DNA of 64,000 nt, taken from assembly GCA_022449455.1 (NCBI GenBank), contig JAKUPL010000005.1, forward strand, positions 62,001 through 126,000, read 5' to 3'. Under the pieces are notes generated by a model that did no database searches, was not told where the DNA came from, and was given only the letters and a program-made list of their open reading frames with translations. The first letter of the stretch is position 1. The number at the start of each line of letters is the position of its first letter. Source of the DNA: Alcanivorax sp. Lineage in GTDB: Bacteria > Pseudomonadota > Gammaproteobacteria > Pseudomonadales > Alcanivoracaceae. Below, in pieces: positions 1 through 64,000 of the stretch. The translations under genes and the position numbers were made by a program.

Positions 1-2
1 GT

Positions 3-434
3 GCGCCGCTGGCGCCGGCGGCGCCCGCCCTGGAGGAAGACACCCACACCCTGCCGCTGGTGATGGTGGTGGACGACTCGGTGACCGTGCGCAAGGTCAC
101 CGGCCGGCTGCTGGAGCGCAGCGGCTACGAGGTGATCACCGCCAAGGACGGCATCGACGCCATCGCCACCCTGGAGGAGAAGACCCCGGACGCGCTGCTG
201 CTGGACATCGAGATGCCGCGCATGGACGGCTTCGAGGTGGCCACCCATATGCGCCACGACGACCGGCTCAAGGCGGTGCCGATCATCATGATCACCTCGC
301 GCACCGGCGAGAAGCACCGCGAGCGCGCCTTCGACATCGGCGTCGACTGCTACATGGGCAAGCCCTTCCAGGAGAACGAACTGCTCGCCACCCTGCGTGA
401 ACTGCTCGGCGAAACCGGGGAGGTGCGCGCCTGA
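3..434 (+). CDS. chpA: C-terminal receiver domain of a ChpA-type hybrid chemotaxis kinase (5' partial)
   Basis: The frame is open to the left edge, so this is the tail of a larger protein. The visible part is a linker rich in Ala and Pro followed by a complete CheY-like receiver: the acidic pair in VVDDS, the phospho-acceptor Asp in LLLDIEMPRMDG (codon near 204) and the conserved Lys in GKPF near the end. A receiver at the C-terminus followed directly by CheB-like and CheW-like genes is the arrangement of the Pil-Chp system, which controls type IV pilus twitching and cAMP in Pseudomonas. The stop overlaps the next start (TGATG), indicating translational coupling. The kinase and Hpt domains lie outside the window, so the ChpA assignment rests on context. 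Confidence 0.8.
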   Translation, partial: APLAPAAPALEEDTHTLPLVMVVDDSVTVRKVTGRLLERSGYEVITAKDGIDAIATLEEKTPDALLLDIEMPRMDGFEVATHMRHDDRLKAVPIIMITSRTGEKHRERAFDIGVDCYMGKPFQENELLATLRELLGETGEVRA

Positions 435-1447
435 TGGCCGGCCCGGGCCGGGTCGGCGTGATCGCCGACGACACCCTGCAAGGGCACCTGCTGGCCGCCG
501 CCATCAAGGGCCAGGGCTACCAGGTGCTGGTCAGTACCGCGCCGGACAGCCTGGAAGATCGCTGGCTGGAAGAGGGCGCCCTGGACCTGTGGGTGGTGGA
601 CCTGTCCCGGGAAGATCGCTGGCAGCCGTTCCTTGATCGGCTGCTGGAACAGGCGGCGGCGCCGTTGCTGTTCTGCGACGGTCAGGCGCCGGCGCGCACC
701 GCCAGCCACTACCCGCGCTGGGAGCGTCGGCTGGTCACCAAGCTGGTGGACTACATCGGCAAACCGGCGGTGGAACGCCTGGATACCGTGCCCCGGGTTC
801 CGACCCCGGCGCCGATTCCCCGGCCCCGGGAATTCCAGCCGCTGGCCACCGGCGAAGGCGTGGCGGAACGGGTCTGGGTGCTGGGCGCCAGCCTCGGCGG
901 CCCGGCGGCGGTGAAGCAGTTTCTCGACGCCCTGCCGCCACACCTGCCGGTGGCGTTCGTGCTGGCCCAGCACATCGATGCCGGCTTTCTCGATACCCTG
1001 TGCCAGGTGTTGCGCCGGGACAGCCGCCTGGACTGTCAGGTGGCCGGCACAGGCAGCCGCCTGAGCCACGGGCGCCTGCTGGTGGCGCCGGTGTCGGAAA
1101 GCATCGAATTCGACCGGGACGGGGGCGTGCGGCTCACCGGCCAGCCCTGGGAGGGCCCCTATGCGCCCAGCATCGACCAGGTGCTGCATAATGTGGCCGG
1201 CGGTTTCGGCGGCTGCGCCGGCGCCATCCTGTTTTCCGGCATGGGCAACGACGGCGCCATCACCGCCCCACGGCTGGCCACCGGCGGCACCACGGTGTGG
1301 GCGCAGACCGCCGACAGCTGCGCGGTGAGCAGTCAGCCGGACGCCGTGCGCGAAACCGGTTGTGTAAGCTACAGTGGTACGCCGGAGCAACTGGCCCGGC
1401 AGCTGGTGGAGCGGGTGCGCCGGGAGGTGGCCGTCGCGGCCCCCTGA
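434..1447 (+). CDS. chpB: CheB-family protein-glutamate methylesterase (ChpB-like)
   Basis: A 337-residue protein with a degenerate receiver-like N-terminus (about 1-115), a Pro-rich linker (about 118-135) and a C-terminal CheB methylesterase domain. The catalytic triad is visible: Ser153 in LGASLGG, His180 in LAQHID and Asp273 in GMGNDGA. CheB enzymes remove methyl groups from glutamates of chemoreceptors, here presumably a PilJ-like receptor, at the cytoplasmic face of the inner membrane. The receiver lacks the normal invariant set; Asp56 in VVDLS is the best candidate phospho-site, so control by phosphorylation is uncertain. The start overlaps the ChpA-like stop by one base. The ChpB name is inferred from the neighbours. 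Confidence 0.85.
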   Translation: MAGPGRVGVIADDTLQGHLLAAAIKGQGYQVLVSTAPDSLEDRWLEEGALDLWVVDLSREDRWQPFLDRLLEQAAAPLLFCDGQAPARTASHYPRWERRLVTKLVDYIGKPAVERLDTVPRVPTPAPIPRPREFQPLATGEGVAERVWVLGASLGGPAAVKQFLDALPPHLPVAFVLAQHIDAGFLDTLCQVLRRDSRLDCQVAGTGSRLSHGRLLVAPVSESIEFDRDGGVRLTGQPWEGPYAPSIDQVLHNVAGGFGGCAGAILFSGMGNDGAITAPRLATGGTTVWAQTADSCAVSSQPDAVRETGCVSYSGTPEQLARQLVERVRREVAVAAP

Positions 1448-1476
1448 GGTTCTGGCTAACAAGGTTCGATACAACC

Positions 1477-1977
1477 ATGCCCGAGGCAACGATGTCCGAA
1501 TCACAGACGTCTGAAAAACGCGCGCCCGACGCGCCGATCCCCGACGACATTCCCAGCCTGCTGATCCCGATGAAGGGGCGCCCCTGGCTGATCCCCAATA
1601 TCGTGGTCGCCGAGGTGATTCCCCTGCGGCAGCCGGACCGCCCCGGCCACGGCCCGGAGTGGCTGCTTGGCTGGATCAACTGGCGGGACCAGGACCTGCC
1701 CCTGATTTCCTTCGAGAAGCTCAATGACTCCGGCCAGGTGGCGATCGGCCCGGAGGCGCGCATCGCCGTGATCAACACGGTGACCGGCGGCGCCCGCTTC
1801 TATGCCACCGTGGTGCAGGGCATCCCGCGCCTGCTGCGGGTCAACAAAGGCGACCCGGTGGAGGAACCCGGCGACACCGGACCGGCGGAAGCCATGTACG
1901 TGCAGGTGGGCGGTGATCTGGCGGTGATCCCGGATCTGGACGCCATCGAACGGGCGGTGGCCGGCCTCAACGCATGA
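1477..1977 (+). CDS. chpC: CheW-domain coupling protein (ChpC-like)
   Basis: A 166-residue CheW-like protein. After about 25 hydrophilic residues comes the CheW fold, with the typical opening (LLIPMKGRPWLIPNIVVAEV) and the segment WLLGWINWRDQDLPLISFE, where CheW proteins show the GxxxWRG-like turn. CheW proteins bridge receptors and CheA kinases. The ATG at 1477 is chosen because an upstream in-frame extension would run back into the chpB gene. The stop overlaps the start of the next gene (ATGA). Position directly after the CheB-like gene matches chpC of the Pil-Chp cluster; in Pseudomonas ChpC is thought to couple extra receptors to the system. Confidence 0.82.
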   Translation: MPEATMSESQTSEKRAPDAPIPDDIPSLLIPMKGRPWLIPNIVVAEVIPLRQPDRPGHGPEWLLGWINWRDQDLPLISFEKLNDSGQVAIGPEARIAVINTVTGGARFYATVVQGIPRLLRVNKGDPVEEPGDTGPAEAMYVQVGGDLAVIPDLDAIERAVAGLNA

Positions 1978-2990
1978 TCGATTGGGCCCGCCTGGAGCGA
2001 CTGGCCGCCGAGGACCACCGCGCCGGCCCCCGCCATGTGAATCGACACCCCACGCCGGAGCATGGCCTGCGCGACTTCCTGCGCTGGCAGCGGGAAACCC
2101 GGGGCCGTTTTCCGCCCCGGCGACCTTTCCCGTTGCGCCAGCCGGACCCGGCGCTGCTGGCAACCCCGGCCGACCGTCCGCGCTTTACCTGGATCGGCCA
2201 CGCCACTTATCTGGTGCAGTACCGGGGCTGGAATCTGCTCACCGACCCGGTGTTCTCCGAACGCTGCTCGCCGGTGTCGTTCGCCGGGCCGAAACGCACC
2301 GTGGCGCCGGCGCTGAGCATCGACGCCCTGCCCGAAATCCACGCGGTGCTGGTGTCGCACAATCACTACGATCACCTGGACCGGGCCTCGGTGCGGGCGC
2401 TGAACGAGCGCTTCGGCGAGCGCCTGTGCTGGTTCGCCCCCCGTGGCGTGGGCGAATGGTTGCGCCGCCGGGGCGTCGCCCGGGTGGTGGAACTGGGCTG
2501 GTGGCAACATCAGCGCCATCAGGATTTCCACGCTTTCTGTCTGCCCGCCCAGCACTTCAGCGGCCGCGGCGCCCGCGACCGCAACCGCACCCTGTGGTGC
2601 GGCTGGCGCCTGGACTGGGACGATTTCAGCCTGTTCTTCGCCGGCGATACCGGCTACGCCCCGGTGTTCCGGGAAATCCAGGACGTGCTCGGCCCGGTGG
2701 ACGTGGCGCTGCTGCCGATCGGCGCCTACCAGCCGCGCTGGTTCATGGCGCCGGTACACATCAATCCGGACGAGGCGGTGCGCATCCACCAGGACCTGGC
2801 CGCCACGCATTCCCTGGCCATGCACTGGGGCACTTTCGTGCTCACCGACGAGCCCCTGGACGAGCCGCCCCGGGCGCTGGACGCGGCGCGCCGCCGGCAC
2901 GGCGTGGCGGCACGGTCTTTTCAGGCCCCCGGTCACGGCGATACCCTCACGCTCCACGACCACGGGTTCGAGGAGGAACCGCCCCGATGA
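1974..2990 (+). CDS. Metallo-beta-lactamase-fold hydrolase, NAPE-PLD/UlaG-like
   Basis: A 338-residue MBL-fold protein. The metal motif is H129-N-H131-Y-D133-H134, and the family blocks WIGHAT (about 73-78), LLTDPVFSERCSP (about 88-100), FFAGDTGY and MHWGTF follow in order. This set is typical of the NAPE-phospholipase D/UlaG branch, which cleaves phosphodiester or lactone bonds with one or two zinc or iron ions. No signal peptide is seen, so it is probably cytoplasmic or peripheral to the membrane. It is coupled to chpC upstream and to an acyltransferase downstream by four- and four-base ATGA overlaps. The neighbouring acyltransferase suggests a lipid substrate, but that is inference. Confidence 0.8.
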   Translation: MIDWARLERLAAEDHRAGPRHVNRHPTPEHGLRDFLRWQRETRGRFPPRRPFPLRQPDPALLATPADRPRFTWIGHATYLVQYRGWNLLTDPVFSERCSPVSFAGPKRTVAPALSIDALPEIHAVLVSHNHYDHLDRASVRALNERFGERLCWFAPRGVGEWLRRRGVARVVELGWWQHQRHQDFHAFCLPAQHFSGRGARDRNRTLWCGWRLDWDDFSLFFAGDTGYAPVFREIQDVLGPVDVALLPIGAYQPRWFMAPVHINPDEAVRIHQDLAATHSLAMHWGTFVLTDEPLDEPPRALDAARRRHGVAARSFQAPGHGDTLTLHDHGFEEEPPR

Positions 2991-4009
2991 GTGCCCACAC
3001 CCGCGGGCAACGGCTGCGCTGGTTGATGCGTCTGGTCGCCTGGCTGCCGCTGCCGATCGCGTCCGCCCTGGGCGCCTTGCTGGGGGACCTGATCACCCGG
3101 GTACCGCTGCGCTATGCCAGCGCCTATCGCACGGTGCTGATCAATCTGATCGCCACCCAGCCGCAGCTGAGCCTGGACGAAGCACGTCGCATCGGCCGCC
3201 AGAGCCTGCGCGAACTGGGCCGTTCGTTCTGCGAATTCGCCCATGTCTGGCAGCGGCCGGTGGAACAGACCCTGGACCGCATCACCGAGATCCAGGGCGA
3301 GCAGGCGTATCTGGATGCCTGCGCCGAGGAGCGCCCGGTGCTGCTGCTGTCGCTGCACCAGGGCAGTTGGGAAACCATCAATCTCTACCTGGGACGCCAG
3401 GGCAACACCACGGTGATGTACCAGCCGCACCCGGCCACCCTGGTGGACGCGCTGGTCAAAAAAGCCCGTGAGCGCACCGGCTGCCGGCTGGTGCCCACCA
3501 ACAGCCAGGGGGTCAAGGAAGGGCTGGCGACGCTACGCGGCAACGGCACCCTGGCGCTGCTGGCGGACCACAATCCCGGCAACCGCAGCAATCCCTTCGT
3601 GCCGTTCTTCGGCCATGAAGTGCCCACGCCCGGGCTGGTGGACAAGCTGGTGCGGCGCTACCGGCCGCGCATTTTCCTGGTCTCCTGCTACCGGGGCGAG
3701 GGCAGCGTGCGGGACGTGCGCATCCGCTTTGAACCGGCGCCGCAGCTGGAGCAGGCCGTCGACGAGGCCTGTGTGCTGACCCTGCTCAACCGTGGCCTGG
3801 AAGACTGCATCCGCCGTAACCTGTCGCAGTATCAGTGGACCTACAAGCGCTTCAAATGGCGGCCCGGCGGTCGCCGGCTCTGGTACCGCCAGTCGCTGAG
3901 TCTGCTGCGCCGCCTGGAGCGGGGCGAGGACCGCGCCGCCCTGGGGCTGGCGCCGCCACCGCTCAATCCGTCGCCGCCGGCGCCTCCGCCTCCACGAACA
4001 CTCGCTTGA
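2987..4009 (+). CDS. LpxL/HtrB-family lysophospholipid acyltransferase
   Basis: A 340-residue protein of the LpxL/LpxM/HtrB superfamily. An N-terminal hydrophobic segment (about 10-35) is followed by the HX4E catalytic motif H124-QGSW-E129 and later conserved blocks such as LALLADHNPG and WTYKRFKWRP near the C-terminus. Family members move an acyl chain from acyl-ACP to lipid A precursors or to lysophospholipids at the inner membrane. It is a separate enzyme from the PlsC-type proteins elsewhere in the window. The start at 2987 overlaps the preceding stop (ATGA). Its last 47 bases overlap the convergent cation transporter gene. Which acylation it performs cannot be decided from sequence. Confidence 0.82.
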   Translation: MSAHTRGQRLRWLMRLVAWLPLPIASALGALLGDLITRVPLRYASAYRTVLINLIATQPQLSLDEARRIGRQSLRELGRSFCEFAHVWQRPVEQTLDRITEIQGEQAYLDACAEERPVLLLSLHQGSWETINLYLGRQGNTTVMYQPHPATLVDALVKKARERTGCRLVPTNSQGVKEGLATLRGNGTLALLADHNPGNRSNPFVPFFGHEVPTPGLVDKLVRRYRPRIFLVSCYRGEGSVRDVRIRFEPAPQLEQAVDEACVLTLLNRGLEDCIRRNLSQYQWTYKRFKWRPGGRRLWYRQSLSLLRRLERGEDRAALGLAPPPLNPSPPAPPPPRTLA

Positions 4010-4874
4010 TGCGCGGGTCCTGGGCCTTGAGGGTGCGATCCAGTTCGGCGATCACGCTCTCCAGCCGGTGGGTGCCCAGGGACGGCGAAAAGGTCACGCT
4101 GATGTTCACCAGAATGAAGTCCGGGCCCATGTGCATGGTCAGTACCTCGTTCACCGCCTCGATGCTGGGCATCGACAGGGCGGCCCGGCGGATGCCCGCC
4201 ACCACCTTCGGATTGGCGGCCTCGCCGATCAGCAGCCCCTTGGTCTCGTAGGCCAGCCAGCAGGCGGTGCCGGCCAGGATCAGCCCGATCAGAATCGACG
4301 CCAGACCGTCGAACCAGAGCAGCCCGGTGACCTGGGTGAGCAGCACGCCGAGCAGCGCCACCAGCAACCCCAGCATGGCGGCGGAATCCTCGAACAGCAC
4401 CACGAAAGTGGTCGGGTCCTTGCCCCGGCTGATCGCTTCCACATAGCCGCGCCCACCCTTGGTGCGGCGGAATTCCTTCAGGGCGATGGTCCAGGCCACG
4501 CCTTCGAACACCATGGCCAGCCCCAGCACGATGTAGTTGATCAGCGGATTGCTGATCGGCTCCGGGTGGCGCAGATGCATGACCCCTTCGTACAGGGAAA
4601 TGCCCGCGCCCAGGGCGAAAATCAGAATCGCCACGGCGAACGCCCAGAAATAGACCTCCTTGCCGTGGCCGAACGGAAAGCGCTCGTTCGGCGGTGCTTT
4701 TGCCCGCTTCATGCCATGCAGCAGCAGTACGCCGTTGCCGGTGTCCACCAGCGAATGAATCCCTTCGGACAGCATCGCCGAACTGCCGGTGATGGTCGCC
4801 GCCACGAACTTGGTGATGGCGATCAGAATGTTGCCGCACATGGCGGCGATAACGACTTTTTTCGAGCCGGACAT
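3963..4874 (-). CDS. Cation diffusion facilitator family transporter (ZnT9-like branch)
   Basis: A 303-residue inner-membrane transporter. The HxxxD metal motif is in the second helix (H40-SLV-D44, in SEGIHSLVDTGN). The second metal motif is EDSAA in LFEDSAAMLG rather than the usual HxxxD, a change found in the ZnT9-like branch of CDF proteins. A cytoplasmic C-terminal domain follows (from about residue 220). CDF proteins exchange divalent metal for protons; the substrate here is unknown. The start at 4874 is preferred over upstream codons because GGAGGG lies just upstream and the protein then begins at MSGSKK before the first helix. The 3' end overlaps the convergent acyltransferase gene. 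Confidence 0.85.
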   Translation of the reverse strand: MSGSKKVVIAAMCGNILIAITKFVAATITGSSAMLSEGIHSLVDTGNGVLLLHGMKRAKAPPNERFPFGHGKEVYFWAFAVAILIFALGAGISLYEGVMHLRHPEPISNPLINYIVLGLAMVFEGVAWTIALKEFRRTKGGRGYVEAISRGKDPTTFVVLFEDSAAMLGLLVALLGVLLTQVTGLLWFDGLASILIGLILAGTACWLAYETKGLLIGEAANPKVVAGIRRAALSMPSIEAVNEVLTMHMGPDFILVNISVTFSPSLGTHRLESVIAELDRTLKAQDPRIKRVFVEAEAPAATD

Positions 4875-4986
4875 GGGTCCCTCCAGACCGTTGATATCCG
4901 GGCAGCATGCCGTGCAAGCGTCCGTCTTGCCAGCGCGGCGTCGGCGCCGCAGAATCCCGGCTTCGCCGTTTTTAGGATATCGAGCC

Positions 4987-5472
4987 ATGCCCATTGAAAA
5001 AGACAAGGTGGTCACGCTGCATTACACCCTGTTCGACGCCGAACACGACCTGGAACTGGAGCACAGCCCCACCGATCAACCGCTCGCCTACCTGCACGGC
5101 CACGGCAACATTCTGCGCGGCCTGGAACAGGCCCTGGCCGGCAAGGACGAGGGCGACGCGGTGACCGTGACCCTGGCCCCGGAAGACGCCTACGGCCGCC
5201 GCGACGAAAGCCTGCGCCAGCGGCTCTCCGCCAAGTACCTCAAACACGCCGGCAAGCTCAAACCGGGTAAGGTGGTGGAAGTGCGCACCGAACAGGGCCC
5301 GCGCCGGGTCACCGTGCTCAAGGTGGGCCTGAAAACCGTGGACGTGGACGCCAACCATCCCCTGGCCGGCCTCGACCTGCGCTTCGAGATGCGGGTGATG
5401 GGAGTACGCGACGCCAGCGACGAGGAAAAGGCCCACGGCCATGTGCACGGGCCCGGTGGCCACCAGCACTGA
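4987..5472 (+). CDS. slyD: SlyD-type FKBP peptidyl-prolyl cis-trans isomerase
   Basis: A 161-residue FKBP-like protein with the SlyD layout: a split FKBP domain (about 1-70 and 125-150) interrupted by an insert-in-flap chaperone domain, and a short His-rich tail (HGHVHGPGGHQH) that in this family binds nickel or other metals. The motif LAYLHGHGNILRGLEQAL and the block APEDAYG are typical. SlyD isomerises prolyl bonds, acts as a chaperone and feeds nickel to hydrogenase or urease maturation in bacteria that have them. The ATG at 4987 follows AGGATATCGAGCC. An inverted repeat (5492-5499 with 5513-5520) lies just past the stop but has no T-run. Confidence 0.9.
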   Translation: MPIEKDKVVTLHYTLFDAEHDLELEHSPTDQPLAYLHGHGNILRGLEQALAGKDEGDAVTVTLAPEDAYGRRDESLRQRLSAKYLKHAGKLKPGKVVEVRTEQGPRRVTVLKVGLKTVDVDANHPLAGLDLRFEMRVMGVRDASDEEKAHGHVHGPGGHQH

Positions 5473-5542
5473 CCTTGAACGGTGCACGGACCCGTCACCG
5501 GGAAGGTGGTAAGGTGACGGTTCACCAGCGGGGAGCAAAGAC

Positions 5543-6013
5543 GTGCCGGAATACAGCTATTGGATCATCTTCGGTCTGATCCTGGTGATCGCCGAATTCG
5601 CCCTGTCCGGGCTGGTGACCATTTTCCTGGGCCTGGCGGCGCTGCTGGTGGGCGCCCTGGTGTTTCTCGGCGTGCTCGATAACCCGGTCTGGGAAATCAC
5701 CCTGTTCGCCGTGCTCAGCCTGCTGCTGCTGGTGTTCGCCCGGCGCTACCTGCGCGACCGTCTGTTCGGCCGCGAGACCCAGGGCGTCAACAGCGACGAC
5801 AGCGCCGGCCTGGTGGGCGCCCGCGCTACCGTGGAAGGCGCCTTCGAGAACGGCATCGGCACGGTGCGCTATCGCGGCGCCCGCTGGCAGGCGCAGTCCA
5901 GCCAGCCGCTGAGCGACGGCCAGATGGTGCGCATCCTCCGCCACGATGGTCTGTGGCTCACCGTGGCGCCCTGGTCCGACCCGCGCGCCGCCGCCGACGA
6001 TCAGAATCCGTAA
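5543..6013 (+). CDS. NfeD-family membrane protein
   Basis: A 156-residue protein with about three hydrophobic segments in the first 70 residues, then a soluble OB-fold-like domain (about 85-145) containing the NfeD signature around GLVGARATVEGAF and YRGARWQAQS. NfeD proteins partner with SPFH (stomatin-like) proteins encoded next door, as here. Their job is unclear; they are linked to membrane microdomain organisation. The start is GTG at 5543, preceded by GGGGAG. The stop is 22 bases before the SPFH gene, so the two are probably one operon. Confidence 0.85.
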   Translation: MPEYSYWIIFGLILVIAEFALSGLVTIFLGLAALLVGALVFLGVLDNPVWEITLFAVLSLLLLVFARRYLRDRLFGRETQGVNSDDSAGLVGARATVEGAFENGIGTVRYRGARWQAQSSQPLSDGQMVRILRHDGLWLTVAPWSDPRAAADDQNP

Positions 6014-6034
6014 TCCGCAACAAGGAACCAATCC

Positions 6035-6994
6035 ATGATGGGACTCATTATTCCGGCGCTGCTCGCCCTGGGCGTGATCATTCTGCTGTTCATGACGGTG
6101 CGCATCGTACCGCAGCGACAGGTCTTCGTGGTGGAACGGCTGGGCAAGTACCGCACCTCCCTGGAAGCCGGCCTGCATGTGCTGGTGCCGTTCATCGACC
6201 GGGTCGCCTACAAGCATTCGCTCAAGGAAATCGTCCGCGACGTGCCGCGCCAGAGCTGCATCACCAAGGACAACATCGAGGTCTCCATCGACGGCGTCAT
6301 GTATCTGCAGGTGGTGGACGCCAAGGCCGCCAGCTACGGCGTTGATGACTACGTGCAGGCCTCCCAGCAACTGGCCCAGACCACCCTGCGTTCGGTGATC
6401 GGCAAGATCGATCTGGACAAGACTTTCGAGGAACGCTCGGAGATCAACATGGAAGTGGTGCGCGCGGTGGACGAGGCGGCCCAGCCCTGGGGCGTCAAGG
6501 TGCTGCGCTACGAAGTGGCCGACATCACCCTGCCGGCCTCGATCAAGGACGCCATGGAGAAGCAGGTCCGCGCCGAGCGGGAACGGCGCGCCGTGGTGGC
6601 GGAATCCGAGGGCGACCGCCAGGCCGCCATCAACCGCTCCGAAGGGGACCGGCAGGCGGCCATCAACCGTTCCGAGGGCGAGAAGCAGGAGATGATCAAT
6701 ATCTCCGAGGGTGAAAAGCTCAAGCAGATCAACGAGGCCGAGGGCCGTGCCCGTCAGATCGAGCTGCTGGCCCAGGCCACCGCCACCGGCCTCAGCGAAG
6801 TGGCCACCGCGATTCGCCAGGACGGCGGCGACGAGGCGGTCAGCCTGCGCATCGCCGAACAGTACGTGGCGGCGTTCGAGAAGCTGGCCAAGGAATCCAC
6901 CACCCTGCTGCTGCCCTCCAACCTCAGCGACGTGGGCGGCACCGTGGCCGGCCTGCAGAAAGTGCTCAAGAAGATCGACGTCACGGAGCCCTGA
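6035..6994 (+). CDS. qmcA: SPFH/stomatin-like protein (QmcA-like)
   Basis: A 319-residue SPFH protein. One N-terminal membrane anchor (about 4-22) is followed by the SPFH domain (about 25-185; landmarks VPQRQVFVVERLGKY and DNIEVSIDGVMYLQVVD) and a C-terminal coiled coil. The coiled coil carries four tandem 11-residue units of the form SEGxxQxxINx (from residue 191; DNA 6605-6736). Stomatin-like proteins form large oligomeric cages on the inner membrane and often modulate FtsH or other proteases. The NfeD gene directly upstream supports this pairing. AAGGAACC precedes the ATG at 6035; a second ATG follows immediately, so the start is uncertain by one codon. Confidence 0.88.
   Translation: MMGLIIPALLALGVIILLFMTVRIVPQRQVFVVERLGKYRTSLEAGLHVLVPFIDRVAYKHSLKEIVRDVPRQSCITKDNIEVSIDGVMYLQVVDAKAASYGVDDYVQASQQLAQTTLRSVIGKIDLDKTFEERSEINMEVVRAVDEAAQPWGVKVLRYEVADITLPASIKDAMEKQVRAERERRAVVAESEGDRQAAINRSEGDRQAAINRSEGEKQEMINISEGEKLKQINEAEGRARQIELLAQATATGLSEVATAIRQDGGDEAVSLRIAEQYVAAFEKLAKESTTLLLPSNLSDVGGTVAGLQKVLKKIDVTEP
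6605..6736 (+). repeat. Four tandem 33-bp coding repeats in the SPFH gene
   Basis: Units start near 6605, 6638, 6671 and 6704 and encode 11-residue repeats opening with SEG. The first two units encode the identical peptide SEGDRQAAINR with different codons in places, so this is an old duplication held by protein selection rather than a fresh slippage product. They lie in the predicted coiled coil. Confidence 0.85.
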
Positions 6995-7063
6995 TCGGGC
7001 GCTTGCAATCGACGCCGGGGACGCCATGATTTGGGGTTCCCCCGATGTCAGAAGGAAGCCCCC

Positions 7064-7621
7064 ATGCCCCGCCATTTCGAGTCCGCCCCCGGTCTGTGCG
7101 ACAAGCCGGACCGCGATACCCAGTCCTACCTGTTCAACCAGACCATGCTGCGCATCAAGGACCCGGCGGTGAGCCTGGACTTTTATACCCGGGTACTGGG
7201 CATGCGGCTGATCCGCAAGCTGGATTTCCCGGAAGCGAAGTTCACCCTCTACTTTCTGACCTACCTGAACGACACCGAGGCCACCGAGGTACCGGCGGAC
7301 GACGCCAAACGGCTGACCTACACCTTTGGCCGCCAGGCGATGCTGGAACTGACCCATAACTGGGGCACCGAGGACGACGCGGATTTTCAGTACCACAACG
7401 GCAACGACGAACCCCAGGGCTTCGGCCACATCGGCATCACCGTGCCGGACGTGTACGCCGCCGCCGAGCGCTTTGCATCGCTGGACGTGACCTTCGTGAA
7501 AAAACCGGACGACGGCCGCATGAAGGGCCTGGCCTTTATCAAGGACCCGGACGGTTACTGGATCGAGATTCTGCAGGCGGACATGATGGAACGGCAGAGC
7601 CAGGCCGCCGCGTCCGCCTGA
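7064..7621 (+). CDS. gloA: Lactoylglutathione lyase (glyoxalase I)
   Basis: A 185-residue glyoxalase I that converts the hemithioacetal of methylglyoxal and glutathione to S-lactoylglutathione in the cytosol. The metal ligands line up with the long, zinc-type (human and Pseudomonas GloA3-like) enzymes: Gln26 (FNQTMLR), Glu95 (MLELTHNW), His122 (GFGHIGITV) and Glu168 (YWIEILQ). The first ligand being Gln rather than His, and the length near 180, argue for a zinc enzyme rather than the short nickel type. The ATG at 7064 follows AGAAGGAAG; an upstream in-frame ATG at 7031 lacks such a site. The convergent rsmE ends ten bases beyond the stop. Confidence 0.93.
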
Positions 7622-7630
7622 CGGCGGCGC

Positions 7631-8344
7631 TCAGCGCAGCGCCCAGAGCGCGCCGAGCAGCGCCACCGGCGCGGTCTCCGCGCGCAATACCCGCTCCCCC
7701 AACGCGAACGGCAGAAAGCCGGCGTCGCCGGCCGCCGCCAGCTCCGGGTCGGAAAAACCGCCTTCCGGCCCGGTGAGCAGGGTGATCGCCCCAGCGCCGG
7801 CCAGCGCCTCCGGGCGCAGCGGTTGCTGGCCGGGGTGGGCGATCAATTTCAGTCCGCCGGCGCCGGCCAGAAAGTCGTTCAGCGGCAGCGGCCCTTCCAG
7901 GGTCGGCGGCCGGTTCAGCCCGCACTGCTCACAGGCGCTGATGATCACCTGCCGCCAGTGGTCGAATTTCTTGTCCTCGCGCTCGCCCTTGAGGCGCACC
8001 TCGGTGCGTTCGGTGTTCAGCACCCGGATCGCCGCGACACCCATCTCCACCGCTTTCTGGATCGCGAAGTCCATGCGGTCGCCCTTGATCAGCGGCAGGC
8101 CCAGGGTCACCGGCACCGGGGCGGTCCGGTCCACATCGGTAAATGTCAGAGGACGCGCGACCACCGCTTTCTTGCCCACTTCCTCAAGCACCGCCGACCA
8201 CTCGCCGCCATCACCGTTGAACAGCGTCAGCGCCTCGCCCACGCCCATGCGCAAAACCTTGGCGATGTGGTGGCTGGGGCCCGCGCCCAGCACCACGGGC
8301 TGCTGGGCGGCGAACGGCTGATCATCAAAAAAGCGGCGGCTCAT
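7631..8344 (-). CDS. rsmE: 16S rRNA (uracil-1498-N3)-methyltransferase RsmE
   Basis: A 237-residue SPOUT-class methyltransferase that methylates U1498 of 16S rRNA in the small subunit. The N-terminal PUA-like part opens with SRRFFDD and contains HHIAKVLRM. The C-terminal knot has the AdoMet-binding blocks LLTGPEGGFSDPEL and LGERVLRAETAPVALL, both hallmark RsmE segments. Length agrees with the family (about 240). It is divergent from the YheT-like hydrolase gene and convergent with gloA. Confidence 0.93.
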   Translation of the reverse strand: MSRRFFDDQPFAAQQPVVLGAGPSHHIAKVLRMGVGEALTLFNGDGGEWSAVLEEVGKKAVVARPLTFTDVDRTAPVPVTLGLPLIKGDRMDFAIQKAVEMGVAAIRVLNTERTEVRLKGEREDKKFDHWRQVIISACEQCGLNRPPTLEGPLPLNDFLAGAGGLKLIAHPGQQPLRPEALAGAGAITLLTGPEGGFSDPELAAAGDAGFLPFALGERVLRAETAPVALLGALWALR

Positions 8345-8437
8345 GGAGTCTCTTCCGTAAACAGGACAGGCGGACGCGGTCGGCGCTAAAGGCTACCATA
8401 CCCGCTCGCTGATCTTGCCCGGGAAGGAAATCCGTCG

Positions 8438-9427
8438 ATGGCCGAAATCGTCGAGGCGCCGTTTCGCGCGCCGTCGTGGCTGCGCTCACCGCACCTGCAG
8501 ACCCTGTGGGGCCCGCTGTGGCGGCGCACCGAGGACCTGCAACGGCGCCGCGAAACCCTGAAGCTGGACGACGGCGACCATCTGCTGCTGGACCGGGCCG
8601 GGCCGGCGCCCGCCGCCGGTGATCTGCGCGTGGTGCTGCTGCACGGCTTGTCCGGCTGCAGCGACTCCCACTATATCCGCGGCACCCAGGCGCGGCTGAC
8701 GGCGGCGGGCATCGCCTCGGTGGCGATCAATTCCCGCGGCGCCGCCGCCGTCAACGACACCGCCCTGACCTACCACGCCGGCGAGACCGACGACCTGGAC
8801 GCGGTGTTCCGCCACCTGCGTGCCGAGGACGCCGGCGGCCCGTTGCTGGCCATCGGCGTGTCCCTGGGCGGCAGCCGCCTGCTCAACTGGCTGGCGCGCC
8901 GCGACGACGGCACCCTGAGCGCCGCCGTGGCGGTGTGCACGCCGCTGGACCTGGCAATCTGCGCCGACCGCATGGACCGGGGCCTGTCCCGGCTGTACCG
9001 GCGCCACCTGATCAGCGCGCTGCTCGACAACCTGGGCCGCCAGCGGCGGCACCTGGAACGGGTGGCGCCGGACCAGGCCCGGCGGCTAGCGGCCCTGGAT
9101 CTGGCCGGTATCCGCTCCTTCTGGCAGTTCGACGACCGCGTGATCGCGCCGCTGTACGGCTTCCGGGACGCGGCCCACTACTACGCGGAATGCTCCGCCG
9201 GCCCGCGCTTGAAGGCCATTCGCACGCCCACGCTGATGATCCAGGCCCGGGACGATCCCTTCATGACCCCGGCCGTGCTGCCCGGTCGCGACGATCTGGG
9301 CCCCGGCGTGACCCTGGAGTTGAGCCGCCACGGCGGCCATGTGGGGTTCGTGGCCGGCGGCCCGCGCGATCCGGAGTACTGGCTGGAGAAACGGCTGGCC
9401 GCCTTCGCCGCCGGCCTGGCCGGCTAG
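8438..9427 (+). CDS. YheT-like alpha/beta hydrolase
   Basis: A 329-residue alpha/beta hydrolase of the YheT/ABHD family. The N-terminal signature FRAPSWLRSPHLQTLW is diagnostic. The nucleophile is the Ser in GVSLGGSRLLNW, the acid is likely the Asp in ARDDPFM and the base is the His in SRHGGHVGFV, giving a complete triad. The physiological substrate in bacteria is unknown; family members act on esters. GGGAAGGAAATCC precedes the ATG. It is transcribed away from rsmE and converges on the transporter gene of the next cluster. Confidence 0.85.
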   Translation: MAEIVEAPFRAPSWLRSPHLQTLWGPLWRRTEDLQRRRETLKLDDGDHLLLDRAGPAPAAGDLRVVLLHGLSGCSDSHYIRGTQARLTAAGIASVAINSRGAAAVNDTALTYHAGETDDLDAVFRHLRAEDAGGPLLAIGVSLGGSRLLNWLARRDDGTLSAAVAVCTPLDLAICADRMDRGLSRLYRRHLISALLDNLGRQRRHLERVAPDQARRLAALDLAGIRSFWQFDDRVIAPLYGFRDAAHYYAECSAGPRLKAIRTPTLMIQARDDPFMTPAVLPGRDDLGPGVTLELSRHGGHVGFVAGGPRDPEYWLEKRLAAFAAGLAG

Positions 9428-9443
9428 CGGCGCCGCCGGGGCG

Positions 9444-10775
9444 TTACAAGCGCCACAGCGTCAGCAGGGCCGCCAGCACCCCGCCGGACAACATCACCGT
9501 CAGGGTCAGGGCCCGGTTCCAGAGCACCGCGCTGCGCCAGGCCGGATAGCCGGTAAAGCGCTCCAGCAGCAGCACATTGGCCGCATAGGGCGTGCCCACC
9601 CCGGTCATCGCCCAGCCGCACACCATCGACAGGCCCAGGGCCTGGATCGCCTGGGGCGGCCAGACCGGTCCGAGCAGGGCGCCCACCAGGGTGCCGGTGA
9701 GAATCGGATTGAAGCCCATCATGCCGGCGGCGTAGAACACCCAGGGAACCAACAGCGCCGCCAGCGGATAGCCCCAGCCCGGCAGCGCCAGGCTGGCACT
9801 CAGGTGATGCTCCGCCAGGGCACTGACCAGGGCGCCGAGAAAGGCGGAGGCGCCGACGATCACCAGCTCGTTGGACGCCGGCGCCAGGGACGGCGGGGTG
9901 GGGCGCTCTCCGCGCCAGGCCCCCCAGGCCATCCCCAGCACCACCACCGTCAGACAGCTCAGGGTCACCGCCCGGGGATAACTCAGGCCGACCCCGGCGC
10001 TGAGCGCCAGGGTGCCGGCGCAGATCACCCCGATCAGCGCGGTGAACCGCAACCAGGGCCCGGCCCCAGCGGTGCCCTCTTCCATCGGCGCCGCGTCGTC
10101 GGCTTCCGGTTCCCGGAACAGGGCGCCGGCGAGCAGGAACAGCACCGCCACCGGCAGCCCCATGCCAATCAGTTGCCAACCCTGCAGGCCGGGCAGGAAA
10201 GTCAGCACCACCGCCACCGAGATCGACAGCGGCGAACACAGGGGGGCGGCGGCGAAGCCGCGCAGGGTGGCGCGGGCGGCGTTGCGGGTGCCGGCGGAAT
10301 GGCCCCGGCCATTGATACGGTCGGCGACCAGGGCGGCGACCACGCCCACGGCGCCGAAGTTGAGCGGGATCGACAGGAAGGCGGTGCCGAAGGTGAGACT
10401 GTAGTAGCGGGTCAGCGAGCCCCCGCCGAACAGACTGGAAGACAGCCGCGCCAGGTCCCGGGAGCGGCTCAGCACCGCCGACAGCAGAATCACCGAAATG
10501 ATCAGCCCGATCAGAATCGCCATATTGCGCACGCCCCGGGCCAGCGCCTGGGGCTCCAGCAGCGCGGCGGCCAGGGCCGCCGACAGCATCAACACCAGCA
10601 GCATGCGCGCCACCGGGCGCAGGTCCCGCCAGCCCAGCAGCATGGCGATGCTCACCGCCGCCGCCGCCACCGCGTCGGCGCCGGGCAACGGCAGCAGTAC
10701 GCCAGCCACCAGCGCCACCCAGGCGAACAGCGACCGCAGCACCCAGACCAGGCTTTTATCGCCGGCGGCGTTCAC
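9444..10775 (-). CDS. Polytopic membrane protein, probable transporter of unknown substrate
   Basis: A 443-residue, very hydrophobic protein with roughly 11-12 predicted membrane segments across its length and one longer hydrophilic loop near the middle (around EPEADDAAPMEEG). A duplicated layout, with Pro/Gly-rich segments such as FAAAPLCSPLSISVAV and MMGFNPILTGTLVG in the two halves, recalls ion-transporter-type anion carriers, but I do not recognise the family. It starts within the stop of the TetR gene (ATGA overlap, 10772-10775), so it is co-transcribed with the regulator of the divergent aldehyde/alcohol oxidation genes. This hints at transport of a related compound, which is inference. 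Confidence 0.6.
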   Translation of the reverse strand: MNAAGDKSLVWVLRSLFAWVALVAGVLLPLPGADAVAAAAVSIAMLLGWRDLRPVARMLLVLMLSAALAAALLEPQALARGVRNMAILIGLIISVILLSAVLSRSRDLARLSSSLFGGGSLTRYYSLTFGTAFLSIPLNFGAVGVVAALVADRINGRGHSAGTRNAARATLRGFAAAPLCSPLSISVAVVLTFLPGLQGWQLIGMGLPVAVLFLLAGALFREPEADDAAPMEEGTAGAGPWLRFTALIGVICAGTLALSAGVGLSYPRAVTLSCLTVVVLGMAWGAWRGERPTPPSLAPASNELVIVGASAFLGALVSALAEHHLSASLALPGWGYPLAALLVPWVFYAAGMMGFNPILTGTLVGALLGPVWPPQAIQALGLSMVCGWAMTGVGTPYAANVLLLERFTGYPAWRSAVLWNRALTLTVMLSGGVLAALLTLWRL

Positions 10776-11464
10776 TCGGCGGGCACCCGACCGACGGCGC
10801 CGAACAGCCGGTCCAGGGCGGTTTCATCAAGACGGTACTCGCGCTTCATGGCGTCCAGGTGCCGCAGCGCCTCGCCGCGCAGGAAGGGCGCTTCCAGGCA
10901 GATGATCTGATAGATGCCCTGGCGCAGCAGCCGCCGGTCCAGGGTTTCGTCGTCGGCGATGTCCGGGTTGAGGCCATGGGTGAAGCCGGACCAGGAGGCC
11001 GCCAGCACCCAGGTGTTGACCAGCAACGCGCGCAGCTCTTCGTCGCCGGCCTCGATCAGGCCGCTGTCGCGCAGCCGGCGATAGATTTCCAGGCCGCGGG
11101 CCAGGCTGTCTTCCACGAACGCCTTGTAGCGCTCGCGCAGGGCCGGGTCCTGATGAAGAAAATGGGCCAGGTCCCGGTGCAGAAAGCGGCCCTCCCACAT
11201 GGATTCCAGGATGCCCTCGAAGTAGCGCATCTTGTCTTCCCAGGTGAGCGGCCCCGCCGGCACCGTGAGCAGGGTACGCAGATGCCCCTGATAGCGGTCG
11301 AACAGGGCGGCGACGATGGCCGTCTTGTTGCGGTAGTGGTAGTACAGATTGCCCGGGCTGATGCCCAGCTCCCCGGCGATGTGGTTGGTGGTGACGTTGC
11401 GCTCCCCGTGCCGGTTGAACAGGCGCAGGGCGGTGTCCTGGATGCGCGTCTTGGTGTCGGTCAT
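10772..11464 (-). CDS. TetR-family regulator, LaoR-like
   Basis: A 230-residue TetR protein. Residues about 5-55 form the DNA-binding three-helix unit (TALRLFNRHG, then HIAGELGISPGNLYYHYRNK), followed by a long C-terminal ligand domain. It is divergent from an aldehyde dehydrogenase gene. The order TetR / aldehyde dehydrogenase / small exported protein / GMC dehydrogenase resembles laoR-laoC-laoB-laoA of Pseudomonas aeruginosa, where the repressor is relieved by long-chain alcohol or aldehyde metabolites. A near-perfect palindrome (11530-11545) lies in the promoter of the divergent genes and is a likely operator. Homology to LaoR itself is inferred from context. Confidence 0.78.
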   Translation of the reverse strand: MTDTKTRIQDTALRLFNRHGERNVTTNHIAGELGISPGNLYYHYRNKTAIVAALFDRYQGHLRTLLTVPAGPLTWEDKMRYFEGILESMWEGRFLHRDLAHFLHQDPALRERYKAFVEDSLARGLEIYRRLRDSGLIEAGDEELRALLVNTWVLAASWSGFTHGLNPDIADDETLDRRLLRQGIYQIICLEAPFLRGEALRHLDAMKREYRLDETALDRLFGAVGRVPAE

Positions 11465-11522
11465 AACAGGCCAATCTGGCGGATAAACGGGGCGGAGACA
11501 ACCGCTTTAACGCATCGTATCT

Positions 11523-11551
11523 TGACCTCTAGAGTAATTGCTCTAAAGATC
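11523..11551 (+). promoter_or_regulatory. Sigma-70-like promoter with a palindromic operator in its spacer
   Basis: TTGACC (11523-11528) is followed after 17 bases by AAAGAT (11546-11551). The spacer holds TAGAGTAATTGCTCTA (11530-11545), a 16-base imperfect palindrome with two mismatched positions. A repressor bound there would block RNA polymerase. The -10 is weak, so the promoter call is moderate. Confidence 0.55.
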
Positions 11552-11585
11552 GAAGCAGGTTCATCACCGTCCAGGGAGGCGCATT

Positions 11586-13028
11586 ATGGTCGCCGAAATC
11601 AAAGAATTCCAAACCGGCCAGGCACACATCGAACGCATGAAGCGGATTTTCGACGTTCAGAAGACCGCCTGTCGCCACCACCCCTTCCCCTCCGCCGAGC
11701 AGCGCATCGAGCACATTCAGCGCCTCAAGCCCATGTTGCTGGACAACATGGACGCCTGGATCGCCGCGCTCAATGCCGACTTCGGCAACCGCGCCGCCGA
11801 CGAAACCAAGCTGGCGGAACTGCTCACCAGCGTGGAAGGCATCAAGTATCACGCCAAGCACCTGCGCAAGTGGATGAAGCCATCCAAGCGCAAGGTGGGC
11901 GCCGCCCAGTGGCCCGGCAAGGTGTGGGTGGAATACCAGCCCCTGGGCGTGGTGGGCATCATCGTGCCCTGGAACTATCCGCTGTATCTGGCCATCGGCC
12001 CGCTGCTGTCGGCGCTGGCCGCCGGCAACCGGGTAATGATCAAGATGAGCGAGTCGACGCCGCGCACCGGTGCCCTGCTGGAAGAGCTGATCGGGCAGAC
12101 CTTCGACGAGGACCAGGTGGCGGTGATCAACGGCGAGGTGGAAGTGGGCGCCGCCTTCTCCTCCCTGGCCTTCGACCATCTGTTGTTCACCGGCTCCACC
12201 TCGGTGGGCCGGCACATCATGCGCGCCGCCGCCGAAAACCTGACGCCGGTGACCCTGGAACTGGGCGGCAAGAGCCCCTGCATCATCGGCCAGGACTTCC
12301 CGATGAAGGACGCCGCCGAGCGCATTGCCTTCGGCAAATGTCTGAACAGCGGCCAGACCTGCGTGGCCCCGGACTACATTCTCTGCCCGGAAAACCGGGT
12401 GGACGAATTCGTCACCGCCTGGACCGCGCAGATCAGCCAGCTCTACCCGACCCTGCGTGACAATCCGGATTACACCAGCATCATCAACGAACGCCAGTAC
12501 CAGCGCCTGCGTGGCTATCTGGACGACGCCCGCGACAAGGGCGCGCGCATCGTCGAGATCAACCCGGCCAACGAGGATCTGGCCGGCAGCCGCAAGATTC
12601 CCCACACCCTGGTGCTGGACGTCAACGACGATATGAAGATCGCCGCCGACGAGATCTTCGGCCCGCTGATGCTGGTGGTGCCCTACAAAACCCTGGACGA
12701 CGCCCTGGATTACGTCAACGACCGGCCGCGACCGCTGGCGCTGTACTACTTCGACTGGAACAGCGACAACGGCGACCACGTGCTGCGCCACACCCACGCC
12801 GGCGGCGTCTGCCTCAACGACACCATCACCCAGGTGGGCGTGGACGACATTCCGTTCGGCGGCATCGGCCCCTCGGGCATGGGCCACTACCACGGCCCGG
12901 AAGGGTTCCTGACCTTCTCCAAGGCCAAGGGCGTGTACAAGAAGGGCAAGATGAACGCCACCAAGCACATCCTGCCGCCCTATGGCCGTGGCATGCACAA
13001 GCTGATCTATAAGTTCATGCTCAAGTAA
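11586..13028 (+). CDS. NAD-dependent aldehyde dehydrogenase, coniferyl/fatty-aldehyde type (LaoC-like)
   Basis: A 480-residue class 3-like aldehyde dehydrogenase. Visible are the oxyanion-site Asn in VPWNYP (about 130), the general base Glu225 in LELGGKSP, the catalytic Cys259 in NSGQTCVAPDY and the C-terminal block PFGGIGPSGMG. There is a hydrophobic, basic C-terminus (GMHKLIYKFMLK) as in membrane-associated fatty aldehyde dehydrogenases. It should oxidise long-chain aldehydes to fatty acids. With the GMC dehydrogenase downstream it makes a two-step alcohol-to-acid pathway, useful for an alkane or wax degrader. GGGAGG lies just before the ATG at 11586. Confidence 0.87.
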   Translation: MVAEIKEFQTGQAHIERMKRIFDVQKTACRHHPFPSAEQRIEHIQRLKPMLLDNMDAWIAALNADFGNRAADETKLAELLTSVEGIKYHAKHLRKWMKPSKRKVGAAQWPGKVWVEYQPLGVVGIIVPWNYPLYLAIGPLLSALAAGNRVMIKMSESTPRTGALLEELIGQTFDEDQVAVINGEVEVGAAFSSLAFDHLLFTGSTSVGRHIMRAAAENLTPVTLELGGKSPCIIGQDFPMKDAAERIAFGKCLNSGQTCVAPDYILCPENRVDEFVTAWTAQISQLYPTLRDNPDYTSIINERQYQRLRGYLDDARDKGARIVEINPANEDLAGSRKIPHTLVLDVNDDMKIAADEIFGPLMLVVPYKTLDDALDYVNDRPRPLALYYFDWNSDNGDHVLRHTHAGGVCLNDTITQVGVDDIPFGGIGPSGMGHYHGPEGFLTFSKAKGVYKKGKMNATKHILPPYGRGMHKLIYKFMLK

Positions 13029-13076
13029 GTGGCCGCCCGCGGCCGCGCGACAACAACAAAAATTAAGGGTGATGCC

Positions 13077-13658
13077 ATGAGCCAGGGCACTCTCTCCTCG
13101 AAGCTCTCCTCCGGCGACGGCGTCAGCCGTCGCGGCTTCCTGAAACTGGGGTTCTGGGGCGCCACCGCCCTGACCCTGGGCGCCGGCGGCGCCGGTCTGC
13201 TCACCGGCTGCAGCGGCGACCCGGGGCCGGCTTCCGGCTTCGACTATCTGCGCCAGAAAGACCTGGAACTGCTGCGGCCGCTGATGGCGCCGCTGCTGGC
13301 CGGCGGGCTGGAGGCGGTGCCGGGCGCCGGTCCGGACCAGGCCCTGGCGGCCTTCGACCGGCTGCTGGCCGGCGGCTCCGACGGCGCCCGTGGTCAGCTC
13401 TTCCAACTCCTCGACCTGCTGCAACTGGGCGCCGCCCGCTGGTGGCTCACCGGCACCTGGGCGCACTTCGCCGACCAGGAACCGACACAGCTGCGCGACA
13501 CCCTCCAGACCTGGGCCGACAACGACGGCGGCTTCGCCCGCCTCGCCTTCAAGGGCCTGACCCAGCCCCTGATGATGGCCTGGTACGTCACCCCCGAGGG
13601 GGGTCGGACCACCGGATACCCAGGCCCGCCGCGCAATCTGGCGGCAAAAAGCGCCTGA
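13077..13658 (+). CDS. Tat-exported lipoprotein, LaoB-like, between ALDH and GMC genes
   Basis: A 193-residue protein with a twin-arginine signal (SRRGFLKLG, residues about 17-25), a hydrophobic stretch and a lipobox-like LLTGC, so it is probably folded or cofactor-loaded in the cytoplasm, exported by Tat and lipid-anchored. The rest is helical and has no motif I can name; it resembles small subunits that accompany GMC dehydrogenases (gluconate dehydrogenase subunit 3 type). The GMC partner downstream lacks its own signal, so the pair may be exported together. The start at 13077 gives the Tat signal near the N-terminus; the same frame opens further upstream without a ribosome site. Confidence 0.75.
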   Translation: MSQGTLSSKLSSGDGVSRRGFLKLGFWGATALTLGAGGAGLLTGCSGDPGPASGFDYLRQKDLELLRPLMAPLLAGGLEAVPGAGPDQALAAFDRLLAGGSDGARGQLFQLLDLLQLGAARWWLTGTWAHFADQEPTQLRDTLQTWADNDGGFARLAFKGLTQPLMMAWYVTPEGGRTTGYPGPPRNLAAKSA

Positions 13659-13716
13659 ATCGCGCCTTAGCGGCGGTTTTTACCCCCCTTTTTCTGGCTT
13701 TAAGCGGAGTCGTGCC

Positions 13717-15898
<2,182 letters not shown>

Positions 15899-15943
15899 CC
15901 GCCGCCACCGACTCCAGCTGACCCCTTTCAAGGAGAGATCGCA

Positions 15944-17623
15944 ATGCGCGGGTTGATCCTGCTCGTTCTGCTGTTCACCGCCACCACCCAGGCCGCCGCG
16001 CCGGGCAAGGCGGCCATCGCCAGTGCCCATCCGCTGGCCACCGAGGCCGGCTTCGAGATTCTCGACCGGGGCGGCAACGCCTTCGACGCGGCGGTGGCGG
16101 TGGCCGCCGCCCTGGCGGTGGTGGAGCCCTACTCCGCGGGCATGGGCGGTGGTGGCTTCTGGCTGCTGCACCGCCAGAGCGACGGCTTGCAGACCATGGT
16201 GGATGCCCGTGAGACCGCCCCGGCGGCGGCCACCGAGACAATGTACCAGGACGACAACGGCGAGGTGGTGCGCGACCGCGCCATCAACGGCCCCCTGGCC
16301 GCCGGCATCCCCGGCCAGGCCGCCGCCTTCGAACACCTGGCGCGGCGCTACGGCAAACTGCCGCTGTCCGTGACCCTGGCGCCGGCGATCCGCCTGGCCC
16401 GGGAAGGCTTCCCGGTGGAGCAGCACTACCGCACCCTGGCCGGCTACCGCCGGGAAGTGCTCAACCGCTACCCGGTGGCCGCCGGTGTGTTTCTGGACGG
16501 CGGTCGCATTCCAGCCACTGGCACGGTGATCCAGCAGCCGGATCTGGCCAAGGTGCTGGAAGCCATCGCCGAGGACGGCCGCGACGGCTTTTACGAAGGC
16601 GAGGTGGCCGACAAGCTGGTGCGCGGCGTCCGCGAAGCGGGGGGTATCTGGACCAAAAAGGACCTGGAAAACTATCAGGTCAAAGAACGGCAACCCATCG
16701 TCGGGCACTTCCGCGGCGGCCGGGTGATCAGTGCGCCGCCGCCCTCCGCCGGCGGCATCGTGATGATGGAAGCCCTGAATATCCTCAGTCAATTCAATGG
16801 TGGCGAGATTAGTGAGGACTTACTTCCTCACTTGACGGTGGAAGCCTGGCGGCGCGCCTACCAGGATCGCGGCCGTTATCTGGGCGATCCGGATTTTGTC
16901 GACATGCCTGTGGATAACCTGTTGAGCGATTCCTACGCCAAGGCGCGCGCCGCCTCCATCGAGCTGGACCGGGCCACCCCCAGCAGCGAGCTGGGCGAGC
17001 CGGTGGTCAGCGAGGAGGGCTTCCACACCACCCACCTGTCCGTGCTCGACGCGGACGGCAACCGGGTGGCCGCCACCCTCAGCATCAATCTGCCGTTCGG
17101 CTCCGGTTTCATGCCGCCGGGCACCGGTGTGATCCTTAACAACGAGATGGACGACTTCTCCTCCAAGCCCGGCAGCCCCAACGCCTATGGCCTGGTGGGC
17201 AGCCGCGCCAACGCCATCGCCCCGGGCAAACGCCCGCTGTCGTCCATGACCCCCACCTTCGTGGAGTTCGACGACCGGGTGGCGATCCTCGGCACCCCGG
17301 GCGGCAGCCGCATCATCACCATGGTGATGCTGGGCGTGATGGAAGCCGCCGCCGGCAAGCCGGTGGAGGACTGGGTCCGGCGCGTGCGCTTCCACCATCA
17401 GTATCTTCCCGACCGGGTGCAGGCCGAGCCCGCCTTCATGGACACCCCGGCGGCCAAGGGGCTGCGCCTGCGCGGCCACGACGTGGTGTCCGTGGAGCGG
17501 GAGTACGGCAACATGCAGGCGATTCTCTGGGACCGGGAGCAGGACACCGTGACCGCCGCCGCCGACCCGCGCGGCATCGGCAGCGCCGAGGTGCGCGCGC
17601 CGGCCACCGCCGAAAGCCAATGA
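15944..17623 (+). CDS. ggt: Gamma-glutamyltransferase
   Basis: A 559-residue GGT precursor with a signal peptide (residues 1 to about 19, ending TQAAA), so it acts in the periplasm. It is a self-processing Ntn hydrolase: the nucleophile is Thr362, the first Thr of TTHLSV, which becomes the N-terminus of the small subunit. Downstream PLSSMTPTF carries the substrate-binding Ser pair and GTPGGSRI is also conserved. It hydrolyses or transfers the gamma-glutamyl group of glutathione. A short AT-richer patch with rare Leu codons sits at about 16780-16855. AAGGAGAG precedes the ATG at 15944. Confidence 0.93.
   Translation: MRGLILLVLLFTATTQAAAPGKAAIASAHPLATEAGFEILDRGGNAFDAAVAVAAALAVVEPYSAGMGGGGFWLLHRQSDGLQTMVDARETAPAAATETMYQDDNGEVVRDRAINGPLAAGIPGQAAAFEHLARRYGKLPLSVTLAPAIRLAREGFPVEQHYRTLAGYRREVLNRYPVAAGVFLDGGRIPATGTVIQQPDLAKVLEAIAEDGRDGFYEGEVADKLVRGVREAGGIWTKKDLENYQVKERQPIVGHFRGGRVISAPPPSAGGIVMMEALNILSQFNGGEISEDLLPHLTVEAWRRAYQDRGRYLGDPDFVDMPVDNLLSDSYAKARAASIELDRATPSSELGEPVVSEEGFHTTHLSVLDADGNRVAATLSINLPFGSGFMPPGTGVILNNEMDDFSSKPGSPNAYGLVGSRANAIAPGKRPLSSMTPTFVEFDDRVAILGTPGGSRIITMVMLGVMEAAAGKPVEDWVRRVRFHHQYLPDRVQAEPAFMDTPAAKGLRLRGHDVVSVEREYGNMQAILWDREQDTVTAAADPRGIGSAEVRAPATAESQ
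16811..16832. repeat. 8-bp perfect inverted repeat inside ggt
   Basis: AGTGAGGA (16811-16818) and TCCTCACT (16825-16832) are separated by six bases. The repeat lies in an AT-rich patch that breaks the GC-rich codon use of ggt, with TTA, CTT and TTG leucine codons. It may be chance or a remnant of a small insertion. Confidence 0.5.
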
Positions 17624-17648
17624 CAGCCACCGGTGTCCGTGCTCCACT

Positions 17649-18440
17649 GTGGGCATGGACACCGGCCCTTCCTTCCACCGCCCCGATGCCCGCCTGACGG
17701 GCCTGGTCAGTCATTATTGGCTGAGCAGGAATAGCGCCGCCGGCGAGCATCTGGTGCTGCCCGATGGCTGCGTGGACCTGGTGCTGCGCGTGGACCGGGG
17801 GGCCGACTTTCAGGCGTTCGGCACCCGTACCCGACCCTCTCCGGTCCCCGTGACCGCGGGCGCGAGCTATCTGGGTATCCGTTTTCGTCCCGGCATGAAC
17901 CGGCACTTCCGGCTGCCTCCCGGACGTCTGCTGGCCAATGGCCAGTGGGCCGTGTCCCGGCCCGCCGGCCTGCACCCCGATGCCCTGGCGTCTCGATTGT
18001 CAGACCCCGACCTGCCCGAGTACCTGAACCGGTGTCTGCTGTGGTGGCTGGGCCGGCATCCACCGGCCCGGCAGCGGCTGGATATCGCCTTGCGGGTAGC
18101 GGGGTCCGTTGACCGTTCGATCTCCGTGCCCGCCTGGGCCGACCGCGCCAATCTCAGCCCACGGCATCTGGAGCGTTTGTTCCGGGAGCATCTGGGACTG
18201 ACACCCAAGACCTATTTGAATATCCGCCGCGCACAGCGGGCGCTGGCCCTGCTTACCCGGGAAGGCGAAAGGCTGACCGCCGGCGACGCGGCCTTGGCGG
18301 CGGGCTACGCGGATCAGAGCCATTGTACTCGTGATCTGCGCCGGTACATGGGCGTGACCCCGGGCGCACCCCACCTCACTGAGCATGATGTCGCTTTTGT
18401 TCAAGACCTCGCTCCACGGCCGCTCCAGACTAGGCCCTGA
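17649..18440 (+). CDS. AraC-family transcriptional regulator
   Basis: A 263-residue regulator. The N-terminal half has the cupin-like block HLVLPDGCVDLVL (about 34-46) and YLGIRFRPG, typical of the AraC proteins with a DUF6597-type sensor domain. The C-terminal half holds two helix-turn-helix units, with SPRHLERLFREHLGLTPKTY (about 177-196) and the second around AALAAGYADQSHCTRDLRRY. The start may be GTG at 17649 or ATG at 17655; neither has a clear ribosome site. It lies 31 bases before a VOC protein gene that it may control. The ligand is unknown. Confidence 0.78.
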   Translation: MGMDTGPSFHRPDARLTGLVSHYWLSRNSAAGEHLVLPDGCVDLVLRVDRGADFQAFGTRTRPSPVPVTAGASYLGIRFRPGMNRHFRLPPGRLLANGQWAVSRPAGLHPDALASRLSDPDLPEYLNRCLLWWLGRHPPARQRLDIALRVAGSVDRSISVPAWADRANLSPRHLERLFREHLGLTPKTYLNIRRAQRALALLTREGERLTAGDAALAAGYADQSHCTRDLRRYMGVTPGAPHLTEHDVAFVQDLAPRPLQTRP

Positions 18441-18471
18441 AGATTCTTGGACATAAAAGAGGGGTTCCATC

Positions 18472-18843
18472 ATGAAACTCTGGTGCGGTGTCATCACTCC
18501 CCACCTCCAGGCGTGCCGCGCTTTTTACGTGGATCTGTTCGGCTGCCAGGTGGTTTTCGACAGCGACTGGTTCGTGTTACTGGCGCTCGGCGGCGGCGAG
18601 TTGGGCTTGCTCGCGCCCGGCCACGATGATCAGGCCGGCGCTTTTCAGCAACCACTGGAAGAGGGCCGGGGCATCTGGGTGGCGATCGATGTGGAGGATG
18701 TGGACGGTGAGTACCGGCGTCTCCAGGCCGCCGGCGTGCCCATCGAGGTACCACTGCGGGATGAACCCTGGGGAGATCGGCATTTCGTGATCCGCGATCC
18801 CGCCGGCATCGCCGTGGACGTGGTCCACCACCAGGCGGGTTGA
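18472..18843 (+). CDS. VOC-superfamily protein (glyoxalase/bleomycin-resistance fold)
   Basis: A 123-residue single-domain VOC protein with the paired beta-alpha-beta-beta-beta modules: LQACRAFYVDLFGCQVVFDSD in the first and the closing block REFVIRDPAGIAVDVVHH-like segment (HFVIRDPAGIAVDVV) in the second. Such proteins bind a metal and act on varied small molecules or bind antibiotics. Nothing indicates a specific substrate. It follows the AraC gene in the same direction and may form an operon with it. Confidence 0.7.
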   Translation: MKLWCGVITPHLQACRAFYVDLFGCQVVFDSDWFVLLALGGGELGLLAPGHDDQAGAFQQPLEEGRGIWVAIDVEDVDGEYRRLQAAGVPIEVPLRDEPWGDRHFVIRDPAGIAVDVVHHQAG

Positions 18844-18935
18844 CCGGCCGGCACCGGCGTCTGGCCCGTTGGAACCTGGGCAGGACGCCGGTGGCCGGGC
18901 AGACTCCCGGTTTCGCCTGATCAACGGGGGAGCCC

Positions 18936-19361
18936 ATGGGCCTGCAGCGCATCGAGATCGATAAGACTTTTCCGTACCCGGTGGACCGTCTGTTCCACCA
19001 CCTCAGCCAGCATGAGAACCTGTCGGCGCTGTTCGCGCCCGCCAAGGTATGGCGCGTGAAGGAGGGCACCGACGCCGCCAACGGGGTGGGCTCGGTGCGC
19101 CGACTGTCGCTGCCGCTGACGCCGGCGTTCGAGGAAACGGTGACCGAGTTCCAGCCTGACCAGCGCATCGCCTATCGCATTACCCGAGGCAGCCCGTTGC
19201 GCGACCATCACGGTGAGATGGTGTTCTCGACCCATGGCAATGGCGGCTCGCGGCTGCAGTACACCATCGTTTTTCGCGGCAAGCTGCCGCTGGTGGGCGC
19301 CCTGGTGAAGCCGGTGCTGGAGAACGGCATCCGCCGGGGGCTGGACAAGCTCCGGCTTTAA
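18936..19361 (+). CDS. SRPBCC (START-like) family protein
   Basis: A 141-residue protein with the helix-grip fold signature of the SRPBCC/polyketide-cyclase family: an N-terminal strand, a helix PVDRLFHHLSQHENLSALF, and alternating strands ending in a long C-terminal helix (about 120-141). These proteins bind lipophilic ligands in a cavity. Function is unknown. GGGGGAGCCC directly precedes the ATG at 18936. The convergent antiporter gene ends 36 bases downstream. Confidence 0.72.
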   Translation: MGLQRIEIDKTFPYPVDRLFHHLSQHENLSALFAPAKVWRVKEGTDAANGVGSVRRLSLPLTPAFEETVTEFQPDQRIAYRITRGSPLRDHHGEMVFSTHGNGGSRLQYTIVFRGKLPLVGALVKPVLENGIRRGLDKLRL

Positions 19362-19397
19362 CGCCGGGTATCGCGGCTGAAGCGGAACGCCGCCCGG

Positions 19398-21170
19398 TCA
19401 GCGCTGATCCTCGCCGTCGGCACTGGCCGTCAGCAGGGACTCCAGCTCCTCGCGGCCCCGGGCGGAAATCTCGATCAGCTTGTCGAGCTGGTCGCGGTGC
19501 TGGAATTGTTCGCGCAGCAGCCGTTCGTCCACGTCGCGGAAGGTGCGCACCACCTCGATGGAGGTGCTTTCCGGCACGCCCAGTTGCACCAGGGCGGTCT
19601 GGGCGGCGCGCAGGCTGGAATCCAGGGTCTCGCGAATCACATGCTCGACCCCTTCTGCCATCAGCGAATAGGCGTGATAGCGATCACGGGCCCGGGCGAT
19701 CAGGGTGATGTGCGGGAAATGCTCGCGGATCATCGACGCCGCGCGCAGCGACGCCTGCACATCGTCGATGGCCAGTACCATCACCCGGGCGTGCTCCAGC
19801 CCGGCGGTGCGCAGCAAATCCAGGCGCGTGACATCACCGAAGTACACCTCGTTGCCGAAGCGGCGCACCGTGTCGATGTGCTCCGGGTTGGAGTCCAAGG
19901 CGGTGAACGGAATGCGCCGGTTCACCAGAATCCGGCCGATGATCTGCCCGAACCGGCCAAAGCCGGCCACGATCACCGGCGGCTGGCCGTGGGGCGCTGG
20001 TTCGTCGTCCACCCCCCGGCTGGTGCGCGCCGGCGCCGGCCACAGCCGCGCCACCAGTTTCAGCAGCAGCGGCGTGGCCGCCATGGACAGAGCCACCACC
20101 AGGTTGAGCCGGGCGATCATCGCCTCGTCCAGCAACCCCAGGGCACCGGCCTGGGTGAACAGCACGAACGCGAACTCACCACCCTGGCTGAGCAATAACC
20201 CGAAGCGCAGGGCGTCCCGCCAGGCCACTTTCATGACCCGGGCAATGACCATCAGCACCAGGGTCTTGGCCACCAGCAGCGCCACGCCCATGGTCAGGAT
20301 GCGCAGCGGCGCGCTGACCAGCAGCTTCAGGTCCATGGTCATGCCGATGGCGATAAAGAACAGGCCCAGCAGCAGCCCCTTGAACGGCTGAATATCGGTG
20401 TCCAGCTGTTCCCGGAACGGCGAGTTGGCCAGCAGCATGCCGGCCACGAAGGCACCCAGCCCCATGGACAGGTGCAGGATTTCCATCAACTCCGCGGCGC
20501 CCAGCACCAACAGCAAGGCGGTGGCCGTCATCAGCTCCCGGTTATGCAGGCGCGCCAGCCAGGCCAGCCAGGGGTTGAGCAGATAGCGGCCGGCCAGCCA
20601 CATCAGCACCAGCGCGCCCAGGCCGATCAGCAGCTGCGGCTCTTCGTCGCCACCGCCACCGCCGGCCAGCACCGGCAGCAACAGCAGCAGGGGAATCACC
20701 GCCAGATCCTGGAACAGCAGAATGGAGAAGGCGTTGCGACCCTGGGGCGTACCCAGTTGGTTGGTTTCCACCAGCATCTGCACCGCGAAGGCGGTGGACG
20801 ACAGGGCCAGGGTGGCGCCGATGGCGATGGCGGCCGGGGTGCTTTGCCCCCAGACCAGAAAGAAGGCGGTGAGCAGGGCGGTGCTGAACAGCATCTGGCT
20901 GAGCCCCAGCCCGAGCAATCGTTTGCGCTGCGCCCACAGCTGATCCGGGGCCAGCTCCAGGCCCACCAGAAACAGCATCAGCACCACGCCCAGTTCGGCG
21001 AAGTGCAGCACCGCCTCGGCGTCGGGGATCAGTCCCAGACCCAGCGGACCGATCAGGATGCCGGCGGCCAGATAACCGAGAATGCTGCCCAGCCCCAGGC
21101 GCTGGAACAGCGGCAGCAGCAGCACCGCCGCCGCCAGCAGTACCAGCGCCTGATTGAAATAACCGGTCAT
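19398..21170 (-). CDS. CPA2-family monovalent cation:proton antiporter (KefB/KefC/YbaL-like)
   Basis: A 590-residue protein with about 12-13 membrane segments (residues 1 to about 375) followed by a cytoplasmic RCK/TrkA-N domain (about 395-530) whose Rossmann motif is GFGRFGQIIGR. The antiporter part has the CPA2 block SSTAFAVQML with the conserved membrane-embedded acidic region around QDLAVIP. Such proteins move K+ or Na+ against H+ and are gated by nucleotides or glutathione adducts. The ATG at 21170 is four bases after the upstream gene's stop, so it is the last gene of a minus-strand operon of envelope proteins. Upstream in-frame codons in the ORF lie inside that gene. Confidence 0.87.
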   Translation of the reverse strand: MTGYFNQALVLLAAAVLLLPLFQRLGLGSILGYLAAGILIGPLGLGLIPDAEAVLHFAELGVVLMLFLVGLELAPDQLWAQRKRLLGLGLSQMLFSTALLTAFFLVWGQSTPAAIAIGATLALSSTAFAVQMLVETNQLGTPQGRNAFSILLFQDLAVIPLLLLLPVLAGGGGGDEEPQLLIGLGALVLMWLAGRYLLNPWLAWLARLHNRELMTATALLLVLGAAELMEILHLSMGLGAFVAGMLLANSPFREQLDTDIQPFKGLLLGLFFIAIGMTMDLKLLVSAPLRILTMGVALLVAKTLVLMVIARVMKVAWRDALRFGLLLSQGGEFAFVLFTQAGALGLLDEAMIARLNLVVALSMAATPLLLKLVARLWPAPARTSRGVDDEPAPHGQPPVIVAGFGRFGQIIGRILVNRRIPFTALDSNPEHIDTVRRFGNEVYFGDVTRLDLLRTAGLEHARVMVLAIDDVQASLRAASMIREHFPHITLIARARDRYHAYSLMAEGVEHVIRETLDSSLRAAQTALVQLGVPESTSIEVVRTFRDVDERLLREQFQHRDQLDKLIEISARGREELESLLTASADGEDQR

Positions 21171-21174
21171 GGAC

Positions 21175-22482
21175 TCAGTCCCAGGAGAGGGGCTTTTCGG
21201 ACGACCCGGGGCTGTCCGGCTGGCCGGCGGGCGGAGCCGCCGGGTTTTCCGCCCGCACCGGCGGTCGCACCTGATCACCGGGCCGCAGCGTTTCACGGCC
21301 TTCGGTGACGCGCGCCACCGCGTAATCCGGACGCACCTCCAGCACCCGCAGGCTGGCCAGCGCCTCGCTGTCCATGCGAATCGGCAGGCCGGTTTGCGGG
21401 TCCTCGAGGGTTTCCACCGGGCGATAGGCGTTGAGCACCGTGTCCGCTTCCAGACGACCTTCGCCCTGGCTCAGCCAGACACGGTCGCCGTCGGCCTTGA
21501 GCACGATCACCGGATAGAGGGTATCAGTGGCGGCCCCGGCCAGGGCCCGGGCGATGCGCGGGTACACCAGGTTCGCCAGCCGTTCCGGATGGCGCCATTG
21601 GTCCAGGTTCTGCTGCCGGGCCAGCTGCCGCACGCTGGCTTCGGATTGCTGCCAGTCGAACAGGCCGGCGGCCAGAATCTCTCCCCCGGCGGCGTCGATC
21701 AGCCGGTAGCGAACCCGCACGTAGGGCTCGTAGCCCTGGAAACTGGCGCCGTAGAAGGTGCGCGCCTGGTCACCGATGTCGAAGGCCTCGATATGACCCA
21801 CCAGCAACAGGTCGGCGCCCTTGGCCTTGCCCAGCCGCAGCAGTTCGGCGGGCTCGGCGCTGCCGTTGCGCAGGATCGCCTGCTCCGTTTCGCGGGCGGC
21901 CAGGTGAGCCCGGTCCAGCACCCGGAAGCGGCCGGACTGGGCGAAGGCGTCCACCAGATTGGCCTGCAGGCGGGCACGCACCTCGGCGGCGGGCAGGGTG
22001 GTTTCGCCCAGGGTGTAGCGGCTGTCCGAGGTGGTGAACGGCGCCACCACGATGGCCGGCAGGTGGGAACGGTCCGGTCCCGGTGCCCGATGACGCAGAA
22101 TTACCGCTTCCACCTCGGCCCGCCACAGAGCGTCGTCCTGCCGGGCCACGCCGGTGACCCGGTAGCTTTGCAGGCTGCCCAGGGTGGGCAGTTGCGGCTC
22201 GGCCACCGAGGTGCGGGTGCCGGTCCAGGTGGTCACGTCGCCCTGACGCTGCACCACCCACTGGCCGACCTGGCGCCGGAACGCCGGGTCCACCGCCAGG
22301 GTGACCCCGCCGGCCTGGCGCACCGCCGCCACCAGGGCGTTGGCCACCGCCTGCTCCGGGTCCTGCCCGTAGCCCCGGGCGGTCACGGTTTCGGTTTCCG
22401 CGGCCCGCAGCGGGCCGGCCAGGGCCAGCGCCAGAAGCACGATCAGCGTGGAAAACCGGTGCAACGAAAAGCGCTTCAACAT
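21175..22482 (-). CDS. Exported CsgG/FlgT-like protein
   Basis: A 435-residue protein with a signal peptide (MLKRFSLHRF, hydrophobic core, cleavage near LRAAE). Residues about 25-60 look like the FlgT N-terminal domain (GYGQDPEQAVANALVAAVRQ). The middle (about 145-330) is CsgG/FlgT-M-like, with VVAPFTTSD, ALQANLVDAFAQSGRFRVLDR-type pattern and GADLLLVGHIEAFD. The tail is low-complexity Pro/Ala-rich. CsgG-like domains usually build outer-membrane-associated rings or multimers. There is no lipobox. GGGAGA precedes the ATG at 22482. It shares its domain type with LpoB, encoded immediately upstream. Confidence 0.75.
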   Translation of the reverse strand: MLKRFSLHRFSTLIVLLALALAGPLRAAETETVTARGYGQDPEQAVANALVAAVRQAGGVTLAVDPAFRRQVGQWVVQRQGDVTTWTGTRTSVAEPQLPTLGSLQSYRVTGVARQDDALWRAEVEAVILRHRAPGPDRSHLPAIVVAPFTTSDSRYTLGETTLPAAEVRARLQANLVDAFAQSGRFRVLDRAHLAARETEQAILRNGSAEPAELLRLGKAKGADLLLVGHIEAFDIGDQARTFYGASFQGYEPYVRVRYRLIDAAGGEILAAGLFDWQQSEASVRQLARQQNLDQWRHPERLANLVYPRIARALAGAATDTLYPVIVLKADGDRVWLSQGEGRLEADTVLNAYRPVETLEDPQTGLPIRMDSEALASLRVLEVRPDYAVARVTEGRETLRPGDQVRPPVRAENPAAPPAGQPDSPGSSEKPLSWD

Positions 22483-22516
22483 GGGTATCTCCCTGGCGAC
22501 GGCCACCGGGCCGGAA

Positions 22517-23110
22517 TCAAAGACCGAACAGGCTGCGTTTGCGGGTCTTGCGGATTTCCTTCTCGCCGGACCACTCGATGATGCCGCTCTGGATATTGAG
22601 CAGCTTCAGGGTGAACTTGTAATAGACGTCCTTGGTGCTGTCGTCGCGCTTCACGATGGACGACAGATTGCCGTACAGCATGAACTCGGCGCCGACCTGG
22701 CGGCCCATCTGGGCGGCGGTGGACTGATCCACCATGCCGGAGTCCTGCTGGTACTCCAGCTGTTCGCGCACCCGGTCCACCACCGACATATCCACGAACC
22801 GGAACTTGCCGGAATTGATCAGCTTGCTCTGGATGGTGTCGGTGATCGATTCGGTGTCGATGTGCTCGCTGGTCTTGTTCTTGACCCGGTCCACGAACAT
22901 CACCGGGCGACGGTCGCGGGTCATGTCGACCACGGGCGGAAACACCATCATGTCGTCCACCATCTTGGCGGCGATCATCTGCAGGTCGGTGGAGCCGAAG
23001 TCCGCGGTCACGGTTTCCCGCGCCTGGGCGTCGCCGTAATCCACCTTGGAAGCGCAGCCGGTGAGCAGCAGCGCGGTTGCCAGCACCGCCATGGACAGTA
23101 CGCGAACCAT
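22517..23110 (-). CDS. lpoB: Penicillin-binding protein activator LpoB-family lipoprotein
   Basis: A 197-residue lipoprotein with lipobox LLTGC (Cys near 19). The body matches LpoB: RPVMFVDRVKNKTSEHIDTE, LINSGKFRFVDMS and GAEFMLYGNLSSIVK are characteristic. In enterobacteria outer-membrane LpoB reaches through peptidoglycan to activate PBP1b. The E. coli linker between lipid anchor and domain is long; here it is short, which is common outside enterics and makes the PBP partner uncertain. The ATG at 23110 is preferred because AAGGAG lies eight to ten bases upstream; an earlier ATG at 23128 has no such site. The ycfL-like gene upstream reproduces the E. coli order ycfL-lpoB. Confidence 0.85.
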   Translation of the reverse strand: MVRVLSMAVLATALLLTGCASKVDYGDAQARETVTADFGSTDLQMIAAKMVDDMMVFPPVVDMTRDRRPVMFVDRVKNKTSEHIDTESITDTIQSKLINSGKFRFVDMSVVDRVREQLEYQQDSGMVDQSTAAQMGRQVGAEFMLYGNLSSIVKRDDSTKDVYYKFTLKLLNIQSGIIEWSGEKEIRKTRKRSLFGL

Positions 23111-23143
23111 TGCCTTCTCCTTTTTCATGGGCTCCGGGCGCGA

Positions 23144-23533
23144 TTATTCGCGAACCCAGATTTCGTAACGCACGGCGCTGGGGTTGGGGGCCACCGCCTG
23201 CACATTGTTCTGGCTGCGGCCGGCCATCACCAGCTGTCGCCAGGGCTGGGATTCCGGCGCCACTTCAAAGCCGTCCTTGTCGAACCATTTGATCTTGTAT
23301 TGGAAATCCAGTTCAGCCTTCCAGCCGTTTTCCAGGGTGGCCTGCACATACATCAGGTCGCCCACGGTTTTTTCCTGCAACCTTTCCACCGACAGGCGGT
23401 TGCCCAGCAGGGTGCTGTTGGCGTGCAGCACCACCTCACCGTCGTCGCCGGGGCGCGCCATGTTCGAGGTGGAACAGGCGGCCAGCACCACCGCCAGCAG
23501 TACGGCGCCCAGCGGCGCGAGAATGGATTTCAT
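23144..23533 (-). CDS. ycfL: YcfL-family lipoprotein
   Basis: A 129-residue lipoprotein: hydrophobic signal, lipobox VLAAC (Cys about 20), then a beta-rich domain with the DUF1425/YcfL pattern (ENGWKAELDFQYKIKWFDKDG and NPSAVRYEIWVRE at the end). Function is unknown, but the gene is a persistent neighbour of lpoB. Its start overlaps the stop of the COG3014 gene (ATGA, 23530-23533), so translation is coupled. Confidence 0.85.
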   Translation of the reverse strand: MKSILAPLGAVLLAVVLAACSTSNMARPGDDGEVVLHANSTLLGNRLSVERLQEKTVGDLMYVQATLENGWKAELDFQYKIKWFDKDGFEVAPESQPWRQLVMAGRSQNNVQAVAPNPSAVRYEIWVRE

Positions 23534-24891
23534 AGCGGTCCCTCCTGAACGGGTAACACGCGGGTGATCAGGCCATCGGGCAGCGACACCACGTGAATCA
23601 CGGTGAGCCCGCCTTCCACCACGGGCACGGTCAAACTAGCACCGCCCCCGGGTGTGCTCAACTGGAGACGCTGCTCACCGGGGGGCAATAGCAGACGGGT
23701 GGCCTGGCCGTAGGCGGGCAGGCTCAGCCAGGCGCGCAGATCGGCCCGCTCGCTGACCAGATTGAACAGCTGGGTCAGCAGCGCGCCCACCGGCCCGAAA
23801 TCGTCGTTGGCCTTCTTCTGCAGATTGTACTTGCCGGTGGCGCGCAGGGTCTGGCGCACCAGCATGCCGGGCAACTGTTCCTTGAGGTGTTTGGCGGCCA
23901 GGCCGCCCACGTCGGTGAGCACCTCGGTGCGCGCCGAGGCACCGTTCGCGGACACCGTCAGCGGCGCCGGGCGCGGCTTGTCGGCGGGGGAATAGGTCGG
24001 GAACGCCACCGCGAACAACCCGTGGATGGTCGGGATCGGCAGGCTCAGCTCCCGGCGCGGCGGCACATAGCCCTGCTCATAAAGCACCGCCACCAGGCCC
24101 TGGCCACGGAGGCGGCGACCGTCCTGGGCCCGCGACACCCGCGTCACGTCCTCCTTGAGCAGGTCCGAATCCGGATGGATTTCCAGCGCCTTTTTATAGT
24201 CCACCAGGGCGTCGTTGTATTCGCCGTGGGCCTCCCAGAACAACGCCGACAGATAGAAGGTCCAGGCGTTCTGGAAGCTGGCTTTGACGTCGCCGGCGGC
24301 GGCGTCCAGCCCGGCGAAGTAGCCGTTGAACCGGTCCGTATCCAGGCCGGCCTGGTCGGCCTCCTCCCGCGCCTTGGCGATTTCCCGGTCGCGACGGTTG
24401 GCGGCCACCTGCTGTTCGTTGGCGGCGCCGCGCAATTCCACGGCGGTGCCGGTCACGTCGCCCTGCCGCCAGTAGTTCAGCGCCTGGTAGGCGTGGCTGT
24501 AGATGCGCTCGTAGTCCGGCGCCACATAGGGGCGGGCGTTATCGTTGACCAGCAGCGCCCCGGCGTTGGCGGCCAGTCCGGAGGCGCGCAGGCGTGCCTG
24601 CTCGTCGGTCTCGCGGTAGTGGTCGATGGCGCGGGCGAAGGCGGAGCGGCTGGTGTCGGTGTCGCCGTTGAGCTGCTCCACCCGGCCCAGCTCCTGCAGG
24701 TAGAGCACGCCGTCGGCGCTGTCCACGCCCTTGTCCAGCAGCGCCACCGGGGCGGCGCCGGCGCCCAGGCCGTTTTTCCAATCACGGGCCTGGTCCGGGT
24801 AGGGCTGAAACAGCGAGCGGGTGGCGCAGCCGGAAAGCAGCGCCGCGCCCAGCAGGCACAGCAGCGCGTGACGGGTGAACCACCAGATCAA
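23530..24891 (-). CDS. COG3014-type lipoprotein with TPR-like repeats
   Basis: A 453-residue protein if started at TTG 24891, which follows AAGGA by ten bases and leaves a neat lipoprotein signal with LLSGC at about residue 20. Upstream GTG and TTG codons in frame would place the start inside the serA terminator. The N-terminal half is helical and TPR-like (FARAIDHYRETDEQARL, GEYNDALVDYKKALEIHPDS); the C-terminal half is beta-rich. It resembles the COG3014 proteins found with YcfL and LpoB in vibrios and relatives. The role is unknown; the operon suggests a cell-envelope assembly job. Confidence 0.75.
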   Translation of the reverse strand: MIWWFTRHALLCLLGAALLSGCATRSLFQPYPDQARDWKNGLGAGAAPVALLDKGVDSADGVLYLQELGRVEQLNGDTDTSRSAFARAIDHYRETDEQARLRASGLAANAGALLVNDNARPYVAPDYERIYSHAYQALNYWRQGDVTGTAVELRGAANEQQVAANRRDREIAKAREEADQAGLDTDRFNGYFAGLDAAAGDVKASFQNAWTFYLSALFWEAHGEYNDALVDYKKALEIHPDSDLLKEDVTRVSRAQDGRRLRGQGLVAVLYEQGYVPPRRELSLPIPTIHGLFAVAFPTYSPADKPRPAPLTVSANGASARTEVLTDVGGLAAKHLKEQLPGMLVRQTLRATGKYNLQKKANDDFGPVGALLTQLFNLVSERADLRAWLSLPAYGQATRLLLPPGEQRLQLSTPGGGASLTVPVVEGGLTVIHVVSLPDGLITRVLPVQEGPL

Positions 24892-24923
24892 GGGCGAGGC
24901 ATCCTTATTCCCCAACGGCCAGA

Positions 24924-24966
24924 CAGAAAAAAACCGGAGTGGGCAAGTTAGCCCGACTCCGGTTTC
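24924..24966 (-). terminator. Intrinsic terminator of serA
   Basis: AAACCGGAGT (24931-24940) plus GGGC pairs with GCCC (24951-24954) and ACTCCGGTTT (24956-24965) across a six-base loop with one bulged G. On the minus strand the stem is followed by seven T residues. It lies between the serA stop and the COG3014 gene, which therefore likely has its own promoter. Confidence 0.9.
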
Positions 24967-24996
24967 TTGTCGAGGCACTGGCGCGCCGAAAAGGCG

Positions 24997-26226
24997 CTAG
25001 AACAGCACGCGGGTGCGGATGGTGCCTTCGATGGTGCGCAGCTTGTCCAGGGCCAGCTGGCTGTAGCCCTTGTTGACGTCAATCACCACGTAGCCGATGT
25101 CCTGGTTGGTTTGCAGGTATTGGCCGCAGATGTTGATGTCGTTCTCGGAGAAGATCGCGTTGATCTGGCTGAGAATGCCCGGGATGTTCTTGTGGATGTG
25201 CAGCAGCCGGTGCATGTCCGGGTGAGACGGCAGGGCCACTTCCGGGAAATTCACCGCGCTCAGGGTGGAACCGTTGTCGGAGTAGCGGATCAGCTTCTCG
25301 GACACCTCGGTGCCGATGTTCTCCTGGGCCTCGTGGGTGGAGCCACCGATGTGCGGGGTCAGGATCACATTGTCGAACTCGCGCAGCGGGCTGACGAATT
25401 CGTCGTCGTTACCCTTCGGCTCTTCCGGGAACACGTCGATGGCCGCGCCCAGCAGATGACCGTCCTGGATCGCCCCGGCCAGGGCGTCGATGTCCACCAC
25501 CTTGCCGCGGGCGTAGTTGATCAGGTAGCTCTTGGGCTTCATGGCGCGGATCTGCTCTTCCTGGATCATCCAGCGGGTGCCGGCGGTGTCCGGCACGTGC
25601 AGGCTGACCACGTCGGACAGACTGAGCAGCTCATTGAGGCTTTGCACCTGGTGGGCGTTGCCCAGCGGCAGCTTGGGCACCACGTCGTAGAAGTACACCT
25701 TCATGCCCATGGACTCGGCCAGCACCGATACCTGGGCGCCGATGTTGCCGTAGCCGACGATGCCCAGGTTCTTGCCACGGATTTCGTAGCTGTCCTTGGC
25801 GGACTTGAGCCAGCCGCCCCGGTGGGCCACGGCGTTCTTCTCGGGGATGCCACGCATCAGGTTGATGGTGTGAGCGATCACCAGCTCCGCCACCGAACGG
25901 GTGTTGGAGTAGGGGGCGTTGAACACCGGAATGCCGCGCTTGAGGGCGGCGTTCAGATCCACCTGGTTGGTACCGATACAGAAGCAGCCCACGGCCATCA
26001 GCTTTTCGGCGGCCTCGAACACCTCCTCGGTGAGCTGGGTGCGCGAGCGAATACCGATGAAGTGGGCGTCCTTCACGGCTTTCTTGAGGTCATCGCCGGT
26101 CAGCGCGGTAGGCAGCAATTCGATGTTGCTGTAACCGTGCGCGTTCAGATTATCCACCGCGTTCTGGTGGACGCCCTCGAGCAGGAGAATACGGATCTTG
26201 TCCTTCTCAAGAGAGGTATTGGCCAT
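24997..26226 (-). CDS. serA: D-3-phosphoglycerate dehydrogenase
   Basis: A 409-residue SerA of the E. coli-like length, with the 2-hydroxyacid dehydrogenase catalytic and NAD domains (NAD motif GIVGYGNIGAQVSVLAE, about 155-171; catalytic Arg in NYARGKVVD, Glu in the PEEPKG region and His in TPHIGGST) and a C-terminal ACT domain (from about 335) that gives serine feedback inhibition. It makes 3-phosphohydroxypyruvate, and in the reverse side reaction reduces 2-oxoglutarate to D-2-hydroxyglutarate. The divergent flavoprotein gene removes that product in Pseudomonas. A 16-base palindrome lies between the two genes. Confidence 0.96.
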   Translation of the reverse strand: MANTSLEKDKIRILLLEGVHQNAVDNLNAHGYSNIELLPTALTGDDLKKAVKDAHFIGIRSRTQLTEEVFEAAEKLMAVGCFCIGTNQVDLNAALKRGIPVFNAPYSNTRSVAELVIAHTINLMRGIPEKNAVAHRGGWLKSAKDSYEIRGKNLGIVGYGNIGAQVSVLAESMGMKVYFYDVVPKLPLGNAHQVQSLNELLSLSDVVSLHVPDTAGTRWMIQEEQIRAMKPKSYLINYARGKVVDIDALAGAIQDGHLLGAAIDVFPEEPKGNDDEFVSPLREFDNVILTPHIGGSTHEAQENIGTEVSEKLIRYSDNGSTLSAVNFPEVALPSHPDMHRLLHIHKNIPGILSQINAIFSENDINICGQYLQTNQDIGYVVIDVNKGYSQLALDKLRTIEGTIRTRVLF

Positions 26227-26308
26227 GGGTGCTCTCGGTAGCGGGTTAAATGGGCGCGTATGGTATCATAGCCCGCCCCGGATGAGACCCATCCCCCTGA
26301 TCGTTGTC

Positions 26309-26324
26309 TTCAAGTCGACTTGAA
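26309..26324. promoter_or_regulatory. 16-bp perfect palindrome between serA and the D2HGDH gene
   Basis: TTCAAGTCGACTTGAA reads identically on both strands. It sits 18 bases before the D2HGDH start and about 40 bases upstream of a TATGAT-like -10 on the serA side (complement of 26265-26270). It is a candidate operator shared by the two genes; the binding protein is unknown. Confidence 0.6.
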
Positions 26325-26341
26325 CAAGCCTGGAGTTGCCT

Positions 26342-27736
26342 ATGACCGCCCTGGCCCACGCCGCGCTGGACCAATTGACCGAGCTGCTCGGCAGCCGCTG
26401 CCTGACCGACGCGGAGAGCGCGGCGCGCTATGGGGTGGACTGGACCAAGGTGTGGGCGCCGGCGCCCTGCGCGGTGGTGCTGCCGGAAACCGCCGAGGAG
26501 GTCCAGCAGATCGTCGAGATCGCCAATGAACACGGCCTGCCGCTGGTGCCCTCCGGCGGCCGCACCGGTCTGTCGGCGGCGGCGGTGGCCGCCGACGGCG
26601 AGCTGGTGGTGGCGTTCGACCGCATGAACCGGATTCTGGACTTCAACGAGTATGACCGGGCCGTCACCGTGCAGCCCGGCGTGGTCACCCAGCAGCTGCA
26701 GGAGTTCGCCGAGCAGCAGGGCCTGTTCTATCCGGTGGACTTCGCCTCCGCCGGCTCCAGCCAGATCGGCGGCAACATCAATACCAACGCCGGCGGCATC
26801 AAGGTGATCCGTTATGGCATGACCCGCGACTGGATTTCCGGGCTCAAGGTGGTCACCGGCCGGGGCGACCTGCTGGACCTCAACAAGGGCCTGATCAAGA
26901 ACGCCACCGGCTACGATCTGCGCCACCTGTTCATCGGCTCCGAGGGCACCCTGGGCTTCGTGGTGGAGGCCACCGTGCGCCTGACCCGCGCACCCCGGGA
27001 TCTGACCGCCCTGGTGCTCGGCGTGCCGGGCTTTCGCGAGGTCATGAAGGTGCTGCACGCCTTCCAGAAGGACATCGACCTGACCGCCTTCGAGTTTTTC
27101 TCCGACAAAGCCATGGGCCATGTGCTGCAGCACGGCGTGGCGGCGCCGTTCGACACCGAGTGTCCGTTCTACTGTCTGCTGGAATTCGAACAGCTGTCCG
27201 AACAGGTCGGCGAGCGCGCCATGGAAATCTTCGAGCACTGCGTGGAGCAAGGCTGGGTACTGGACGGCGTGATGAGTCAGTCCCTGGGCCAGCTGCAGCA
27301 GCTCTGGCAGCTGCGCGAACGGATCTCCGAATCGATCGCGCCGCACACCCCTTACAAGAACGATATTTCGGTAACCATTTCCAAGGTGCCGGATTTCGTC
27401 GAGGACGTGGACAAGGTGGTGCAGGACGCCTACCCGGATTTCGAGATTGTCTGGTTCGGCCACATCGGCGACGGCAACATGCACCTGAATATTTTGAAGC
27501 CGGCGGACCTGGCCAAGGAAGAATTCTTCCAACGCTGCGGCGAGGTCTCCAAATGGGTGTTCGAAATCGTGGCGCGCTACAACGGCTCCATTTCCGCGGA
27601 GCACGGCGTGGGCATGACCAAGAAGCCCTACCTGGGCTACTCGCGCAGCGAGGAGGACATCGACGCCATGAAGGCCATCAAGGCGGTGTTCGACCCCAAC
27701 AACATCATGAATCCCGGGAAGCTGTTCGATGTCTGA
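26342..27736 (+). CDS. FAD-binding 2-hydroxyacid dehydrogenase, probable D-2-hydroxyglutarate dehydrogenase
   Basis: A 464-residue GlcD/D-LDH-family flavoprotein. The FAD-binding PCMH domain is N-terminal (LVPSGGRTGLSAAAV, about 62-76, and GGNINTNAGGIKVIRYG, about 142-158) and the FAD-oxidase C domain contains HIGDGNMHLN and the terminal AEHGVGMTKK metal/substrate block. Divergent pairing with serA is the arrangement reported for Pseudomonas, where this enzyme oxidises D-2-hydroxyglutarate made by SerA and passes electrons to the respiratory chain through ETF. A D-lactate dehydrogenase remains possible from sequence alone. ATG 26342 follows GGAG; the TTG six bases earlier is less likely. Confidence 0.85.
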   Translation: MTALAHAALDQLTELLGSRCLTDAESAARYGVDWTKVWAPAPCAVVLPETAEEVQQIVEIANEHGLPLVPSGGRTGLSAAAVAADGELVVAFDRMNRILDFNEYDRAVTVQPGVVTQQLQEFAEQQGLFYPVDFASAGSSQIGGNINTNAGGIKVIRYGMTRDWISGLKVVTGRGDLLDLNKGLIKNATGYDLRHLFIGSEGTLGFVVEATVRLTRAPRDLTALVLGVPGFREVMKVLHAFQKDIDLTAFEFFSDKAMGHVLQHGVAAPFDTECPFYCLLEFEQLSEQVGERAMEIFEHCVEQGWVLDGVMSQSLGQLQQLWQLRERISESIAPHTPYKNDISVTISKVPDFVEDVDKVVQDAYPDFEIVWFGHIGDGNMHLNILKPADLAKEEFFQRCGEVSKWVFEIVARYNGSISAEHGVGMTKKPYLGYSRSEEDIDAMKAIKAVFDPNNIMNPGKLFDV

Positions 27737-28400
27737 GCGTTATGTACACCGCTGGATCGACGGGTCGGAGATGGACCTGCCGGTGGGCAAGATCGTGTGC
27801 GTGGGTCGCAATTACGCGGACCATGCCCGGGAGCTTGGCAACGAGGTTCCGGACTCGCCGCTGCTGTTCATGAAGGGCGCCAATGCGTTGTGCACCCTGC
27901 ACGAACCGCTGGCGCTGCCCGAGGGGCAGGGCGAGGTGCACCATGAAGTGGAAATGGTGGTAATGATCGGCAAGCGCCTGAGCGGCGAAACCGATCTGGA
28001 GGTAATCCGTTATTCCATCGCCGCCTACGGCGTGGGCCTGGACCTGACCCTGCGCGATGTGCAGGCGCGGCTCAAGGAAAAAGGGCAGCCGTGGGAGCGG
28101 GCCAAGGCGTTCGACGGCGCCGCGCCGGTGTCCGGTTTCGTGGACGCGCGCGGTATTTCCGTGCGGCAGAATCTGGAAGTGTCCCTGGAGATCAACGGCG
28201 AGATGCGACAGCACGGCCACACCGGCCAGATGCTGTTTCCCACCTTTGAACTGATCGCGGACATCAATCGGGTGTTTACCCTGGAACCCGGTGATCTGGT
28301 GTTTACCGGTACCCCCGCCGGGGTGGGTCCGCTCAACGGCGGCGACAGCTTCACCGCCCGCCTCGGTAACATTCTGCAGGTGTTCGGCCGGGTCGCCTGA
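27729..28400 (+). CDS. Fumarylacetoacetate hydrolase-family protein
   Basis: A 223-residue FAH-fold protein of the short YcgM/FAHD1 type. Landmarks are KIVCVGRNYADHARELGN near the start, the metal site Glu residues in HHEVEMVVMIG, and TGTPAGVGPLNGGD near the end. Such enzymes hydrolyse or decarboxylate oxaloacetate-like or acylpyruvate substrates using Mg2+. It overlaps the preceding flavoprotein gene by eight bases and is co-transcribed. Pseudomonas genomes also place a FAH gene next to the D2HGDH gene, but the joint function is not known. Confidence 0.85.
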   Translation: MSERYVHRWIDGSEMDLPVGKIVCVGRNYADHARELGNEVPDSPLLFMKGANALCTLHEPLALPEGQGEVHHEVEMVVMIGKRLSGETDLEVIRYSIAAYGVGLDLTLRDVQARLKEKGQPWERAKAFDGAAPVSGFVDARGISVRQNLEVSLEINGEMRQHGHTGQMLFPTFELIADINRVFTLEPGDLVFTGTPAGVGPLNGGDSFTARLGNILQVFGRVA

Positions 28401-28414
28401 CCCGGCCGGCGGAT

Positions 28415-28969
28415 TCAGTCACCGATATCCTCGTCGGTGTTGTCCTTGTCGAATTCCTTCACCGGGCTGTCTTCATCGCACTTGGGTTCGTGCATGAAGG
28501 TGTTGGTCACGTCCACCACGCCCAGATGCTGGATCGTGCGACGGCCGATCAGCACCGGGTAGAGCATGTCGCTGCGGTTATCCAGGCCGAACTGCTCTTC
28601 ATAAACGGTGTTACCGAAGCAGATTTTCATCAGCACCACCGGGCGATCGTCCTTGCCGCCGGCGCCGCGCACGGTCAGGTCCCGATAGATCGGGCGCTCG
28701 AAGGTTTCACTGACCATCTCATCCCGGTCCTGGTCTTCCACCTTCACTTTGAAACGCACCCATTCCTCATCGTCTTTTTCAAAACGTTCGACATTCACCG
28801 CATGCAGGGAGGAGGTCAGAGCCCCGGTATCCAGTTTCGCTTTCACCTTGGCGCCCATGGGCTCAAGCGTGGCGTTCTCAATCCAGCCAAACACGTTCTT
28901 CACCTCGGTGTTGGCCTGGCTGAACGCAGCGACCAGCAGCAGGCCGGTCACGATAAGAATCCGTCGCAT
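28415..28969 (-). CDS. Exported RimK-associated retropepsin-like protein (Zn_protease/DUF785 family)
   Basis: A 184-residue protein with a signal peptide (hydrophobic core, cleavage after SQA). The domain contains KLDTGALTSSLHA, the aspartyl-protease-like D-T-G motif of the family once named ATP-dependent zinc protease, and PVLIGRRTI. Recent work places these with retropepsin-like proteases. Substrate unknown. The ATG at 28969 follows GAGGAATGTT; the ATG at 28981 has no ribosome site. The acidic tail is highly charged (EFDKDNTDEDIGD). It is directly downstream of the MFS-PlsC fusion gene on the same strand, 19 bases away, and may share its transcript. Confidence 0.8.
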   Translation of the reverse strand: MRRILIVTGLLLVAAFSQANTEVKNVFGWIENATLEPMGAKVKAKLDTGALTSSLHAVNVERFEKDDEEWVRFKVKVEDQDRDEMVSETFERPIYRDLTVRGAGGKDDRPVVLMKICFGNTVYEEQFGLDNRSDMLYPVLIGRRTIQHLGVVDVTNTFMHEPKCDEDSPVKEFDKDNTDEDIGD

Positions 28970-28988
28970 AACATTCCTCATTGTAGTG

Positions 28989-30860
28989 TCAGGGTTTTTC
29001 CCGCAGGGCCAGCACACGGCGGCGCATGTCTTCCGCTTCGACCGCTTGCGGCGGCACCGGTTCACCGGCGCTCAGCACCACCCGCGACCAGAACCGTCTC
29101 GGCAACCGGGTCAGCGCGCGCCCGCCCCTATGGCTGAAGAAGCTACCCCATAGACCGGAAAGTGCCATAGGAATCACCGGCACGGGCGTTTCCTTTACAA
29201 TTTTTTCCAGGCCATTGCGGAAATCGCCCAGCTCCCCGTCCGGGGTCAGCTGGCCTTCCGGGAACAGGCACACCACCTGGCCGTCGGCCAGTTCCTCACG
29301 GATACGACGGAAGGCGTCCTCGTACACTTCCGGATTGCGCGACTTGCCGTCGATGGGAATCGCCTTGCCGCCGCGAAAGATCAGGTTCATCAAGGGCAGA
29401 TCGTAGATCGGCTTGAACATCACGAAACGCGCCGGACGTCGTACCGCGCCGCCGAGCAGCAGCGCGTCCACGTAGCTCACATGGTTGCACACCAGCAGGC
29501 AGGGGCCCTCGTCGGGAATGTTTTCCAGGCCCTTGCGCTTGATCCGGTAGAGCACGTTGGTGAGCATCCACACCAGCAACCGGATAAGAAACTCCGGCAC
29601 CACCGTGTAAATGTAGGCGGCCACCACCACGTTGAGCAGCGCCAGCACCAGGAAAAACTGCGGCACGGTGAGATCCAGCAGCCCCACCAGCACGATGCCG
29701 GCGGCGGCGGACAGCACCATCAGCAACGCATTGAGGATGTTGTTGGCGGCGATAATGCGGGCCAGATGGCGGGGGTCCGAACGCTGCTGAATGAACGCGA
29801 ACAACGGCACGATATAGAAACCGCCGAACACGCCGATGCCGAGCAGATCCACCAGCACCCGCCAGCCGGCGGGCGCCTGCAGAAAGGCGCCGATGCCCAG
29901 CTCCACGCCCTTGGGCAGGCCGGCGTAGGAGAAGAACAGGTCCACCCCGAACAGGCTCAGGCCGATGGAGCCCAGCGGCACCAGCCCCAGTTCCACCTGC
30001 CGGCCGGAAAACTTTTCGCACAGCCAGGAGCCCAGGCCGATGCCCACGGAGAAGGTGCCCAGCAGCAGCGCATAGAGACCGTCGGTGCCGAGCAGATAAT
30101 CGTCCACGTACACCTTGAGCTGGGTGGTGTAGGCGGCGCCCAGAAACCAGAACCAGGAAATGCCCAGCACGCACATCCACACCGACTTCACCTCGCGAGC
30201 GTAGCCGACGATGCGCCAGGTCTCCTTCCACAGGTTCCAGTCCAGCCGGCTGCCCGGGTCCGCCGCCGGCGCCGAGGGAATGCCCCGCGCCGCCAAATAG
30301 CCCAGCAGCGCCAGGCCCACCACGGCGGTGGAGACGATGGCCGGGCTGGCGGCGTCCATTTTCAGCAGCACGCCGGAAATCGAGCCCAACAGGATCGCCA
30401 GGAAGGTGCCCATCTCCACCAGGGCGTTGCCGGTGACCAGCTCCCGGGGCCCCAGATGCTGGGGAATGATCGCGTACTTGATGGGCCCGAAGAAGGTGGA
30501 TTGCAGCCCCATCAGGAACAGCACCGCCAGCAGAAAATAGACGCTGCTGAAGAAAAAGCCGGCGGCGGCGCAGCCCATGATCAGCACCTCGGCGAACTTG
30601 ATGCGCCGCACCAGCATGGCCCGGTCGTATTTGTCCGCCACCTGCCCGGCCAGGGCCGAGAACAGAAAGAAGGGCAGGATGAACAGCGCCAGGGCCACGT
30701 TGTTGAGGGTGTTCACTTCGGTGCCGGCCACCACGCCGCTGGCGATCAGCAGGATCAGCGCCTGGCGGAACACATTGTCATTGAAGGCGCCCAGGAACTG
30801 GGTAAAGAAGAACGGCCCGAAACGCCGTTTACCGAGCAGGGAAAAGGTCCCGTCCTTCAT
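28989..30860 (-). CDS. LplT-like MFS transporter fused to a PlsC-type acyltransferase
   Basis: A 623-residue two-domain protein. Residues 1 to about 410 are an MFS transporter resembling the lysophospholipid flippase LplT. Residues about 425-620 are a PlsC-type acyltransferase with the HX4D motif in NHVSYVDALLLGG and the FPEGQLTPDG block. It is like LplT-Aas but lacks the acyl-ACP synthetase domain. The expected job is to flip lysophospholipid inward and reacylate it. Its start overlaps the stop of the TetR gene (ATGA, 30857-30860), so a dedicated regulator controls it. The fusion and regulator together suggest membrane lipid repair under solvent or alkane stress, which is inference. Confidence 0.85.
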   Translation of the reverse strand: MKDGTFSLLGKRRFGPFFFTQFLGAFNDNVFRQALILLIASGVVAGTEVNTLNNVALALFILPFFLFSALAGQVADKYDRAMLVRRIKFAEVLIMGCAAAGFFFSSVYFLLAVLFLMGLQSTFFGPIKYAIIPQHLGPRELVTGNALVEMGTFLAILLGSISGVLLKMDAASPAIVSTAVVGLALLGYLAARGIPSAPAADPGSRLDWNLWKETWRIVGYAREVKSVWMCVLGISWFWFLGAAYTTQLKVYVDDYLLGTDGLYALLLGTFSVGIGLGSWLCEKFSGRQVELGLVPLGSIGLSLFGVDLFFSYAGLPKGVELGIGAFLQAPAGWRVLVDLLGIGVFGGFYIVPLFAFIQQRSDPRHLARIIAANNILNALLMVLSAAAGIVLVGLLDLTVPQFFLVLALLNVVVAAYIYTVVPEFLIRLLVWMLTNVLYRIKRKGLENIPDEGPCLLVCNHVSYVDALLLGGAVRRPARFVMFKPIYDLPLMNLIFRGGKAIPIDGKSRNPEVYEDAFRRIREELADGQVVCLFPEGQLTPDGELGDFRNGLEKIVKETPVPVIPMALSGLWGSFFSHRGGRALTRLPRRFWSRVVLSAGEPVPPQAVEAEDMRRRVLALREKP

Positions 30861-31498
30861 GGGCGTGCCCCTCCGTGGCCGCCTTGCGGCACGTTATTGG
30901 TGGCGGCGGACCAGTCCGCCAGATAGTGCCGCAGCAGCGAGTCCACCATTTCCCGGGGATCCACATCACCGGCCACGTCCAGTTTGTCGCCCAGGTACAG
31001 CACGCAGATGCCGTGCAGGCTGCCCCACAGGGTGCGGGCGCCGAGCATACGCTCGCGGTCCGTGGCCCAGGGCGCCAGCCGCTCCAGTTGCTGCTCCACC
31101 ATCAGGAACAGGCTGCGGGTGCGCCGCTGATACCAGCCCGGCACCGGCGCCCCCTGGTTCATGCGGTGCTCGAACACCAGTTGCCAGAGGGGGGTCTGCG
31201 CCCGGGACAGCTCCAGATAGTGGTGGGCCATGGCGGTCAGGGCCGCTCCCGGATTCTCCATGGTGGTGGCGGCGTCCATGCGGTCCAGCAGGGTGTCCAG
31301 GGTGTCCGCGTTGACGTGCAGGATCAGGTCATCCAGGTTGTCGAACAGGTGGTAGAGCATGGCCGGGGCATAGCCCAACCGCCGGGCCACCTCGCGGACG
31401 CTGAGCTTTTCCAGGCCCTGCTCGGCCACCAGGGTGCGCACCGTGCCGATGGCCAGGGCGCGCAGTTCCGGTTTGCTGTGTTCGTTGCGTCGTGCCAT
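30857..31498 (-). CDS. TetR-family regulator of the LplT-PlsC fusion gene
   Basis: A 213-residue TetR protein: DNA-binding helices at about 10-55 (VREVARRLGYAPAMLYHLFDNL) and a C-terminal ligand domain of the TetR_C_13/WHG type (WQLVFEHRMNQGAPVPGWY). It is the first gene of a two- or three-gene minus-strand operon with the transporter-acyltransferase. The region before it holds a TATAAT-like -10 (31538-31543, minus) and the palindrome TGAAC-GGT-GTTCA (31555-31567), so it probably represses itself. The inducer is unknown; a lipid or membrane-active compound would fit the target. Confidence 0.8.
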   Translation of the reverse strand: MARRNEHSKPELRALAIGTVRTLVAEQGLEKLSVREVARRLGYAPAMLYHLFDNLDDLILHVNADTLDTLLDRMDAATTMENPGAALTAMAHHYLELSRAQTPLWQLVFEHRMNQGAPVPGWYQRRTRSLFLMVEQQLERLAPWATDRERMLGARTLWGSLHGICVLYLGDKLDVAGDVDPREMVDSLLRHYLADWSAATNNVPQGGHGGARP

Positions 31499-31537
31499 GG
31501 CGGATCCCGTCCGTCGCTTGAAGACTCGATGGCGGGC

Positions 31538-31568
31538 ATTATAACGATGATTTGTGAACGGTGTTCAA
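31538..31568 (-). promoter_or_regulatory. Promoter and palindromic operator of the TetR/LplT-PlsC operon
   Basis: On the minus strand TTGAAC (31568-31563) and TATAAT (31543-31538) are separated by 19 bases, one or two more than ideal. The inverted repeat TGAAC-GGT-GTTCA at 31555-31567 covers the -35 region, a place where a TetR dimer would exclude polymerase. Confidence 0.5.
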
Positions 31569-31590
31569 GAGAAAAATACCGGGCCCGGTT

Positions 31591-32211
31591 TCAGGACGCC
31601 GCCGGCGCGCCGGGCCGGCGGCCGATGGGCCGGGCCGGGTTGCCGGCGACGACGGTCCAGGGCGGCACGTCCCGGGTCACCACCGCCCCCATGCCGACCA
31701 CCGCATGGTCGCCGATGGTGACGCCGTCCACCACCCCGACCCGGGCCCCCAGCCACACATCCCGACCGATCACGATGCCCCGGGAGGTCACCGGCTGTTC
31801 GCGGATCAGGCTCTCCGCCCGCAGGCCGTGGTCGAAGGCATACAGGGTGGCATAGGCGGCGATGCGGGTATGGTCACCGATGACGATGCCGGCGGCGCCG
31901 CCTTCCAGGGTGACATGATGGTTGAGACTGACGTGCTCCCCCAGGGTCAGCGGGCCGTGCAGCATACAGTTGGCGGCGATGTGGCTGTGATCGCCGATCA
32001 CGATGTCACGGCCCGGTTCCGCGAACAGACGCGCCTGGGGCGCCACAAAACAGTGCGCGCCAAAGCGCACCGTCTCCAATCTGGACCATTCCTCCTGCAG
32101 CGCCCGCTGCCAGGGTTCCGCCCAGGCCCGGTGGCGCGGCTTCAGGCGCGGGTACAGCCAGGGCATGTAAGCCAGGCGCTGCTTGTGCTGGTCGCGGTAG
32201 GGGTCGGTCAT
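31591..32211 (-). CDS. Hexapeptide-repeat acyltransferase (CysE/LacA/NodL fold)
   Basis: A 206-residue left-handed beta-helix protein. The hexapeptide repeats run from about residue 60 (FGAHCFVAPQARLF) through VIGDHSHIAANC, VSLNHHVTLEGG and DVWLGARVGVVDGVTIG to GAVVTRDVPPWTVVAGNPA. The loop His in NHH is a likely catalytic residue. Such enzymes transfer acetyl or other acyl groups to sugars or amines from acyl-CoA. No neighbour reveals the acceptor. The ribosome site before 32211 is poor, so the start is less certain. Confidence 0.75.
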   Translation of the reverse strand: MTDPYRDQHKQRLAYMPWLYPRLKPRHRAWAEPWQRALQEEWSRLETVRFGAHCFVAPQARLFAEPGRDIVIGDHSHIAANCMLHGPLTLGEHVSLNHHVTLEGGAAGIVIGDHTRIAAYATLYAFDHGLRAESLIREQPVTSRGIVIGRDVWLGARVGVVDGVTIGDHAVVGMGAVVTRDVPPWTVVAGNPARPIGRRPGAPAAS

Positions 32212-32265
32212 GGGCGTACGGGGTCGTGGGCGGACCCCGCATGCTACACCAATCGATGATCCGGC

Positions 32266-32988
32266 TCAGGCGGCGGCGGGCACCACATGCGACGCGAAAT
32301 GGCCGAGCAGGGACGACGCCTGCGGGCATTCGCGCACCCGCGGCAGGGCGTCGTCCACCTGCTGGTCCGAGAGCAAGGCGCCGCGCTGGGCCTGCAGATA
32401 GGCCCGGGTCACGTCGGCGCTGAATTCCGGATGGAACTGGCAGCCCCAGACCTGGTGGCCATAGCGAAACGCCTGGCAACTGTCGTGGCCGTTGCTGGCC
32501 AGCACGTCCACGCCGGGGGGCGCCACCAGCACCGACTGGCGGTGCATCATCTGCGCCCAGGGCTGATCCCAGAGGCTGGCGAACAGGGCATCGGTGCGCG
32601 CCGCCGCCGTCAACCGCAAGGCCACGGTGCCCGCTTCCATGCCCAGCGGGTGGTTGTCCACATCGCCGCCCAGGGTGCGCGCCAGCAGTTGATGGCCAAA
32701 GCAGATGCCCAGCATCGGCGGTGCCTCGGCGTGTCCGAGGGCGCCCTCCAGCCAGCGCATCAGCCGGCGCATCCAGGGGGCTTCGTCGGTGAGCATGGCA
32801 TGGGAACCGGTGATCACCACGCCGGCGGCTTCCGCCGGGTGGGGCAGGGCGTCGCCGTCCAGGGCGTCCACCACGCGTACCGGGGTATGTTCGCCCAGGC
32901 CGGTGCCGATCCAGTGTTCGAAATCCCCGTAGTGCTGCCGCAGGGTCGGGAAGGTGGAGCCGGTTTTCAGAATCAATACAGGTTTCAT
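32266..32988 (-). CDS. Class I glutamine amidotransferase-like protein
   Basis: A 240-residue stand-alone GATase domain. The nucleophile is the Cys in GICFGHQL (about 146) and the His/Glu dyad is in CQFHPEFS. It belongs to the single-domain group related to GMP synthase amidotransferase and to gamma-glutamyl-hydrolysing proteins, for which the acceptor subunit is absent. The function is unknown; it may act on small gamma-glutamyl compounds. GGAGG precedes the ATG at 32988. Confidence 0.8.
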   Translation of the reverse strand: MKPVLILKTGSTFPTLRQHYGDFEHWIGTGLGEHTPVRVVDALDGDALPHPAEAAGVVITGSHAMLTDEAPWMRRLMRWLEGALGHAEAPPMLGICFGHQLLARTLGGDVDNHPLGMEAGTVALRLTAAARTDALFASLWDQPWAQMMHRQSVLVAPPGVDVLASNGHDSCQAFRYGHQVWGCQFHPEFSADVTRAYLQAQRGALLSDQQVDDALPRVRECPQASSLLGHFASHVVPAAA

Positions 32989-33080
32989 GGGTGCCTCCGT
33001 TCAGAAGGTTCCCCAGCAAAGGGCGTACCAGCTTCGGTGAAGGCGGTGTAAAAGCTGCGTGACGTTTCGTGTTCTGTGAT

Positions 33081-33641
33081 TCAGGCCAGATCCCGATGCC
33101 GCGGGCAGCTCACCAGATGGTCGTTGACCAGCCCGGCGGCCTGCATGAAGGCGTACATGATGGTGGGGCCGACAAAGCGGAAGCCGCGCTTCTTCAGATC
33201 CTTGCTCATGGCCTCGGCGGTGGGCGTCACCGCCGGCACCTCGGCCAGGCTTTGGAACCGGTTGACGCGCGGCTCGCCGTCCACGAAGTCCCAGAGCAGC
33301 GCCGCCGGGTCGATGCCCGCCTCTTGCAGGTCCAGCCAGGCGCGGGCGTTGTCCACCGCCGCGCGCATCTTCAGCCGGTTGCGGATCAGACCCGGATCCT
33401 GCAGCAGGCTCGCCACCTTGGCGTCGTCGTAGCGCGCCATCTTGCGCGGGTCGAGCCCATCCATGGCGCGGCGGTAGTTGTCACGCTTGCGCAGCACCGT
33501 GATCCAGCTCAGACCGGCCTGGGCGCCTTCCAGGATCAGGAATTCGAACAGCCGGTCGGCATCGCGTTCGGGCACGCCCCATTCGTTGTCGTGGTAGGCC
33601 ACGTAGAGCGGGTCGGTGCCGCACCAGGGGCAGCGTTCCAT
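33081..33641 (-). CDS. tag: DNA-3-methyladenine glycosylase I
   Basis: A 186-residue Tag. The zinc ligands are visible: Cys4 and His17 in MERCPW and YHDNEWG at the start, and His/Cys near the C-terminus ([11 protein letters not shown]). The helix-hairpin-helix glycosylase core carries [13 protein letters not shown] and the family block [20 protein letters not shown]. The enzyme excises 3-methyladenine from alkylated DNA in base excision repair. GGAGGG precedes the ATG. Divergent from glyQ and next to glyQS, as near the Pseudomonas origin. Confidence 0.95.
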
Positions 33642-33756
33642 GGGTGAAACCCTCCTCGGAAGAACCGGAGCACGGTATCACCGGCCCCTGGGGGACGCTA
33701 TACTTGCCCCCCTCATTTTCAATGCTCGGCGATCGGAACGAACAACGGGAATCACC

Positions 33757-34743
33757 ATGGCGGATCAACCGCAAGCGGACGTAAGCACCTTCCAGGGCCT
33801 GATTCTGGCCCTGCAGCAATACTGGGCCCAACAGGGCTGCGTGGTCGTGCAGCCCCTGGACATGGAAGTGGGCGCGGGGACCTTTCACCCCAGCACCTTC
33901 CTGCGCGCCATCGGCCCGGAGAACTGGAACAGCGCCTATGTGCAGCCCTCGCGGCGGCCCACCGACGGCCGTTACGGCGAGAACCCGAACCGGCTGCAGC
34001 ATTACTACCAGTTCCAGGTGGTGCTTAAACCGTCGCCGGACAACATCCAGGAGCTGTACCTGGATTCCCTGCGCCAGCTCGGCTTCGATCCGCTCACCCA
34101 CGATATCCGCTTCGTCGAGGACAACTGGGAATCGCCCACCCTGGGCGCCTGGGGCCTGGGCTGGGAAGTGTGGCTCAACGGCATGGAGGTGACCCAGTTC
34201 ACCTACTTCCAGCAGGTTGGCGGCATTGATTGCTACCCCGTCACCGGCGAGATCACCTACGGTCTGGAACGGCTGGCCATGTACATCCAGGGCGTGGACT
34301 CGGTGTACGACCTGGTGTGGTCCCGTGGCCCGTCCGGCACCGTCACCTACGGCGACGTGTTCCTGCAAAACGAGGTGGAGATGTCCACCTTCAACTTCGA
34401 ATACGCCAATGTGGAAGCGTTGTTCGACCAGTTCGATCTGTTCGAGGCGGAGTCCACCAAGCTGATCGAAGCGGGCCTGCCGCTGCCCGCCTATGAATAC
34501 GTTCTGAAGGCCTCCCACACCTTCAACCTGCTGGACGCGCGCAAGGCGATTTCGGTCACCGAACGCCAGCGTTTCATCCTGCGCGTGCGCACCCTGGCCC
34601 GGGCCGTGGCCCAGGCCTATTTCGACGCCCGCCGCAAACTGGGCTTCCCGATGGCCGACGCGGACATCCGCGAGGAAGTGGAAGCGCAACTCCGGCAACA
34701 GGATCAAAAGGCGGCGAAGAAACAGAAGGGGGGCAAACAATGA
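33757..34743 (+). CDS. glyQ: Glycine--tRNA ligase alpha subunit
   Basis: A 328-residue GlyQ, the catalytic class II subunit of the bacterial alpha2-beta2 glycyl-tRNA synthetase. Landmarks are [32 protein letters not shown] and [16 protein letters not shown], all invariant in the family. The ATG at 33757 gives the canonical N-terminus. A TATACT hexamer at 33699-33704 is a candidate -10. The lysine-rich C-terminus ([11 protein letters not shown]) is a common extension. The stop overlaps glyS (ATGA). Confidence 0.97.
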
Positions 34744-36818
34744 GCCAGCAACGGGATCTGTTGATCGAACTGGGCACCGAGGAACTGCCGCCCAAGGCCC
34801 TGCCGGCCCTGAGCGCCGCCCTCACCGAGGAGCTGGTGCGCCAGCTCGACGACGCCGGCCTCGGCCATGGCGCCGTGGAAAGCTTCGCCGCGCCGCGCCG
34901 TCTGGCGGTGCTGGTGCGTGACCTGGACGCCCGCCAGCCGGACCGGCAGGTGGAGCGTCTGGGCCCGGCGGTGCAGGCCGCCTTCGATCAGGACGGCAAC
35001 CCCACCAAGGCCGCCGAGGGCTTCGCCGCCTCCGTGGGTCTGACCGTGGACCAGTTGGACCGCCAGCAGACCGACAAGGGCGAGCGCCTGTTCGCCCGGC
35101 TGGAGGAAGCCGGCCGCGCGGCCACCGAGCTGGTGCCGGAATTCGTCACCCAGGCGGTGAACAAGCTGCCGATTCCCAAGCGTATGCGCTGGGGGCGCCG
35201 CAAGGTGCAGTTCGTGCGCCCGGCCCATTGGCTGGTGGCGCTGTTCGGCACCGAGGTGATCGAGTTCGAACTGCTGGACCAGAAAGCCGGCCGCGATTCC
35301 TACGGCCATCGCTTCCACGCGCCGGACGCCATCGAACTGGCCGAGGCCGGGGACTACGCCACCCGTCTGGAACAGGACGGCAAGGTGATCGCCGACTTCG
35401 CCCGCCGCCGGGAGCTGATCCGCCAGCAGGCGGAACAGGCCGGCCACGATGCCGGTGGCGAGGCGCGTATCGACGACGATCTGCTCGACGAGGTCACCGC
35501 CCTGGTGGAATGGCCGGTGGCTCTGGCCGGTCGCTTCGACGAAGACTTCCTGCGCGTGCCCCAGGAGGCGCTGATCAGCGCCATGGAAGAGCACCAGAAG
35601 TATTTCTCGGTGCTGGACGCGGACGGCAAGCTGACGCCCACCTTCATCACCATCAGCAATATTCAGTCCCGCGATCCCCAGCAGGTGATCGCCGGCAATG
35701 AGAAAGTGATCCGCCCGCGCCTGGCGGACGCCGCCTTCTTCTACGACAACGACTGCAAAAAACCGCTGGAGCAGCACGCCCGGGGCCTGGCCCAGGTGGT
35801 GTTCCAGCAGCGGCTCGGCACGCTCGCCGACAAGTGCGAGCGCATCGGGGCCCTGGCCGGCGTGATCGCCGGTCATATTGGTGGCGACGAGCAACTGGCG
35901 CGCCGCGCCGGCGCGCTTTGCAAGGCCGATCTCAACAGCGAGATGGTCTACGAGTTCGACACCATGCAGGGCATCATGGGCTACTACCTGGCCCGCAACG
36001 AAGGGCTGCCGGAGGAGCTGGCGGAGGCGCTGCACGAGCAGTACCTGCCACGCTTCGCCGGCGACAGCCTGCCGAACACCAAGACCGGGCAGGCGGTGTC
36101 CCTGGCGGACAAGATCGATACCCTGGTGGGCATCTTCGGCATCGGCCAGACGCCCACCGGCACCAAGGACCCCTACGCGCTGCGCCGGGCCACCCTGGGC
36201 ATTCTGCGCATCATCATCGAAGGCGGTCTGGATCTGGATCTGCGCAACCTGCTGGCCCAGGCCGCGGAGCAGCTGGAAGGCCGCATCGACGCCGGTCAGG
36301 TGGACGAGGCGTTCGAGTTCGTGAAGGGCCGCTACCGGGCCATGTACCAGGAGCAGGGCATCGCCACCCCGGTGATCCTGTCGGTGCTGGCCATCGACGA
36401 CGCCTGCCGCCGGCCGCTGGATTTCGACCGCCGGGTGAAGGCGGTGGCCGCCTTCCGGCAACGCGAGGAAGCCGCCGCCCTGGCCGCCGCCAACAAGCGG
36501 GTGTCCAATATTCTCGCCAAACTGGACGAGGCGCCGCCGGAGGAAATCGACGGCGCCCTGCTGGAAGACGAAGCGGAGCAGACCCTCACCAATCTGGTGG
36601 TGGACGCCTACGAACGCAGCGAGCCGCTGCTGGAAGCCGGCGACTACGAGGCGGTGCTGGCCCTGCTGGCGGAACTGCGCGAGCCGGTGGACGCCTTCTT
36701 CGACACCGTCATGGTGATGGCCGAGGACCCGGCGGTGCGTGGCAACCGCCTGGCCCTGCTCAGCTTCCTGCGCGATCTGTTCCTGAACGTGGCCGACATC
36801 AGCCTGCTGCAGGAGTAG
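34740..36818 (+). CDS. glyS: Glycine--tRNA ligase beta subunit
   Basis: A 692-residue GlyS, the tRNA-binding partner of GlyQ. The opening [16 protein letters not shown] and the internal [20 protein letters not shown] and [15 protein letters not shown] blocks are diagnostic. The C-terminal part is the HD-like and anticodon-binding region ([16 protein letters not shown]). Translation is coupled to glyQ by a four-base overlap. Its last 20 bases overlap the convergent liv fusion gene. Confidence 0.97.
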
Positions 36819-39300
36819 AAGCACCCAGGTAGGCGTCCGCCAGCTCCGGGCTGGCGGCGATTTCCCGGGCGGTGCCCTCGGCCATCACCCGGCCGCCTTC
36901 GATCACATAGGCGCGGTCCGCCAGGGACAGGGCCAGCGCGGCCATCTGGTCCACCAGTACGATGGTCATGTTTTCCCGGCGCAGCTGATCCAGCGCCGCG
37001 AACAGCTCATCGATGATCTTCGGCGCCAGCCCCAGGGACGGCTCATCCAGCAGCAGCACCCGGGGCCGGCTCATCAGCCCCCGCGCCACCGCCAGCATCT
37101 GCTGCTCACCGCCGGACAGCAGACCGGCGCGCTGATGGCGCCGCTCGCGCAGCCGCGGGAAGCGCTCGAACATTTCTTCCAGGCGCGCCTCCCGGTCCGC
37201 CGGGCACAGGAAGGCGCCCAGTCGAATGTTGTCCTGCACCGACAGCTCCGCGAACACCTGACGCCCTTCCGGCACCAGCACCAGCCCCTGACGCACGATC
37301 GCCTCGGCGGGCATTTTTTCCAGCGCCTGGCCGTCCAGATGCACACCGCCGGCCTGCACCGGATGGAGCCCGGCCAGAGCACGCATCAGGGTGGATTTAC
37401 CGGCCCCGTTGGCGCCCAGTAGCGCCACCATTTCCCCCTGGCGCACTTTCAGGCTGATGCCGTGCAGCACCGGCTCGGCGCCGTAGCCGGCCACCAGCTT
37501 GTTGACGCCCAGCCATTCCGGGCCGGTGCGCGGCGGCCGCTCCGCCACCGGTCGCGCTTCATCCAGATCCTCGCCCAGGTAAGCCCGGCGCACCGCCGGG
37601 TCGGCACGCACCTGTTCCGGTTTGCCGGCGGCCAGCAGGCGGCCGGTGTCCAGCACCACCACCTGATCGGACACCCGCATCACCAATTCCATATCGTGCT
37701 CCACCACCATCACCGCCACGCCGGCGTCGGCGATGGCGCGCAGCAGCGCCGCCAGCCGGTCGGTGTCTTCCCGGGACAGGCCCGCCGCCGGTTCGTCCAG
37801 CAGCAGCGCGTCCGGGTCGGTGGCCAGGGCACGGGCGATTTCCACCAGCCGCCGGTCCACGTGGGGCAGTTGCGAGGCGGGCACGTCCAGCGGCCCCTGA
37901 TAGCCACAGAACGCCAACAGACCGGCGGCCCGTTGGCGTGCCGCCTTGGACAGATAGCGGCGCGCGCCGAGCAGGTTGCCGAGCCGGCCCCGGCAGGCGG
38001 CCAGGGCCACGTTGTCGGCCACCGACAGGGTGTCGAACAGTTGCGAGGTCTGATAGGTGCGGGCCACGCCGTGGCGGGCAATGCGGAAGGCGCGCCCGGC
38101 GCCCAGGGTGCGCTCGCCGAGAGCGAAGTGGCCGGCGGTGGGCGGGTAGAAGCCGCTCACCATGTTCAGCACCGTGGTCTTGCCGGCGCCGTTGGGGCCG
38201 ATCAGGCTGGTCACCGCCGCCGCCGGCACCTCCATGGTCAGATCGCTGACCGCGCGCACGCCACCGAAGGTCATGCTCAGGCCGTCCAAACGCAGCCCCT
38301 GGCGCGCACGCTCGGAGAGCGAATGACCGGCGTCGCCGGCCAGCGCCCGGGACCGGGGCGCGCCGGCGCCGGGGCGCAGCCGTGCCAGCAGATCCGCGCC
38401 CAGGCCGATCAGACCGTTGGGCGCCACCAGCAGTACCACCAGCAACAGGCCACCGAAGAACAGCAACCGGTAGGCCTCCAGGGTGGCCAGCAGTTCCGGC
38501 AGCATGCCCAGGATGGCGGCGCCGATCACCGGCCCGATCACCGAGCCGGCGCCGCCGACCACCACCACCAGGACAAACAGGATCGACTGCATGAAGCTGA
38601 ACGTGTCCGGCGTCACGAAGCCGGCCAGCGGCGCGAACAGGCCGCCGGCCAAGCCAGCCAGACCCGCCGACACCATGAACGCCACGGTCTTGATCACCAG
38701 CGGCCCCAGGCCCACCGACTCGGCGGCGGTTTCGCTGTCCTTCACCGCGCGCATGGCGGCGCCCCAGGTGCCCCGCGCCAGCAGCGTGTAGGCGACCAAT
38801 GATACCGCCAGGGTAAGCAGCGCCAGCACCGCCACGGTTTGCTCGATGCTCCAGTCGGCGCTCAGGGTCGGCGCGGCGATGCCCATGATGCCGTTCTGGC
38901 CGCCGGTGAGCGCCTCCATCTCGATGATGGCGTGCTGAACGATAAAGCTGAATGCGATGGTGACCATGGCCAGGTAGGGCCCTTTCACCCGCAGGGCGGG
39001 CAGGGCCAGAATCAGACCGGCCACGGTGGCCACCAACGCGCCGGCCAGCCAGGCCGGCCAGAACGACCAGCCCGCCTGGCTGGTGAGAATCGCCACGGTA
39101 TAGGCACCGATGGCGTAGAAGCCCACATGGCCGAAGGAAATCTGCCCGGTGAGCCCGAGCAGCACGTTGAGGCCCACGCCGACAATGGCGATCAGCGCCA
39201 CATTGGCCAGCACGTAGACGTAGTAACTGTTGAGAAAGAAGACCATCACCAGCGCGGCGACCAGCACCGCCAGGCCGGCCGGAATCGACAGGCGCTTCAT
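36799..39300 (-). CDS. Fused branched-chain-type ABC transporter LivM-LivG-LivF
   Basis: An 833-residue protein that joins three subunits normally encoded separately. Residues 1 to about 310 are a LivM-like permease with GLTGQISFGHVGFYAIGAY. Residues about 337-580 are the first ATPase (Walker A GPNGAGKTT at 368-376, Walker B LLLDEP at 499-504). Residues about 597-833 are the second ATPase (Walker A GANGAGKST at 629-637, signature LSGGE at 728-732, LLLDEP after it). In the first ATPase the signature motif is altered: where LivG has SYGxxR it reads PHVDRR (479-484), with no glycine. Either that site is inactive or the asymmetric pair uses one good site. It overlaps livH by four bases. Confidence 0.9.
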   Translation of the reverse strand: MKRLSIPAGLAVLVAALVMVFFLNSYYVYVLANVALIAIVGVGLNVLLGLTGQISFGHVGFYAIGAYTVAILTSQAGWSFWPAWLAGALVATVAGLILALPALRVKGPYLAMVTIAFSFIVQHAIIEMEALTGGQNGIMGIAAPTLSADWSIEQTVAVLALLTLAVSLVAYTLLARGTWGAAMRAVKDSETAAESVGLGPLVIKTVAFMVSAGLAGLAGGLFAPLAGFVTPDTFSFMQSILFVLVVVVGGAGSVIGPVIGAAILGMLPELLATLEAYRLLFFGGLLLVVLLVAPNGLIGLGADLLARLRPGAGAPRSRALAGDAGHSLSERARQGLRLDGLSMTFGGVRAVSDLTMEVPAAAVTSLIGPNGAGKTTVLNMVSGFYPPTAGHFALGERTLGAGRAFRIARHGVARTYQTSQLFDTLSVADNVALAACRGRLGNLLGARRYLSKAARQRAAGLLAFCGYQGPLDVPASQLPHVDRRLVEIARALATDPDALLLDEPAAGLSREDTDRLAALLRAIADAGVAVMVVEHDMELVMRVSDQVVVLDTGRLLAAGKPEQVRADPAVRRAYLGEDLDEARPVAERPPRTGPEWLGVNKLVAGYGAEPVLHGISLKVRQGEMVALLGANGAGKSTLMRALAGLHPVQAGGVHLDGQALEKMPAEAIVRQGLVLVPEGRQVFAELSVQDNIRLGAFLCPADREARLEEMFERFPRLRERRHQRAGLLSGGEQQMLAVARGLMSRPRVLLLDEPSLGLAPKIIDELFAALDQLRRENMTIVLVDQMAALALSLADRAYVIEGGRVMAEGTAREIAASPELADAYLGASTPAAG

Positions 39301-40181
39301 ACCTTTTTCACCTCCGCGCGGCCGAACAGGCCGTTGGGTCGCAGGGCCAGCGCCACGATCACCAGCGCGAAGGTGATGATGTGGGTGTAGCCGGAACCCA
39401 GGGTCATGGTGATCACGCTTTCCGCCACGCCGAACAGCAGGCCGGCGATCATCACCCCCCAGGCACTGGTGATGCCGCCCAGGATGGCCACGGAAAAGGC
39501 TTTCAGACCGAACAGGGTGCCCATGTCCGAGTTCACGTTGGCGAGCGGCGCGATCATCATGCCCGCCACTCCGGCCAGTACCGTGGACAGAGCGAAGGCG
39601 CCGGCTACCGCGCGACCGATGGGAATGCCCATCAGCCGGGCGGCGTCCCGATTCTGGCTGGTGGCCAGCAGCGCGCTGCCCCAGCGGGTGCGGCGCGCCA
39701 CCAGATGCAGGGCGGCGGCCAGCGCCAGCCCCACCAGCGGAATGATCAACTGCAGCGGGTAGACGCCCAGACCCAGCCCGCCCACTTCCACCGGCGACAC
39801 CGCCAGGGAAGAGGGCAGGCTGCGCGGCTCCTTGCCGAAGGTGTGCATCACCACGTTATCCAGCACGATGCCCAGCGCCACCGTGGACATCAGCCAGGCA
39901 TCGGAGCCGCGCCGCACGAACGGCCGCACCGCCAGCCGCTCCACCAGCAGGCCGTACACCGCGCACAGCACCAGCGCCGCCGGCACCGCCAGCTCGATGG
40001 GCCAGCCCAGGGTCTGGGCGAAGGTGTAGCAGAGCACCGCCCCCAGCATCATCGAGCTGCCCTGGGCGAAGTTCACCGTGCCCGAGACCGCGAAGGTGAT
40101 GTAGAAGCCCAGGGCCATGAGGCCGTACATGCTGCCCATGCCCAGGCCACTGATCAGCGCCGATACCAGCTGCGTGTCCAT
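39297..40181 (-). CDS. Branched-chain-type ABC transporter permease (LivH-like)
   Basis: A 294-residue permease with about eight membrane segments. The LivH hallmarks are ALISGLGMGSMYGLMALGFY at the start, GTVNFAQGS and, in the second half, AGALAAVAGGMMIAP-type and FGLKAFSVAILGGITSAWG. It pairs with the LivM domain of the fusion protein to form the pore. It lies between livK (ten bases upstream) and the fusion gene (four-base overlap), making the order livK-livH-livMGF, all on one transcript. Confidence 0.9.
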   Translation of the reverse strand: MDTQLVSALISGLGMGSMYGLMALGFYITFAVSGTVNFAQGSSMMLGAVLCYTFAQTLGWPIELAVPAALVLCAVYGLLVERLAVRPFVRRGSDAWLMSTVALGIVLDNVVMHTFGKEPRSLPSSLAVSPVEVGGLGLGVYPLQLIIPLVGLALAAALHLVARRTRWGSALLATSQNRDAARLMGIPIGRAVAGAFALSTVLAGVAGMMIAPLANVNSDMGTLFGLKAFSVAILGGITSAWGVMIAGLLFGVAESVITMTLGSGYTHIITFALVIVALALRPNGLFGRAEVKKV

Positions 40182-40191
40182 AGTGTTTCCG

Positions 40192-41376
40192 TCAGTCGCT
40201 CAGACCAACCGGCACGATGCGGTTGTCGATGAATTGCGCCCACACATAATCCTGCGGGCCCAGGGCGTCGTGCTGCTCCTTGGAGAACGGGCTTTGGTAG
40301 GTTTTGATCAGACCCGGGTAGGTGCCGATCTCGTAATAGCCTTCGCGAATGGCGTCGCCGTCGGTGGAACCGGCGTTTTCGATGGCCAGGGCGGTCAGGT
40401 GCATGGCGTCATACGCATTGGCCACGCCCACCGCCGGGGTGATGTCCTGCGGGCCCTTGATGTCGTCGTATTTGTCCTTCAGCGCGGCGATCACCTTTTC
40501 GCCCACTTCGGACTGGTCGCCAAAGAAGCTGTAGGTCTGCACGAAGTGCACTTTCTCGGCGCCGGGACCGGCCAGCTCGGTGAAGCGACCGCCGGCGGGG
40601 CCCCAATGGGACACGATCGGCACGTCCCAGCCCATGCGGCGCAGGGATTTCACCACCTGGGCGGAGGGGCCCACGTTGCCCACCAGGGCAATGGTGTCGG
40701 CGCCGGCGTCACGCAGGCGGGTCAGCTGCGGCACCACGTCGATGGCGTCGCCGTCGAATTTTTCACTGCCGGCGGGCTTCATGCCCTTGGCGTCCAGCGC
40801 CGCCACCAGGCCCTTGTGGTTGGATTCGCCCCAAGGGTTGTTGATCATCAGCAGGCCGAATTTTTCCGAACCGAAGGTTTTCTGGGCGTACTCCACCATG
40901 GCCACGTCCACCAGCTCGTCCATGGCGGACACCCGGAACGCGAAGTTCGGATCGGCGCCGTTCTTGGTGATCGGCGTGCCCGCCGCCCAGGGGTCCATGA
41001 AGGGCATCTTCGCTTGGTTGGCCAGCGGCACGATGGCCAGCGCCACCGGCGTGTCGAGCCCGCCGAACAGCACCGCCACCTTTTCTTTATGGATCAGTTC
41101 ACGGGCGGCCACCACGCCTTTGGCGGGGTTGGACTCGTCGTCCCGACGCACCAGCACCAGTTCACGGCCGCCGAGCACGCCGCCGGCGGCGTTGATTTCA
41201 TCGATGGCCAGTTGCACGCCACGGGAGATGGCCTGGCCGGCCAGGGCCGACTGCCCGGACAAGGCCGTGATCAGGCCGATCTTCACCGGCTCCGCCGCCA
41301 CGGCGGCGCGCCACGGCAGCACGGCCAGCAGCGCGGTGAGCGCGGCGGCCACTAAAACGCGAGAGATACGCAACAT
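40192..41376 (-). CDS. Periplasmic substrate-binding protein of a branched-chain-type ABC transporter (LivK-like)
   Basis: A 394-residue type I periplasmic binding protein with a signal peptide (cleavage near AVAAE, about 28). The mature start EPVKIGLITALSGQSALAGQ and AIDEINAAGGVLGGRELVLV are typical of Peripla_BP_6/HAAT-family proteins. Members bind branched-chain amino acids, amides, urea, aromatic acids or other small molecules, so the name livK says nothing about the ligand here. The divergent amide-hydrolase-like gene and the sigma-54 promoter (41446-41461) point to a nitrogen compound. GGGGGAATCCC precedes the ATG. Confidence 0.87.
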   Translation of the reverse strand: MLRISRVLVAAALTALLAVLPWRAAVAAEPVKIGLITALSGQSALAGQAISRGVQLAIDEINAAGGVLGGRELVLVRRDDESNPAKGVVAARELIHKEKVAVLFGGLDTPVALAIVPLANQAKMPFMDPWAAGTPITKNGADPNFAFRVSAMDELVDVAMVEYAQKTFGSEKFGLLMINNPWGESNHKGLVAALDAKGMKPAGSEKFDGDAIDVVPQLTRLRDAGADTIALVGNVGPSAQVVKSLRRMGWDVPIVSHWGPAGGRFTELAGPGAEKVHFVQTYSFFGDQSEVGEKVIAALKDKYDDIKGPQDITPAVGVANAYDAMHLTALAIENAGSTDGDAIREGYYEIGTYPGLIKTYQSPFSKEQHDALGPQDYVWAQFIDNRIVPVGLSD

Positions 41377-41445
41377 GGGATTCCCCCTTCAAGTGTTGGG
41401 ATGAACCGGACGGCGGCGTTTGCCGCTGATCCGCTCCACCGACAA

Positions 41446-41461
41446 CGCAAAGCCCGTGCCA
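41446..41461 (-). promoter_or_regulatory. Sigma-54 promoter for livK-livH-livMGF
   Basis: On the minus strand the sequence reads TGGCACGGGCTTTGCG: TGGCAC at -24, five bases, TTGC at -12, with GG and GC ten bases apart as required for RpoN. The predicted transcript start is near 41435, about 60 bases before the livK ATG. The 15-base core is the same as at the nirB promoter (61861-61876). Confidence 0.82.
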
Positions 41462-41481
41462 TGTTGCGGTTTTCCGGTATC

Positions 41482-41497
41482 GGGCACGTAAATTGCT
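41482..41497 (+). promoter_or_regulatory. Sigma-54 promoter for the NTF2-deacetylase-GntR-SDR operon
   Basis: GGGCACGTAAATTGCT matches TGGCAC-N5-TTGCT with one change (first base G) and exact GG/GC spacing. The predicted start is near 41509. It is placed back to back with the livK promoter, the two -24 elements being 20 bases apart. Confidence 0.72.
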
Positions 41498-41526
41498 TTA
41501 ATTTCTGGCGTCACTTAAACCTTTAA

Positions 41527-41536
41527 TTGTCGACAA
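41527..41536. promoter_or_regulatory. TTGTCGACAA palindrome, candidate GntR/FCD operator
   Basis: A perfect ten-base palindrome in an AT-rich flank, about 18 bases downstream of the predicted start of the plus-strand operon. FCD-type GntR repressors often bind sites with the TTGTnnACAA layout, and this operon encodes one. Confidence 0.5.
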
Positions 41537-41654
41537 AAAATCCCCGGATCGTGGCGGATTGATGCCGCCGCCCGGCGCCCCGGAACGGACTCTGGATGGC
41601 CCCCCAACCATCGGCCCGGCGCGCACAGGCAAGGGGCAAGAAGGAGACCCGACC

Positions 41655-42095
41655 ATGGACAACGCACCAGAGTGGAACAGCGACACGCCGATTCGCGACC
41701 CCGCCGCCCTCATCGATACCTATCTGACCATCCTGATGAAACCGGACCCGGACACCGCCCGCCAATTCGTGGCGCCGGACCTGGTGATCCGCTTCACCGG
41801 CAACCGGCCGATGGCCGACCCCGCGGAATGCACGGCCTTCAACCGTGACCGCTACGGCTGGGTGAAAAAGCGCTTCGAAGCCACCGAGGTGGTGGCCGGC
41901 GGCACGTTGGCGCGGGCGGTGGTCTACAACATCGGCACCCTCTATGGGGAATGGCCGGACGGCACGCCTTTTGAAGGCAACCGCTACGTGGACCGTTACG
42001 TGGTACGCGACGGACGGATTACCGAAATGGATGTGTGGAACGACAGCGCCGAATGGCTGCTGACCCGCGCCGGCCTGGCCCAGGACGCCTCATGA
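41655..42095 (+). CDS. NTF2-like/SnoaL-type small protein
   Basis: A 146-residue protein with the cone-shaped NTF2-like fold pattern: an N-terminal helix (PAALIDTYLTILMKPD), then strands ending with the typical RYVDRYVVRDGRITEMDVWND. Family members are isomerases, dehydratases, hydrolases or accessory subunits. No catalytic set can be assigned. AAGGAG lies just before ATG 41655. The stop overlaps the deacetylase start (ATGA), so the two proteins are made together, suggesting sequential or joint action. Confidence 0.75.
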   Translation: MDNAPEWNSDTPIRDPAALIDTYLTILMKPDPDTARQFVAPDLVIRFTGNRPMADPAECTAFNRDRYGWVKKRFEATEVVAGGTLARAVVYNIGTLYGEWPDGTPFEGNRYVDRYVVRDGRITEMDVWNDSAEWLLTRAGLAQDAS

Positions 42096-42991
42096 ACCAA
42101 ACACAGCCCTTCGCGCCGCTGGCCGATCACGGCCGCTTCGATTACCAGGGCATCCATCAGCGACCGGACTACCACTGGCCCGGCGGCAAACGCCTGGCGG
42201 TGTACCTGGGGTTCAACCTGGAACACTTCGCCTTCGGCGAGGGCATGGGCGCCCAGCTCGGCGCCCGGTTCGCCGAGCCGGATGTGCTCAACTACGCCTG
42301 GCGTGAATACGGCAACCGGGTAGGCGCCTGGCGCTGCCTGGAGCTGTTCGATGCCCTGGGCCTGCCCGCCGGCACCATCGCCAACACCGCGCTCTACGAT
42401 CATTGCCCGGAACTGCTGGAGGCCTGCGCCGCCCGCGGCGACGAACTGATCGCCCACGGCCACAGCAACGCCACCTACCAGGGCACGCTCGCGGAAGACG
42501 AGGAAAAAGCGCTGCTGGCCCACTGTCGCGAGCGCATGGCGGCGGCCTCCGGCGCCGCGCCGTCCGGCTGGCTGTCGCCGTGGATCGGCGAATCCCGGCA
42601 CACCCCGGACCTGCTGGCGGAAACCGGCTATCGCTATACCCTGAACTGGTGCCACGACGATCAGCCGGTACGCATGCGCACCCGCGACGGGCGCGGGCTG
42701 TGGGCGATTCCCTATCCCCAGGAAGTGAACGACATTCCGATGATCATCGCCCGCAAACTGGACGCCCGGGCGTTCGCCGATATGATCGTGGATCAGTTCG
42801 ACGAAATGCTGGTGCAGTCGGAGCGGCAGCCGTTGGTGATGGGCATTGCCCTGCACCCCTATTTGATGGGTCAGCCCTACCGACTGCGACATCTGCGCCG
42901 GGCCCTGACTCATATCGCCGCGCACCGGGACGCGCTGTGGCTGACCACTCCCGGCGCCATCTGCGACCACATGGACGATCTGTTTTTATGA
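42092..42991 (+). CDS. Carbohydrate-esterase-4 (polysaccharide deacetylase) family hydrolase, PuuE-like
   Basis: A 299-residue CE4/NodB-fold protein of the group that includes PuuE allantoinases rather than true chitin deacetylases. The motif set is FNLEHFAFGEG (about 34-44), the metal-site region IAHGHSNATYQG and GWLSPWIGESRHTPDLLAE. Such enzymes hydrolyse cyclic or linear amide bonds in ureides and related small molecules. There is no signal peptide, so it is cytosolic, agreeing with a catabolic role after import by the divergent ABC system. The substrate is unknown. Translation is coupled to both the NTF2-like gene and the GntR gene. Confidence 0.8.
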   Translation: MNQTQPFAPLADHGRFDYQGIHQRPDYHWPGGKRLAVYLGFNLEHFAFGEGMGAQLGARFAEPDVLNYAWREYGNRVGAWRCLELFDALGLPAGTIANTALYDHCPELLEACAARGDELIAHGHSNATYQGTLAEDEEKALLAHCRERMAAASGAAPSGWLSPWIGESRHTPDLLAETGYRYTLNWCHDDQPVRMRTRDGRGLWAIPYPQEVNDIPMIIARKLDARAFADMIVDQFDEMLVQSERQPLVMGIALHPYLMGQPYRLRHLRRALTHIAAHRDALWLTTPGAICDHMDDLFL

Positions 42992-43752
42992 ACGCTACCG
43001 CCCCCAAGGGCCGGGGCCGGCCCAAGGTCCGCCCCCAGGCCCTGGCCGGCCAGGCGCCGGCGGCCCGTGAAAAGCCCGCCGACAAGGAGCAACGTATCTA
43101 CGCCGCCATCGTCGACCGGGTGATGGAACAGCGGCTCAAACCCGGCACCCGCTTGCCGGAAGCCGCCCTCTGCGAACTGTTCGGCGTGGGCCGGACCCTG
43201 GTTCAGAAAGTGCTGCAGCGGCTCGCCCACGACCACATCGTGGAGCTGCGGCCCAATCGCAGTGCCATCGTCGCCATGCCCAGCCGCGAGGACGTGGGCA
43301 AGCTGTTCGAGGCCCGCCGCGCCCTGGAAGCGGCGGTGCTACCGCTGGTGGCGGCCCATGCCAGCCGCGCCGATTACGCGTCCCTGCGCCGCCAGCTGCG
43401 CAAGGAGCAAAACGCCATGCACCGCTACGCCCAGAGCGAATGGGCGGGCCTGGCCAGCGCCTTTCATTTGCGGCTGGGCGAGCTGTCCCGCAACCCCATG
43501 CTGCACCGCTATCTGGCCGAGATCATTTCCCGCTGCTGCCTGGTGGTGGCCTTGTTTCAGCCTCCGGGCAACGCCACCTGCGAGCACGACGAGCACGGGC
43601 GGGTGGTGGATTGCCTGGAGGCCGGCGACGTGGCCGGCGCCCAGCGCGAGAACGACCGCCACCTGCGGGACCTGGAAGCCCACCTTCAGCTGGTCGAGGA
43701 AGACACGGATCTGAGCCTGGCGGACATGCTCGGGCTGCCCGGTCGCTCTTGA
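42988..43752 (+). CDS. GntR-family regulator with FCD domain
   Basis: A 254-residue regulator. A basic, Pro-rich N-terminal tail (about 1-30) precedes the winged helix (EQRLKPGTRLPEAALCELFGVGRTLVQKVL, shown by residues about 48-75) and an all-helical FCD ligand domain whose metal-binding His residues are suggested in FHLRLGELSRNP and EHDEHG. FCD regulators usually sense the pathway substrate or an intermediate. It is the third gene of the operon, overlapping the deacetylase gene by four bases, and probably acts at the TTGTCGACAA palindrome. Confidence 0.83.
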   Translation: MNATAPKGRGRPKVRPQALAGQAPAAREKPADKEQRIYAAIVDRVMEQRLKPGTRLPEAALCELFGVGRTLVQKVLQRLAHDHIVELRPNRSAIVAMPSREDVGKLFEARRALEAAVLPLVAAHASRADYASLRRQLRKEQNAMHRYAQSEWAGLASAFHLRLGELSRNPMLHRYLAEIISRCCLVVALFQPPGNATCEHDEHGRVVDCLEAGDVAGAQRENDRHLRDLEAHLQLVEEDTDLSLADMLGLPGRS

Positions 43753-43831
43753 GATCGTCGCGGACCGTCGCCACTAGACAGGGAGACCGGCTCGTTTTCG
43801 AGTTCCCCCACATCAGCAAGGGAGTGTGAGC

Positions 43832-44626
43832 ATGCGTATCGATCTGTCCGGCAAGAAAGCGGTGGTGTCCGGATCCACCGCCGGCATCGGCTTCGGCATC
43901 GTCCAGGGCCTGGCGGCCGCCGGCGCCGAGGTGGTGATCACCGGCCGAACCCGCCAGCGCGTGGATCAAGCCATCGAGCGGCTCAAGGCCGACCAGCCGG
44001 ACGCCGCCCCCCACGGCGTGGAAGCGGACCTGGGCACCGCCGAAGGGTGCCAGGCCCTGATCGACGCCCATCCGGAAGCGGATATTCTGGTCAATAACGT
44101 GGGCATTTTCCGGCCCACGCCGTTTTTTGATATTTCCGACGAAGACTGGGAGCAGTTTTTCCAGGTCAATGTGATGAGCGCGGTACGTTTATCCCGTCAT
44201 TACGCCCAGGGTATGAAAAAACGGGATTGGGGCCGGGTGCTGTTTCTGTCCAGTGAATCGGCGCTCAATATTCCCACCGAAATGGTTCATTACGGCATGA
44301 CCAAGACCGCCGTGCAGTCCATCTCCCGGGGCCTGGCCAAGGTGCTCAGCGGCACCAACGTGACCGTCAACGCGGTATTGCCCGGACCCACCCGTTCCGA
44401 GGGCGTCGGCAAAATGCTGCATGAAATGGCCCGGGAAAAAGGCCTCTCCGAACAAGAGATGGAAAAACGCTTCGTGAAGGAAAACCGGCCCAGCTCCATT
44501 ATTCAGCGGGTCGCGGACGTGGAGGAGGTGGCCAATATGGTGGTCTATCTGGCGTCGCCGCAGGCCTCCGCCACCACCGGCGCGGCCCTGCGCGTGGAAG
44601 GTGGGATCGTGGATACCATGGCCTGA
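43832..44626 (+). CDS. Short-chain dehydrogenase/reductase
   Basis: A 264-residue classical SDR: the NAD(P) motif GSTAGIGFG (about 15-23), NNVG in the core, and the catalytic Tyr-x3-Lys in YGMTK with Ser upstream (LSSESALN). The tail AALRVEGGIVDT is the usual end. It would oxidise or reduce an alcohol/carbonyl of unknown identity. It is 79 bases from the GntR gene on the same strand and may be part of the operon, though the gap leaves room for a separate promoter. ATG 43832 follows AAGGGAG; the GTG six bases earlier is less likely. Confidence 0.82.
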   Translation: MRIDLSGKKAVVSGSTAGIGFGIVQGLAAAGAEVVITGRTRQRVDQAIERLKADQPDAAPHGVEADLGTAEGCQALIDAHPEADILVNNVGIFRPTPFFDISDEDWEQFFQVNVMSAVRLSRHYAQGMKKRDWGRVLFLSSESALNIPTEMVHYGMTKTAVQSISRGLAKVLSGTNVTVNAVLPGPTRSEGVGKMLHEMAREKGLSEQEMEKRFVKENRPSSIIQRVADVEEVANMVVYLASPQASATTGAALRVEGGIVDTMA

Positions 44627-44683
44627 TCATGGCCTGATCAGCGACCGGCGCCGCGACGGGGTCCGGCTGCTATACTCGCCGCC

Positions 44684-45235
44684 ATGACCAATAAGCTGAT
44701 TATTCTCGACCGCGACGGCGTCATTAACGAAGACTCCGACGCCTACATCAAAACCCCGGACGAATGGCAGCCGCTGCCCGGCAGCGCGGCGGCCATCGCC
44801 CGGCTCAACCGTGCCGGCTACCGGGTGGTGGTGGCCACCAACCAATCCGGGCTGGCCCGCGGCTTGTTCGACGCCGCCACCCTGGACGCCATTCACCAAC
44901 GCATGGCCGCCCGATTACGGGACGCCGGTGCCAGGCTGGACGACATTTACGTCTGCCCCCACGGCCCGGACGACGGCTGCGATTGCCGCAAACCCGCCCC
45001 CGGACTGATCGACCAAATTGTTGCCGATTATGGCGAGGTGGCCGGCGTGCCCCTGGTTGGTGATAGTCTCAGGGACCTGCAGGCCGGTGTTGCCCGAGGC
45101 TGCCGCCCGGTGCTGGTGCTTACCGGCAAGGGCCGGCGCACCCTGGACAAGGGCCTGCCCGAGGATCTGGGTCCGGTGGCGGTGTATGACTCCCTGGCCC
45201 GCTTTGTCGATCAGTTTCTCAAGGACGCTTCATGA
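44684..45235 (+). CDS. gmhB: D-glycero-beta-D-manno-heptose-1,7-bisphosphate 7-phosphatase
   Basis: A 183-residue HAD-superfamily phosphatase of ADP-heptose synthesis for LPS inner core. The nucleophile motif is LDRDGVIN (Asp at about 8), followed by VVATNQSGLARG, the zinc-binding segment CPHGPDDGCDCRKP with four Cys/His ligands, and VGDSLRDL. This is the typical GmhB arrangement. A TATACT hexamer at 44671-44676 may be its -10. It overlaps the plsC-like gene by four bases. In the Pseudomonas origin region gmhB sits in the same place next to glyS. Confidence 0.95.
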   Translation: MTNKLIILDRDGVINEDSDAYIKTPDEWQPLPGSAAAIARLNRAGYRVVVATNQSGLARGLFDAATLDAIHQRMAARLRDAGARLDDIYVCPHGPDDGCDCRKPAPGLIDQIVADYGEVAGVPLVGDSLRDLQAGVARGCRPVLVLTGKGRRTLDKGLPEDLGPVAVYDSLARFVDQFLKDAS

Positions 45236-45993
45236 ACCCACCCGCCGGCGCCCGCCGCGCCACTCCGGGCATCGTCATTCGCAGTGTGTTGTTTTTTATT
45301 CTCTATAACCTGGCCGGCGTCATTCACAGTTTTTTCTGCGTTTTGATCGGTCCGTTTTTACCGTTCCGGAAGCGTTACCGTTTTGTGAACCTGTGGACCG
45401 GCTTTTCCATCGTCTTGCTGCGCCATCTGAACGGCGTGCGGGTACGGGTCGAAGGCCGCGAACATTTACCGGAGGGCGGGTTCGTGGTGCTCGCCAATCA
45501 CCAGAGCAGTTGGGAAACCTTCTTTTTACAATTATTGATTTCCCCCCAGGCCACGGTACTGAAGCGGGAATTGTTATGGCTGCCGTTCTTTGGTTGGGGT
45601 CTGGCATTGCTGCGGCCGATCCGTATCGACCGGGGCAAGGGCAGGGCAGCCCTGAAGGCGCTGCTCAGCCAGGGCACGTCGCGCCTGCATGAAGGGATTC
45701 CAGTGGTTATTTACCCGGAGGGTTCACGGCAATCGCCGGGCACGCTGGGCCATTTTAATCACGGTGGCGCCATGCTCGCCTGCCGCGCCGGCGTACCGGT
45801 GGTGGCCATGGCGCACAACAGCGGTGACTGCTGGCCGGCCCGCTCCTGGTTGCGCTTTCCCGGTGAAATCACCCTGCGTATCAGTCCGGCGATTAATACC
45901 GATGGCAAGGACGCAAAAACCGTGACCGCCGCCGCCGAACAGTGGATTATTTATCACTATCCGGGACGGTTAAACAAAAATACAACGCCCTAA
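45232..45993 (+). CDS. PlsC-type 1-acylglycerol-3-phosphate acyltransferase
   Basis: A 253-residue membrane-associated acyltransferase. An N-terminal hydrophobic helix (VLFFILYNLAGVIHSFFCV) anchors it. The HX4E/D motif is NHQSSWETFF and the acceptor-binding block is YPEGSRQSPG. It makes phosphatidic acid from lysophosphatidic acid. Its Pseudomonas counterpart beside gmhB and gyrB is called LptA/PlsC-like. The coding region is less GC-rich than its neighbours (TTTTTA and ATTATTG runs), as is the end of the SDR and gmhB. The start overlaps gmhB by four bases. Confidence 0.9.
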   Translation: MNPPAGARRATPGIVIRSVLFFILYNLAGVIHSFFCVLIGPFLPFRKRYRFVNLWTGFSIVLLRHLNGVRVRVEGREHLPEGGFVVLANHQSSWETFFLQLLISPQATVLKRELLWLPFFGWGLALLRPIRIDRGKGRAALKALLSQGTSRLHEGIPVVIYPEGSRQSPGTLGHFNHGGAMLACRAGVPVVAMAHNSGDCWPARSWLRFPGEITLRISPAINTDGKDAKTVTAAAEQWIIYHYPGRLNKNTTP

Positions 45994-46079
45994 TTGCGTT
46001 TTCCCGGGATAATACTTACAGTCGGCCGCGATAGCCGCTTATAACTCATGTTCGTCGCTACCGTTAAGGAACACCCGAA

Positions 46080-46445
46080 ATGACCATTAATTTGGATGAT
46101 TACTCCGTCGCCGATCTGGAAAAGCTGATCCGCCAGGCGGAGCGTAAGCTTGAGAAAAAACGCATGGAGGCGGTGAAGAACGCCCAGGCGGAAATCAACA
46201 AAATCGCCAAGGATCTGGGCGTTTCCGTGGACGACCTGCTGGAAGAGAACAAGGGTCGCAAGAAAAAGACCACCGCGCGCAAGTCCACCACCCGCAAGAA
46301 GAAAGCGGGCGTGCGCAAACCGGCCAAGATTAAATACCGTAATCCGAAGGACAGCTCCCAGACCTGGACCGGCCGTGGCAAACGCCCGGTGTGGCTGCGC
46401 GAAGCCGTGGAGCAGGGCGCCAAGCTGGAAGATTTCGAGGTTTAA
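46080..46445 (+). CDS. H-NS-family nucleoid-associated protein
   Basis: A 121-residue protein with an N-terminal coiled-coil oligomerisation region (about 5-50), a long lysine/arginine-rich linker (RKKKTTARKSTTRKKKAG) and the C-terminal H-NS DNA-binding motif KYRNPKD and TWTGRGKRPVWL. It matches the H-NS/Bv3F-type xenogeneic silencers that bind AT-rich DNA. Placement between the plsC-like gene and gyrB is not found in Pseudomonas as I recall it. A basic linker of this size increases affinity for DNA. A perfect hairpin at 46460-46484 follows. Confidence 0.88.
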   Translation: MTINLDDYSVADLEKLIRQAERKLEKKRMEAVKNAQAEINKIAKDLGVSVDDLLEENKGRKKKTTARKSTTRKKKAGVRKPAKIKYRNPKDSSQTWTGRGKRPVWLREAVEQGAKLEDFEV

Positions 46446-46459
46446 GCCCGCCCTGTTCG

Positions 46460-46484
46460 GCGCGACCGGCCCCGCCGGTCGCGC
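46460..46484. terminator. Hairpin between the H-NS gene and convergent gyrB
   Basis: GCGCGACCGGC (46460-46470) pairs perfectly with GCCGGTCGCGC (46474-46484) across three bases. It is followed by TCCTTTCC on the plus strand rather than a T-run, so it is an imperfect but plausible bidirectional terminator between two convergent genes. Confidence 0.6.
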
Positions 46485-46499
46485 GTCCTTTCCGGTCGA

Positions 46500-48917
<2,418 letters not shown>

Positions 48918-48923
48918 CTAATC

Positions 48924-50021
48924 CTATGGGTCGTCCGATATCCGTCGAACACGGCCATGTTCCACGTGGAACATTCTTGCCGCTTCGCCCGTTTCCACCA
49001 CCGCGGGGCCCAGCTGTTCCCGGTCCACCGCGGTAATCAATGTTTGGTGCGCGCCTTGGGCCAGAAATGCCAGCAGGGTCGCCCGATGGTCCTGATCCAG
49101 CTCCGAGCCCAGATCATCCACCAGCAGGGTGCAGACTTTCCCCGCCGCCGCGATCAGCGGCAACTGGGCCAGCACCAGGCCATAGGCCAGTATCTTCGCC
49201 TGGCCGCGGGACACACGATCCCGGGCCAGGGTGCCGCCCACGGTGATCTTCAGCTCCGAGCGATGAAACCCGGTTTGGGTGAACCCGCGACGCAGATCGT
49301 CTTCGCGGGTGCGGGTCAGAGCGTCCAGATAAGACTCCCCGTCCCGGAGGCCGGTCTGCAGCGTCAGGTCACCTTTCAACTCCGGCGCCAACAGCGCCAG
49401 GACCGCTTTCCATTCAGCCTTCAAACGCTGCAAATACCCACTTCGCAACCCTTCAATACTACCAGAAGTCGCCGCCAGTTTCTGGTCCCAGTATGTCAGC
49501 TCACGAGGGCTGATGCGGCGGCTGCGGAGCAGGGCATTGCGATGCTTCAAGGCTGCGTTCGCCTCCTTCCAGGCGGGGAGAAAAGAATGTTCCACGTGGA
49601 ACATTCCCCAATCCACGAACCGCCGGCGCAGGGCGGACGCCCCGAACACCAACTCAACGGACTGCGGGTGCAGAGCCAACACCGGCAGCAGCGCCGCCAC
49701 GTCACTGAGCGCGCCCGGCGTGGCCCCGTTCAATTTCAGGGAATCGATGCCGGACGGGGAGCGACGCACACCCAACCGGTGCTCATGATCCCCCTGGGCC
49801 ACCCGGGCGAACAGGGTCGCCGCCGGGGCGCCGTCCCGGACCAGCCGGGACAGACGGCCGCCACGAAACGAGCGGCCACCGCTGCCAATGAAATAGATGG
49901 CTTCCAGCAAACTGGTCTTGCCGCTGCCGTTGTCGCCGAAAATCAGGTTCAGGCCGGGCGCGGGGGCCAGCTCGGCTTCCCGATAATTACGGAAGTCGGT
50001 CAGTCGCAGATCGGTCAGCAT
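48924..50021 (-). CDS. recF: DNA replication and repair protein RecF
   Basis: A 365-residue RecF, an SMC-like ATPase that loads RecA at gaps with RecO and RecR. Walker A is FGDNGSGKTSLLEAIY (about 29-44) and the signature/Walker B region is SRGQAKILAYGLVLAQ followed by LLVDDLGSELD. Two ParB-binding parS sites are embedded in the coding sequence and each encodes MFHVEH: one in the middle (about residues 140-145) and one near the C-terminus (about 350-355). Family-wide these peptides are not part of the RecF core, so the protein appears to have accommodated the DNA sites. Confidence 0.95.
   Translation of the reverse strand: MLTDLRLTDFRNYREAELAPAPGLNLIFGDNGSGKTSLLEAIYFIGSGGRSFRGGRLSRLVRDGAPAATLFARVAQGDHEHRLGVRRSPSGIDSLKLNGATPGALSDVAALLPVLALHPQSVELVFGASALRRRFVDWGMFHVEHSFLPAWKEANAALKHRNALLRSRRISPRELTYWDQKLAATSGSIEGLRSGYLQRLKAEWKAVLALLAPELKGDLTLQTGLRDGESYLDALTRTREDDLRRGFTQTGFHRSELKITVGGTLARDRVSRGQAKILAYGLVLAQLPLIAAAGKVCTLLVDDLGSELDQDHRATLLAFLAQGAHQTLITAVDREQLGPAVVETGEAARMFHVEHGRVRRISDDP
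48958..48973. promoter_or_regulatory. parS centromere-like site 1 (in recF)
   Basis: TGTTCCACGTGGAACA, a 16-base perfect palindrome identical to the parS consensus used by ParB in Pseudomonas. It lies about 4 kb from the oriC region, within the distance expected for chromosomal parS clusters. Confidence 0.93.
49588..49603. promoter_or_regulatory. parS centromere-like site 2 (in recF)
   Basis: A second exact TGTTCCACGTGGAACA palindrome, 630 bases from the first and in the same reading frame of recF. The two together would nucleate ParB spreading over the dnaA operon for chromosome segregation. Confidence 0.93.
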
Positions 50022-50096
50022 GGACAGGGCGGGGGCGAGGGCGGAAAGCAGGGAGGCAGCGGCCCGGCGGAGCCGCCGGACCGGGTAACAAAAGAA

Positions 50097-51197
50097 TCAG
50101 AGACGCATGGGCATGACCACATACAGGGCCGCCTCGTGCTCCGGATCGGTGACCAGGGCACTGCTGTTGCTGTCGCCCAGTTCCAGCCGGGCCTGGGTGC
50201 CGTCCATGGTGTTCAGCACGTCCAGCAGATAGCTGACATTGAAACCAATCTCCAGGGGGCCGCCGTCGAAATCCACGGAGACTTCTTCCTCCGCTTCCTC
50301 CTGCTCCGGGTTATTGGCCACGATACGCAGGCTGCCCTCGGAGAGCTGCACCCGAACACCGCGATATTTCTCATTGGAAAGAATCGCCACCCGGGCCAGG
50401 GCCTGACGCAGGGTTTCCCGGTCGGCCAGCACCACCCGCGAGCCATCCTTGGGGATCACCCGCTCGTACTCCGGGAACTTGCCGTCCACCAGCTTGGAGG
50501 TAAAGGTAATGGAGCCCGCTACGATACGGACATGATTGCGACCCAGGGTCAGCCGCACGCTCTCGCCGGCGTCGGACAGAATGCGGGCCAGCTCCATCAC
50601 GCCCTTGCGCGGCAGGATCACCGAGGCTTCCTCGCTCTGGCCTTCCATGCTGGCGTCGCACAGGGCCAGCCGGTGGCCGTCGGTGGACACCGCCCGCAGC
50701 ATGCCCGGGCGCAGCTCGAACAGCATGCCGTTGAGGTAGTAACGCACGTCCTGCTGGGCCATGGAAAAGGCGGTGTGGTCGATCAGGTCACGCAGCGAGG
50801 ACGGCGCGATCTCCAGCACCGAGCCGGCGTTGTCCTCATCCTGATTGGGAAACTCGGACGCCGGCAGGGTGGTCAGCGAGAACCGGCTGCGGCCGGAGCG
50901 CACCAGCATGCGCTCGCCGTCCATCTCAAAGCGGATGTCCGCCTCCGCCGGCAGGCTCTTGGCGATGTCCACCAGCTTGCGGGCGGGTACCGTGGTTTCC
51001 CCGGCCTGGTGCTCGCCTTCCAGGGGCAAACGGGCCACCAGCTCCAGTTCAAGATCGGTACCGGTCAGGGAAAGCTGACCGTCGCCCACTTCCATAAGCA
51101 CGTTGGACAGGACCGGCAACGTCTGGCGTTTTTCGACCACCGCGGCCACCTGCTGCAGCGGCTTGAGCAGTTGTTCACGGTTGATGGAGAATTTCAT
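50097..51197 (-). CDS. dnaN: DNA polymerase III beta sliding clamp
   Basis: A 366-residue beta clamp with the three repeated clamp domains. It opens with MKFSINREQLLKPLQQVAAV and ends with the conserved ALYVVMPMRL. The clamp encircles DNA and tethers polymerase III and repair enzymes. It lies between dnaA (29 bases upstream) and recF. The 75-base gap to recF holds a hairpin (50061-50082, arms CCGGCGG/CCGCCGG) without a T-run, perhaps slowing read-through. Confidence 0.97.
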   Translation of the reverse strand: MKFSINREQLLKPLQQVAAVVEKRQTLPVLSNVLMEVGDGQLSLTGTDLELELVARLPLEGEHQAGETTVPARKLVDIAKSLPAEADIRFEMDGERMLVRSGRSRFSLTTLPASEFPNQDEDNAGSVLEIAPSSLRDLIDHTAFSMAQQDVRYYLNGMLFELRPGMLRAVSTDGHRLALCDASMEGQSEEASVILPRKGVMELARILSDAGESVRLTLGRNHVRIVAGSITFTSKLVDGKFPEYERVIPKDGSRVVLADRETLRQALARVAILSNEKYRGVRVQLSEGSLRIVANNPEQEEAEEEVSVDFDGGPLEIGFNVSYLLDVLNTMDGTQARLELGDSNSSALVTDPEHEAALYVVMPMRL

Positions 51198-51226
51198 GTC
51201 TCGCTTTCCCGTTATCAGTGGATCCG

Positions 51227-52642
51227 TCAGGACGTCAGGGTCCTCAGGAGGTTCTGGTAATCTTCTTCTATTTCCGGGTTGGATTCCCGCAATTCCGCCA
51301 CCTTGCGACAGGCGTGCAGCACGGTGGTGTGGTCACGGCCGCCAAAACTTTCCCCGATCTCCGGCAGGCTGTGACTGGTCAATTCCTTGGACAGCGCCAT
51401 CGCCACCTGGCGAGGCCGCGCCACGGACCGGGTGCGCCGTGGTGAATGCAGGTCCGGCACCTTGATCTTGTAGTATTCCGCCACGGTGCGCTGGATATTG
51501 TCGATACTGATCTGCCGCGCCTGCAAGGCAATCAGGTCCTTGAGCGCCTCCTTGATCAGACCGATGTCGATCTGGGCCCCGGTGAACCGCACATGGGCGA
51601 TCACCCGGCGCAGGGCGCCTTCCAGTTCCCGCACGTTGGAGCGGATGCGCTGGGCGATAAAGAAGGCCGCGTCGTTGGGCAGCTCCACCCGGGCTTCCTC
51701 GGCCTTCTTCTTGAGGATCGCCACCCGGGTCTCCAGCTCCGGCGGTTCCAGTGGCTGGGAGAGCCCCCAGCCGAACCGGCTCTTCAGCCGCTCCTCCAGG
51801 CCGTCCACTTCCTTGGGAAACTTGTCGCAGGTCAGAATGATCTGCTGGCCATTTTCCAACAAGGCATTAAAGGTATGGAAGAACTCCTCCTGGGACTGCT
51901 CCTTACCTGCAAAAAACTGAATATCATCGATCAGCAGCGCGTCCACCGACCGGTAGAAGCGCTTGAACTCATTGATGGTCTTGTTGCGCAGCGCCGAAAT
52001 CATGTCCGCCACGAACCGCTCGCTATGCAGGTAGACCACCTTGGCGTTGGGGTTGCGCCGCAACAGCTCATTGCCCACCGCGTGCATCAGGTGGGTCTTG
52101 CCGAGCCCCACGCCGCCGTACAGCAGCAGGGGGTTATAGCCGTGGCTGGCCGGGTTCTCGGCCACCTGCTGGGCCGCCGCGCTGGCCATGCGATTCGACT
52201 TGCCTTCCACGAAGGTCACGAAGGTAAAGCTGGAGTTGAGGTTGCTGCGGTGTTTGGCGGCGCCCCCCAGCTCCGGAGAGACCGCCCGCGGGCGCGGCTC
52301 CACCGACGGCGTGGCGCGCCGCTCGGGGGCCGGGGTCGAGGGCTGGGCCGGCGGCGCCGGGCGGGACCGGGAACTGCCCACTTCCAGACGCACCTGGGGC
52401 AGTGGGCCGGTTTGCAACTCGCCCAGCACCTCGCCGATGCGTTCCAGGTATTTGTCGCGAACCCAGTCGACTACGAAGCGATTGGGCGCGAACAGGGTCA
52501 TTTCTCCCCCGTCCGCGGACGCCGACACCTGCAGCGGTCGGATCCACATATTGAATTGCTGCGAAGGCAATTCGTCCTCCAGCCGCGTCAAACAGCGATG
52601 CCAAAGCTCCTCGGACACGTCCCCGCCTTTGCCAGAATCCAT
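51227..52642 (-). CDS. dnaA: Chromosomal replication initiator DnaA
   Basis: A 471-residue DnaA. Domain I (about 9-90) opens with [20 protein letters not shown]; domain II is a Pro/Ala-rich linker (about 95-140); domain III is the AAA+ ATPase with [15 protein letters not shown] (Walker A) and LLIDDIQFF (Walker B); domain IV has the DnaA-box-binding signature [15 protein letters not shown]. Many relatives start at the GTG eight codons in (52618, giving the usual short SEELW-type beginning), so the ATG at 52642 may be eight residues too far upstream. DnaA boxes upstream imply autoregulation. Confidence 0.97.
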
Positions 52643-53027
52643 GAAATAAGACTGCGCATTCTATACCCCCGTCCGCCCAATTATCCACAGCTTGACCGGT
52701 GTTTTTCTTTTTTCGCCGGCTGTGGATAAGTAGGCCCACAACCCTGTGCGCGGGCAGGGCGAAAACCCTGGGGATAACCTCGTGCATGAATCTGTTCCAC
52801 AACCGTCGACAGGCTGTCCGCGTGTCGTCACCAGGGGTTACACACAGTTATAAGGCAGTTACCAACATGACAACCCATTGAATAAATTGAACTTTTCAGG
52901 CTTTTCCACAGAAACGGCTTCCCCCTATTACTACCACTGCTTCTAAAAAGAAATTTAAATTCTTAAATCTATTGATAACCGGCTACCCAGGCCGTGCCGG
53001 CCCGAACCGACCGGGCTCGCGGATCGG
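52643..53027. other. oriC: Chromosomal origin of replication (oriC) region
   Basis: The gene-free stretch between dnaA and rpmH. It holds two perfect DnaA boxes, TTATCCACA at 52681-52689 and its complement at 52721-52729, plus one-mismatch boxes TGGGGATAA (52769-52777) and TTTTCCACA (52902-52910). An AT-rich block at 52941-52978 (TTCTAAAAAGAAATTTAAAT and what follows) fits a DNA unwinding element, on the rpmH side of the boxes. This is the layout of pseudomonad origins. I found no sign of other genes here. Confidence 0.9.
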
Positions 53028-53056
53028 TTGACAGCCACCCCGCCCGGGGCTATTAT
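53028..53056 (+). promoter_or_regulatory. Sigma-70 promoter of rpmH-rnpA
   Basis: TTGACA (53028-53033), a 17-base spacer and TATTAT (53051-53056) form a near-consensus promoter. The transcript would start near 53063, about 40 bases before rpmH. Confidence 0.88.
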
Positions 53057-53102
53057 CCGCGCCCTCTTATAGACACCTGAATCCACTTTTGGGGATGACG
53101 CC

Positions 53103-53237
53103 ATGAAACGGACATTCCAACCGAGCAATCTGAAGCGCAAGCGCAACCACGGTTTCCGTGCCCGCATGGCCACCAAAAACGGCCGCAAGGTACTGGCCGC
53201 CCGTCGCGCCAAGGGCCGCAAGCGGCTGACCGTCTGA
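53103..53237 (+). CDS. rpmH: Ribosomal protein L34
   Basis: A 44-residue basic protein, [20 protein letters not shown] at the start and KGRKRLTV at the end, the textbook L34 sequence. It is part of the large ribosomal subunit. Too short for many ORF callers. GGGGA lies eight bases before the ATG. First gene of the rpmH-rnpA-yidC transcript. Confidence 0.98.
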
Positions 53238-53279
53238 GTCGGCCGTCGGCGCTGACCGTTCTGTCACTGCTGTTTCTCC

Positions 53280-53669
53280 ATGGTGCACCGGTCAGCGCTT
53301 CCAGATTCTCCCTCGCTTTCCTTTACCCGCGATCAACGCCTTCTCGGCGGTGATCAATTCCGGGCCGTCTTTGATGCCCCGGACTTCCGTGTCTCCGACC
53401 GCTATATTCTGATTCTCGCCCGTCGCAACCGTTTGCCGCAGGCTCGTCTTGGTCTGGTGGTGGGGCGCCGTCGTGCCCGCCGGGCGGTGGATCGCGGTGC
53501 CATCAAGCGGCGTGCCCGCGAACAATTCCGATTGCGCCAACATGACCTGGCCGGCCTGGATCTGATCGTTCTGCTCAGGGCGCCCTGTCCACCGGATGGC
53601 GGCCGTTCCGCCACGCCGTTGCTGGCGTCGCTGCTGGACAAGCTGCTTGCCAAGTGCCAGCAAGACTGA
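53280..53669 (+). CDS. rnpA: Ribonuclease P protein component
   Basis: A 129-residue RnpA that assists the catalytic RNA of RNase P in 5' tRNA maturation. The basic core is LGLVVGRRRARRAVDRGAIKRR, equivalent to the RNR motif region; the usual N of RNxxKR is Gly here (RGAIKR). The N-terminus FTRDQRLLGGDQFRAVFD fits the family. The ATG at 53280 and GTG at 53283 both could start; the first 12 residues are not conserved. yidD, which normally follows, is missing: only 42 bases separate rnpA from yidC. Confidence 0.93.
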   Translation: MVHRSALPDSPSLSFTRDQRLLGGDQFRAVFDAPDFRVSDRYILILARRNRLPQARLGLVVGRRRARRAVDRGAIKRRAREQFRLRQHDLAGLDLIVLLRAPCPPDGGRSATPLLASLLDKLLAKCQQD

Positions 53670-53711
53670 GAAACTGCCGTCCGCTTTTTCTCGCCAGAAT
53701 TAAATCTGACT

Positions 53712-55451
53712 ATGGATATCCCTCGCGCGTTAGTGATCACCGGCATTGCCGTTGTCTCCTACCTGCTCATCCAGGCCTGGCAGCAGGACTACATGGCACC
53801 GACGACTCCGGTGACCCAGCAGCAGGCCCCGGCGGACGCCGGGCCCTCCGGCGATGAGGATTCCGCCCATCCTCTGCCCGAGCCGGACGTCGCCAATGAC
53901 AGCGGCGTCCCCGACACCGGCGGTGAACAACCCCAGGCCCCGGCCACCGCGGACACGCCGTCCAACCCCGGGCAGCGCATCCAGGTCAACACCGACGTCC
54001 TGAATCTGGAAATCAATCCGGTGGGGGGCGACATCGTGCGGGTGGCATTGCCGGAATACCCGCGTCATGCCGACACCCCGGACCAGCCCTTCGTGCTGCT
54101 GGAAAACGATCAGGCTCGCACCTACGTGGCGCAAAGCGGCCTGGTCGGCCGCAACGGCACCGACACCAAGGATGGCCGCCCCACCTGGCAGGCCGCCCAG
54201 TCCAGCTACCGGCTGAGCGACGGTGACAAGGAACTGAACGTGGATCTGACGCTGCAGCAGGCCGGCGGCGTGGAGATCATCAAACGCTACACCTTCGAAC
54301 GGGGCAGCTACCTGATCAGGGTCAGCCACATCGTTCGCAACAACAGCGGCGAGCCCTGGCAGGGCGCCCTGTACGGCCAGATCAAGCGCGACGGCAGCGA
54401 GGATCCGGGCAAGAGCAGCCAGGGCATCATTCCCATGCCCACCTATCTGGGCGCCGCCTACTGGAGCGCGGACAAGCCCTACAACAAGCTGCCCTTCGAC
54501 GATATCCAGGAAGAGCCGCTTAAGCTCACCCAGGATGGCGGCTGGATCGCCATGCTGCAGCATTACTTCGTGTCCGCCTGGGTGCCCGACGCCCAGGGCC
54601 GCTACACCTACTCCACCCTGCACCGCCAGAATCGCAACGAGTACCTGCTGCGCTTCGTCGGCGCCAACCAGGAAGTGGCGCCGGGTGAAGAGAAGGTGTT
54701 CTACGCCGAGTTCTACACCGGCCCGAAAATCCAGGACAATCTGGAAGCCATCAGCCCCGGCCTGAACATGACCGTGGACTATGGCTGGCTGTGGTTCATC
54801 GCCCAGCCCATTTTCCACGTGCTGGTGTTCCTGCAGAGCGGCGAACTGGACCTGTTCGGCCTGGACATGGATCTGGGCATGGGCGTCGGCAACTGGGGCG
54901 TGGCCATCATCCTGCTGACGTTCATCATCAAGATGCTGTTCTTCAAGCTCAGCGCCACCAGCTATCGCTCCATGGCCAAGATGCGCAAAGTGGCTCCGGA
55001 AATGCAGCGCATCAAGGAAGAGTACAAGAGCGATCGCCAGAAACAGCAGCAGGAAACCATGAAGCTGTTCCAGCGTGAGAAGATCAACCCGCTGGGGGGC
55101 TGTCTGCCGATGATCGTGCAGATGCCGGTGTTCATTTCCCTGTACTACGTGCTGCTGGAATCCGTGGAGCTGCGCCAGGCGCCGTTCTTCCTGTGGATCA
55201 ACGACCTGTCGGTGATGGACCCCTACTTCGTGCTGCCGATCCTGATGGGCGCGTCCATGTTCCTGCAGACCCGCCTCAACCCGACCCCGGCGGACCCCAC
55301 TCAGGCCCAGGTGATGAAATGGATGCCGCTGGTGTTCTCGGTGTTCATGCTGTGGTTCCCGGCGGGTCTGGTGCTCTACTGGCTGACCAACAACCTGCTG
55401 TCCATCGGCCAGCAGTATGTGATCACCCGCAAGATCGAAAGCGAAAGCTAG
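53712..55451 (+). CDS. yidC: Membrane protein insertase YidC
   Basis: A 579-residue YidC of the proteobacterial type. An N-terminal membrane segment (PRALVITGIAVVSYLLIQAW) is followed by a low-complexity linker and the large periplasmic beta-sandwich (about 90-340), then five membrane segments with the insertase core (KLSATSYRSMAKMRK, GGCLPMIVQMPVFISLYY). YidC inserts and folds inner-membrane proteins, alone or with SecYEG. An intrinsic terminator follows 26 bases after the stop. Confidence 0.97.
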   Translation: MDIPRALVITGIAVVSYLLIQAWQQDYMAPTTPVTQQQAPADAGPSGDEDSAHPLPEPDVANDSGVPDTGGEQPQAPATADTPSNPGQRIQVNTDVLNLEINPVGGDIVRVALPEYPRHADTPDQPFVLLENDQARTYVAQSGLVGRNGTDTKDGRPTWQAAQSSYRLSDGDKELNVDLTLQQAGGVEIIKRYTFERGSYLIRVSHIVRNNSGEPWQGALYGQIKRDGSEDPGKSSQGIIPMPTYLGAAYWSADKPYNKLPFDDIQEEPLKLTQDGGWIAMLQHYFVSAWVPDAQGRYTYSTLHRQNRNEYLLRFVGANQEVAPGEEKVFYAEFYTGPKIQDNLEAISPGLNMTVDYGWLWFIAQPIFHVLVFLQSGELDLFGLDMDLGMGVGNWGVAIILLTFIIKMLFFKLSATSYRSMAKMRKVAPEMQRIKEEYKSDRQKQQQETMKLFQREKINPLGGCLPMIVQMPVFISLYYVLLESVELRQAPFFLWINDLSVMDPYFVLPILMGASMFLQTRLNPTPADPTQAQVMKWMPLVFSVFMLWFPAGLVLYWLTNNLLSIGQQYVITRKIESES

Positions 55452-55476
55452 CGATCCCGTGACATCACCGCTCCGC

Positions 55477-55510
55477 AAAGGCCGGTCCCCGCGACCGGCC
55501 TTTTTCTTTC
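55477..55510 (+). terminator. Intrinsic terminator after yidC
   Basis: AAAGGCCGGTC (55477-55487) pairs with GACCGGCCTTT (55493-55503) over a five-base loop and runs into a T-rich tail (TTTTTCTTTC). It closes the rpmH-rnpA-yidC transcript before mnmE. Confidence 0.92.
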
Positions 55511-55546
55511 TGGCCACCGTGCCCCGGCCCTTTCTATAATTCCGCC

Positions 55547-56923
55547 ATGCCGCTTAGCGCTCCCGATACCATCGTCGCCGTCGCCACCGCCCCCGGCCGG
55601 GGCGGCGTCGGCGTGGTGCGTCTGTCCGGGCCGGACGCCCGGCGCATCGCCGGCGCCTTGATCGGCGACCGGACCCTGACACCGCGCACCGCCCACTTCG
55701 CCCGCTTCCGCGACGCGGAGGGCCAGCTGATCGACGAGGGGCTGGTGCTCTGGTTCCCCGGCCCCGGTTCGTTCACCGGCGAAGAGGTGGTGGAGCTGCA
55801 GGGCCATGGCGGCCCGGTGATCCTGGATACCCTGGTGGCCGCCTGTGTGCGTCACGGCGCTCGCCCGGCGCAGGCCGGAGAGTTTTCCCAGCGCGCCTTC
55901 CTCAACGACAAGATGGACCTGACCCAGGCCGAGGCGATCGCCGATCTGATCGATGCCGGCACCCGGGAATCCGCCCGCGCCGCGCTGAGCTCCCTGCAGG
56001 GCGCCTTCTCCCGGGAGGTGAACACCCTGGTGGAGCAGCTGATCCAGTTGCGCATCTACGTGGAGGCGGCCATCGATTTCCCGGAGGAAGAAATCGACTT
56101 TCTTTCCGAAGGGGGTGTGGCGGACGATCTCACCGACCTGATCGCCCAGGCCGGCACGGTGCTGGCCAGCGCGCGCCAGGGCCGGCTGATCCGCGAGGGC
56201 CTGACCCTGGTGATCGCCGGCAAACCGAACGCCGGCAAGTCGTCTCTGATGAACGCCCTGGCCGGCCACGAGGCCGCCATCGTCACCGAAGTGGCCGGCA
56301 CCACCCGGGATGTGCTGCGCGAAGCCATTCAGCTGGACGGTCTGCCCCTGAATCTGATCGACACCGCCGGGCTGCGTGAGAGCCCGGACCGGGTGGAGCA
56401 GGAAGGCATCCGCCGCGCCTATGACGAAATCCGCAAGGCGGACCGGCTGCTGGTGGTGGTGGATTCCCAGGAGCAGGGCGTGGACCTCACCGATCTGGCG
56501 ACCCTGCTGCCGCGCAGCCAGCAGGAGCTGGACCATCTGGACCTGCCGGTGACCCGGGTGCTCAACAAGGCGGACCTGAGCGGCCTGCCGGCGGGACCGC
56601 GGCCGTCACCGGCGGACACCTTCGCCCTGTCCGCCGCCACCGGCGAGGGCCTGGCGGCGCTGCGCGATCACCTGAAAGCCGTGGCCGGTTATCAGGGCAC
56701 CGGGCAGAGCCGCTTCTCCGCCCGTCGCCGCCATATCACGGCCCTGGAACAGGCCCTGGCCGCCCTGGAAAAAGGCCGCCACCAGCTCCACCAGCACGCC
56801 GCCGGCGAACTGCTGGCCGAAGACCTGCGCGCCGCCCAGCAGGCGCTGGAGGAAATCACCGGTGCCTTCACCGCCGACGATCTGCTGGGGCGCATCTTCT
56901 CGTCTTTCTGTATCGGCAAGTAG
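55547..56923 (+). CDS. mnmE: tRNA modification GTPase MnmE
   Basis: A 458-residue MnmE, which with MnmG forms the 5-carboxymethylaminomethyl group on wobble U34. The folate-binding N-terminal domain opens with [20 protein letters not shown]. The G domain inserted in the helical domain has [14 protein letters not shown] (about 223-236), DTAGLRES and NKADLS. The C-terminal catalytic Cys motif is FCIGK at the very end. Start ATG 55547. Confidence 0.97.
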
Positions 56924-56941
56924 CGTCGCCGGAACGCACCG

Positions 56942-58201
56942 CTAACGGCTCAGCCAGCCCGCCCGTTGGCGCAGGTGCGCTTTGTCCTCCTCCGACACCA
57001 GTGCCGCCTCCGCCCGGGCCAGCGCCAGCCGGCCGTGACGTTGGGCGGGCTCCGCGAAACCCAGTGCCGCCAGGGCGGCGAGGGCCTTCTGCAGACGGAT
57101 CTGCACCTCCACCAGCGACGCCCCGTCCCGGGCGATGGGGTTGAACAGGTCGTCGAAGAAATCCGCCTCATTCAGCGGCGGAACCCACAGGCGCGGTCGG
57201 CGCACCGGGTCGCCGCCATGCTCGGCGGCGGCCTGTTCGCCGACCCGCCGCCACTCCGCCAGGATGCGCACCGACCGGCCGATCACGTCGATGGCGGTGC
57301 CCGGGTCATTGACCGCCGGGGACAGGGCGCGGGAGGCGATTTCCGAGAGTACCACCAGGCCAAAGCGTGGATCCTCATCGAAGGTGCGCTCGTCGTCCAC
57401 GGTGAAGCCGGCGCGCACCGACGCCTCCGGATCGCGGCCGCCGCCGACCACCCAGGCGAGGGGCTGGTGGGGATGCGCGAAGTGCCCGGGCAGGGCCGCC
57501 AGGTAAAGCTCGGCGTCCTGTCGCTCCGCCCATTCGGACAGCGCATCGCCGTCCACATGCTGCACATAACCGATACGATCCGGGTACACCGGCCGGGCGT
57601 CCGCCGGCGGCGGCTGGTCCGGGTCCCGGGCGTGGCCGCCCAGGGAAGGGTGGGCGGCCCGCTGCCGCAGGGCGGCGCGGGTGGCCTGCTCCACCCGGTC
57701 GGTGGTTTCGCCCACCCGGCCCAGCCGCGAGAGGTGATCGATCCAGCGCAGAATGGTGAAGACGATCAACGCGATCACCAGCAGCGTGACCAGGAACAGA
57801 ATCACCCGGCCGCCTTCGCCGTAGGCGCCGGTGCTGAGCGCCACCAGCCCCACCAGACTGAACAGAAACGAACCGATAAAGGTGGCCAGCGCGTTGTGGG
57901 TGGTGCTGTCCTGCATCAGCAGCTTGGTGGCCCGCGGCGTTACGTTGCTGGTGGCGGCGCCGTAGGCACTGACCATCACGCTCAGCGAGAAGGTGGTCAC
58001 CGCCAGCATGCTGGAGGCCAGCACATTGAGGATGGTGCCCACCGCGTCGGCGCCCACCGAAACCGGCAGATCGGCGGGCAGCCAGCGCTGGCCGACGATG
58101 GCCAGCAGCGAGGTGCCCACGGCCAGGATCGCGAAGGCGGTGGCGCGCACCCACAGGGCCCGGGAAAACTGCATCAACCACCACTGCCATTTTGAAAACA
58201 T
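56942..58201 (-). CDS. DUF2254 membrane protein
   Basis: A 419-residue protein with four membrane segments in the first 190 residues (around AFAILAVGTSLLAIVGQ, LASSMLAVTTFSLSVMVSAYG, FIGSFLFSLVGLVALS and VILFLVTLLVIALIVFTILR) and a cytoplasmic domain with a conserved WVVGGGRDPEASVRAGF-like and PAVNDPGTAIDVI motif. This is the DUF2254 layout; function unknown, possibly a small-molecule channel or sensor. The start at 58201 follows GAGGAG; the ATG at 58237 is not supported by a ribosome site. Convergent with mnmE. Confidence 0.85.
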   Translation of the reverse strand: MFSKWQWWLMQFSRALWVRATAFAILAVGTSLLAIVGQRWLPADLPVSVGADAVGTILNVLASSMLAVTTFSLSVMVSAYGAATSNVTPRATKLLMQDSTTHNALATFIGSFLFSLVGLVALSTGAYGEGGRVILFLVTLLVIALIVFTILRWIDHLSRLGRVGETTDRVEQATRAALRQRAAHPSLGGHARDPDQPPPADARPVYPDRIGYVQHVDGDALSEWAERQDAELYLAALPGHFAHPHQPLAWVVGGGRDPEASVRAGFTVDDERTFDEDPRFGLVVLSEIASRALSPAVNDPGTAIDVIGRSVRILAEWRRVGEQAAAEHGGDPVRRPRLWVPPLNEADFFDDLFNPIARDGASLVEVQIRLQKALAALAALGFAEPAQRHGRLALARAEAALVSEEDKAHLRQRAGWLSR

Positions 58202-58314
58202 CCGGGCTCGCTCCTCGCTTTTCACCGGGCTCAGCATAGCGCAGTCCGACCGGTCTCGTTATTCCATCGGGGAGGGCGTTATCATCGTGCTTCCCACTTG
58301 ATCGGAGAGAGACC

Positions 58315-58791
58315 ATGGCGGTGACGACCTTCGCGGTGCCGCAGAGCGACCGTTACTTCGAGGATTATCCGGAGGGGGCCGTCTATGAGTTCGGTCCCAT
58401 CGAGGTGGAGGAAGAGGAAGTGCTGTCGTTCGCACGGCGTTTCGACCCCCAGGCCATGCACACCGATCCGGAGGCGGCGGCGGCGGGGCCGTTCGGCGGA
58501 CTGATCGCCAGCGGCTGGCACACTCTGAGCCTGATGATGCGTTTGATGGTGGACCACTATGTGTCCAAGGTGGCGGGGCTGGCGTCACCGGGGGTCGATG
58601 AGGTGCGCTGGCTGCGGCCGGTGCGGCCCGGCGACCGGCTGACTTTGCGCGCCACCGTGCTGGAGGCGCGCCCGTCCCGGTCGAAGGCGGACCGGGGTGT
58701 GATTTTCGCGCTCATGGAAAGCGTCAATCAGGACGGCGAGGTGGTGGCCAGCTTCAAGGGCATGAACCTGATTCTCAAGCGTCCGGCCTGA
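58315..58791 (+). CDS. MaoC-like hot-dog-fold hydratase
   Basis: A 158-residue single hot-dog protein. The hydratase-like catalytic motif is FDPQAMHTDPEAAAAGPFGG (Asp and His of the D-x4-H pair) and SGWHTLSLMMRLMVD forms the long helix. MaoC-like enzymes hydrate 2-enoyl-CoA or related thioesters. Nothing nearby fixes the pathway; it stands between a membrane protein and the nitrite reductase genes. It starts at ATG 58315 after GAGAGAGACC. Confidence 0.82.
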   Translation: MAVTTFAVPQSDRYFEDYPEGAVYEFGPIEVEEEEVLSFARRFDPQAMHTDPEAAAAGPFGGLIASGWHTLSLMMRLMVDHYVSKVAGLASPGVDEVRWLRPVRPGDRLTLRATVLEARPSRSKADRGVIFALMESVNQDGEVVASFKGMNLILKRPA

Positions 58792-58794
58792 CCC

Positions 58795-59157
58795 TCAGGC
58801 GGCGTCGTCGCGGCGTTCCGCGCGGCGCGCCGGTCCCACCGCCAGTCGGCCGTTGCTCAGCCGCACCGGGTACACCGGCACGGCCACGTCATCGCGCTCC
58901 AGGCATTGTCCGCTGTGCAGACAAAAATGCTGCTTGTACAGCGGCGAGGCCACGGTGAGGCGGGCCCCCACCTGGGCGATCAGCCCCCGGGCCAGCACAT
59001 TGGCGCCGCCGATCGGATCATAATTGCCCAGGGCATAGACCTGGTCGTCACCGGCGGGGCGGAACAGCGCCACCTGCTCCCCACGCACCAGGGCGCAGAC
59101 GCCGGTATCGGGGACGATCTCGTGCAGATCACAAACGTCGGTCCAGTTCTGGTTCAT
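58795..59157 (-). CDS. nirD: Nitrite reductase small subunit
   Basis: A 120-residue NirD with a Rieske-like fold but without the Cys/His cluster ligands, as usual. Landmarks are CALVRGEQVALF, GNYDPIGGANVLARG and ASPLYKQHFCLHSGQCLE. It supports the large subunit in the six-electron reduction of nitrite to ammonium with NADH. The ATG at 59157 follows AAAGGAGATCG; the upstream in-frame start at 59184 has no such site. It is 26 bases after nirB on the same strand. Confidence 0.93.
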   Translation of the reverse strand: MNQNWTDVCDLHEIVPDTGVCALVRGEQVALFRPAGDDQVYALGNYDPIGGANVLARGLIAQVGARLTVASPLYKQHFCLHSGQCLERDDVAVPVYPVRLSNGRLAVGPARRAERRDDAA

Positions 59158-59183
59158 GGTCGATCTCCTTTGCGGGCGGTCCA

Positions 59184-61748
59184 TCAGGAAGCGATCACGG
59201 CTCCGCCATCCCGCTCGTTGGCACGGGCCGGACGACGCTGGCCGCGTTCGCGCACGTAGCGGGGATGGTCGTCGCCGCCCTCGTCGTTGATAAAATGCCG
59301 AAAACGTTTCAGTTTTTCCGGATCATCCAGAGTGCGCGCCCATTCGCAGCGATAGCCGCTCAGGGTACGCGCCATGTCGGCCTCCAGCTCATCGCCGATG
59401 CCCAGGCTGTCATCGAGAATCACGGCGCGCAGGTAGTCGACGCCGCCTTCCAGCTGACCGAGCCATACCGAGGTGCGCTGCAGCCGGTCGGCGGTGCGGA
59501 TGTAGAACATCAGCAGACGGTCGATCACCCGGATCAGTTGTTCGCGGTCCAGGTCGCTGGCGAACAGATCGCCATGGCGGGGTTTCATGCCGCCGTTGCC
59601 GCACACATAAAGGTTCCAGCCGTTTTCCGTGGCGATCACGCCGATGTCCTTGGATTGCGCCTCGGCGCATTCGCGGGTGCAACCGGACACCGCGAATTTC
59701 AGTTTGTGCGGCGAGCGCAACCCCTTGTAGCGGTGCTCCAGTGCCACCGCCAGACCGACGGAATCGTCCACGCCGTAGCGGCACCAGGTGTCGCCGACGC
59801 AGGACTTCACGGTGCGTAATGATTTGCCGTAGGCGTGGCCGGTTTCGAAGCCGGCGTCCACCAGCCGCCGCCAGATCGCCGGCAGACTTTCCACCGGCGC
59901 GCCGAACAGATCCACCCGCTGGGCGCCGGTGATCTTGGTATAAAGCCCGAAGTCGCGGGCGATTTCGCCCAGCACGATCAACTTGTCCGGTGTGATCTCG
60001 CCGGCCGGCACCCGGGGCACCACCGAATAGGTGCCGTCTTTCTGCATATTGCCCAGGAACAGATCGTTGGTGTCCTGAAGAGGCACATGGGCGTCGTCCA
60101 ACACGTACTCGTTCCAGCAACTGGCGAAGATCGAGGCGGCGGTGGGCTTGCAGATTTCACAGCCGTGTCCGCGGCCGTGTTTTTCCAGCAGCTCGGCGAA
60201 GCCGCGGATACCGCCCACGCGCACCAGGTGAAACAATTCCTGGCGGGAATAGGGGAAGTGCTCGCACAGGTCCTTGCTGACCTCGACGCCCCGCGCCTCC
60301 AACGCCTCGTTCACCACGCCGGTGAGCAGGGGCACGCAGCCACCGCAGCCGGTGCCCGCCCGGGTGGCGTCCTTGACCGCCGCCACCGAGCCGGCGCCGT
60401 CGGCCACCGCCGCGCGGATCGCGGCCTTGCTGACATCGTGACAGGAGCAGATCTGAGCGCTGTCCGGCAACGCGGTGGGGCCGGGGGCGGCGCCTTTCAG
60501 GGCCGGCAGAATCAACGACTCGGGCTGATCCGGCAGCGTCATGGCATTGAGACAATATTGCTGCAGGGTGCCGTAATCGGTGGCATCGCCCACCAATACC
60601 GCACCGAGCAAGCGTCGGTGGTCGGCGCTGACCACCAGCTTTTTGTACACCCCCTCGCGGGGGTTGCTGTAGGTGTAGCGCCGCGCCTGGGGCGTCACGC
60701 CATGGGCATCGCCGATGGACGCCACGTCCACCCCCATCAACTTGAGTTTGGTGCTCAGGTCGGCGCCTTGGAAACGGGCGTCGCCGCCGAGCAGATGATC
60801 CACCGCTACCTTGGCCTGGGCGTAGCCCGGCGCCACCAGGCCGAAGCAGCGCCCTTGCCAGTGGGCGCATTCACCAATGGCGTAGATGCGTGGGTCCGAG
60901 GTGCGGCAATGATCGTCGATCAGGACGCCGCCCGGATCGCCCAGCGCCAGGCCGGCGGCGCGAGCCAGTTCGTCCCGGGGTCGGATGCCCGCGGAAAAGA
61001 TCACCAGATCGGTGTCCACTGTGTCGCCGTCGTCGAACCGCAGCCGGTGCCGGTATTGCTCCCCGTCTTCGATGCACCGGGTGGCTTTGCCGGTCAGTAC
61101 TTCCACGCCCAGATCGCTGATTTTCTCGCGCAGCAAGGCACCGCCGTCGTCGTCCACCTGTGCCGCCATCAGTCGTGGCGCGAACTCCACCACCCGCGTT
61201 GCCAGGCCCAGATCGCGCACCGCCTTGGCCGCTTCCAGGCCGAGCAGGCCGCCGCCGATCACGGTACCGGAGCGGGCCCCTTCGGCGGCGTGGGTAATCG
61301 CCTGCAGATCCTCGATGGTGCGATACACGAAACAGTGTTGCCGGTCGCGGCCTTCGATGGGAGGCACGAACGGCGACGACCCGGTGGCGAGCACCAGAAT
61401 ATCGTAGGGCAGCACCAGGCCGCCGTCGGTGGTGAGGGTACGCGCGGCACGATCCACCGCGATGACCTTCTGGTTGAGGTGGGCGGTGACGCCAAGGCGT
61501 TGGTAATCCTCGTCGGCGGCCATCATCAGATCGTCCACCCGGCGATGAGTGAAATAATCCGTGAGGTGTACGCGGTCGTAGGCCAGCCGGGATTCCTCGC
61601 CGACACTGGTGACCACCACCTGGCCGGTCTCCGCCTGCGCGGTGAGCTGGTCGATAAAATGGTGACCCACCATGCCGTTGCCCACCACCACCACGCGAAT
61701 CGGCGCGGTGGTGTCGGGTTGTTCCTGGAGTGGGATACGTTGGCCCAT
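59184..61748 (-). CDS. nirB: Nitrite reductase (NADH) large subunit
   Basis: An 854-residue assimilatory NirB. The N-terminal FAD/NAD module has VVVVGNGMVGHHFIDQL. A BFD-like [2Fe-2S] region has CSCHDVSKAAIRAAV and GTGCGGC. The sirohaem/[4Fe-4S] module has CVGDTWCRYG and SGCTRECAEAQ. It reduces nitrite to ammonium in the cytosol. ATG 61748 follows GGGAG; the upstream in-frame reading runs through the leader terminator and should be excluded. The transcription unit is controlled by a sigma-54 promoter and an attenuator. Confidence 0.95.
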   Translation of the reverse strand: MGQRIPLQEQPDTTAPIRVVVVGNGMVGHHFIDQLTAQAETGQVVVTSVGEESRLAYDRVHLTDYFTHRRVDDLMMAADEDYQRLGVTAHLNQKVIAVDRAARTLTTDGGLVLPYDILVLATGSSPFVPPIEGRDRQHCFVYRTIEDLQAITHAAEGARSGTVIGGGLLGLEAAKAVRDLGLATRVVEFAPRLMAAQVDDDGGALLREKISDLGVEVLTGKATRCIEDGEQYRHRLRFDDGDTVDTDLVIFSAGIRPRDELARAAGLALGDPGGVLIDDHCRTSDPRIYAIGECAHWQGRCFGLVAPGYAQAKVAVDHLLGGDARFQGADLSTKLKLMGVDVASIGDAHGVTPQARRYTYSNPREGVYKKLVVSADHRRLLGAVLVGDATDYGTLQQYCLNAMTLPDQPESLILPALKGAAPGPTALPDSAQICSCHDVSKAAIRAAVADGAGSVAAVKDATRAGTGCGGCVPLLTGVVNEALEARGVEVSKDLCEHFPYSRQELFHLVRVGGIRGFAELLEKHGRGHGCEICKPTAASIFASCWNEYVLDDAHVPLQDTNDLFLGNMQKDGTYSVVPRVPAGEITPDKLIVLGEIARDFGLYTKITGAQRVDLFGAPVESLPAIWRRLVDAGFETGHAYGKSLRTVKSCVGDTWCRYGVDDSVGLAVALEHRYKGLRSPHKLKFAVSGCTRECAEAQSKDIGVIATENGWNLYVCGNGGMKPRHGDLFASDLDREQLIRVIDRLLMFYIRTADRLQRTSVWLGQLEGGVDYLRAVILDDSLGIGDELEADMARTLSGYRCEWARTLDDPEKLKRFRHFINDEGGDDHPRYVRERGQRRPARANERDGGAVIAS

Positions 61749-61759
61749 AATCGACTCCC

Positions 61760-61803
61760 AAAAAAAAGCGCCCACGACTTTCCCGAAGGAAAGCGGTGGA
61801 CGC
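61760..61803 (-). terminator. Leader terminator (attenuator) before nirB
   Basis: On the minus strand a 16-base stem (GCGTCCACCGCTTTCC with GGAAAGTCGTGGGCGC, one G-U and a two-base internal loop) closes on TTCG and is followed by eight T residues. It ends 12 bases before the nirB start, where it would stop transcription unless prevented. Confidence 0.92.
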
Positions 61804-61841
61804 CGTTGTCCGATGACAAATTGTTTCGATGCAGAATCTGT
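61798..61841 (-). promoter_or_regulatory. ANTAR-target RNA hairpins in the nirB leader
   Basis: Two candidate hairpins precede the terminator. P2 (61811-61798, minus) is GGAC-AACGGC-GTCC, a four-pair stem with a six-base loop having A at position 1 and G at position 4; its 3' arm is part of the terminator's 5' arm, so they exclude each other. P1 (61841-61816) is ACAGAT...ATTTGT with a weaker inner pair closing a loop ATCGAA, again A1 and G4. This matches the known two-hairpin ANTAR site; P1 is less certain. Confidence 0.75.
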
Positions 61842-61860
61842 ACGATTCATCGGAGAAAAA

Positions 61861-61876
61861 AGCAAAGCCCGTGCCA
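61861..61876 (-). promoter_or_regulatory. Sigma-54 promoter of nirBD
   Basis: The minus strand reads TGGCACGGGCTTTGCT, a full match to TGGCAC-N5-TTGCT. The transcript start would be near 61850, placing the first leader hairpin about nine bases into the RNA. Confidence 0.88.
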
Positions 61877-61996
61877 GATACCGGTCGGTCGCCACGAAGG
61901 CCTTGTTTTAAAGGGGGTTAGAGCGCCCGGGAGCGGGCTACTGGAAAGCGGCCATGGGCCGCTTACGAAGCGGGCTGCGTCGTCATGGTGCGCCGC

Positions 61997-63289
61997 CTAT
62001 TCGTTTTTGGTGCGCGGCTTCCCGCCCGCGGTTTCGGCTGCTTCTATAAGGGCGGCGGCCAATTCCGCGAGCCGCTGATTGTTCCGCATGGCGTTTTCGC
62101 GCATGCGCGCATAGGACTGTTCTTCGTTCAGACCCAGTTGTCGCATCAACAGCCCCTTGGCCTTTTCGATCTGCTTGCGCTCGCGCAGCGCGCGCCGTGC
62201 CTCCTCCAAGGCGTCTTCCATTTGTTTGATCTGTTCCGCCTGGCCGAGCATCAGCTCGTAAACCGACCGGGCCTGTTCCGGCGAGGCAATGTCGCGGCGC
62301 TGGAAATGATCGGTGAAAGGCAGTGCCCGGGTGTCGAACAACAACGTCAGCGGCGTTTGATGATGAACCAGGTCGGACAGGCGGGACTGTTGAAAACGCA
62401 GGTCGTGGCGAGCCTTCGCCAACTGCTCCCGGCAGGTTTGCTGGAGTGACTGGGTCAGTGCGGTTTCGATGGTGCGCAGCCCGTCGATGCGGCGGGTGGC
62501 GACCTCATACCAGACTTCGCTGATTTCCGAATCGATGGAGTGGCCTTGGCAAAGCCGCCCGATCAGAGCGCGCAGCCGGTCCAGATCCCGGTTACAGGTA
62601 TCCGCTTCATGGGCGTGCCACTGCTGACGCGGTGCATCGCCGGCGAAGCGATGGAAATCCTCGAAGCTGCGATTCTGCAGCTCCTGCAGCTGATCAATGC
62701 GGGCGCCCCATTCGCGGTTGAATTGCCCGGTGGCGAAACCGATCGACCCCCAGGCCCGTTCCTGGCCGGCGTATTCCTTGCCCTGCATGAAATTGAACAG
62801 CGCCACCAACGTCCGGGTGATGGCGGGTTCACTGGCCACGTCCGCCGCGTGAAATACCACCGACAGGAGCCCGGCGATCAGCCGTCGAAAAGCAAAGGTC
62901 GCGTCTTCCGGACCCATGGCCAGACCGCTGATTCTGTTACGCAGATCGGGAAGGCCATCCATGCCCTGCAGGACCAGCGCGATGGTATTCAGTAACGGCA
63001 TGCTGGTGTGCCCGGGCGGATGTTTCAGATAACGCCTGCTTAGCAGATGGCGCAGCCGGACTTCGTGATCCCGGCAGCGCTCGATCTGTTGTTGCCGTTG
63101 GGCAACCAGGCGCTCGCCGTGAGACACCAGATGAATGTTGGACAGTGCCCGCTCGCGCTGCAGTTCATGCACCAGTTGGCTGATCGCGGTCACCACGTCG
63201 CAGGTTTCCGTCAACGCCTCAAGGATGCCGATTTCGCAATGTTTGGCGGCCAGTATGAAAGCGTCCGGGGTGGGCGCGGGGGAAGCCAT
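61997..63289 (-). CDS. nasR: NIT-ANTAR nitrate/nitrite-responsive antiterminator (NasR-like)
   Basis: A 430-residue soluble protein. An all-helical NIT sensor (about 40-320) binds nitrate or nitrite in this family; RHLLSRRYLKHPPGH and NREWGARIDQL fall in it. The C-terminal ANTAR RNA-binding domain (about 365-425) has REALRERKQIEKAKGLLMRQ-like helix and YARMRENAMRNNQRLAEL. ANTAR proteins bind paired hairpins in leaders and prevent termination. It lies upstream of nirBD on the same strand, with the leader between them, and divergent from a nitrite/formate transporter gene that has a second such leader. AGGAGG precedes ATG 63289. Confidence 0.88.
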   Translation of the reverse strand: MASPAPTPDAFILAAKHCEIGILEALTETCDVVTAISQLVHELQRERALSNIHLVSHGERLVAQRQQQIERCRDHEVRLRHLLSRRYLKHPPGHTSMPLLNTIALVLQGMDGLPDLRNRISGLAMGPEDATFAFRRLIAGLLSVVFHAADVASEPAITRTLVALFNFMQGKEYAGQERAWGSIGFATGQFNREWGARIDQLQELQNRSFEDFHRFAGDAPRQQWHAHEADTCNRDLDRLRALIGRLCQGHSIDSEISEVWYEVATRRIDGLRTIETALTQSLQQTCREQLAKARHDLRFQQSRLSDLVHHQTPLTLLFDTRALPFTDHFQRRDIASPEQARSVYELMLGQAEQIKQMEDALEEARRALRERKQIEKAKGLLMRQLGLNEEQSYARMRENAMRNNQRLAELAAALIEAAETAGGKPRTKNE

Positions 63290-63519
63290 GGTGAAGTCCT
63301 CCTGGTGGAGCGGCCTGAGCGGTTCCAGGCAATTTATGTTCCATCTTTCGGGGCGCGGAGGACAGGGGCCGCGCGTTCGACCTTGGTGTGTTTTGCTGTC
63401 CGTTGGTGCATCGGCCGCACCGCATCGGACCATCCATCGACTTTGGCGGCGCCGAACCGCCCGGTCCGTCGAGCGTTAAACGCATGAATAAAAAAGTATT
63501 TCCATAGATTTTTTCAGTT
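63290..63519. other. Divergent intergenic region, nasR / transporter (upstream half)
   Basis: About 230 bases between the nasR ribosome site and the sigma-54 promoter of the transporter gene. I see no coding region on either strand that I can support. The stretch 63480-63520 is AT-rich (AAAAAGTATTTCC and similar). The promoter of nasR and enhancer sites for an activator probably lie here, but I recognise no clear motif. Confidence 0.5.
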
Positions 63520-63535
63520 TGGCATCGACCTTGCG
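63520..63535 (+). promoter_or_regulatory. Sigma-54 promoter of the transporter gene
   Basis: TGGCATCGACCTTGCG matches TGGCAC-N5-TTGC with one change (T for C) and correct ten-base spacing of GG and GC. The predicted start is near 63547. Confidence 0.75.
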
Positions 63536-63562
63536 TGGCTTACGGCGACAATTTGAAAACCC

Positions 63563-63627
63563 TGGATAACGGCGTCCATTCTTCGCTCCGCATCGCGCGG
63601 CGCGAGGTGATGGGCGCCGTTTTTTTT
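63563..63627 (+). promoter_or_regulatory. Antitermination leader before the transporter gene
   Basis: A hairpin TGGAT-AACGGC-GTCCA (63563-63578) has the same loop as the nirB P2, with A1 and G4. Its 3' arm lies inside the 5' arm of a long terminator: ACGGCGTCCATT (63569-63580) pairs with GATGGGCGCCGT (63609-63620), with an inner stem between, then eight T residues (63620-63627). No second hairpin with the expected loop is evident upstream, so only P2 is supported. ACAATTTG, seen before P2 in the nirB leader, recurs at 63548-63555. Confidence 0.8.
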
Positions 63628-63651
63628 ATGATCCAAAGAGGAAAGACCATC

Positions 63652-64000
63652 ATGGCTTATCTCGCTCCCTCCGAGTTCGTCACCAAAATGGTGGACGCCG
63701 GTGAGTCCAAGTTGAACATGTCCACCCGTGACACTTTTATCCGAGCCTTCATGGCCGGGGCCATCCTGGCGCTGGCGGCGGTATTCGCCGTCACCGTGGC
63801 GGTGCAGACCGGTGTGTTTCTGATCGGCGCGCTGCTGTTTCCGGTGGGCTTCTGCATGCTCTATTTGATGGGTTTCGATTTGCTTACCGGTGTGTTCATG
63901 CTGACGCCCCTGGCGCTGCTCGACAAAAGACCCGGAGTGACGCCGCGCGGCATCCTGCGCAACTGGGGCTGGGTATTCCTAGGCAACTTCGCCGGCGCGT
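63652..64000 (+). CDS. Formate/nitrite transporter family protein (3' partial)
   Basis: The first 116 residues of an FNT-family channel, cut by the window edge. The start MAYLAPSEFVTKMVDAGESK is typical, then the first membrane segments (FMAGAILALAAVFAVTVAVQ) and the family block FDLLTGVFMLTPLALLD. It probably imports nitrite (NirC-like) given the nirBD and nasR context, but formate cannot be excluded. AAAGAGG precedes the ATG. Expression is expected to need sigma-54 and the NIT-ANTAR protein. Confidence 0.85.
   Translation, partial: MAYLAPSEFVTKMVDAGESKLNMSTRDTFIRAFMAGAILALAAVFAVTVAVQTGVFLIGALLFPVGFCMLYLMGFDLLTGVFMLTPLALLDKRPGVTPRGILRNWGWVFLGNFAGA

Follow-up and report, generated by a model that had tools for sequence, protein, structure and literature searches.

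A divergent importer and hydrolase locus between glyS and gmhB

What might a liv-type importer bring into the cell when its genes stand back to back with those of a hydrolase whose top match by sequence is PuuE? The question is raised by a locus between glyS and gmhB in an Alloalcanivorax-like genome (its CE4 protein is 98% identical to that of A. marinus NMRL4), a genus of oil-degrading bacteria, in which a 64-kb stretch of DNA, hereafter the window, was analyzed. On the minus strand are livK, for a periplasmic binding protein (40192-41376; Pfam Peripla_BP_6), livH, for an importer permease (39297-40181; BPD_transp_2), and livMGF (36799-39300; BPD_transp_2 and twice ABC_tran), a single gene of 833 amino acids that joins the LivM permease to the LivG and LivF ATPases. 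Divergent from these, on the plus strand, are genes for an NTF2-fold (SnoaL-like) protein (41655-42095; SnoaL_2), a CE4/PuuE-like hydrolase as the candidate ring-opening enzyme (42092-42991; Polysacc_deac_1), an FCD-type GntR regulator (gntR, 42988-43752; GntR and FCD), and an SDR dehydrogenase (43826-44626; adh_short). The Pfam families given are those over their gathering scores, and ATG starts were chosen for NTF2, CE4, and GntR, all three of which begin further upstream in the mechanical list of open reading frames. Three of the five same-strand neighbor pairs (livH/livMGF, NTF2/CE4, and CE4/gntR) overlap by 4 nucleotides. The divergent layout that a preliminary description had read from the DNA is therefore present, and the Pfam families agree with it.

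Its proposal that the SDR gene closes the operon fared otherwise. The SDR gene lies on the same strand as gntR after a gap of 73 nucleotides, yet a lone SDR gene (79 to 86% identity) occupies the glyS-gmhB gap in four relatives that have no module (G023, G025, G026, and G027), and three relatives (L054, L055, and L056) have the module and no SDR gene. Because it sits in that gap with or without the module, we rejected it as an operon member and treat it as a bystander. One further relative, G029, has no module either, and its glyS-gmhB gap contains four short matches, in order, to the module locus of its relatives (L220, 7282-7770), three falling within livMGF and the fourth within the gap next to gmhB; its ancestor therefore probably had the module, of whose loss these matches would be the scar.

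Conservation across genomes

A scan for CE4 peptide patterns across 84,980 species, each represented by one genome, returned 581 stretches, of which 569 were relatives by tblastn; the best 80 of the 569 were kept, and 62 of these had at least 5.6 kb upstream and at least 3.2 kb downstream. A homologue of LivK was found in 54 of the 62 loci, one of GntR likewise in 54, and NTF2 in 49, counts that favor a shared layout because the 80 kept loci are the nearest relatives. The SDR gene was found in only four, all of them Alloalcanivorax. The gene set first described was also incomplete: an amidase gene immediately follows CE4 in 49 of the 62 loci, whereas the window has no linked amidase. Both of the two linked amidases tested scored over the NF006169 cut-off. 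Among 62 loci in which LivM, LivG, and LivF all reach at least 50% identity, 55 have them in a single open frame and the remaining 7 have LivM and LivG alone fused. With a gene order that recurs in other genera and a fusion kept to this extent, the arrangement is more than chance.

Across the phylum, the association is looser. A sample of 398 genomes contained 24 with a CE4 match at an E value of 1e-60; the window genome, G020, and G152 have liv genes and G317 does not, and with four weaker matches left out, 16 further loci were examined. Near CE4 in these were LivK in 4 of 16, NTF2 in 5, a GGT gene in 4, and a PotD-type importer gene in 5. Co-conservation of CE4 and liv genes, whose absence the preliminary description had named as a refutation of its reading, thus holds among near relatives and weakens across the phylum, which we count against the reading preferred below.

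Promoter region and proposed nitrogen control

The livK-NTF2 intergenic region holds sequence elements, all within 41447-41536, that go beyond what had been described. A perfect copy of the sigma-54-type (-24/-12) promoter element that was sought, TGGCAYRNNNNTTGC, lies at 41447-41461 on the minus strand, toward livK; a copy with one mismatch lies at 41482-41496 on the plus strand, toward NTF2-CE4-gntR; and a palindrome, TTGTCGACAA, which we propose as the operator of the FCD-GntR protein, lies at 41527-41536. Among 51 distinct divergent LivK-NTF2 intergenic regions (those of L054 and L068 are the same and were counted once), the sigma-54 element was perfect in 48 and had one mismatch in 3, compared with 1 and 19 of 1,020 shuffles, which keep base content only and ignore kinship among loci. 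Allowing one mismatch, it was present on both strands in 33 regions, on the minus strand only in 17, and on the plus strand only in 1. The palindrome, which was picked from the window's own sequence, was found within one mismatch in 48 of the 51 regions versus 5 of 1,020 such shuffles. Sites of the NtrC type are enriched in the relatives, occurring within two mismatches in 30 of the 51 regions versus 13 of 255 shuffles; those of the window are unconvincing, the best having three mismatches, and this we count against the reading preferred below. RpoN is present in the genome.

Perfect sigma-54 elements number two in the 64-kb window, against 0.13 expected. The second, at 61862-61876 on the minus strand, has the same 15 bases as the livK element and lies upstream of nirB, whose product scores as a nirB-type nitrite reductase (1072.8 bits, cut-off 578.35; start codon chosen by us).

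The element was also sought in 27 CE4 loci of other layouts, where 13 perfect copies were found in 440 kb, spread over 12 loci. Ten of the 13 precede an importer match by 7 to 114 bp (seven PotA-type, two LivK, and one TTT-type); of the other three, two lie upstream of NTF2 or CE4 and one lies 450 bp upstream of a CE4 paralogue. Fifteen of the 27 loci have no perfect copy, which counts against the preferred reading, and 11 of these (L059, L123, L125, L129, L130, L132, L137, L138, L198, L203, and L204) are also without liv, PotD-type, and racemase matches. Taken as promoters and operator, the divergent sigma-54-type elements and the palindrome would be new evidence for a role of the module in nitrogen metabolism, and the module is probably switched on under nitrogen shortage.

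A PuuE-like hydrolase that is not PuuE

The predicted CE4 structure (mean pLDDT, 85.3) returned PuuE (3cl6) as the first-ranked Foldseek match, with a TM score of 0.82 at 25% identity, in line with the sequence match. Against the PuuE model TIGR03212, however, CE4 scored 104.4 bits, short of the cut-off of 424.6, while it passed the gathering score of Polysacc_deac_1 (24.9 versus 23.1 bits). The metal-binding motif of CE4/NodB enzymes is His-x3-His; here the positions are His122-x3-Asn126, both invariant in 40 sequences, and in alignment PuuE 3cl6 likewise has no second His. Predicted to have the PuuE fold, the module CE4 is nonetheless not PuuE.

Could it be a second allantoinase, with the module serving the uptake and opening of allantoin? 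The predicted fold would suit that role, as would two features of a separate locus of the genome (L158, 4603-8018) that encodes a PuuE and a GntR: the module GntR is 37% identical to the GntR there, and a copy of the palindrome with one mismatch lies upstream of that puuE. The PuuE of that locus, however, scores 479.8 bits, over the cut-off that CE4 misses so widely, and on these two scores we rejected the second allantoinase as very unlikely.

Another precedent for the reaction is the HxnM/HxnN pair of Aspergillus nidulans, in which, according to excerpts of PMC9304392, a CE4-type cyclic imidase is followed by an amide hydrolase; HxnM is there proposed to hydrolyze the 3-hydroxypiperidine-2,6-dione ring, and structure 3qbu is called related to cyclic imidases.

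Further CE4 relatives were seen outside the module. One, a CE4/PuuE-like paralogue in L159 (8223-9089, minus strand), is 37% identical to the window CE4 and lies beside an importer that is TRAP-type by eye; other genomes have tandem pairs of such paralogues; and in L059 and L198, CE4 relatives lie between genes named by eye, from their translations, as molybdenum-hydroxylase-type and CobW-type GTPase.

Importer and NTF2 protein

By Pfam, the importer comprises a type 1 binding protein, two permeases, and two ATPases, the make-up of HAAT importers. Might it then be an ordinary importer of branched-chain amino acids or urea, with the CE4 arm adjacent by accident? The fused ATPases do score over the UrtD, UrtE, and LptB cut-offs, although these whole-protein scores are summed over two domains and are non-specific. 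LivK, in contrast, reached 72.9 bits against the amino-acid binding-protein model (cut-off, 477) and 69.1 bits against the urea model UrtA (cut-off, 492.75). In the columns aligned to LivJ, at positions that we take to be its alpha-amino-acid contacts, those contacts are replaced. With the linkage to CE4 conserved and the promoter region shared as well, we regard an ordinary importer as most improbable.

As to what LivK may bind, Trp130 and Trp258 do not vary among 36 sequences and would suit a flat ligand. A fold search with LivK returned proteins with many types of ligand, the best being 4q6w with a hydroxybenzoate, and so singled out no ligand.

The NTF2 protein has a PDB match, 9mua, that carries the name Tautomerase. 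We did not adopt this function, because only residues 63-179 of 186 are covered by the match, and it is probably the N-terminal part to which the name applies.

Ureide and amide genes near CE4 in other genomes

The gene neighborhoods of other CE4 loci bear on the substrate. In 58 loci with at least 8 kb upstream, an HpxZ-type gene was found in 22, directly after livF in 21 of them, and a GGT match in 15, one of which is a fragment; all five HpxZ-type genes tested were over the HpxZ cut-off. In Herbaspirillum-type genomes, HpxZ-type, GGT, and amidase genes share the CE4 locus. A PotD-type importer match was found in 11 of 110 loci and a racemase-family match in 9, one of them weak; the two coincide in 6 loci, all without LivK. 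Pfam confirmed Asp/Glu/hydantoin racemase in the three that were tested. At L058, CE4 lies beside hydantoinase/carbamoylase genes and beside others that resemble caprolactamase genes but score under their cut-offs. None of HpxW, HpxY, and HpxZ was found among the seven window proteins scanned. Together, the neighbors in some relatives (HpxZ, an HpxW-like GGT, and the hydantoin-racemase family) suggest that the substrate is a cyclic ureide or imide.

The window genome encodes an amidase elsewhere. An unlinked operon (L157, 7571-14551), a candidate oxalurate-type locus, has genes for a TRAP-type importer (by eye), an NF006169 amidase, HpxZ, a GntR, and a GGT; the amidase is 47% identical to the CE4-linked amidase of a relative, and the locus has its own importer and regulator. 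Neither a perfect sigma-54 element nor a copy of the operator within one mismatch was found there, so only gene content ties it to the module. This absence, the lack of a linked amidase in the window, and the retention of an L157-type locus in G029 after the probable loss of the module are all counted against the preferred reading. Among 13 genomes of the genus, NF006169 was over its cut-off in 9 and a CE4 orthologue was present in 8, all within those 9, a co-occurrence that lends weak support because the species are related.

A bolder version of the reading preferred below names the chemistry: an oxidized-purine ureide route converging on oxalurate, in which CE4 would open parabanate or a 5-substituted hydantoin, the amidase with HpxZ would convert oxalurate to oxamate, and an HpxW-like GGT would release oxalate and ammonia. 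That Herbaspirillum-type genomes keep HpxZ-type, GGT, and amidase genes at the CE4 locus speaks for this route, as do the racemase-family genes of PotD-type loci and the GGT of L157, whose best PDB match is 5hft, presumably the Klebsiella HpxW. We also count in its favor that HpxY is given as an oxalurate amidohydrolase in excerpts of PMC12625717 and HpxW as an oxamate amidohydrolase in excerpts of PMC5270733. A 1965 report, by its title as cited in PMC11326118, concerns an oxamate transcarbamylase induced by parabanic acid. Yet HpxZ-type and GGT genes occur in a minority of the 58 loci, racemase genes in few of the 110, and the CE4-linked amidase, an NF006169 protein, is not AtzE (167.9 bits, cut-off 425.75). 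We therefore hold the oxalurate route to be possible but doubtful. Extended to a bacterial pathway, as yet undescribed, for recovering nitrogen from purines or pyrimidines damaged by oxidation, the idea is unlikely; cyclic ureides such as parabanate and 5-hydroxyhydantoin would be imported, opened by CE4 to oxalurate-type acids, and converted in Hpx-like fashion, through oxamate, to oxalate and ammonia.

A probable nitrogen-controlled module for cyclic amides

The reading we favor, and consider probable, is that of a module controlled by nitrogen limitation that imports a small cyclic amide and opens its ring. Under nitrogen limitation, RNA polymerase with sigma-54 would transcribe both arms from back-to-back promoters, and GntR would repress them through the palindrome until an effector, probably the substrate or product, is present. 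LivK would bind a small, probably flat cyclic amide (a ureide or imide), to be imported by LivH-LivMGF; CE4 would then hydrolyze a C-N bond of the ring, the reaction of PuuE on allantoin and the one proposed for HxnM. Deamidation of the resulting linear amide would fall to the amidase encoded beside CE4 in most near relatives and possibly to the amidase of L157 in this genome. The NTF2 protein may be an accessory protein. The initial proposal that the locus imports and hydrolyzes a nitrogen-rich small molecule is in keeping with the sigma-54-type promoters, the predicted PuuE-like fold, and the ureide and amide genes beside CE4 elsewhere.

Among the literature matches listed on cyclic imide hydrolases, half-amidases, the gene set itself, hydantoin clusters, Hpx genes, parabanate, 9mua, and SnoaL tautomerases, mostly from outside subscription journals, there was no description of the module and no matching characterized cluster, consistent with the earlier remark that this gene set is not a described pathway. 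On the preferred reading, recurrent genes that annotation would label no further than polysaccharide deacetylase, NTF2, and branched-chain amino-acid transport gain a testable nitrogen-scavenging role, for which a promoter, an operator, and the order of the enzymes are predicted. Should the substrate prove to be a ureide, enzymes would be named for cyclic nitrogen compounds about whose breakdown genes little or nothing is known.

Comparison with known systems

The module resembles HAAT importers (Liv and Urt) in domain make-up and in the fold of LivK; it differs from them in having LivM-G-F in one gene and a binding protein under both cut-offs. With the allantoinase PuuE it shares the predicted CE4 fold and would share the hydrolysis of a ring C-N bond, whereas its CE4 is only a quarter identical, falls far under the family cut-off, and lies in another operon of a genome that has its own PuuE. 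The cyclic imide hydrolase of Pseudomonas putida and HxnM/HxnN, as far as the excerpts of PMC9304392 describe them, likewise pair a CE4-type imidase with an amide hydrolase; the window CE4 is closer to PuuE than to 3qbu, the proxy through which alone this comparison was made. Relative to the Klebsiella hpx and ggt-atzG-atzE-atzH clusters, as given in excerpts of PMC6219798, the likeness is that HpxZ/AtzH-type, GGT, and amidase-signature genes adjoin the module in some relatives, and the differences are that none of these lies in the window and that the module amidase is of the NF006169 family rather than AtzE. A further difference from the Klebsiella hpx clusters is that the module has a liv importer and an NTF2-CE4 core.
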